From a virus, in IMG/VR virus record IMGVR_UViG_3300009419_000074, positions 1-27,726 of that record: a stretch of 27,726 nucleotides of DNA; one strand, written 5' to 3'. The stretch's first letter is position 1; each line of letters begins with the position of its first letter. Shown piece after piece: positions 1 through 27,726 of this stretch. The position numbers and the translations under genes are program-made. The notes beneath the pieces are model-generated. The model was not told the origin of the DNA. It ran no database searches and saw only the letters and a program-made list of their open reading frames with translations.

Positions 1-407
1 CTGCCCTGGCACAAAAGACACCACAAGGTGCTACCTATGACGCACAAATCCTGCGTGTCACCGACGGTGACACCGTTGTTATTGCCGCACCATTCTTACC
101 AGCACCGTTTAAGCCCGAGCTGGCTATTCGTGTGTTCGGTGTAGATACTCCTGAAAAAGGATTCCGCGCCCAGTGTCCAAGTGAAGCACAACGTGGAGAG
201 GCAGCAAGTGCGTTTACTAAAAATGCTATCAGTCAAGCAGCCGCAAGTGGCGGCAAATTCCAAGTTACCATGTACGGCTGGGACAAGTTTGGTGGTCGTG
301 TCTTAGGTGACATTTTGGTCAACGGACAGAGTCTACGAGCCGCTCTAATTGCCAACGGTTTTGCCCGTGAATACTACGGTGAAGCAAAACAAAGTTGGTG
401 CAACTAA
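1..407 (+). CDS. Secreted thermonuclease-like (SNase family) protein, 5' truncated
   Basis: The gene is open from the window edge; its reading frame begins at base 3 and its start codon lies outside. Visible residues begin ALAQKTPQ, which looks like the end of a signal peptide with an A-x-A cleavage site, so the enzyme is probably exported. The rest matches the staphylococcal-nuclease fold: VTDGDTV, then IRVFGVDTPE, which keeps the catalytic Arg and Glu of SNase, and KFGGRVL, which keeps the second catalytic Arg, followed by the C-terminal helix region ALIANGFA. The family cleaves DNA and RNA using calcium. A phage could use it to salvage nucleotides or degrade extracellular DNA; that role is inference. 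The family is clear, the export less so because the N-terminus is missing. Confidence 0.85.
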   Translation, partial: ALAQKTPQGATYDAQILRVTDGDTVVIAAPFLPAPFKPELAIRVFGVDTPEKGFRAQCPSEAQRGEAASAFTKNAISQAAASGGKFQVTMYGWDKFGGRVLGDILVNGQSLRAALIANGFAREYYGEAKQSWCN

Positions 408-410
408 CCC

Positions 411-546
411 ACCTTAGGGCCGTTGTCGCAACGGTTAGGGCTTAGGCCCAGGCGTCCGAGTAGTACCCGTAAGGTACCGGCGTAATTACACTGCTGGGCC
501 ATAATAAACTCAGTGCCGTATAAAGTAAGCGGCAACTAAATATATC
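411..546 (+). other. Structured intergenic region with competing GC-rich helices
   Basis: No gene fits here. The strand is full of complementary blocks. CCGTTG (420-425) pairs with CAACGG (429-434) around a 3-nt loop. GGCCCAG (445-451) pairs with CTGGGCC (494-500) and encloses GTACC/GGTAC. TGCCG and CGGCA pair just before the next gene. GGCCC at 445-449 can also pair with upstream GGGCC (417-421), and GGGC (438-441) with GCCC (446-449), so several folds exclude one another. There is no T-run, so it is not a simple terminator. It could be a small RNA or a leader for the gene at 547. Confidence 0.45.
536..542 (+). promoter_or_regulatory. TAAATA-type late-promoter-like element
   Basis: CTAAATA lies 4 nt upstream of the ATG at 547. 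No Shine-Dalgarno sequence precedes that ATG. In T4 the late promoter core is TATAAATA with the start site a few bases downstream, which would place transcription initiation at or next to the start codon. Confidence 0.4.
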
Positions 547-969
547 ATGAGAGCAAAACAGTTCACCAATGCCGGAGAAAGTAAGAAAAGATTCGTAGAG
601 ATGTACTCTAAGTTTCTACCACTTGCTATGCACTACCTTCAGCTAGAACGTTTGCCTAAGATAGTATTTCAAAAGCATATTAAATCTACAGGACAGCCAA
701 CATTTGGTATGTATGTTAACGGAGAACATACATTATATGTGGCATTAACTAACCGTCATCCTAATGATATTTTAAGAACTATTGCACACGAACTACAGCA
801 CTTTAAACAAGATACAGAACACAAGTTACACGACGAGAGCGGAACAACAGGTAGTCCAGAAGAAAATGAGGCAAATGCAATGGCAGGTATTGTCATGCGA
901 CACTTTAATAAAAAATATCCAGAATACCTAAGCGATAGGCCTGTTATAGCAGAATCAAAACACAAATAA
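547..969 (+). CDS. Zincin-like metallopeptidase-domain protein
   Basis: This is a 140-aa protein with the zinc-binding signature HELQH at about residues 82-86, in the context IAHELQHFKQD. An acidic, Asn-rich stretch ENEANAMAG follows about 25 residues later, where the third (Glu) ligand of IrrE/ImmA- or gluzincin-like enzymes usually sits. The N-terminus MRAKQFTNAGES resembles the short leaders I recall from small proteins of marine T4-like phages. A role in virion assembly or in cleaving a host protein is possible, but the sequence does not say which. The gene ends just before a bidirectional terminator and faces the minus-strand gene at 1327. Confidence 0.65.
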   Translation: MRAKQFTNAGESKKRFVEMYSKFLPLAMHYLQLERLPKIVFQKHIKSTGQPTFGMYVNGEHTLYVALTNRHPNDILRTIAHELQHFKQDTEHKLHDESGTTGSPEENEANAMAGIVMRHFNKKYPEYLSDRPVIAESKHK

Positions 970-970
970 G

Positions 971-992
971 AAAAGCCCCCGAAGGGGCTTTT
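971..992. terminator. Bidirectional rho-independent terminator
   Basis: AAAAGCCCC (971-979), loop CGAA, GGGGCTTTT (984-992) is a perfect 9-bp palindrome with A and T tracts on both sides. It sits between convergent genes and can serve both. Confidence 0.88.
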
Positions 993-1054
993 CCATTTCT
1001 ACTATAATATATTTTTAGGCTACGCCACTAATAATTTTTTTAATAATATAATAT

Positions 1055-1327
1055 TTATTTCTTAGTACCGGCATTGACAAATGAATACATTTTCTCTGCT
1101 GTTTCCAACACTTTGTCAAGACCTGGAAACTCTGGCATACCAACTGTAGTAACAAGTTGACCAGTCTTTTCGTCACGTTTTGCGCTCATTTCCCAGCCAT
1201 GAAATTTAGTACTGTGCTCGGCTTGTACCAAATCCTTAGCCATTGCTAAGATATCTGTACGGATCTCATAACCATTCTTGTTGAATTTAACTTCTGGCAA
1301 TTTTGGGGTTTCGAATTTTGTTGACAT
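1055..1327 (-). CDS. Conserved T4-like phage protein of unknown function
   Basis: A 90-aa soluble protein. The central motif NGYEIRTDILAMAKDLVQ followed by WEMSAKRDEKTG and GLDKVLETAEKMYSFV resembles a small protein I recall from marine T4-like phages; no function is known to me. The length and the helix-rich, charged composition would suit a small accessory or phasin-like protein, but there is no catalytic motif. The start is supported by AAGGAG 6-7 nt upstream. It has its own strong promoter (1385-1418) and ends in the shared terminator at 971-992. Confidence 0.75.
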   Translation of the reverse strand: MSTKFETPKLPEVKFNKNGYEIRTDILAMAKDLVQAEHSTKFHGWEMSAKRDEKTGQLVTTVGMPEFPGLDKVLETAEKMYSFVNAGTKK

Positions 1328-1384
1328 ATTATTCTCCTTATGTGTGTTAATGTCTATGTGTAAGCAGCACTATTACTGCCTATG

Positions 1385-1418
1385 TATTTATTATACATAC
1401 ATCTAGTGTGTATGTAAA
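1385..1418 (-). promoter_or_regulatory. Consensus sigma70 promoter fused to a TAAATA element
   Basis: On the minus strand TTTACA (1418-1413), a 17-nt spacer and TATAAT (1395-1390) form a near-perfect sigma70 promoter for the gene starting at 1327. The -10 runs directly into a TAAATA core (1390-1385), giving TATAATAAATAC. The same sequence could therefore be read by host RNA polymerase early and by a phage late sigma factor later. Confidence 0.75.
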
Positions 1419-1432
1419 CTGATATGAACAAT

Positions 1433-2005
1433 TTAAGTAAACTTTTTTAATCTTTCTTTTATAAGTTTAACAACCTGATCACTAAGAACAACTTCGTAAT
1501 GGTTGTAGTCTACTTCTACAAGTTCCATGTCGCCGTGATGCTTTTGACTGGCAATAGTAACTACACCGTCATTAGGCTCGTGCATAAAAGGACTTTGTCC
1601 TTTGACTGTTACAATATTGGTCCAAGGATGTTGAATCTTAATCTTGTCAGACTGCTTCATTACCCAACTGCTAGGACCAATGTCACGCATTAGTCTGCTG
1701 AATGGTAGGAAATACTTGGCATAGTCAGCTACCTCTGCTCCACCATAGGGTGTGCTTAAAGTAACAGCACCTTTGACCTGTTTGGACATGGCATTGGCCA
1801 GATGTAAACTATAAATGCCGCCTAGACTATGAGCAATAAACACTATGTCGGTATATCCGCTTAGTGTAGACTCCATGTCTTTTAAGTTATTTTCAAACCC
1901 GTTACGACTGTCGTAGTTAATATCTACGCCCGTTCCTATTTTACTCTTAATATAGTTGAAACTTTCGCTGGTGGCATTGGCACCATGTATATATACTAAT
2001 TTCAT
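1433..2005 (-). CDS. Alpha/beta hydrolase (serine hydrolase)
   Basis: A 190-aa protein with a complete alpha/beta-hydrolase triad in order: the oxyanion region VYIHGANA near the N-terminus, the nucleophile elbow AHSLGG (Ser near residue 60), an acid in EPNDGVVT, and a late histidine in YNHYEVV. The family includes lipases, esterases and thioesterases; the substrate cannot be read from the sequence. There is no signal peptide, so it acts in the cytoplasm or at the inner membrane. The start codon follows a GATAAATA element by 5 nt with no Shine-Dalgarno. Because the window also holds lipid genes, a lipid substrate is an attractive guess only. Confidence 0.75.
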   Translation of the reverse strand: MKLVYIHGANATSESFNYIKSKIGTGVDINYDSRNGFENNLKDMESTLSGYTDIVFIAHSLGGIYSLHLANAMSKQVKGAVTLSTPYGGAEVADYAKYFLPFSRLMRDIGPSSWVMKQSDKIKIQHPWTNIVTVKGQSPFMHEPNDGVVTIASQKHHGDMELVEVDYNHYEVVLSDQVVKLIKERLKKFT

Positions 2006-2021
2006 GCTGATATTTATCAGC
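2006..2021. promoter_or_regulatory. Palindrome containing a GATAAATA late-promoter-like element
   Basis: GCTGATA, 2-nt spacer, TATCAGC is a perfect 7-bp inverted repeat (2006-2021). On the minus strand it contains GATAAATA (2018-2011), which ends 5 nt before the ATG of the hydrolase gene at 2005. It may be a promoter, an operator or a short hairpin. Confidence 0.45.
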
Positions 2022-2123
2022 TTAGAACCAGCCGCTAAATTCAGAGTTAATGTTTATTGGATGAACTTCCCATCCATCCTGTTTCCAACGTAGCAACATC
2101 AGTACAGTATCAATAATGTTCAT
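2022..2123 (-). CDS. Small protein, 33 aa
   Basis: A short ORF, MNIIDTVLMLLRWKQDGW followed by EVHPININSEFSGWF. Its ATG overlaps the TGA of the preceding 24-aa ORF (ATGA), the usual arrangement of coupled phage genes. It has an amphipathic N-terminal segment and an aromatic C-terminus. I do not recognise a family. The ordered overlaps and the lack of any other content in this stretch support it; no strong ribosome binding site is visible. Confidence 0.5.
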   Translation of the reverse strand: MNIIDTVLMLLRWKQDGWEVHPININSEFSGWF

Positions 2124-2194
2124 AGTAATTCTTGGCTTATGTAAGATAACACTAGTGCTCCTACAGCAACTAGTTGAATAACAAATAGTTCCAT
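2120..2194 (-). CDS. Hydrophobic micropeptide, 24 aa
   Basis: MELFVIQLVAVGALVLSYIS plus QELL would form a single transmembrane helix. It begins 2 nt after the stop of the 39-aa gene upstream and its stop overlaps the next start. There is no clear Shine-Dalgarno, so translation would depend on coupling. Similar single-helix peptides are common in phage small-gene clusters, but this one is supported only by its position and composition. Confidence 0.4.
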   Translation of the reverse strand: MELFVIQLVAVGALVLSYISQELL

Positions 2195-2196
2195 GG

Positions 2197-2316
2197 TCAG
2201 CTAGCCATTAATTCTTTAGCTTCTTTATGCATACCTGCACGAGCCAGGGCCGTAGCTGCCTTGGCTTTGCCCATTTCTTGGAAAAAATCGTAGAGTGCGT
2301 TGATAATGTTTTTCAT
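2197..2316 (-). CDS. Small conserved-looking protein, 39 aa
   Basis: The sequence begins MKNIINALYDFFQEMGKAKA and continues with alternating Ala/Arg/Lys to KEAKELMAS. It is a short amphipathic helical protein. Its ATG overlaps the TGA of the 58-aa gene upstream (ATGA), and AAGGA lies about 9 nt before the start. It resembles short helical phage peptides I have seen before, without a known function. Confidence 0.6.
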   Translation of the reverse strand: MKNIINALYDFFQEMGKAKAATALARAGMHKEAKELMAS

Positions 2317-2489
2317 AAGTAAGATTCCTTTTGAGAATTGAATTGTCGGATGTAGTTTTCCAACTGTGCGGCATCGGTAATGCCTTTGGTGCTTAGATAT
2401 GCATCTAAGCGGCTTTGATAACTGCTACCTGGAAACATTTCGGATAAACGTTCTAAGATAGACAGCATTTTGTCTGATAAAAATTGCAT
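2313..2489 (-). CDS. Small hypothetical protein, 58 aa
   Basis: I place the start at the ATG at 2489, giving MQFLSDKMLSILERLSEMFP, because CAGGA lies just upstream with good spacing; a longer frame opening at 2528 has no such site. The protein has one helical segment followed by SRLDAYLSTKGITDAAQLEN. It is the first gene of a minus-strand run of four overlapping tiny genes. No known domain is visible. Confidence 0.6.
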   Translation of the reverse strand: MQFLSDKMLSILERLSEMFPGSSYQSRLDAYLSTKGITDAAQLENYIRQFNSQKESYL

Positions 2490-2546
2490 TTTATTTTCCT
2501 GTATATGTGTTATATTAGTAGAAACCATATTAGTGTTTCTACTGAG

Positions 2547-2652
2547 TATTTAGTATAACAGATGTTGCATCGCAACAAAAGACTTTTTCTAGTGAGCAAA
2601 TACTAACTTTTACTTTTCCAAAATATTTGTTATACTAAAACATCGCTAAATA
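2547..2652. promoter_or_regulatory. Divergent promoter region with central palindrome
   Basis: Two outward-facing copies of TGTTATACTAAA lie here: plus strand with -10 TATACT at 2631-2636, minus strand with -10 TATACT at 2557-2552. Both have the TGn extension typical of extended -10 promoters and poor -35 boxes. TAAATA cores accompany both (plus 2647-2652, minus 2552-2547). TGTTGC-ATC-GCAACA (2563-2577) is a perfect 15-bp inverted repeat next to the minus promoter and could be an operator. Confidence 0.6.
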
Positions 2653-2669
2653 ATGCAAAGGATACTATC

Positions 2670-2969
2670 TTGAAACGAGCCACACGTAGTCTGTTAGAAG
2701 AACTTAACACCATTTCTGAAAAGAAACACGGAGAAGCTATCATTGAGAGTAGAGCAACTCATGTAATCGATAGTGCTATTAATCTTTTAAGACTTATCAA
2801 AGAAAATTATAACCCAGAAGAAGCGTACGAGCTAGAGCGTCGGTTAATTAACAGTATCAAAGGCGGTGATTCTGCTAAATTTGTGCGTAGTATACGCAGA
2901 TTACGCGATAATAAAGAAACTGCCAAAGGCCTTAAGCTAATCGAAGGCGATCTTAAAGACGACGAATAA
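2670..2969 (+). CDS. Conserved T4-like phage hypothetical protein
   Basis: The start codon is TTG, chosen because AAAGGA lies 8 nt upstream and there is no nearby ATG. The 99-aa product is helical and highly charged: RSLLEELNTISEKKHGE, then INLLRLIKENYNPEEAYELE and a C-terminal KLIEGDLKDDE. It resembles small proteins I recall from marine T4-like phages, which have no assigned function. It is served by the extended -10 promoter at 2631 and possibly the late element at 2646-2652. Confidence 0.65.
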   Translation: MKRATRSLLEELNTISEKKHGEAIIESRATHVIDSAINLLRLIKENYNPEEAYELERRLINSIKGGDSAKFVRSIRRLRDNKETAKGLKLIEGDLKDDE

Positions 2970-3001
2970 TCACCCCATTTGAGCATATTTTTTCCAAAAG
3001 A

Positions 3002-3009
3002 CATAAATA
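3002..3009 (+). promoter_or_regulatory. CATAAATA late-promoter-like element
   Basis: It matches the T4 late core TATAAATA at 7 of 8 positions. It lies 54 nt upstream of the gene at 3064, which is well separated from its neighbour and has a strong AAGGAG site. Confidence 0.5.
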
Positions 3010-3063
3010 TTATTACAAAATACTCCGGAGCGGGGTAGTCATATAAGATCAAGGAGAAAAATT

Positions 3064-3471
3064 ATGGCAGGTATTACAAAAGTTCACGGCACAGTAGTTG
3101 CCCCAAGTCAACGTGCAAGCACAATCACATTCTTTCAAATCGACACTGGTGTTGATTTAACAGCTAGCGTTGGTGTTGTTGGCGGTGCGTTTGAGAAAAT
3201 GGTTCAAGTTTGCTCTAACTTTGCTACAGTAGCAATGATTGGTACACTAAACAACACAGGCGGTACAGGTCAAGGTCTACGTATTGCTATCGAAGACACT
3301 GGTGCTGATTCTTTCAGCGCATCCGGTCTAGGTAAAGGTTCTGCTAGCGATAGCACAACTTATGCTACTACAGCATTGGCTCTTCAGGCAGCTATCCAAG
3401 CATTAGGTGCTACAGCTGGTTCTGACAGCAAAGACCTAACAGGCGCAGCAGTAACATTGTTCGCACTATAA
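3064..3471 (+). CDS. Probable small virion protein
   Basis: 135 aa, rich in Ala, Gly, Ser and Thr, with alternating hydrophobic residues suggesting beta structure. It has no signal peptide, no Cys pair and no enzymatic motif. It has its own late-type element, a strong AAGGAG ribosome binding site and its own terminator, the profile of a highly expressed structural protein such as a decoration or tail-tube-associated protein. That role is inferred from composition and context; I do not recognise the family with confidence. Confidence 0.5.
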   Translation: MAGITKVHGTVVAPSQRASTITFFQIDTGVDLTASVGVVGGAFEKMVQVCSNFATVAMIGTLNNTGGTGQGLRIAIEDTGADSFSASGLGKGSASDSTTYATTALALQAAIQALGATAGSDSKDLTGAAVTLFAL

Positions 3472-3492
3472 TCTTTAACGAGATTTAAGAGT

Positions 3493-3520
3493 AAGGGAGT
3501 TTTTTAACTCCCTTTTCTTT
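3493..3520 (+). terminator. Rho-independent terminator
   Basis: AAGGGAGTT (3493-3501), TTTT loop, AACTCCCTT (3506-3514) followed by a T-rich run. It closes the unit of the gene ending at 3471. Confidence 0.85.
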
Positions 3521-3524
3521 TGGC

Positions 3525-3532
3525 TATAAATA
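3525..3532 (+). promoter_or_regulatory. TATAAATA late promoter
   Basis: Exact T4 late-promoter core directly after a terminator and 17 nt before the ATG at 3550, so a new late transcript probably begins here. Confidence 0.65.
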
Positions 3533-3549
3533 GATTATATAGGTAGTTT

Positions 3550-3978
3550 ATGGAAAGCATAGAGATTCAAACATTAGTCGACATTACTAACACTCGTGTT
3601 AATAGACCCAATCAAGGCACACAACTTGCCTACGATCAAAATAGGAATTTTGTTACACTGATGCAATGTATTGAATTACGTAGTATTGTTTCGTATGATA
3701 ATCCTCCTACAGTTGAAGAAGTAGATATTAAAGGTCTAGGATTTGGTACAGAATACAAAGGAAAGCATCGTGTATGGACATTTGTTATCATACCAGATCG
3801 CACAGGTGTGTATATAGGTAACGATGGAGATTCTGTTAGTGGACTAGTTGACGATGTTGATGCTGTTCCGTTTATTAAAAATTTGTCAGAATCCATAAAT
3901 ATAGACAGGGCGATCTTCGACTGCAAGAATCTGTCCACTAAGAATACAATCATCAAGGCACACAAAGGCATAATTTAA
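3550..3978 (+). CDS. Conserved T4-like phage protein, unknown function
   Basis: A 142-aa protein beginning MESIEIQTLVDITNTRVNRP. It is followed by ELRSIVSYDNPP and a beta-rich region with HRVWTFVIIPDRTGVY. I recall closely similar starts in hypothetical proteins of marine T4-like phages. There is no known domain and no catalytic residues are evident. It opens a long run of plus-strand genes under the TATAAATA at 3525 and is probably expressed late. Confidence 0.7.
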   Translation: MESIEIQTLVDITNTRVNRPNQGTQLAYDQNRNFVTLMQCIELRSIVSYDNPPTVEEVDIKGLGFGTEYKGKHRVWTFVIIPDRTGVYIGNDGDSVSGLVDDVDAVPFIKNLSESINIDRAIFDCKNLSTKNTIIKAHKGII

Positions 3979-4017
3979 GGCAACCGGTTAGTTTTACACA
4001 ACACTAGGAGAAAGAAT

Positions 4018-4257
4018 ATGTCCGCACAGGGCCCGATTGATATCGAAAAAGAAAATTTAGAAGCACACGTAGATCTATGTGCTCAGAGATACGAAAGTCT
4101 AGACCAAAGACTTACTAAAATTGAAAGTAAGTTCGGAGAGCTACAAAAGCTAATCGAAGCAGGTCAGAATAGTATGATTAAAGTAGTCATTGGAACCGCC
4201 GGCACAGTAGTAACTGGTGTACTCAGTGTACTGTTTGTCCTACTAACCAAGAGATGA
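4018..4257 (+). CDS. Small coiled-coil membrane protein (XhlA/holin-like layout)
   Basis: 79 aa. The N-terminal half is a heptad-like coiled coil (ESLDQRLTKIESKFGELQKL) and the C-terminal third is one hydrophobic helix (VVIGTAGTVVTGVLSVLFVL) ending in TKR. This layout is shared by XhlA-type lysis accessory proteins and some small phage membrane proteins. The start has AGGAG at good spacing. A lysis role is possible but not proven; it sits among conserved structural-type genes and not next to a lysin. Confidence 0.6.
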   Translation: MSAQGPIDIEKENLEAHVDLCAQRYESLDQRLTKIESKFGELQKLIEAGQNSMIKVVIGTAGTVVTGVLSVLFVLLTKR

Positions 4258-4258
4258 T

Positions 4259-4588
4259 ATGAAAATATTTGAATTATTCGAACAAACGATTGCTCCTACT
4301 CCTCCAGGACAACCTCCTGCACAACCTGCAACAGGTGCTCCCGCTGCTGCAAATACTGCTACTGGTGCAACACTAGGCAATCAAACACCGGTTGCAGGAC
4401 AGGCTCCTGCACCAAACCCTAATACTCCGCAAGTTGGTCAACCGATGGGTGGTACAAATCCACAACAGGTACAGCAAATTCAACAAGGCATGAATACTAC
4501 AATGACTGACTTAGATAAGATCGCGGCACAGATCGTAGGTCTTAAACAAAAACAACAACAGATGCAACAGCAACTGAAACCAGCATGA
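4259..4588 (+). CDS. Pro/Gln/Ala-rich low-complexity phage protein
   Basis: 109 aa. After a short conserved-looking leader MKIFELFEQ the sequence is a disordered Pro-Ala-Thr-Gly-Gln region, then a Gln-rich helical tail (TDLDKIAAQIVGLKQKQQQ). The leader resembles the M-K-x-F/Q-x-L starts of other small proteins in this phage (547, 4585). It begins 1 nt after the preceding stop and overlaps the next gene by 4 nt. No function can be assigned. Confidence 0.6.
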   Translation: MKIFELFEQTIAPTPPGQPPAQPATGAPAAANTATGATLGNQTPVAGQAPAPNPNTPQVGQPMGGTNPQQVQQIQQGMNTTMTDLDKIAAQIVGLKQKQQQMQQQLKPA

Positions 4589-4797
4589 AAATACATCAAT
4601 TAATATCTGGCCCAGAAATTGCTGTGACTAACGAAGAACAGCATTTCATGGATAGACACGAAGATAGAGTTAAACTAACATCGTTAGATGATCACGATCA
4701 ATGGCTAGCACAGAGTCTTGTTCGAAGAGGTGTTTATAAAGTTGCTGAAGATAATGTTACATTGGTTAAAAACGTAAATGAAAAATATTCCAGATGA
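4585..4797 (+). CDS. Small hypothetical phage protein, 70 aa
   Basis: It overlaps the previous stop (ATGA) and the following gene by 20 nt. The sequence is acidic and His-containing (NEEQHFMDRHEDRVKLTSLD) followed by a short beta-like segment RRGVYKVAEDNVTLV. No known domain is visible. The tight overlaps support it as a real gene. Confidence 0.65.
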   Translation: MKIHQLISGPEIAVTNEEQHFMDRHEDRVKLTSLDDHDQWLAQSLVRRGVYKVAEDNVTLVKNVNEKYSR

Positions 4798-5245
4798 TCT
4801 TTACAAGAAAATTGTAAAACTTTCTGATGCGGTTAAAAAAGACCTGCTAAAGAAAGGTGTAGTTGTTCCTGTGAAAAACAAGAACGGATCTATCAATGTG
4901 GGCAGTTATAAGATTGTAAAAACTAACGAAGGGTACTATAATATTCTAAGTAGAGCTGGAGATATAATTGTTAATCAGATTAACTTACCACAGACTGCCG
5001 CTGTAGTAGCAAACGGGTTAGCACTTGGTAAGTTTAAAGATGATAATTTAATAGATTCCGATAGACGCTACGGATTCGCGTTATTTGACGAAACATTACA
5101 TGCCCGATCACTTGAGAACAGTAACAAGAAACCATTAGAATACTTTGATCTAATGCTTACAAAAAGCCTTATAGCTAAAGCTAAAAAGGAAAAATACAAG
5201 CAAGACGTTATCAAAAGTTTTGAAAAACTGATTAAACTCGTATAA
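4778..5245 (+). CDS. Conserved T4-like phage hypothetical protein, 155 aa
   Basis: A Lys-rich protein with an N-terminal helix (DDLYKKIVKLSDAVKKDLL), a central beta-like part (YKIVKTNEGYYNILSRAGDI) and a C-terminal region beginning EYFDLMLTKSLIAKAKKEKY. The central part looks like proteins placed in the same order in marine T4-like phages. Its stop codon lies inside the TATAAATA at 5241-5248. Function is unknown. Confidence 0.65.
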   Translation: MKNIPDDLYKKIVKLSDAVKKDLLKKGVVVPVKNKNGSINVGSYKIVKTNEGYYNILSRAGDIIVNQINLPQTAAVVANGLALGKFKDDNLIDSDRRYGFALFDETLHARSLENSNKKPLEYFDLMLTKSLIAKAKKEKYKQDVIKSFEKLIKLV

Positions 5246-5248
5246 ATA
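5241..5248 (+). promoter_or_regulatory. TATAAATA late promoter
   Basis: Exact match to the T4 late core, overlapping the stop of the upstream gene and 27 nt before the ATG at 5276. Confidence 0.6.
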
Positions 5249-5275
5249 ACATTAACCACTTTTTTGGAACCAACA

Positions 5276-6595
5276 ATGAAGACATTAGATTTTAATAAGC
5301 CTATCACTAGCAAAGAATTGAAAGAGAATATCGTTAAGCAATTCGGTGCAAATGTTAACTTAGAAAAGTATGACCGTGAGCAGTTAGAAGACATGCGTAA
5401 CAAACTACGCACTCGTGTTTTCCAACAAGAGGGTGTTAAAGGTTTTAACGAACTTCTACAGAACGAAGCGTACCAAAAAGACAAAGCAATGTTAGAGTTG
5501 CTCAACACAAGGATTAAAGAAATGCTAGGCGAACAAATGCAAAAACTACGTGATCGTATGGATCAACTAAGCGAGGCCAAAAAAGGTACTCGTCCACCAA
5601 AGACAAAGATTGCTGCTAAAGGCAGTAAGCCTGATTTCCTTGACATGGATAAAGACGGCGACAAGAAAGAGCCAATGAAAAAGGCTGTTACTGATAAGAA
5701 AGCAGGTCCTAAGAAAGGTGTAAACCCATTTGCTAAAGTTAAGGAAGGCGCCAAGCCTGACTTCCTAGACATGGATAAAGATGGCAACAAAGAAGAGCCA
5801 ATGAAGAAAGCCGTTAAAGACAAAAAGGTCAAAGAAGGTTTTCCAACTGTTGACGATGCTAAGAAAGCAGCCGCTGGCACAGCCGGTATGAAGGCAGGCG
5901 AAAAGAAAAAGTCTAGCACAGGCGGTACTATTGAAAAGACTGCTACAGGCTTAAAGCACACAGCTGGTAAGAACTACGGTGGACAAGATGCTCCTAAGAC
6001 TCCTGACAGCGATAAGAAAGCTAAGAAGTCTATGAAAGAAAGCCAATTCAAACACAATGTTAAGTTTGTAAATGAGAGCTTACAGTTCTTGTTGAACGAA
6101 GACGAAGAAGGTAAGGCTAAAGCTATTACCGCTGCTGGCGATATGGTTAATGACTTCACTAGCTGGATGCAACGTGTTGGTCAATACCAGACGAAGTCTA
6201 TGATTGAATTAGCAGATGCTATTCGTGCAGACTTTGGTGCTCAAGAAGCTGAACAATTTAAACAATCTGTTGGTCCAGCATTGAGCCAGACATTAGAAAC
6301 ATTAACACAACAACGTGAACTAATCAGTAACGCTGTTGCTGTTCTAGCAGGCGGTGCAGCCCCAGAAGAACCAATGGGCATGGAACCAGACATGGGTGCT
6401 CCAATGGAACCAGGTATGGAGCCAGCAGGCGGCGATGCTATGAATCCAATGCCAGCAGGCGACGAGTTTGGTGCAGCCGACGCAGCCGCAGGTGGTCCAG
6501 AGGCAGCAGGTCGTGCAATGCGTGAAAGCAAAGAACAACGCCGTGCTCGTAAGCTAGCTGAAAGCCACAGCATTATGTCTAAACTAGCAAAATGA
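5276..6595 (+). CDS. Large coiled-coil, EF-hand-repeat phage structural/scaffold-like protein
   Basis: 439 aa from the ATG at 5276; an in-frame TTG at 5264 is less likely because GGA sits between the two. Residues 1-100 form a charged helical region beginning MKTLDFNKPITSKELKENIV, a start I recall from marine T4-like phage structural proteins. Next come two copies of KPDFLDMDKDG-x-K-x-EPMKKAV (nt about 5626 and 5754), each with a D-x-D-x-D-G calcium-loop-like motif, in a Lys-rich linker. A helical block and a Met/Pro/Gly/Ala-rich tail with RAMRESKEQRRARKLAES end the protein. The layout suits a prohead core or internal virion protein. It overlaps the next gene by 4 nt. Confidence 0.65.
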   Translation: MKTLDFNKPITSKELKENIVKQFGANVNLEKYDREQLEDMRNKLRTRVFQQEGVKGFNELLQNEAYQKDKAMLELLNTRIKEMLGEQMQKLRDRMDQLSEAKKGTRPPKTKIAAKGSKPDFLDMDKDGDKKEPMKKAVTDKKAGPKKGVNPFAKVKEGAKPDFLDMDKDGNKEEPMKKAVKDKKVKEGFPTVDDAKKAAAGTAGMKAGEKKKSSTGGTIEKTATGLKHTAGKNYGGQDAPKTPDSDKKAKKSMKESQFKHNVKFVNESLQFLLNEDEEGKAKAITAAGDMVNDFTSWMQRVGQYQTKSMIELADAIRADFGAQEAEQFKQSVGPALSQTLETLTQQRELISNAVAVLAGGAAPEEPMGMEPDMGAPMEPGMEPAGGDAMNPMPAGDEFGAADAAAGGPEAAGRAMRESKEQRRARKLAESHSIMSKLAK

Positions 6596-6942
6596 GATTA
6601 TTTGAAGTAGACCAGGGAAGTGCTAGAGATGTTCTAGCAGTTCTCCAAGGACTAGCAGACAAGGAAGGACAGACATCTGAACTTCCTTTTCCAGTTGTGC
6701 TAAACATTCTACGTCCATTTAGTTTAGGTATCAGTACTCCAGACGGATTAATTGCATTGAAGAATTCGGTTGATCCACAAGGTGATGTGTTTGATGTCAG
6801 CGACGATGGAAAAGGTACCGTTATCCTTAACACCAAAGTAAAAGACGGAAACCCAACTCAGGGTCAAGAGCCCGGTAAAGCAGCAGGTCCTAGCGTGGAT
6901 GCAATGGCTGCAAGTAATACCGATTTAACGCCAAATCTTTGA
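6592..6942 (+). CDS. Conserved T4-like phage hypothetical protein, 116 aa
   Basis: It starts MRLFEVDQGSARDVLAVLQG, then FPVVLNILRPFSLGISTPDG and a disordered tail (NPTQGQEPGKAAGPS). The leader and overall design resemble a small protein that follows the scaffold-like gene in related phages. The ATGA overlap with the upstream gene implies coupled translation. No catalytic motif is seen. Confidence 0.65.
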   Translation: MRLFEVDQGSARDVLAVLQGLADKEGQTSELPFPVVLNILRPFSLGISTPDGLIALKNSVDPQGDVFDVSDDGKGTVILNTKVKDGNPTQGQEPGKAAGPSVDAMAASNTDLTPNL

Positions 6943-6974
6943 CATTCTTAGAATAGATAGTTATAATTAAGTTT

Positions 6975-7700
6975 ATGACTATCTATACTCCTCCTCCGTT
7001 CATAGAACGATTCCAATATAAAAACTGTGTACAGGTCAATGACCCTGTTACTCGTAAACGTGTTTACCGAACTCCTGACGGAGAAAGCCTTCCTTCTGTA
7101 ACAACTATCCTTGGCGCCACTAAAGATCAAACACATTTGATTGAATGGCGAAAACGAGTAGGCGAAGCCAATGCCGCACAAATTACCAAAGAAGCATCTG
7201 GTGTGGGTACAGCAATGCACGCCAACTTAGAACGTTTCTTAATTGGCGAACAGCGCCAGCCTGGCAATAATCCAGTGCATGTACAAGCTAACAAAATGGC
7301 CGATGTAATTATTGAAAACGGTCTTAGCAAAATGAACGAAGTGTGGGCTATGGAACAGTCATTGTACTTTCCAGGACTGTACAGCGGTACTACAGACTTA
7401 GTGGGTGTGTTTGAAGGCGAGCCAGCAGTTTGCGATCATAAGCAAACAAATAAGCCTAAAAAAGCAGAGTGGGTAGAAGATTACTATATACAGTTAGTTG
7501 CTTATATTTTAGCACACAACGAAGTATACAAAACTGATATCCGCAGAGGTGTTATTTTTATGTGTTCTAGGGATCTACAGTATCAACAGTTTGATCTTAA
7601 CAAAGATAACTTCAACAAATACGAAGATATGTGGTTAAGCAAGGTTGAAGAATACTACACTACAGGCATGCAAGGCTTGAAGCAACTCCTAACACAGTAA
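6975..7700 (+). CDS. PD-(D/E)XK superfamily nuclease (RecB/Cas4-like)
   Basis: A 241-aa protein with the order of motifs of the RecB-type nuclease fold. SVTTILGATKD and WRKRVGEANA are near the start, then GVGTAMHANLERFLIG (the His/Glu helix). GTTDLVGVFEGEPAVCDHK carries the catalytic Asp and a D-x-K-type core (DHK), and QLVAYILAHN is the Q-x3-Y helix. Homologues I recall in marine T4-like phages are annotated as exonucleases. It probably degrades host DNA or processes phage DNA ends. No iron-sulfur Cys cluster is present, unlike Cas4. Confidence 0.8.
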   Translation: MTIYTPPPFIERFQYKNCVQVNDPVTRKRVYRTPDGESLPSVTTILGATKDQTHLIEWRKRVGEANAAQITKEASGVGTAMHANLERFLIGEQRQPGNNPVHVQANKMADVIIENGLSKMNEVWAMEQSLYFPGLYSGTTDLVGVFEGEPAVCDHKQTNKPKKAEWVEDYYIQLVAYILAHNEVYKTDIRRGVIFMCSRDLQYQQFDLNKDNFNKYEDMWLSKVEEYYTTGMQGLKQLLTQ

Positions 7701-7708
7701 GATAAATA
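7701..7708 (+). promoter_or_regulatory. GATAAATA late-promoter-like element
   Basis: It lies directly after the nuclease stop and 21 nt before the tail-fibre ATG. The ribosome binding site AGAGG lies in between. Confidence 0.55.
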
Positions 7709-7729
7709 TCCCATATAGAGGATATTTTC

Positions 7730-9388
7730 ATGGCTGTTATTGAGATTGCAAAAATTCAGGTACGTAGAGGCAGGGAGAATGTCACCGGTGTTCCACAACT
7801 AGATCCCGGTGAATTCGGATGGGCTGAAGATACCCAGCATCTCTATATCGGCAAGCGTATTAGCGAAGGTGCTGTTAATGATGATAACACACGTATTTTA
7901 ACAGACAGCGATCTGCAGAATATTTTTGAGTTAATTGGATTTGGCGGATCCGGTTCTTCTGCAAGTACAAGTTCTTATCGTTATAGAGATTTAGTACCTT
8001 TTCCAGATCTAGAATCCACTACCACAAGTGTTGCCCGTAAGCTAGATAACTTTGTTAGTTTATCAGATTTTAGTGATTTTACATTAATAGGCGATATCAC
8101 AGACGTACTACAAAGAGCCGTCACTAACTTGTATGCCAATACTGCATTAGGTCAGGATGCTGTTCGTCCTCTTAAAATTCCAGCAGGAAATTATGCCATC
8201 TCGGGAGTAATCGATCTTCCTCCACATGCAACACTAATTGGAGATGGACCGGGTATTACAACATTGTACCTAACCAGTGCAGGTGCAAACATGTTTAGAA
8301 CAGTAGATGCATTGGGCAATAATTATAGCGGCTCTATGCAAAATGATGGAGATGCAAGCCAATACGTTCATTTGTCTGATATGACAATTGCATATGGTTT
8401 GAATAATATCGACAACACTCCGTTGGTGTCTTTAGACAATACAGAAAATTCTGTTATTGATAATGTACAGTTTACAACTTTAGGAGCAGCATTAAATACG
8501 TCTACCTTTGTTAGCACAGGTACAGCAGTTACAATGAGAAACTCGATTGGTGTAGATGAAAGTACAGTTGCTACTAAAAATATTCAAATTAAAAATTGTC
8601 AATTCACAAATATGAAGTCGGGAGTAACTGGTCTTGGATTGGTTAGTAGACCTGTTATTGAAAATAATGTGTTTATGAATCTTAACGAAGGTGTTGTACT
8701 AACCAGCGTATCTACAACTACACCTGTTCCTATCAACACATTGGTCACTAAAAATAAATTTAATTTTATTAGACAAAGTGCTATCAATGTAACTACAAGC
8801 ACTAGTCGTAGTAACCTTATTAGTTCTGACAATGTCTATTATTATGTAGGTAACCGAAGTGCAATACCTGATCAAAATGTTACAACATCAACACATCCTG
8901 TTTTAACATTTAACTCTGAAGGTAATATTTCTTCAAACGATTATTTTAATCGTACAGCTATTGCCAATATCAACCCTAATTTTTATTACAATCCTCTTGC
9001 AAATAAGAATGTTAAGATTTCAAGTAATAACACATATAATGTCACTATACCACCAAGTGCAAACGATTTCGATTGCATTAAGATTCCTTTGACAGGAAGC
9101 GATCAATTAGGTATAATTGAATATCAGTTATCTAACGATGACATGAGTAGAAAAGGAACGCTGACATTGAATATCTCTCCAGACGGGTTTGCATCTGTAA
9201 GTGACTACTATAACTATTCCGAAGTAGTTGAAGGCTCTTCAGAGCAATTTATATTTTCAACCGGCCTAACTCATTCTCCCTATGGTGTCAGTTCTGGTAC
9301 TAACAGTTTAAATTATATTACTGTAACATGCTCGAACTTTTCTGCACTTTCCGCAAAATTAGAATTTAATATAGACCTTACAGTTTAA
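7730..9388 (+). CDS. Tail fibre/tailspike with beta-helix domain
   Basis: 552 aa. Residues 1-60 carry the N-terminal module common in phage fibres: IQVRRGRENVTGVPQLDPGE, then GWAEDTQHLYIGKRI. From about residue 120 the protein looks like a pectate-lyase-type right-handed beta-helix: LKIPAGNYAISGVIDLPPHA, then TLIGDGPGITTLYL, with many short Asn/Ser/Thr-rich turns (NVQFTT, NCQFTN, NNVFMN), typical of parallel-helix rungs. A C-terminal beta domain follows. It probably binds the host surface and might cut surface glycan; no catalytic residues can be assigned by eye. The next gene starts on its stop codon (TAATG). Confidence 0.8.
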   Translation: MAVIEIAKIQVRRGRENVTGVPQLDPGEFGWAEDTQHLYIGKRISEGAVNDDNTRILTDSDLQNIFELIGFGGSGSSASTSSYRYRDLVPFPDLESTTTSVARKLDNFVSLSDFSDFTLIGDITDVLQRAVTNLYANTALGQDAVRPLKIPAGNYAISGVIDLPPHATLIGDGPGITTLYLTSAGANMFRTVDALGNNYSGSMQNDGDASQYVHLSDMTIAYGLNNIDNTPLVSLDNTENSVIDNVQFTTLGAALNTSTFVSTGTAVTMRNSIGVDESTVATKNIQIKNCQFTNMKSGVTGLGLVSRPVIENNVFMNLNEGVVLTSVSTTTPVPINTLVTKNKFNFIRQSAINVTTSTSRSNLISSDNVYYYVGNRSAIPDQNVTTSTHPVLTFNSEGNISSNDYFNRTAIANINPNFYYNPLANKNVKISSNNTYNVTIPPSANDFDCIKIPLTGSDQLGIIEYQLSNDDMSRKGTLTLNISPDGFASVSDYYNYSEVVEGSSEQFIFSTGLTHSPYGVSSGTNSLNYITVTCSNFSALSAKLEFNIDLTV

Positions 9389-9822
9389 TGTTTGAAAAAT
9401 CAGTTGAAGACAGGTTGTCCGCCTGGGCCAAACTTCGTGCCGAAGTAGATCAAAGTGAAGATCCATTATCCATTGCATGGGAGTTCTGGCAACGGTCCCC
9501 ATACATTCCGTATAATCATAACATAGAGCCATACAATCCTAAAAGTTGGCCAACTCCATGGGATATCATTGTAGAAAATAGATACGACGATTTTACCAGG
9601 AGTTTGATGATAGCATGGACATTAAAATACACAGAACGGTATAAGAATTCTAAAATAGAAATCAAAACACTTGTAAATGATCGTAAAGACTGTTATTATA
9701 ATGTAGTGTGTGTTGATGACCGCTGGGCCATTAACTATAATGATAATGGTCCAGTTTCTGTAGAAAATATTCCTGAGACGTTTTACCTAGAAAATCTAAT
9801 CGAAGTAGAAACGCCGCGGTAA
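9388..9822 (+). CDS. Conserved T4-like phage hypothetical protein, 144 aa
   Basis: It contains RLSAWAKLRAEVDQSEDPL, then WEFWQRSPYIPYN and WPTPWDIIVENRYDDFTRSL, a Trp-rich pattern I associate with a hypothetical protein of marine T4-like phages. A C-terminal YNVVCVDDRWAINYND follows. No function is known. The start overlaps the tail-fibre stop by one base. Confidence 0.7.
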   Translation: MFEKSVEDRLSAWAKLRAEVDQSEDPLSIAWEFWQRSPYIPYNHNIEPYNPKSWPTPWDIIVENRYDDFTRSLMIAWTLKYTERYKNSKIEIKTLVNDRKDCYYNVVCVDDRWAINYNDNGPVSVENIPETFYLENLIEVETPR

Positions 9823-9825
9823 ATA
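9820..9825 (+). promoter_or_regulatory. TAAATA element upstream of the ribonucleotide reductase operon
   Basis: GGTAAATA straddles the stop of the preceding gene, 36 nt upstream of nrdA. It is weaker than the TATAAATA copies. Confidence 0.35.
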
Positions 9826-9861
9826 TCAGTCCAAGCACACTAAAGAAGGTATAAAAATAAT

Positions 9862-12192
9862 ATGATTACAGTTGTCAAGCGCAACGGAGAGCGTGTTCCT
9901 CTCGACATTTCTAAGATACAGAGACAAGTTGCCCATGCTTGCAGAGGAATTGATGGCGTTAGCCCATCAATGGTAGAAATTAAAGCACAGATAGAATTAC
10001 ATGACGGCATGTCAACACAAACTATAGACGAGTTACTACTCAAGGCTATGGTTAACTTAATTGACGAAACAGAAAACCCAGAAATTAATAATGTTAACTA
10101 TCAATACGTAGCGGGTCGACAACGTGTCAGTATGCTACGTAAAGAAGTATACGGTGAATACGATCCTCCTAAACTATTCGACATTGTTAAAAAGAATGTC
10201 AATGAAGGAATGTACACAAGTGAATTATTAGAATGGTATTCTGAAGACGAGTGGAACATTATTGATTTGTTTATTGACCACAGTAAGGACGAAGAATATA
10301 CCTTTGCCGCTATTGCACAGTTAGCAGAAAAATATCTTGTACAAAATCGTGCCAATGGAAAAATCTATGAAACACCGCAGGTACGTTATGCAGTAGCAGC
10401 CGCAACAGCCTTTCATAACGAATCCAAAGAAACAAGATTAAAGTTAGTAAAGGAATACTATGAATGCGCTTCAGATGGTCATTTCACTCTTGCTACCCCT
10501 GTGTTGGCTGGCCTCGGCACTACTACAAAACAGTTTTCTTCTTGCGTTCTCATTTCTAGCGACGATACTTTGGATAGCATTTTTGCCGCCGGGGAAATGA
10601 TGGCCAAATATGCCTCAAAACGAGCCGGAATTGGCTTGGAAATTGGCAGAATTAGACCATTAGGAGCTCCAATTCGACGTGGAGAAATCAAGCATACGGG
10701 TATGATACCATTCTTGAAGAAATGGTTCGCAGATTTGCGTTCATGCTCGCAAGGCGGCATACGCAATGCTAGCTGTACAGTTACATATCCTATTTGGCAT
10801 TATCAATTTGAAGACCTTATTGTTCTTAAGAACAATCAAGGAACAGAAGAAGTTCGTGTACGACAGATGGACTATTCTGTAGTTATTAGCAAGATGTTTT
10901 GGAATCGTTATAAGCAAGGTGGCAACATTACATTATTCGATCCAGCAGAAGTTCCTGATCTATACGAAGCCTATTACAGAGACAGTGATGAGTTTGAAAA
11001 GTTATATCTAAACTATGAAAAACACCCAACGGTTAAAAAGAAAGTCATTTCCGCCGAAGACCTCATTAAGAACGGCATACTTAAAGAGCGTACAGATACT
11101 GGACGCATCTACCTTGTCAACATTGACAACGTCATCAAGCAAGGTCCGTTCGATACAACTCTTGACCCGATATATCAATCAAATCTCTGCCAAGAAATTC
11201 TCTTGCCCACCCGACCTTTTCAACGCATTGAAGACGAGGCGGGCAGAATTGCACTTTGCACTCTTGGTTCAATAAATTGGGGAGCCTTCCGTAACCCACA
11301 AGAAATGCGTAAGGCATGCCGTGTGTTGGTACGTAGCTTGAGCAACCTATTAAGCTATCAAGACTTCCTGTCAGTCCAGAGTCGATTGGCTAACTTAGAC
11401 TTTGAGCCATTGGGCGTTGGTATTACTAACCTAGCTTACTGGCATGCACGTAAGAGTTTCAAATATGGAAGTCCAGAAGCATTAGCAGAAGTTAAGCGTT
11501 GGATGGAACATCAAGCATTCTATCTAACTGAAACATCAGTTGAGCTTGCACAAGAACGTGGCGCATGTAAGCGTAGTGAATTTACATTCTACGGCAAAGG
11601 AGTATTTCCTTGGGAACGCCGTAATCCAGGAGTTAATGAATTAACAGACTTTACTCCTAGCCTAGATTGGGAACCGCTACGTGAGCGTATGAAAAAGTAC
11701 GGTATTAGAAATGCTACACTAATGGCAGTTGCTCCAGTAGAGTCCAGCTCAGTTGTTCTAAACTCCACCAACGGAATTGAAATGCCGATGGAAATGATTT
11801 CTGTTAAGGAATCAAAGGCTGGATCGTTTGTACAGGTAGTACCAGAGTACAAACGACTAAAGAATCGTTATCAGTTGATGTGGGATCAAACTGACTGTGT
11901 TGACTATTTGAAGACCAGTGCTGTACTTGCCGCATACATTGATCAAAGTTTGTCTACTAATACATTCTATAATCCTGCACACTTTGCCGGTGGTAAAGTC
12001 CCTGGAACATTAATTGCAAAGAACTTAATGCTTGCATACAAATGGGGATTGAAAACAATTTATTATAGTTTGATTAACAAAGTTGGTGCAAAGGCAGATG
12101 TTACCAATACTAATTTTGTTTCTCCTATTGCAATCAACGCCGCAGATAATGTAGTATTGTATGACGATGATTGCGAGGCATGTAAATTATGA
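9862..12192 (+). CDS. nrdA: Ribonucleoside-diphosphate reductase, class Ia large (alpha) subunit
   Basis: 776 aa, close to E. coli NrdA (761). An N-terminal ATP-cone (about residues 2-90) begins MITVVKRNGERVPLDISKIQ. Catalytic residues are present: the first Cys of the redox pair in QFSSCVLIS, the N-x-C-x-E radical site in SNLCQEILLPT, and its partner Cys in ALCTLGSINWG. The substrate loop is NSTNGIEMP, the radical-transfer tyrosines are in KTIYYSL, and the C-terminal shuttle pair is CEAC at the last six residues. It makes deoxynucleotides for phage replication. The gene is followed by overlapping small, nrdB and glutaredoxin genes. Confidence 0.97.
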   Translation: MITVVKRNGERVPLDISKIQRQVAHACRGIDGVSPSMVEIKAQIELHDGMSTQTIDELLLKAMVNLIDETENPEINNVNYQYVAGRQRVSMLRKEVYGEYDPPKLFDIVKKNVNEGMYTSELLEWYSEDEWNIIDLFIDHSKDEEYTFAAIAQLAEKYLVQNRANGKIYETPQVRYAVAAATAFHNESKETRLKLVKEYYECASDGHFTLATPVLAGLGTTTKQFSSCVLISSDDTLDSIFAAGEMMAKYASKRAGIGLEIGRIRPLGAPIRRGEIKHTGMIPFLKKWFADLRSCSQGGIRNASCTVTYPIWHYQFEDLIVLKNNQGTEEVRVRQMDYSVVISKMFWNRYKQGGNITLFDPAEVPDLYEAYYRDSDEFEKLYLNYEKHPTVKKKVISAEDLIKNGILKERTDTGRIYLVNIDNVIKQGPFDTTLDPIYQSNLCQEILLPTRPFQRIEDEAGRIALCTLGSINWGAFRNPQEMRKACRVLVRSLSNLLSYQDFLSVQSRLANLDFEPLGVGITNLAYWHARKSFKYGSPEALAEVKRWMEHQAFYLTETSVELAQERGACKRSEFTFYGKGVFPWERRNPGVNELTDFTPSLDWEPLRERMKKYGIRNATLMAVAPVESSSVVLNSTNGIEMPMEMISVKESKAGSFVQVVPEYKRLKNRYQLMWDQTDCVDYLKTSAVLAAYIDQSLSTNTFYNPAHFAGGKVPGTLIAKNLMLAYKWGLKTIYYSLINKVGAKADVTNTNFVSPIAINAADNVVLYDDDCEACKL

Positions 12193-12395
12193 TTGATAAC
12201 AGTATTGCAGATAAAGTTCAAATTATTAGCAAAAACGTTGATGAAATAAATCAACTCATAGCCGAACTTTATACACAAGATGTTGAGGTTAGGATAGCAT
12301 ACAAAGATTCAAGTAAGGGGGAGCCGCCGAGGATTGATTTATGGCGTGCTACCGAACATGTTGATTATTTAAAACAGGACACAGACAATGAGTAA
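12189..12395 (+). CDS. Small protein between nrdA and nrdB, 68 aa
   Basis: It overlaps nrdA by ATGA and nrdB by 8 nt. The sequence begins with a helical, acidic part (DKVQIISKNVDEINQLIAEL), then YTQDVEVRIAYKD, and ends acidic. I do not recognise a domain. Its position suggests it is expressed with the reductase and might be an accessory or regulatory factor; that is only inferred from location. Confidence 0.65.
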   Translation: MIDNSIADKVQIISKNVDEINQLIAELYTQDVEVRIAYKDSSKGEPPRIDLWRATEHVDYLKQDTDNE

Positions 12396-13488
12396 AGCAC
12401 AATATAACCTATCAAAACAAACAAACTACCTTAAGCGTGTAATGTTTCTAGACCCAGCAGGTCCTGTTACAGTACAACGTTTTGAGGAAGTTAAGTATCC
12501 TAAGATTGCCAAGTATGAAGAACTTGCACGTGGTTTCTTTTGGGTACCTGAAGAAATTAGTCTTACTAAAGACAAAATGGATCACAAAGATGCCAGCGAT
12601 GCCGTCAAGCATATCTTTACCAGTAACTTGTTGCGCCAGACTGCATTAGACTCTATTCAAGGTCGTGCTCCTAACCAAGTGTTCAGTCCTGTTATCAGTA
12701 TCCCCGAACTTGAAGCATTAGTAAGCAACTGGAGTTTCTTTGAAACTAATATTCACAGCAAGTCTTATTCACATATTATCAGGAATGTATATGGAGTACC
12801 TAAAGAAGAATTTAACAAGATTCACGACACAGCTGAAATTGTTGGCATGGCTGCTAACATTGGTCGTTACTATGAGGACTTGCATATTCTTAATTGCCGT
12901 AAAGAGCTCGGCGAAGAGATTGAAACTATGGTTCACAAGCGAGCAATCTGGCTCGCCTTACATGCTAGTTATGCACTTGAAGCACTACGATTTATGGTAA
13001 GTTTTGCCACAAGTCTGGCTATGGTAGAAAATAAGATCTATATTGGCAACGGTAACATTATTAGTTTGATTCTACAAGACGAACTGTTACACGCTGAATG
13101 GACCGCTTGGTTAATTAATCAAGTGACAAAGGACGATGCAGATTTCTTACAACTTGAAAAAGAATGTGAAGAAGAAGTATATGCCATGTACATGGAAGTT
13201 ATCCAAGAAGAAAAAGATTGGGCTACGTATCTATTCAAGTTAGGTCCAGTCATTGGTCTTAATGCCGCTATCCTTTCTGACTTTGTTGATTACACAGCAT
13301 TTACACGTTTGAAGGAAATTGGTATTAAGTACCTAGGTGAACATCCTAAGGCCAGTCCTATCCCTTGGTTCAACAAGCACGTTAACATCAACAAGAAACA
13401 AACAGCATTACAAGAAAACGAAAGTACTAACTATGTTATTGGCGTTATGTCAGACGCAGTTAGCTACGATGAATTACCAGATCTATAA
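12388..13488 (+). CDS. nrdB: Ribonucleoside-diphosphate reductase, class I small (beta) subunit
   Basis: 366 aa. The di-iron ligands and tyrosyl radical site are visible: Asp in LDSIQGRAPN, Glu/His/Tyr in FFETNIHSKSYSHIIRN, Glu in ALEALRFMVSF, and Glu/His in DELLHAEW. The Tyr expected to hold the radical is present in SKSYSH. Compared with the E. coli SETIHSRSY pattern as I recall it, there is one extra residue between the Glu and His ligands. It partners the NrdA encoded just upstream; the electron donor is probably the glutaredoxin encoded next. Confidence 0.96.
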   Translation: MSKAQYNLSKQTNYLKRVMFLDPAGPVTVQRFEEVKYPKIAKYEELARGFFWVPEEISLTKDKMDHKDASDAVKHIFTSNLLRQTALDSIQGRAPNQVFSPVISIPELEALVSNWSFFETNIHSKSYSHIIRNVYGVPKEEFNKIHDTAEIVGMAANIGRYYEDLHILNCRKELGEEIETMVHKRAIWLALHASYALEALRFMVSFATSLAMVENKIYIGNGNIISLILQDELLHAEWTAWLINQVTKDDADFLQLEKECEEEVYAMYMEVIQEEKDWATYLFKLGPVIGLNAAILSDFVDYTAFTRLKEIGIKYLGEHPKASPIPWFNKHVNINKKQTALQENESTNYVIGVMSDAVSYDELPDL

Positions 13489-13499
13489 GGAAAATAAAA

Positions 13500-13754
13500 A
13501 TGAAAGCGATTATTTGGTCTAAGTACAATTGCCCTTATTGCGACCAAGCAAAGGCATTACTTAAAATGAAAGGCGTTGCCTTTGAAGAAAAGAAAATTGG
13601 TGACGGATATACTAAAGAAGAATTACTTGAAGCGGTTCCAACAGCTCGTACAGTTCCGCAAATCTTTTTAGGTGAACAACTTATCGGTGGCTTTACAGAA
13701 TTAAAAGCACATTTTGATAAAGAACAGTGGGCGCAAGAAGCAGGCGGCCAATAA
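13500..13754 (+). CDS. Glutaredoxin
   Basis: 84 aa with the dithiol active site CPYC in YNCPYCDQAK, the cis-Pro motif TVPQIF and the glutathione-binding GG in IGGFTELK. All are standard class I glutaredoxin features. AAGGA lies upstream with good spacing. It follows nrdB by 11 nt and most likely re-reduces the ribonucleotide reductase. The length matches glutaredoxin 3-type proteins. Confidence 0.93.
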   Translation: MKAIIWSKYNCPYCDQAKALLKMKGVAFEEKKIGDGYTKEELLEAVPTARTVPQIFLGEQLIGGFTELKAHFDKEQWAQEAGGQ

Positions 13755-14170
13755 TGGAAGAACCTGAAGATCAGTTACCTGATGATATTATTATTGATAT
13801 TCCAGAGATAGACATGTCTTCCGCAAATTATACAATAGACATGTCTTCCGTTGGGTATAACTACGGAACCGTTACAATTTCATCAACTGCATCAAGTGGC
13901 TCTTTTCTTACCAGTACTGGATTAAACGGAACTAGTTGGTCAACAGTAGGGACAAGTTATAGTCAACCGTCATTAAAGGTCACAGGCGATGCAGACTTCG
14001 ACGGTGATGTTAAGGTACAAGGTCATAGCATCGTAAAACTTTTAAAAAGTATTGAAGATAGACTTGCTATCTTACAGGAACCGACTCCTGAAAAACTAGA
14101 GAAGTATGCTGCTCTTAAGAAAGCATACGAACATTACAAAACATTAGAACGATTAATAGGTGATGAATAA
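13754..14170 (+). CDS. Conserved T4-like phage structural-type protein
   Basis: The start is the ATG that overlaps the glutaredoxin stop (TAATG), giving 138 aa. The N-terminal half is disordered and acidic with an in-frame 27-nt duplication (IDMSS twice). The C-terminal half contains SLKVTGDADFDGDVKVQGHS, then IEDRLAIL and EKYAALKKAYEHYKTLERLI, a beta-solenoid-like turn followed by a coiled coil. I recall this C-terminal module in several marine T4-like phage proteins. It may be a virion component. It overlaps the next gene by 1 nt. Confidence 0.65.
   Translation: MEEPEDQLPDDIIIDIPEIDMSSANYTIDMSSVGYNYGTVTISSTASSGSFLTSTGLNGTSWSTVGTSYSQPSLKVTGDADFDGDVKVQGHSIVKLLKSIEDRLAILQEPTPEKLEKYAALKKAYEHYKTLERLIGDE
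13808..13850 (+). repeat. Direct repeat (16 nt twice, 27-nt period)
   Basis: ATAGACATGTCTTCCG occurs at 13808-13823 and 13835-13850. The offset of 27 nt keeps frame and repeats the residues IDMSS. Each copy contains the palindrome AGACATGTCT. Confidence 0.85.
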
Positions 14171-14964
14171 TGACTAAACGAATTTTAATAATGGGCTTAC
14201 CAGGAGCTGGCAAAACATATCTAGCACAGCATCTACTAGATCATTTACAAGCAGAACGCAAACGTGTGTATTGGTTAAATGCCGACGATGTACGTAAAAA
14301 ATACAATGACTGGGATTTTACAGAAGCAGGACGTATCCGTCAGAGTTTACGTATGCGTGAACTAGCAGATGCTCAAACAGATATGGATTATGTTATCTGC
14401 GACTTTGTTGCTCCATTAGTTGAAATGCGTAATAACTTTAAAGCAGATTGGACTGTGTGGGTTGATACCATTGACAAAGGTAGATACGAAGATACTAACA
14501 AAGCCTTTATTCCTCCAGAAGTATATGACTTTAGAATTACTGAACAAAACGCTGAAAAGTGGGGAGAGTTTATTGCCGCGCATATCATTGATAACCGCCG
14601 CCGTCCTGTGTTTGATTGGCAAAAAGAAACAGTACAGATGTTAGGACGCTGGCAACCGTGGCATGCTGGGCATCGTGCGCTGTTTGAACGTGCTATCGCT
14701 AAGACTGGACAAGTTGTAATTCAGATCCGCGACTGTCAAGGCTGGCAAGGATCTAACCCATTTGAAATTGAAAAAGTTAAATCATTTATCAAACGTGATT
14801 TAGACATGGTGTATCAAGGTCAATACGAAATTCAGGTTGTACCAAATATTGTAAACATTACCTATGGTAGAGATGTTGGTTACAAAATTGAACAAGAAAC
14901 ATTCGACAAATCAATTACAGATATTAGTGCTACTAACATTAGAAAATCACTAGGGCTGAAATAA
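14170..14964 (+). CDS. Fused P-loop kinase (APS-kinase-like) and NMN-adenylyltransferase-like protein
   Basis: 264 aa in two domains. Residues 1-145 resemble adenylylsulfate-kinase-type P-loop kinases: Walker A GLPGAGKT (9-16), NADDVRKKYNDW and DFTEAGRIRQSLRM. From about residue 155 a nucleotidyltransferase domain follows, with GRWQPWHAGH (HxGH motif), SNPFEIEKVKSF and ISATNIRK, as in the NadM/NadR type of NMN adenylyltransferase. NadR joins the same two activities in the opposite order. The product could be NAD or another adenylylated or cytidylylated metabolite; the substrate is not readable. It overlaps its upstream neighbour by 1 nt and abuts the next gene. Confidence 0.8.
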   Translation: MTKRILIMGLPGAGKTYLAQHLLDHLQAERKRVYWLNADDVRKKYNDWDFTEAGRIRQSLRMRELADAQTDMDYVICDFVAPLVEMRNNFKADWTVWVDTIDKGRYEDTNKAFIPPEVYDFRITEQNAEKWGEFIAAHIIDNRRRPVFDWQKETVQMLGRWQPWHAGHRALFERAIAKTGQVVIQIRDCQGWQGSNPFEIEKVKSFIKRDLDMVYQGQYEIQVVPNIVNITYGRDVGYKIEQETFDKSITDISATNIRKSLGLK

Positions 14965-15459
14965 ATGAGCGACAATGGCAAAAGTAATATTGCCAAAGGT
15001 CGCACGAGCTATGATCTAGAAGTAGGCGGCATGATTGTGCCGTTCTTCAACAAAAATGTTACACCGTATCCTACTGAAGCAGGAGGTGTAAAATTTGATT
15101 TAGTTCCTGTTGAAAAACAAAAAGACGTAATGCTAAATGTTGCTAGGCTTCATGCACAGCAAGAATACGATCGTATAATGGAAATGGTAAATGTATTACA
15201 AAAACAAGCCAACCAAATTAAACGAAGATTAGAAATTACAGATGCGGTACATGCCGCCAAGTATCAATTTCAAGTGTCGCATGGTCAGATTTATTGGCTG
15301 GCGTTTGATACAAGGCATAAATGTACTATACTGGTGCGACACGGACCTAACGAATGGTCAACTGGCGCTCCAGAAAATTATGAATATATAGCCAGGGTAA
15401 AATACCTAGGCGACTATAGTTGGCAAGAAATAGACGAACAAGGAAATTATGTTACTTAG
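14965..15459 (+). CDS. DUF2452-type conserved phage protein
   Basis: 164 aa. It contains TPYPTEAGGVKFDLVPVEKQ, then MLNVARLHAQQEYDRIMEMV, a Gln-rich helix (LQKQANQIKRRLEIT), and a C-terminal part beginning AAKYQFQVSHGQIYWLAFD and ending in WSTGAPENYEYIARVKYLGD. I recognise this as the DUF2452 family found in T4-like phages and some bacteria, function unknown. It starts directly after the kinase fusion and overlaps the following gene by 11 nt. Confidence 0.8.
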   Translation: MSDNGKSNIAKGRTSYDLEVGGMIVPFFNKNVTPYPTEAGGVKFDLVPVEKQKDVMLNVARLHAQQEYDRIMEMVNVLQKQANQIKRRLEITDAVHAAKYQFQVSHGQIYWLAFDTRHKCTILVRHGPNEWSTGAPENYEYIARVKYLGDYSWQEIDEQGNYVT

Positions 15460-15736
15460 TAAACCAATCACACAAGGTTCAGTAGTTAGTTTAAAACTAG
15501 TGAACGGAGACGAAATCATTGCACGATACGACGGAGAAGATGACAGCACTATTAAAATTAATAGGCCACTGGCATTAACTATGGGCGCACAAGGACTAGG
15601 AATGATTCCTTGGTTGTTCCTTGGTGACACAGAATCCTTTACACTAAAACGCGAGCATGTGTTTGTTATGGTACCTAGCAAGAAGGATGCTGCTGATCAA
15701 TATATGCAAGGGACTACTGGTATTGCCCTAGCTTAA
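15449..15736 (+). CDS. Small beta-barrel (Sm-like) conserved phage protein
   Basis: 95 aa. TQGSVVSLKLVNGDEIIARY, then RPLALTMGAQGLGM and TLKREHVFVMVP suggest an Sm/LSm-like five-stranded barrel. Similar proteins follow the DUF2452 gene in related phages, as I recall. If the fold is right it may bind RNA or form a ring, but no RNA-binding residues can be identified. It overlaps its upstream neighbour. Confidence 0.6.
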   Translation: MLLSKPITQGSVVSLKLVNGDEIIARYDGEDDSTIKINRPLALTMGAQGLGMIPWLFLGDTESFTLKREHVFVMVPSKKDAADQYMQGTTGIALA

Positions 15737-15739
15737 ATA
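15733..15739 (+). promoter_or_regulatory. TTAAATA element
   Basis: It overlaps the stop of the upstream gene and lies 19 nt before the ATG at 15759, which also has AGGAGAT. Confidence 0.4.
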
Positions 15740-15758
15740 AAGTATTAGGAGATAGAAT

Positions 15759-16610
15759 ATGCCATATGTACCAGGCGGAACCAGTCAAGGAAATAGTGGA
15801 TTAGTAGAAGTTTCTGATGTATATCACAGTCCCAATGTGTTTGCCAACAATGTAGCAATGGCATTGTGGCAAACGCCCGGCGAAAGTGCATCATACGCAG
15901 GCGTAAGTGTATCTCCGTCAATACAAATTCCTCAGCAAATTCAAGATGCAATTAACTCAAGCTCAGCAGCCTATGTTGCGTCACAAACTGGTCAACCTAA
16001 CCAGTATTATAGTGCGACCGCTGCTGAAGGTGGTGTTAAAGGAAACTATGCAGGAACACCCGATGATGCATCAACAGGTACCGGTCTAATTGCAACAGAT
16101 GCTTCGTTTAGTGACATTGTGCCATGGATGCAAAAAACTTACGAAGAAGCACAGCGAGGCATGTGGAGAGAAACTGGTCAAGGCGGCAAACCAAGCAATC
16201 CGAATATTACAGGAATTTGGAAAACGCTTGGCATTGGTACAACAGGTGCATGGACAACTGATCAGACAGCATGGTGTATGGGATTTGTAAATTTTGGTCT
16301 TAAAGCCTCTGGTTACAAATATGTACAAACTGCAAGTGCTGCCGCAATTACACAAACTCCAGGAAGGTGGGGAGCAGTTCAGGTTCCAAAAGAACAAGCA
16401 CAACCGGGAGATATCGCATTCTGGAGTTACCGCCATGTAAACTTTGTCTACGAAAAGAAAGGTGCTGGATTCACATTCTTTGGTGGAAATCAAACACCAA
16501 AGGGCGGAAGTAATAATCCAGACGATGGCGATGCTACTATTAGTTACCCAGGAGGTACGCCTGCTTCTAATTCAAATTGGGTAAGTTGCTGGCGTCCAAG
16601 TAAGACTTGA
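15759..16610 (+). CDS. PAAR-like / cell-wall peptidase fusion (baseplate spike candidate)
   Basis: 283 aa. The N-terminal 45 residues, with GLVEVSDVYHSPNVFANNVA followed by MALW, look like PAAR-like tips that I recall in marine T4-like phage baseplates. A linker of low complexity follows. From about residue 120 the protein resembles a CHAP/NlpC-P60-like (TIGR02594) peptidoglycan amidase/peptidase: catalytic Cys in TAWCMGFVNFGL, AQPGDIAFW, catalytic His in YRHVNFVYEKKG, and FFGGNQT. It would puncture and cut the cell wall at infection, replacing the T4 gp5 lysozyme domain. A free endolysin is the alternative; the PAAR-like N-terminus argues for a virion tip. Confidence 0.7.
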   Translation: MPYVPGGTSQGNSGLVEVSDVYHSPNVFANNVAMALWQTPGESASYAGVSVSPSIQIPQQIQDAINSSSAAYVASQTGQPNQYYSATAAEGGVKGNYAGTPDDASTGTGLIATDASFSDIVPWMQKTYEEAQRGMWRETGQGGKPSNPNITGIWKTLGIGTTGAWTTDQTAWCMGFVNFGLKASGYKYVQTASAAAITQTPGRWGAVQVPKEQAQPGDIAFWSYRHVNFVYEKKGAGFTFFGGNQTPKGGSNNPDDGDATISYPGGTPASNSNWVSCWRPSKT

Positions 16611-16635
16611 CAAAACCAAAAAACGCTGTTATACT
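16607..16635 (+). promoter_or_regulatory. Consensus sigma70 promoter
   Basis: TTGACA (16607-16612), 17-nt spacer, TATACT (16630-16635) with a TG extension. It overlaps the stop of the peptidase gene and drives the gene at 16655, which has AAGGAG close to the expected start site. Likely a host-polymerase (early) promoter. Confidence 0.85.
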
Positions 16636-16654
16636 ATAAGCAAGGAGATAGCAA

Positions 16655-16966
16655 ATGGCAAATGAATTAGCAAAATACCTAAACTCTCGTCGTCGTCAAA
16701 AGGACGAGAATGCAGTCAAGAAGCAACTCAAAATTGCCAAACAGCACAGTATAGGCTTTTATGATAAAAAGGTAAAAGAGCCACATCGCATGGTAAAACA
16801 TCATGCAATGGATTGTGGTAACCCAGAATGCTATCTTTGCGGTAATCCACGTAAAACACATAAAGATAAACTTACACAACAAGAAAAACGTCTTTTCCAA
16901 GATACGGAAAAGATTACAGACAAACACAGTAACGGGTTGAAAAATGACGAAGAAGATATACTATGA
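16655..16966 (+). CDS. Small Cys-rich zinc-finger-like protein
   Basis: 103 aa, strongly basic at the N-terminus (KYLNSRRRQKDENAVKK). It has a compact Cys cluster, HHAMDCGNPECYLCGNPRK (C-x4-C-x2-C with neighbouring His), which could bind one zinc, followed by LTQQEKRLFQD. Similar CGNPxCxxCGNPR proteins occur in phages and bacteria with no known function. Its private consensus sigma70 promoter suggests early expression, perhaps as a nucleic-acid-binding host-takeover factor; this is inference. Confidence 0.7.
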   Translation: MANELAKYLNSRRRQKDENAVKKQLKIAKQHSIGFYDKKVKEPHRMVKHHAMDCGNPECYLCGNPRKTHKDKLTQQEKRLFQDTEKITDKHSNGLKNDEEDIL

Positions 16967-17417
16967 AAAAATTGGTAGAAAATATGTTCCAGTCGCTGAG
17001 TATGACAGCACCTATTTGGATAGCTTTCCAAAAGGTAATCACTTGGTTATGTGTTATCCCGGAGGCTCTAGTCGTCGGTTCAATATTGATCCTAACTATG
17101 CGGCTATGATTGCCGCTGGACGAGTTGCCGAGGATGTTATTAGTAAGGCAGTGGTTAAAGCTAGCGAAATGCGTCCACACAATAAGCCTATTACTGAAAA
17201 GCAAAAGAAAGCATGGGAAGCTCTAGCTAAAGCAATGGGAGACGACCGATACTATGTCGAAATTCCCAGTGCAAGGGAAATCGCAGAAGCGGGTGTAAAA
17301 GCTATGCAAGAAGAAGCTGATAAACTCATGTTGCATCCTGCGGTTAGAAGATCTTACGAAAACTTCCAGATTGTCTGCAAACTTGTCAACGAAACTGATA
17401 CTCAAGGCGTTAAATAA
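16944..17417 (+). CDS. Conserved phage hypothetical protein, 157 aa
   Basis: It starts inside the end of the zinc-finger-like gene (23-nt overlap). The protein reads MTKKIYYEKIGRKYVPVAEY, then HLVMCYPGGSSRRFNIDPNY and AAMIAAGRVAEDVISKAVVK, and ends in a helical region. The pattern of a short beta domain plus long helices resembles phage proteins I recall, of unknown role. It probably shares the sigma70 promoter at 16607. Confidence 0.65.
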   Translation: MTKKIYYEKIGRKYVPVAEYDSTYLDSFPKGNHLVMCYPGGSSRRFNIDPNYAAMIAAGRVAEDVISKAVVKASEMRPHNKPITEKQKKAWEALAKAMGDDRYYVEIPSAREIAEAGVKAMQEEADKLMLHPAVRRSYENFQIVCKLVNETDTQGVK

Positions 17418-17528
17418 TATATGCCGGAAGGGGTAAACCTGCGTAGCAAGTTGCCAAGGTGCAAGACCTTGTAAGTTAGGCGGAGACTCCACAAGCCCTT
17501 CGGATTCCGTCATTTTTTGGAGATTGCT
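17418..17528 (+). other. Structured leader RNA candidate
   Basis: Between two genes, CCGGAAGGG (17424-17432) can pair with CCCTTCGG (17496-17503) with one bulged G. This closes an element of about 80 nt that contains CAAGGT/ACCTTG (17455-17460 with 17466-17471, 5-nt loop), GCAAGTTGC and GGAGACTCC. A T-run (ATTTTTTGG) follows and includes the GGAG ribosome binding site of the His-rich gene. This layout fits a cis-regulatory leader or an independent small RNA; I do not recognise a known riboswitch consensus. Confidence 0.5.
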
Positions 17529-17846
17529 ATGAAAAAAGTTTTAGCCGTATTATTGTTAACATTGTCCACAGTACCAGCAATGGCTCAACATCATCATGGA
17601 CATTGGCACGGACACGGACATCGCGTACATGGTGGCGGCTGGAATTGGGTAGTTCCTGCTATCATTGGTGGTGCAGTAGTATATGGCGCAACTCGACCCG
17701 ATCCTGTTATTGTACAACAACCTCCTATTATCGTACAACAGCCACCAATTTATCAATATCCACAAATTGTACAAAATTGTACACCTTGGACAGAAACACA
17801 AAATTCAGACGGTACAATTACACGTACACGCACATGTAATCAGTAA
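17529..17846 (+). CDS. Secreted His-rich protein
   Basis: The start is the ATG at 17529 with GGAG 6 nt upstream, giving 105 aa. The signal peptide is MKKVLAVLLLTLSTVPAMAQ with an A-x-A cleavage site. The mature N-terminus is HHHGHWHGHGHRVHGGG, a likely metal-binding stretch. A Gly/Ala hydrophobic segment, a Pro-Gln-Val repeat (IVQQPPIIVQQPP) and a C-terminal CTPWTETQNSDGTITRTRTC follow. Similar C-termini occur in small secreted bacterial and phage proteins. It probably ends in the periplasm or envelope. It lies directly after a structured leader, so metal- or stress-dependent control is possible. Confidence 0.75.
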   Translation: MKKVLAVLLLTLSTVPAMAQHHHGHWHGHGHRVHGGGWNWVVPAIIGGAVVYGATRPDPVIVQQPPIIVQQPPIYQYPQIVQNCTPWTETQNSDGTITRTRTCNQ

Positions 17847-17872
17847 TTGCAATCTTTGATGATGTTGGTATG

Positions 17873-17879
17873 CTAAATA
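17873..17879 (+). promoter_or_regulatory. CTAAATA late-promoter-like element
   Basis: It lies 22 nt upstream of the adhesin-like gene at 17902 in a short intergenic gap. Confidence 0.4.
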
Positions 17880-17901
17880 TTGATATTAGCAGAGAACCAA
17901 T

Positions 17902-18480
17902 ATGCCAACACCATCATCGGGCCAGATTTCCTTTCAAAATCTACAAAATACATTCGGAACAGGCAGTCCTGTATCCTTTAGCCAATTATATAAGGGCGGA
18001 ACCTATGTTCCTAACATTACCCCTAATAATGCTATTCCTACGGCTAATGCCATTGCCATAGATGACTTCTATAGTACATGGGGTAGAAAGAGTCTAACAT
18101 TTACTGTAACAATAGGCTCTATTGCAGGAAAAGGAAAGAAGGGCAAAAAAGGATCGTTATACGGATTTGGTACAGGGTTTGGCTCTATCAGTGCTAGCAC
18201 ATTTTTAACACCGAACGGCCCAATGACTGTACGAGGACTATATTATAGTACAGGCGATGCTAGATGGCATTTAAAGTTGTCACATACAAGTTCTGCTCCT
18301 GCAGATACTGATTTATCTTTTAGACAAGTGTCTGTGTCGGGTTACAATATCAACGGTGTTAGATCTGCTAGAACAAGTACTAGCACTTCAGGAAACTCAC
18401 GCAAATGGGCATGGAATGTAACAAACCCTGCTCACCCAATATCAGGTACAATTACCTGCACAATTCAATACTACGGTTAA
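17902..18480 (+). CDS. Virion adhesin/tail-fibre-type protein
   Basis: 192 aa. The N-terminus has PSSGQISFQNLQNTFGTGSP, then VSFSQLYKGGTYVPN, a virion-attachment signature I recall from many marine T4-like phage fibre and baseplate proteins. Residues 70-190 are a beta-rich Gly/Ser/Thr domain with an unusual Lys-Gly run, GKGKKGKKGSLYGFGTGFGS. It probably forms a small fibre or receptor-binding knob. The following gene is 9 nt downstream and probably in the same late operon. Confidence 0.65.
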   Translation: MPTPSSGQISFQNLQNTFGTGSPVSFSQLYKGGTYVPNITPNNAIPTANAIAIDDFYSTWGRKSLTFTVTIGSIAGKGKKGKKGSLYGFGTGFGSISASTFLTPNGPMTVRGLYYSTGDARWHLKLSHTSSAPADTDLSFRQVSVSGYNINGVRSARTSTSTSGNSRKWAWNVTNPAHPISGTITCTIQYYG

Positions 18481-18489
18481 AGGAAAACA

Positions 18490-18984
18490 ATGATTCCATT
18501 TAAGATGCAAATTCTCAGTTACAATAACGCTGGATCGTATTCAGTAGAATATATTCCAGAGAATGAAAAATGCACTCCTATAAAATTAGATATTCGTATC
18601 GATACAGCAACAACAAGTAATCCTGATGAAGTTGTTGAACTTTTAAAACAATCATCGCCTCAGGATTTTTGGGTTAGCGAAATTGGCACTACTGATGTAG
18701 ATCACGAAGCCTTAAAAAAATTAGTGAATACTGTTCATCGCGTAACCGAAGCAGGAAATTCATTTGTGTCTACAGGATACAGTACTCCCGATCGCGGAGT
18801 TAGGAGAGCTCCACGAGCCCAATCTCCTGTACCTGCCGCATTAATTGCTCAAGGAGTTACGGCACCAGGTGTTGAAGGATTCACCCCTAACCAACAAGTT
18901 GCGGGTAGGGACGAACAGATGATCATTAAATTAAAAGTTATTATACAACAAGTTATTCAAGAAATGGCGGAAGGTACAGTATGA
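18490..18984 (+). CDS. Hypothetical phage protein, 164 aa
   Basis: An acidic beta-like N-terminal domain (MQILSYNNAGSYSVEYIPEN), a disordered Pro/Arg/Gln-rich centre and a C-terminal helix with DEQMIIKLKVIIQQVIQEMA. AAAGGA lies upstream. It overlaps the next gene by 4 nt. Its location between an adhesin-like and another beta-rich gene suggests a virion component; the family is not recognised. Confidence 0.55.
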   Translation: MIPFKMQILSYNNAGSYSVEYIPENEKCTPIKLDIRIDTATTSNPDEVVELLKQSSPQDFWVSEIGTTDVDHEALKKLVNTVHRVTEAGNSFVSTGYSTPDRGVRRAPRAQSPVPAALIAQGVTAPGVEGFTPNQQVAGRDEQMIIKLKVIIQQVIQEMAEGTV

Positions 18985-19484
18985 AATTTACTCCACATGC
19001 AGCATTTGGAACAGTTGTTATCTTGGCTCAGGCCAACGCAGGCGATACTCGCGTTGTTCCTATTGCAGAAAACGGATTGGTTAAAACTGGGTGGTATTAT
19101 TATACACACGGATGTGCAAAAGTTCATGTTATCGAAACAGGCGAACAACTATCAGATAGGAATCCAGGTTGGCTGAATTCAGAACATGCTGGAGCCAGTG
19201 CTTCCACAGGCGGCAATTTACAATTAAATTTTCCAGTACCAACTGAGTGGTTATGTATTCCTCACCAGTATAACAAAGATGGTCTTCCAACATTAGAAAG
19301 TTTTGTTGTAGAGTCCGGAACAAGTAGAGTAATTGAAAATAATTCTAATATTTTTCTTGTTAGAGGCACATTAACTATTAAAGGTAAAGACTTTGTAGGA
19401 CCAACACAAATTCGTGTTAGATCTGGAGATACCGAAGCTACAGTCAAAGGTAGTCAAAGCTGTTATGGAGTAAAATTTTTATGA
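18981..19484 (+). CDS. Hypothetical beta-rich phage protein, 167 aa
   Basis: It starts MKFTPHAAFGTVVILAQANA and continues with short beta-like segments (NGLVKTGWYYYTHGCAKVHV), a central loop region with several Asn/Ser, and a C-terminal block (LVRGTLTIKGKDFVG). No known motif. ATGA overlaps link it to both neighbours. It may be structural, but it is also directly coupled to the desaturase downstream, so it could belong to that accessory block. Confidence 0.5.
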   Translation: MKFTPHAAFGTVVILAQANAGDTRVVPIAENGLVKTGWYYYTHGCAKVHVIETGEQLSDRNPGWLNSEHAGASASTGGNLQLNFPVPTEWLCIPHQYNKDGLPTLESFVVESGTSRVIENNSNIFLVRGTLTIKGKDFVGPTQIRVRSGDTEATVKGSQSCYGVKFL

Positions 19485-20230
19485 AAACACACGCATGGCA
19501 ACGTTCTATTGGTGCATGGTTATTTTTTCCTGTACTATATTTTACATTAACATCTACCGCTAGTTTACTGTGGTTGATTCCTGCGTTTGTATTATATCTG
19601 ACAATTGCATTAACTGTAACAGTCGGATATCATAGATTATTTGTACATAACTCATTTGTATGTTCTAGATTCTGGCATTGGTTTTTTGGACTAGTAGGAT
19701 GTATTAGTTTAAACTCTGCTCCTGTTCATTGGAGCAGTGTACATATAACACATCATAAATTTGCTGATACCGAAGACGACCCTTACGATCCTGACTGGAG
19801 ACACTTTTTTAGATTTAAAGATCGAGAAAATGTCAAGGCAACTAAAAATGAATTAAGAATGATGCGTGACAAAATGCATCTTTTCTTCATTGAACATTCT
19901 TTTACCCTTAGTGTAGCTTACGGCTTATTAATGTTAGCTTTTGGAGTTAATGCATTCTTGTATTTGTATGCATTACCAACTACACTATATCTAGTAACCA
20001 GTGGTTTACATACAATTTTTGCACACGGTAATCCTACAAACATTGAAGGCAGGACCGCAGCCAGAAATATATGGCTATTGGAATTTATTATTCCAATGGG
20101 CGGTGAGTGGATTCATAAAGAACATCACGACAAGCCTAAACTAAACAATTGGCACACCAAACCGCACTATTTTGATTTAGGCGGAATTATGATAGGGTTA
20201 ATAGAAAAACATGATCAATCAACTGCCTGA
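19481..20230 (+). CDS. Membrane fatty-acid desaturase
   Basis: 249 aa integral membrane di-iron desaturase. The three histidine boxes are in the expected order: HRLFVH near residue 51, HITHHKF near 90 and HKEHHD near 213. Hydrophobic hairpins lie before the first box and between the second and third. The order resembles delta-9 acyl-CoA/acyl-lipid desaturases (DesC/SCD type), although the protein is somewhat shorter. It would introduce a double bond into membrane acyl chains at the inner membrane and make the host membrane more fluid. The ATGA overlap couples it to the upstream gene. Redox partners are not visible nearby. Confidence 0.9.
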   Translation: MKTHAWQRSIGAWLFFPVLYFTLTSTASLLWLIPAFVLYLTIALTVTVGYHRLFVHNSFVCSRFWHWFFGLVGCISLNSAPVHWSSVHITHHKFADTEDDPYDPDWRHFFRFKDRENVKATKNELRMMRDKMHLFFIEHSFTLSVAYGLLMLAFGVNAFLYLYALPTTLYLVTSGLHTIFAHGNPTNIEGRTAARNIWLLEFIIPMGGEWIHKEHHDKPKLNNWHTKPHYFDLGGIMIGLIEKHDQSTA

Positions 20231-20399
20231 CCTAGAAGCAGAAGATAAACGATATAATTTACATGTAGGAGCAGATGCTCCTACAACTTATAATATTACA
20301 TTTGTTTATCCTGACTGGACTCCTCCGCCGCCACCTCCTAAGTTGTTAGAGCCGGCGGTATTTAAATCCCACTTAGATATATTAGGTATTAAATTTTGA
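20211..20399 (+). CDS. Small Pro-rich protein, 62 aa
   Basis: It overlaps the end of the desaturase by 20 nt and its stop overlaps a TTG start (TTGA). The sequence is acidic at first (DLEAEDKRYNLHVG), then TFVYPDWTPPPPPPKLLEP with six consecutive Pro, and ends FKSHLDILGIKF. No family recognised. The tight overlaps make it credible, and the polyproline run could be a protein-interaction or hydroxylation site. Confidence 0.55.
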   Translation: MINQLPDLEAEDKRYNLHVGADAPTTYNITFVYPDWTPPPPPPKLLEPAVFKSHLDILGIKF

Positions 20400-21346
20400 G
20401 AAAATATTATCACCATGCAGGCATGACCCCGATGATGACGTCGCCTGACCACATGTATAATGTATTTGATCGTACAAGATCAATGATTGATATTAAAGAC
20501 ATTGAAGTGATCACTCCAATAGGTAGTGCAGTTGAACCTTTGAGTATTGAAGAACTTTGTCACAATAGTGCTAGTAACATTATTACTCAAGCAGGTTCTA
20601 AGAAGTTAGTAGTAACATGGAGCGGAGGAATTGATTCTACTCTGGTGTTAAGTGAGCTTCTAAAAATTGCTCCTAAAGAACAGATTGTTGTAATGATGGA
20701 TAACAACTCTATACGTGAGTATCCAGAGTTCTACAAAAAATATATAGAAGGGCAGTTAGAAACTAGAGAAATGAGTTTTTACACTGACGATCCTTTGCGT
20801 GTAGCACTGAAAGATGGTGTAGTTGTTACAGGACACTTAATGGATCCTGTGTTTGGTGCAAACATTTATCAAGCGTTACCTGAAGATAAATTAAAACAAA
20901 GTATTCCAGAATTTCTAAAAAACCTTAACGGATTTTCTCAAGAAAGATATAAAAAATCAATTAATGCATGTCCTAGGCAGCTAGTTGATGTTAAAGATTT
21001 GTTCTGGTGGTTAGACTACACATTGAACTACCAAAGCGAACAACTTATGTGGTTGTTAGAAATTGAAGAAATGATCTTAGACAAAAACCTATTTCACTTT
21101 GGTGCAGGTAAGGATTGGAATAACTATGCTGTATCAACTCCCGCAGAAGTAAAATGGCAAGGTTACGATTTTAATTACTACAAGATGGAAATTAAAAAGC
21201 ATATTCAGAAGTTTACAGGCGATGAAAACTACACAAAGAATAAGATAAAAATGCCATCATGGAGACATTATAGGACAGATGAACAGAGGTTCAGAGACAA
21301 AGCAGTTTGGATAACTACAGACTGGAAACGCGGTTGGTTGAGTTAA
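20396..21346 (+). CDS. PP-loop ATP-pyrophosphatase (adenine nucleotide alpha-hydrolase fold)
   Basis: 316 aa from a TTG that overlaps the previous stop, an arrangement like the ATGA couplings nearby; an internal ATG at 20423 is the alternative. The PP-loop SGGIDST lies near residue 77 in KLVVTWSGGIDSTLVLSELL. This is the signature of N-type ATP pyrophosphatases such as asparagine synthetase, QueC or ThiI, which activate a carbonyl as an adenylate. There is no glutaminase domain and no obvious zinc-binding Cys cluster, so it is neither a full asparagine synthetase nor a typical QueC. The substrate is unknown. Confidence 0.8.
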   Translation: MRKYYHHAGMTPMMTSPDHMYNVFDRTRSMIDIKDIEVITPIGSAVEPLSIEELCHNSASNIITQAGSKKLVVTWSGGIDSTLVLSELLKIAPKEQIVVMMDNNSIREYPEFYKKYIEGQLETREMSFYTDDPLRVALKDGVVVTGHLMDPVFGANIYQALPEDKLKQSIPEFLKNLNGFSQERYKKSINACPRQLVDVKDLFWWLDYTLNYQSEQLMWLLEIEEMILDKNLFHFGAGKDWNNYAVSTPAEVKWQGYDFNYYKMEIKKHIQKFTGDENYTKNKIKMPSWRHYRTDEQRFRDKAVWITTDWKRGWLS

Positions 21347-21359
21347 TTGAGAGATAAAA

Positions 21360-21818
21360 ATGGCATTAAAATTACAATGTGAACCAGTACTACTAGTTAA
21401 ACCAGAAATGGAACCTATGCTCATCGATCACTACGAAGAGTTGACGATGCACAAGGATAAAATTAAGTTAGCACCCGACTGGGAACTATACGATAAAATG
21501 GAAAAAGCAGGTAACTTCTATCTTCTTACCGCTCGTCTTGAAGAACAGGATAACATGCTGGTGGGATATAGTGCATGGTTTGTGAAGCCACACATTCATT
21601 ATAAAGAAACTATTGTTGCGGCCAACGATGTATTGTTCCTACACAAAGATTATCGTCAGGGAATGACAGGTATCAAACTGATTAAATATTCAGAGCAGGA
21701 AATGCGTAAGTATGCTCATAAGATTACATGGCACGTTAAAGGCGAGCCAGATTTTCGCCCTATCTTGCATAGGTTAGGATACGTTGATGAAGATGTTATC
21801 GTAGGAAAAATGTTTTAA
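21360..21818 (+). CDS. GNAT-type acetyltransferase
   Basis: 152 aa. The beta-alpha order of GNAT enzymes is visible: NFYLLTARLEEQDNMLVGYS (strands 3-4), NDVLFLHKDYRQGMTGIKL with the acetyl-CoA pyrophosphate loop-like RQGMTG (Q/R-x-x-G-x-G/A), and ILHRLGYVDEDVIVGKMF at the end. The HIHYKET segment is common in phage-type GNATs. The acceptor is unknown; phage GNATs may modify host proteins or small molecules. It lies between a PP-loop enzyme and three oxygenase-like genes. Confidence 0.78.
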   Translation: MALKLQCEPVLLVKPEMEPMLIDHYEELTMHKDKIKLAPDWELYDKMEKAGNFYLLTARLEEQDNMLVGYSAWFVKPHIHYKETIVAANDVLFLHKDYRQGMTGIKLIKYSEQEMRKYAHKITWHVKGEPDFRPILHRLGYVDEDVIVGKMF

Positions 21819-21819
21819 T

Positions 21820-22410
21820 ATGACATTATTAAATAATTGCTATTATAGACTAACACTTGATGTTAGCAATGCAATTAGGAAAGACTATGTTTTTCCAACT
21901 CCTACCAGCGATTACGGAATTTGGAATCCGCCAGCTGAGTCTATCTTTAATAAAGAATGGCTGGATCATATGAAATCTATAGGAATTCCTTTGTATAATG
22001 CAATGCTATTTTACAGAGGAGCTGGTGCAAGTACTAAAGAAACTCACGTGGACATTAGTAAAACTAATCCACTACGTCTTACTAACTACGGTATCAATTG
22101 GTGCATTGGTGGCAAGGGCAGCGAAATGGCATGGTACCAATATCCTCAAGAATTAAAAGACGAAGATGTAATTTGGACCAAAGCTAAAACTCCTTATATT
22201 GCAATGAGATATGATCAGGTAACAGAAATCGAAAGATGCCATATAGGCAACGAAGTTACATTAGTTAAAACAGATTTGCCTCATGCAATTTTAATGAAGG
22301 ACGATCCTCGTTGGTGCATTTCTGCAAGAACAACTTTTTTAGACAATCATCAGTGGGATGAAATTTTAACATTGTTGCGCTCTAAAAATTTATTGGTTGA
22401 ACGAGAATGA
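21820..22410 (+). CDS. Double-stranded beta-helix Fe(II)/2-oxoglutarate-type oxygenase, copy 1
   Basis: 196 aa. An HxD pair (about residues 76-78) lies in KETHVDISK, a second His at about residue 155 in TDLPHAIL, and an Arg shortly after in RWCISAR. This is the facial triad and 2-oxoglutarate-binding Arg layout of Fe(II)-dependent dioxygenases. It is clearly paralogous to the next gene: both share a YxLxxDxSNA start, an FGxW/YGIW motif, EWLxxM, FYR and RWCISAR. The substrate is unknown. The next ATG overlaps its stop by 4 nt. Confidence 0.72.
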   Translation: MTLLNNCYYRLTLDVSNAIRKDYVFPTPTSDYGIWNPPAESIFNKEWLDHMKSIGIPLYNAMLFYRGAGASTKETHVDISKTNPLRLTNYGINWCIGGKGSEMAWYQYPQELKDEDVIWTKAKTPYIAMRYDQVTEIERCHIGNEVTLVKTDLPHAILMKDDPRWCISARTTFLDNHQWDEILTLLRSKNLLVERE

Positions 22411-23000
22411 TAGAACCGTGTTGGTATAAACTTAAAATTGATTGCAGTAATGCACTAAGATCAGACTGGAAATTTCCTGATATAACAGGAAAAGAGTTTG
22501 GGGTGTGGAACGATACCGCTAAAAACATGTTCGATCCTGAATGGCTACAGAAAATGCACGACTCCGGAATCTACGTAGCTGATGCTTTAATATTTTATAG
22601 ATCCCCTGGACACAATACAAATAATGCACACATCGATATACACAAAGAGCATCCTAAGAAAATTTCTACATTTGGGTTGAACATGGTATTCGACGGTAAC
22701 GACAGTACAATGACTTGGTACAAGATGCCTGAAATTAAAGGACCTCCTTCTCGAGGTGCTGCTGGAACAGTTTATTACAATTGGCCAATCAGTCAGTTAG
22801 AAGAAATTGACAGACATACATTAGGCCCAGAACTAACATTAGTTCGTGTAGGAGTACCACATACTGTCATCATGGGTGATAAACCTAGATGGTGTATCAG
22901 TGCTAGAGCAGCACTAATAGAACAGATGTACTGGAAAGATGTGGTAAAGTATATGTATAATAAAGATTTACTGGTTGAAAGAAATGTTCAAAAAAATTAA
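22407..23000 (+). CDS. Double-stranded beta-helix Fe(II)/2-oxoglutarate-type oxygenase, copy 2
   Basis: 197 aa. Its HxD lies in NAHIDIHK (about residues 75-77), the distal His in GVPHTVIM, and the Arg in RWCISARAAL. Tandem paralogue of the previous gene, with the same start pattern (CWYKLKIDCSNALRSDWKFP) and end (DLLVER). Such close pairs usually arise by duplication and divergence, perhaps to act on two related substrates. It overlaps its neighbours on both sides, so all are probably translated from one message. Confidence 0.72.
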   Translation: MIEPCWYKLKIDCSNALRSDWKFPDITGKEFGVWNDTAKNMFDPEWLQKMHDSGIYVADALIFYRSPGHNTNNAHIDIHKEHPKKISTFGLNMVFDGNDSTMTWYKMPEIKGPPSRGAAGTVYYNWPISQLEEIDRHTLGPELTLVRVGVPHTVIMGDKPRWCISARAALIEQMYWKDVVKYMYNKDLLVERNVQKN

Positions 23001-23514
23001 TTTTAAGTTAGACAACTTAGACTTTGAAAGATTAAAGGGGTCTGTGGTTACTTCTTATGGAAGGGCTCCTCGCCCTGTGTTAACCTATTACAGATTAAGA
23101 GATCCAGCATATCTAAAAAGTCTTATGCCTGCGGAAATGTTTGCTGGTATGCCTCCGTTACAGGTGCAACTTGCAGAGATTGTAGGTTCTGGACATTTAC
23201 TACCACATATCGATCACAATATCAGTGCATGTGCAAACTACTATGTAGAGACTAACGGATCTACAACTTATTTTTATAACAAGAAAGAAGACGGACAAGG
23301 GTTTGTATACCCCGGTCGTGCCGCCGCAAATATATTTGCATTAGACCAAGTAGATTGTGTAGACCAATTTGTTGCAGAACAAAACGATATGTACTTATTA
23401 AACGTAAGTAAAATTCACTCTGTTGACAGTCCAAATCCCGGAATTCGTAAATTCATTAGTTGGCAATGGGTAGATGTTCCATTTGAGCGTATCCGTGATT
23501 CGTTGACAACGTAA
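22984..23514 (+). CDS. Double-stranded beta-helix oxygenase-like protein, copy 3
   Basis: 176 aa using the ATG at 22984; an in-frame TTG at 22975 is possible. HxD in LLPHIDHN (about residues 75-77), distal His in VSKIHSVDSPN and Arg in GIRKFISWQW give the same triad. It is more distant from copies 1 and 2, with a central CANYYVETNGSTTYFYN like the lid region of prolyl-hydroxylase or AspH-type enzymes. The end of the gene contains the -35 box of the tmRNA promoter. Confidence 0.68.
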   Translation: MFKKINFKLDNLDFERLKGSVVTSYGRAPRPVLTYYRLRDPAYLKSLMPAEMFAGMPPLQVQLAEIVGSGHLLPHIDHNISACANYYVETNGSTTYFYNKKEDGQGFVYPGRAAANIFALDQVDCVDQFVAEQNDMYLLNVSKIHSVDSPNPGIRKFISWQWVDVPFERIRDSLTT

Positions 23515-23531
23515 TATAAATATTATATAAT
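23503..23531 (+). promoter_or_regulatory. Perfect sigma70 promoter of the tmRNA locus, with overlapping TATAAATA
   Basis: TTGACA (23503-23508), 17-nt spacer, TATAAT (23526-23531): both boxes and the spacing equal the consensus. The start site is expected near 23538, just before the acceptor piece. TATAAATA (23515-23522) lies inside the spacer, so a late promoter is superimposed. Confidence 0.9.
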
Positions 23532-23537
23532 GTAAGT

Positions 23538-23602
23538 TAAGACTGTATGAAGTAGACAGAAAAGGATTCAAGACGCGGGGGCAGTGCCCGCCAGGTCCAC
23601 CA
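23538..23602 (+). ncRNA. ssrA: tmRNA acceptor piece (3' half) of a circularly permuted two-piece tmRNA
   Basis: The sequence ends in a tRNA-like half. T-stem GCGGG (23575-23579) pairs with CCCGC (23587-23591) around the 7-nt loop GGCAGTG. Acceptor strand CAGGTCC (23592-23598), discriminator A and an encoded CCA (23600-23602) follow. Apart from the loop it closely follows the E. coli tmRNA 3' end. CAGGTCC pairs over all 7 bases with GGGCCTG at 23823-23829, including the G3-U70 wobble that directs alanylation. CTGTAT (23543-23548) pairs with GTACAG (23853-23858), the P2 helix holding the two pieces together. The 5' end is set from the promoter and is approximate. Confidence 0.93.
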
Positions 23603-23611
23603 TAAGGATTT

Positions 23612-23821
23612 ATGATAGACAGTAAATCAAGAAGCATTGTTAAAACACTAAGTTGGAGAGTAACAGGATCAGGAGCAACATTCTTGATAGTTTGGTTATT
23701 CACTGGAAGTTTAGTTTTAGCAGGGCCGATTGCTATTACTCAATTAATATCAAATACTATCTTGTATTATATACATGAACGTGTTTGGAATAATATTAAA
23801 TGGGGTCGTGATTCTTTATGA
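23612..23821 (+). CDS. DUF2061 small membrane protein encoded inside the tmRNA intervening segment
   Basis: 69 aa with the DUF2061 pattern: SRSIVKTLSWRVTGSGATF, a hydrophobic hairpin (LIVWLFTGSLVLAGPIAI) and a second hydrophobic part ending in YYIHERVWNNIKWG. The family is an uncharacterised two-helix inner-membrane protein. AAGGA lies 5 nt before the ATG. The gene starts 10 nt after the CCA of the acceptor piece and its stop ends 1 nt before the first mature base of the coding piece, so it fills the whole segment that tmRNA processing should discard. Ribosome access before processing would decide whether it is made. Confidence 0.85.
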   Translation: MIDSKSRSIVKTLSWRVTGSGATFLIVWLFTGSLVLAGPIAITQLISNTILYYIHERVWNNIKWGRDSL

Positions 23822-23822
23822 T

Positions 23823-23996
23823 GGGCCTGACACAGGATCGATTGGGTCAAGAGTACAGAAATGGACAGTCCGGCAAGGTAGAAGCCGTTAGGGTTGGGGA
23901 TTCCCGGCCGAAGACACAAAAAACGTAAATGCAAACGACGAACAGTTCGCTTTAGCCGCCTAAACTCGGCTTAGGGTAGGAAATACCTCGTAACAG
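23823..23996 (+). ncRNA. ssrA: tmRNA coding piece (5' half) with tag ANDEQFALAA
   Basis: It begins GGGCCTGACACAGGATCGAT, a close relative of the E. coli tmRNA 5' end; GGGCCTG pairs with the acceptor piece. A GC-rich pseudoknot-like stretch (CCGGC...GCCG, GGGATTCCC) precedes the A-rich run. The tag reading frame is 23931-23963: GCA resume codon, then residues ANDEQFALAA and TAA. The ending ALAA is the ClpXP/ClpAP degron of nearly all tmRNA tags. GGTAGGAAATACC after the stop can form a hairpin near the 3' end. The exact 3' end before the terminator is uncertain. Confidence 0.95.
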
Positions 23997-24004
23997 AAAC
24001 CACC

Positions 24005-24030
24005 AAAAGGCAACTTCGGTTGCCTTTTTT
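24005..24030 (+). terminator. Rho-independent terminator of the tmRNA transcript
   Basis: AAAAGGCAAC (24005-24014), TTCG, GTTGCCTTTT (24019-24028), then further T. Strong and directly after the tmRNA coding piece. Confidence 0.92.
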
Positions 24031-24031
24031 C

Positions 24032-24060
24032 TTGACCTCTGACAAACAGGTATATATACT
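24032..24060 (+). promoter_or_regulatory. Consensus sigma70 promoter of the outer-membrane protein gene
   Basis: TTGACC (24032-24037), 17-nt spacer, TATACT (24055-24060). It begins 2 nt after the T-run of the tmRNA terminator, so this gene is an independent unit read by host polymerase. Confidence 0.87.
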
Positions 24061-24103
24061 AGTGTAATGACACGCAAATGTCATTCTTTTAAAGGAAATA
24101 TAA

Positions 24104-24655
24104 ATGAAGAAAATTTTTGCAATCTTGGCTTTGGCCATTTCTGGTACTGCTTTCGCAGCCGACTACGTATCTGTTGATGTTGACGCTGTTCGCGGTGTTA
24201 ATGGCGCAAAAGATAGCACAGCACAGTATGTTCGTGCCGGCAAGCAATTAGGTGTTTACCAATTAGGTCTACAATCTCGTACTGCTACTGTTGGCGGTGG
24301 TGGCATGTTGAACAGTCTAGAGGCTACAGTTGCTAACACCAAAGTTGGCTTTGCTGGAATCACACCATTTGTTGGTGTTGGTCGCGACAATGGCTTCAAC
24401 GGTGCTAAAGGTGCCGCATACACATACGGTCTAGTTGGCGCAACTACCGGTATGAAGGTTGGTCCAGGCTTTGCATTAGCAGGTGTTAAGACTCGCGTTG
24501 GTAGTGACGAAGCCACTCTCACTAAGCAAACAGTTGCATTTGCGACATACAGCATTCCTCTTGCTAAGAGTGTTTCTGTTAACTTGAATGCAAGTAAGTC
24601 TTATCAAGACATCAAGGAAAATGCACTAGGTCTTGGCCTAGCATTTAATTTCTAA
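24104..24655 (+). CDS. Phage-encoded outer-membrane beta-barrel protein
   Basis: 183 aa. Signal peptide MKKIFAILALAISGTAFA ends with an A-x-A site. The mature part has alternating hydrophobic/polar residues with many Gly and Thr, the pattern of a small 8-10-strand barrel: YVRAGKQLGVYQLGLQSRT, then AYTYGLVGATTGMKVGPGFA and KQTVAFATYSIPL. The C-terminal strand ALGLGLAFNF ends in Phe, the usual recognition signal for the BAM complex. Its own consensus promoter, AAAGGA site and terminator isolate it from the phage operons. It could alter host surface, permeability or superinfection; which one is unknown. Confidence 0.82.
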   Translation: MKKIFAILALAISGTAFAADYVSVDVDAVRGVNGAKDSTAQYVRAGKQLGVYQLGLQSRTATVGGGGMLNSLEATVANTKVGFAGITPFVGVGRDNGFNGAKGAAYTYGLVGATTGMKVGPGFALAGVKTRVGSDEATLTKQTVAFATYSIPLAKSVSVNLNASKSYQDIKENALGLGLAFNF

Positions 24656-24671
24656 TTTTATTAGATAGAAC

Positions 24672-24695
24672 AAACCCGCTTCGGCGGGTTTTCTT
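24672..24695 (+). terminator. Rho-independent terminator
   Basis: AAACCCGC (24672-24679), TTCG, GCGGGTTT (24684-24691) followed by TCTTTT. It closes the outer-membrane protein unit. Confidence 0.92.
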
Positions 24696-24741
24696 TTGAC
24701 CTAAGATTGTAACAAAACTGTAACAGATTGTACGATAAATA
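24696..24741 (+). promoter_or_regulatory. PHO-box-like direct repeat with downstream GATAAATA
   Basis: TTGTAAC (24707-24713), AAAA, CTGTAAC (24718-24724) are two 7-bp repeats separated by 4 bp, the architecture of a PhoB site (consensus CTGTCAT-N4-CTGTCAT); they match it at 4 and 5 of 7 positions. About 10 bp downstream is GATAAATA (24734-24741), at the distance where PhoB-dependent -10 boxes sit. TTGACC (24696-24701) lies just upstream. The ATG follows the GATAAATA by 5 nt with no Shine-Dalgarno. Confidence 0.6.
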
Positions 24742-24746
24742 ATGGT

Positions 24747-25634
24747 ATGACTACCAAGACGTACCGTTCTATTTTTATTTCAGATGTACATTTAGGCACA
24801 AAGGATAGTCAAGCGGATCGTCTAAATAATTTTCTTAAGCACAATACTTGCGATACCCTATATCTAGTAGGTGATATCATTGATGCTTGGCGTATACAAC
24901 AAAACAAGTGGCGTTGGAAGCAGAGTCATACCAACGTAGTCCGTCGTGTACTAGGGCATGCCAAACGCGGCACCAGGGTAGTATACGTTGCGGGCAACCA
25001 TGATGAATTTTTAAGACCAATGATACCATATGGTTTTAGTTTTGGTCTAGTAGAGATACACAATCAAATAGAACACATAGGTGCTGATGGTAAGCACTAT
25101 CTGGTCACACATGGTGACTTGTTTGATGGAATAACTCGTCTAGCACCGTGGATAGCATTCTTAGGAGATAAAGCATATGATTTCGTTCTTTCGCTTAATA
25201 GCAAATTTAATTGGATACGTCATCGTTTTGGTTTTGGGTACTTTAGTCTTAGTCAATATCTCAAACACCGAGTAAAAAAAGCTGTAGACTTTATGTTCAA
25301 GTTTGAACAGAACCTAGCAGGCTACTGTAAGAAGCGCGGCTTTGATGGCGTTATTTGCGGACATATACATCACGCCGAAATCAAAGAAATAGATGGTGTT
25401 GTCTATATGAATGACGGTGATTGGGTCGAATCCTGTACTGCCTTGGTAGAGCATTGGGACGGCCGTTGGGAAATTGTAACATGGACTAAGGAGAAGGACG
25501 ATGTGGCTAATGATATTGATAGCAGTTCACCTAACGGATCCTCAGGATCAACCAGGAAGAGTAGAACTACAGTTCGCGGATCAAAAAACTTGCGAGCAAG
25601 TCCTAAGCACAATGAAGTGGAACCTAAAGTTTAA
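24747..25634 (+). CDS. plcP: PlcP-type metallophosphoesterase (membrane phospholipase C, lipid remodelling)
   Basis: 295 aa. All calcineurin-type metal motifs are present in order: DVH (13-15), GDIID (42-46), GNHDE (83-87), THGD, and GHIHH. The protein resembles both LpxH-like UDP-diacylglucosamine hydrolases and PlcP. Conserved PlcP-type stretches (YLVGDIIDAWRI, LVTHGDLFDGITRLAPW, YLKHRVKKAVDFM, VYMNDGDWVESCTALVEH) and the adjacent Agt-type gene favour PlcP. PlcP removes the phosphohead group of phospholipids to give diacylglycerol during phosphate starvation. The last 40 residues are a Ser/Arg-rich tail. LpxH activity cannot be excluded by eye. It is followed after 21 nt by the glycosyltransferase. 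Confidence 0.85.
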   Translation: MTTKTYRSIFISDVHLGTKDSQADRLNNFLKHNTCDTLYLVGDIIDAWRIQQNKWRWKQSHTNVVRRVLGHAKRGTRVVYVAGNHDEFLRPMIPYGFSFGLVEIHNQIEHIGADGKHYLVTHGDLFDGITRLAPWIAFLGDKAYDFVLSLNSKFNWIRHRFGFGYFSLSQYLKHRVKKAVDFMFKFEQNLAGYCKKRGFDGVICGHIHHAEIKEIDGVVYMNDGDWVESCTALVEHWDGRWEIVTWTKEKDDVANDIDSSSPNGSSGSTRKSRTTVRGSKNLRASPKHNEVEPKV

Positions 25635-25655
25635 GAGTTTTAAGGTAGTAGGCGA

Positions 25656-26660
25656 ATGCAGAAAACAATCTTAATTATAACCGATAACTTACCGGAGCAA
25701 ATCAATGGCGTTGTCACAACATACAAAAATATCGAAGCGTGTGCGGTTCTGGACAACTATCGCGTTGTTTACATTACTCCCGGGGACTTCCGCTACTTTG
25801 ATTGCCCTCGCTACAACGAAGTCAAGATTGCCTATCCAAGGGAGATGGGCGAGAAGATTAAGGAGATCAGTCCTGATTATATCCATATCGCCACAGAGGG
25901 TCCTCTTGGTCTGTGGGCTAGAAAATATCTTTCAAAACATAATATTAGGCACAATACTGCTTACCATACTAAATTTCCTGAAGGGCTAAAAAAACTATTT
26001 GGAATACCAGAGAAGTTTACCTGGGCGTTTGTAAGATGGTTTCACAAACACAGTGGAAAAGTGCTAACAACCACAGACAGCATGGTTGCTGAATTAAAAG
26101 CGCATGGATTTGGCGGAGAAGTTATTCCATGGACACGTGGCGTTGATCGAGATATATTTCACCCTGCACACAGAGGCGAAACAGTAGCGGGTAGACCTAT
26201 ACTGTTGTGTGTTAGTCGTGTCAGTAAAGAAAAGAACTTAGAAGATTTCTTTGAGCTAGACTACCCAGGTGCTACAAAGATTATGGTAGGCGATGGTCCT
26301 ATGTTGGAAACATATAAAAAGAAATATCCAGATATTATCTTTACAGGTTTTAAAACAGGCGAAAGTCTAGCTCACTACTATGCCAATGCCGATGTATTTG
26401 TATTTCCTTCAAGATGGGAAACATTTGGTATTGTAATGATTGAAGCGATGGCCTGCGGAACTCCTGTAGCAGCTTATCCTTGTCAGGGCCCCGAAGATGT
26501 CATTGACGAAGGTGTCACTGGTTGTTTAAATGACGATCTAAAACAAGCTGTTAAAGATGCACTAATGTTAAATAGACAGCATGTGTGGCAAAGCAGTCGA
26601 CGGTGGTCATGGGAAAGAGCCTGGCAAATTTTTAGAGACAATTTAGTAGAAAAATATTAA
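25656..26660 (+). CDS. agt: GT4 glycosyltransferase of the Agt/SqdX type (glycolipid synthase)
   Basis: 334 aa. The N-terminal Rossmann half has DNLPEQINGVVTTYKNIEAC and the conserved IHIATEGPLGLWARKYL followed by TAYHTKFPEGLKKLF. The C-terminal half has VSRVSKEKNLEDFFELDYPG, VGDGPMLETY, then YANADVFVFPSRWETFG and the E-x7-E catalytic motif ETFGIVMIE. This pattern is found in glycosyltransferases that glycosylate diacylglycerol (Agt, SqdX). It would convert the diacylglycerol made by PlcP into glycolipid, completing phospholipid replacement. The linked sugar is not readable. AAGG lies upstream; a stem-loop and a terminator follow. Confidence 0.85.
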   Translation: MQKTILIITDNLPEQINGVVTTYKNIEACAVLDNYRVVYITPGDFRYFDCPRYNEVKIAYPREMGEKIKEISPDYIHIATEGPLGLWARKYLSKHNIRHNTAYHTKFPEGLKKLFGIPEKFTWAFVRWFHKHSGKVLTTTDSMVAELKAHGFGGEVIPWTRGVDRDIFHPAHRGETVAGRPILLCVSRVSKEKNLEDFFELDYPGATKIMVGDGPMLETYKKKYPDIIFTGFKTGESLAHYYANADVFVFPSRWETFGIVMIEAMACGTPVAAYPCQGPEDVIDEGVTGCLNDDLKQAVKDALMLNRQHVWQSSRRWSWERAWQIFRDNLVEKY

Positions 26661-26661
26661 T

Positions 26662-26727
26662 CGCCTGCTGACGGCGTACAATGTGATAAGTAGTCAGCAG
26701 TAAACCCACTACGGTGGGTTTTCTTTT
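26662..26727 (+). terminator. Stem-loop pair ending in a rho-independent terminator
   Basis: CTGCTGAC (26665-26672) pairs with GTCAGCAG (26693-26700), loop 20 nt. Directly after it AAACCCAC (26702-26709), TACG, GTGGGTTT (26714-26721) and TCTTTT form a standard terminator. CGCC (26662-26665) can instead pair with GGCG (26673-26676), so the first hairpin has an alternative fold. Confidence 0.85.
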
Positions 26728-26728
26728 G

Positions 26729-26736
26729 ATTAAATA
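26729..26736 (+). promoter_or_regulatory. ATTAAATA late-promoter-like element
   Basis: It lies immediately after the terminator T-run and 4 nt before the ATG at 26741. There is no Shine-Dalgarno, as at 547, 2005 and 24747. Confidence 0.45.
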
Positions 26737-26740
26737 CAGC

Positions 26741-27292
26741 ATGAAAAAATATAGTAGATTAATTGATCTTACCTGTTGGCAAACATTAATCGATAGGTAT
26801 TTGCATTTACAAGTTAATATAGGAAATAAGAGATCTGAACATTTAGATGAAGCAGAAATGAAATACGTTGAATCTATCGTTGCAAATGATTTAACTAGAT
26901 TTTCCGGAAAAACCCATTCTTTAAAAAGTGCAATGATATTTTACTCCACTGCCAACAGTGAAAGAGGATTACATGTGGATTATTTTAAAGTTTGGAATAA
27001 CTATCCAACTTGGGCATTGAACATACCTATATTAAATGGTAATAATTGCGAAATGCAGTGGTACGGTGGAGATTTTGACAAGGAACTAAAAACTACAGCA
27101 AACGGTAGCGAGTCCTGGCATCTCACATGGAAATCTACGCCAGTGTTGTTAGAGTCAGAGTTGATCAATCAACCAACTGTGGTTTATGTGGATATTCCCC
27201 ATAATGTGATCAATCATGACAATCTTCCAAGAATGCTACTTACCCTTAGATTCAATCCAACCTTGTTGCCTATAACTACTACTAACGAGTAA
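26741..27292 (+). CDS. Double-stranded beta-helix oxygenase-like protein, copy 4
   Basis: 183 aa from the ATG at 26741; an upstream GTG frame would run through the terminator and is rejected. HxD in GLHVDYFK (about residues 78-80), a distal His in DIPHNVIN and an Arg in RMLLTLRF give the Fe(II)/2-oxoglutarate layout. Shared features with copies 1 and 2 include a FYS/FYR strand before HxD and an aromatic WYGGDF strand after it. It lies away from the other three, directly after the plcP-agt unit, so its partner or substrate may differ. Confidence 0.65.
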   Translation: MKKYSRLIDLTCWQTLIDRYLHLQVNIGNKRSEHLDEAEMKYVESIVANDLTRFSGKTHSLKSAMIFYSTANSERGLHVDYFKVWNNYPTWALNIPILNGNNCEMQWYGGDFDKELKTTANGSESWHLTWKSTPVLLESELINQPTVVYVDIPHNVINHDNLPRMLLTLRFNPTLLPITTTNE

Positions 27293-27301
27293 TACCTATT
27301 G

Positions 27302-27381
27302 TTGACATTAATAAAATCAATTGAAAATCGTTGATTTGCAGATTAAATAAATGTACAATAAACATATACAGAATATTTCTG
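27302..27381 (+). promoter_or_regulatory. Promoter/operator region of the peroxiredoxin gene
   Basis: Two overlapping sigma70-like promoters can be read: TTGAAA (27321-27326)-N17-TAAATA (27344-27349) and TTGATT (27331-27336)-N17-TACAAT (27354-27359). CAGAA-TAT-TTCTG (27369-27381) is a palindrome downstream of the -10 boxes, where a repressor could act. AGGAG at 27403 serves the ATG at 27414. Confidence 0.55.
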
Positions 27382-27413
27382 TAACATTTCATTTTAACAC
27401 ACAGGAGAAAAAT

Positions 27414-27726
27414 ATGAAAACAGTTGGCGATAAATTATCCCCATTCGCAATTACAGGCGTTAAGCCAGGACAACCAAACGATGCTTTTTTTGAAATTACA
27501 GACAAGAGCTTCGAAGGCAAGTGGAAAGTAATTGTTTACTATCCAAAAGACTTTACATTCGTATGTCCAACTGAGATTGTAGCATACGACAAGTTGGCAT
27601 CAGACTTTGCCGACCGTGATGCCATCCTATTGACAGGTAGCACAGACAATGAGTTCTGCAAAGTTAGCTGGCAAAATGCTCACGCTGATTTGAAGAAAAT
27701 CACTCACACACAATTTGCTGATACAC
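27414..27726 (+). CDS. 2-Cys peroxiredoxin (AhpC type), 3' truncated by the window
   Basis: 104 residues are visible. MKTVGDKLSPFAITGVKPG and KWKVIVYYPKDFTFVCPTE, with the peroxidatic Cys in FVCPTEI preceded by the conserved Pro/Thr residues, are the AhpC/TSA signature. DNEFCKVSWQNAH follows; the resolving Cys lies beyond the window. It reduces hydroperoxides in the cytoplasm. On a phage it would protect the infected cell or the ribonucleotide reductase from oxidative damage (inference). It has a private promoter region and a strong AGGAG. Confidence 0.9.
   Translation, partial: MKTVGDKLSPFAITGVKPGQPNDAFFEITDKSFEGKWKVIVYYPKDFTFVCPTEIVAYDKLASDFADRDAILLTGSTDNEFCKVSWQNAHADLKKITHTQFADT

Follow-up and report, generated by a model that had tools for sequence, protein, structure and literature searches.

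A PHO-box-like repeat joined to a putative T4-type late promoter upstream of plcP in uncultured T4-like phages

The plcP locus and the conservation of its promoter repeat

The window, i.e. the whole stretch of DNA analyzed here, comprises 27.7 kb and is a fragment of a virus record in IMG/VR. It carries a gene for a plcP-like metallophosphoesterase, which is followed by an Agt-like glycosyltransferase gene and preceded by a tandem repeat and a TAAATA hexamer (Table 1). The repeat TTGTAACAAAACTGTAAC (24707-24724; TTGTAAC and CTGTAAC separated by AAAA) is the sole match without mismatches in the window and consists of two direct half-sites 11 bp apart, which is the 7+4+7 architecture of a PHO box. 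In these respects an earlier note on this DNA, which had described such a repeat behind a terminator and directly upstream of plcP, was accurate: the terminator hairpin (24673-24690) and its T-run are located 5' of the repeat, and the plcP start codon follows at 24747.

Table 1. Features of the plcP promoter region and operon in the window
Feature	Position	Strand	Basis or remark
Intrinsic terminator of upstream gene, AACCCGC-TTCG-GCGGGTT + T-rich tail	24673..24697	+	sequence reading
PHO half-site 1, TTGTAAC	24707..24713	+	sequence; kept in relatives
PHO half-site 2, CTGTAAC, 11 bp after half-site 1	24718..24724	+	sequence; kept in relatives
11-bp spacer, box to TAAATA	24725..24735	+	in relatives 11, 21 or 22 bp (one/two helical turns)
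TAAATA, putative T4-type late promoter core (-11 to -6, T4 numbering)	24736..24741	+	enrichment; late genes and gp55 in relatives
Predicted +1, A of plcP ATG	24747	+	T4 numbering (PMC2988020); leaderless mRNA predicted
plcP-like metallophosphoesterase, 295 aa	24747..25634	+	Pfam Metallophos 3e-11
GT4 glycosyltransferase, Agt-like, 334 aa	25656..26660	+	Pfam Glyco_trans_1_4 1e-24

The PlcP of the window is approximately 50-58% identical to its nearest bacterial relatives. It scores below the NCBIfam cutoffs for LpxH, and its calcineurin-like domain together with the plcP-agt gene order marks it as a predicted phospholipase C. The Agt shares about 41% identity with the nearest bacterial Agt; best NCBIfam matches of this GT4 protein include lipid glycosyltransferases, below cutoff. 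The gene order is that of bacterial plcP-agt lipid-remodelling operons, and 10 of 15 loci in bacteria have an Agt homolog at a distance of about 0.75-0.9 kb from the plcP start, on its downstream side. Many phages differ from the bacterial operons by harboring a GT2 glycosyltransferase in the place of agt: the gene after plcP encodes a GT2 enzyme in 56 and a GT4 enzyme in 20 of 81 loci, at the same spacing (L003:6910-7629 compared to 25656-26660 in the window). This alternation suggests that the lipid head-group enzyme was exchanged. The window additionally contains a fatty acid desaturase-like gene (19481-20230), a possible further phage membrane-lipid gene. A 5-aminolevulinate synthase-like gene, judged by eye, is positioned about 3.5 kb 5' of plcP in L010 and was seen in 10 related loci.

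A megablast search with the right part of the window (15001-27726) against phage records gave no match. Searching viral contigs with PlcP yielded 598 confirmed stretches, of which the best 80 were retained, and conservation was counted over 64 distinct plcP upstream regions, the window included. Lack of the repeat upstream of plcP in close relatives had been named beforehand as grounds for abandoning the proposal, which stood: two half-sites are located directly 5' of plcP in 49 of the 64 regions, all of which were retrieved through plcP similarity and may share part of the promoter by ancestry. The pattern TGTMAY-N5-TGTMAY is retained while the upstream regions vary in gene content and sequence, and farther upstream the boxed loci contain unrelated DNA and genes. 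In four further regions (L004, L026, L039 and L054) plcP itself is unboxed and lies behind pstS, whose promoter carries the box. L064 harbors box and TAAATA 120 nt 5' of plcP but is missing pstS, as would result from a pstS deletion that spared the promoter and created a natural promoter fusion. Ten regions have no recognisable box by the strict criterion, including L072 with a degenerate box (one half-site mismatch) before a pstS-plcP operon. Within the 49 boxes the fifth base of the 7-bp half-sites covaries (AA in 41, CC in 7, mixed in 1), as expected if one protein reads both half-sites.

Loose matches with up to three mismatches occur six times in the window compared to 3.9 expected, and such a match by itself would mean little there. 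With a matrix derived from the relatives, the window being left out, the site scored 24.5, compared to 12.4 for the next-best site of the window and a maximum of 19.8 in 40 shuffled windows. A 12-position score was applied to 65 distinct upstream regions, one more than in the conservation count; 38 of these reached 12, whereas in dinucleotide-shuffled upstream regions 11 was reached in 0.8% and 12 never.

The composite pattern TGTMAY-N5-TGTMAY-N(11-22)-TAAATA was matched 55 times in 50 whole related records, compared to no match for the reversed pattern. Although gaps of 11-22 bp were allowed, solely 11, 21 or 22 bp were found between box and TAAATA and never 12-20 bp. Gaps of one or two helical turns indicate a protein on one DNA face beside RNA polymerase. 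The module is not confined to plcP. It is located 5' of all 13 phage pstS genes (12 exact, that of L072 degenerate), so that the box precedes phosphate genes in an activating position at pstS as well as, in the 49 direct cases, at plcP. It also stands 5' of 11 out of 11 genes of an uncharacterised family starting with MRxEDLAARL, and two further matches (L204, L206) precede other genes. Members of this MRxEDLAARLVAVEAKL family (e.g. L001:7999-8649, L203:1582, L068:7700) are rich in Ala, Val and Glu and comprise about 215 aa. Pfam, PHROG and NCBIfam gave no match for them, and the family is a candidate for a new viral Pho-regulon gene.

The TAAATA element and the predicted transcript start

Among hexamers upstream of genes in the related set, TAAATA shows the strongest enrichment. 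The promoters containing it fall into 58 with a box score of at least 11 and 185 with a score of 10 or less, with almost none between. Their flanks are variable and alike at boxed and unboxed promoters, and the 'GA' preceding TAAATA in the window is not conserved among relatives. Genes with TAAATA upstream in a 332-kb relative include those for baseplate wedge, sheath, portal, tube, endolysin and further structural families, whereas controls contain few structural families; counted approximately, among the top 25 families listed, there are at least 11 behind TAAATA versus 2 of 69 in the control (p ~0.017). Replication genes, e.g. for DNA polymerase and ribonucleotide reductase, are also found behind TAAATA.

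A gene for gp55 ('sigma factor for late transcription', phrog_12791, ~1e-70) was detected in nine of 32 related records, among them all seven of at least 245 kb. The other 23, mostly fragments, gave no gp55 match, and neither did the 27.7-kb window fragment. The gene adjoins gp47 where the locus was read, and the closest homologs among isolates are those of PA5oct-like jumbo phages. The Mendera protein as query gave weak matches, the PHROG model clear ones. The published late promoter motifs are NATAAATA in S-PM2 and TATAAATA in T4 (PMC2984593). The earlier note had taken GATAAATA downstream of the repeat for a -10-like element. TAAATA does follow there after 11 bp, but judging from its enrichment, the late genes behind it, the gp55 of the relatives and the motifs of S-PM2 and T4, GATAAATA represents a late promoter of T4 type that belongs to the phage itself and no sigma-70 -10 element. 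The PHO-box module is an addition to this putative late promoter.

The T4 late promoter 8-mer extends from -13 to -6 (PMC2988020). Thus the first base of TAAATA is at -11 and the last base of the box at -23. The 7+4+7 repeat of the E. coli phoA and pstS promoters is positioned 10 bp from a -10 element that starts at -12, and also ends at -23. Aligned in this way, the PHO box of the phage late promoter occupies the same place relative to its predicted start as the box of these two E. coli genes does; the E. coli PhoB promoters differ in having a sigma-70 -10 element where the phage has the late-promoter hexamer.

If +1 is placed 11 nt downstream of the first T in TAAATA, all 45 distinct plcP promoters have the ATG at -1 to +3, and no Shine-Dalgarno sequence is possible. 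As +1 coincides with the ATG, a leaderless plcP mRNA is predicted. The pstS and MRxEDLA genes mostly possess leaders of 20-60 nt with Shine-Dalgarno-like sequences. At 187 unboxed late promoters the ATG is located at -2 to +3 in 62 cases, at 4-6 in none and further on in 121, with a start codon peak at the predicted +1. In five environmental relatives TAAATA-N5-ATG occurs 104 times, compared to 28 times for the reversed control, an enrichment of about 3.7-fold that was not found in PA5oct or Hallingskeid. Leaderless late mRNAs may be common in these T4-like phages. By inspection, leaderless candidates in the window are located at 547, 24747 and 26741.

The box could also be part of an ordinary PhoB promoter that is used early by host sigma-70, with TAAATA serving as a poor -10 element or as a second, late start. 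PhoB activation through sigma-70 with the box 10 bp from the -10 element is known, pstS of cyanophages is subject to control by the PhoB of the host (PMC10976474), and early and late promoters overlap in S-PM2 and RB49 (PMC2984593). However, TAAATA matches the -10 sequence TATAAT poorly, its flanks do not distinguish boxed from unboxed late promoters, and the spacers of the relatives contain no separate conserved TATAAT-like element. Early use by sigma-70 is thus considered unlikely.

The regulator of the box and the proposed mechanism

No protein with an OmpR-type DNA-binding domain (PF00486, Trans_reg_C) was detected in 32 related phage records. This indicates that the regulator is probably that of the host, and a phage-encoded PhoB, which none of these 32 records contains, was set aside. 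The regulator is most likely PhoB or a close equivalent, since its putative targets are pstS and plcP, the repeat has an 11-bp period and several relatives carry textbook TGTCAY boxes, such as the triple box TGTCAT-N5-TGTCAT-N5-TGTCAC in L042/L043. Of the PhoB box proposed in the earlier note, the 7+4+7 architecture stood and was joined by the box at phage pstS, whereas the half-sites deviate from the PHO consensus half-site CTGTCAT: both are TGTAAC in the window, and TGTAAY predominates among relatives. A generic bacterial PhoB matrix failed to single out the window site, which ranked fourth in the window with 8.4 bits (shuffled maxima average 12.7) and counts against a plain TGTCAT box; this matrix consists of 35 pstS boxes found with a TGTCAT query and is biased against A. 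An A at the fifth half-site base is permitted in E. coli, where PhoB sites bound in vivo by ChIP-seq include TGTAATAGTTCTGTAAC (yibT) and TGTAACCCGTATGTAAC (mglB) (PMC10294691) and the phoE upstream region contains CTGTAATATATCTTTAAC. In the published PhoB consensus the second half-site may likewise have C or A (PMC3465305).

Small-genome pstS upstream regions were searched for TGTAAY boxes, and none was convincing. In the earlier note plcP had been described as PhoB-controlled in bacteria, but a clear box is not visible in the nearest bacterial relatives. The phage PstS is 74-75% identical to that of two Pseudomonadota genomes and about 60% to those of small genomes with 42-44% GC; a host assignment on this basis was set aside, as pstS is a transferable gene. 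The top match of the bacterial PhoB matrix in the window is an imperfect inverted repeat, ATGACAC-GCAA-ATGTCAT (24067-24084), 5' of the open reading frame at 24104. It is probably a different operator.

Binding to tandem repeats at approximately 10-11 bp is common among OmpR-family proteins. Another member of this family (CpxR-, OmpR- or CtrA-like) or an unrecognised phage activator might bind the box, the link to phosphate being incidental; the predominance of TGTAAY half-sites and the low score of the window site with the TGTCAT-type matrix would fit. However, the targets include pstS and plcP, TGTCAY boxes occupy the same position in relatives, TGTAAY-N5-TGTAAY is bound in vivo by E. coli PhoB (PMC10294691) and the 32 phage records lack the OmpR-type domain, which makes a regulator unrelated to phosphate rather improbable.

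The combined reading, a PHO-box module for host PhoB or a PhoB-like OmpR-family regulator fused at fixed helical phase to a T4-type late promoter, is given a probability of roughly 0.68. Phosphate-uptake and lipid-recycling genes would probably be switched on late in infection and solely when the host is short of phosphate. Under phosphate starvation, phosphorylated host PhoB would bind the box at -40 to -23, and bound PhoB would recruit or stabilise the late holoenzyme of host core RNA polymerase and gp55. Strong late transcription of plcP and agt for membrane-lipid recycling and of pstS for phosphate uptake would then require phosphate shortage. As the box overlaps the region of T4 gp33 crosslinks (-39, -36/-35), PhoB could act in place of gp33 and the clamp or assist them.

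E. coli PhoB contacts region 4 of sigma-70, which gp55 does not possess. The coupling of PhoB to the late holoenzyme is thus not trivial; gp55 resembles sigma domain 2 only, and the flap site is taken by gp33 (PMC2988020, PMC7892883). Whether a two-component response regulator of the host acts directly at a viral late promoter whose sigma factor lacks region 4, as an AND gate of late phase and phosphate starvation with a leaderless lipid-remodelling mRNA as output, in phages with a viral Pho regulon of three gene families (plcP-glycosyltransferase, pstS and the uncharacterised family), is judged an evenly balanced question. The suggestion in the earlier note that the phage hands the operon to the host regulator needs modification: a host regulator is likely, but the phage late sigma factor would be retained and host input added to it.

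A protein bound to the box, which overlaps the T4 gp33 crosslinks (PMC2988020), could instead exclude gp33 and the clamp, so that the box would be repressive or architectural and PhoB or another protein would block the late promoter. The strict one-face phasing at one or two turns and a geometry as in activating PhoB promoters argue against this, and repression of phosphate-uptake genes in starvation makes little sense; a blocking role is very improbable. A chance origin of the repeat can be dismissed, since it is kept in dozens of distinct relatives and before three gene families with no match in reversed controls, even though a loose match is expected about four times in the window alone.

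Comparison with known systems and implications

Host PhoB control of phage genes is known in cyanophages, by EMSA in S-PM2d and for pstS in P-SSM2 (PMC10976474). These phages share with the group described here that genes including pstS carry boxes for the host phosphate-stress regulator. However, their boxes are of the PyTTAA type, and the composite promoter found here is one fixed arrangement for three gene families, whereas cyanophage pstS has 'no single regulatory solution' and no common layout (PMC3037559). The window repeat, with TGTAAC half-sites, does not follow the cyanophage-type Pho box CTTA-N7-CTTA. The composite was found in none of 14 isolated phages, namely eight pstS-bearing cyanophages, S-SRM01, Mosig, Mendera, PA5oct, X1 and Hallingskeid. 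In Pelagibacter phage Mosig (L099:2860-2990) plcP is located 3' of TTTAACAAAAACTTAAC, with TAAATA 11 nt before the ATG, and a gene for a putative phosphate ABC transporter is oriented divergently from it. This upstream region may be a marine variant in which half-sites and spacing differ.

The promoters resemble T4 late promoters, which depend on gp55, gp33 and gp45, in the TAAATA core, the gp55-type sigma gene beside gp47 in larger relatives and the late genes downstream. T4 late promoters have no conserved -35 sequence (PMC2988020), whereas here the PHO box occupies -40 to -23. PhoB working with an alternative sigma factor has a parallel in sigma-VreI of Pseudomonas aeruginosa (PMC4971064), although sigma-VreI promoters keep -35 and -10 elements and phage gp55 lacks sigma region 4. 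The literature search found no paper describing a phage plcP with a PHO box.

In the literature found, demonstrated host PhoB control of phage genes concerns marine cyanophages. The composite described here occurs in uncultured T4-like phages, some of them jumbo, from a different, apparently widespread and abundant clade, in which a strict composite promoter would couple host nutrient sensing to the phage late clock. This raises the biochemical question of how PhoB could activate a late holoenzyme without sigma region 4. If the proposed mechanism is true, these phages would strip phosphate from phospholipids for progeny DNA in starved hosts only.
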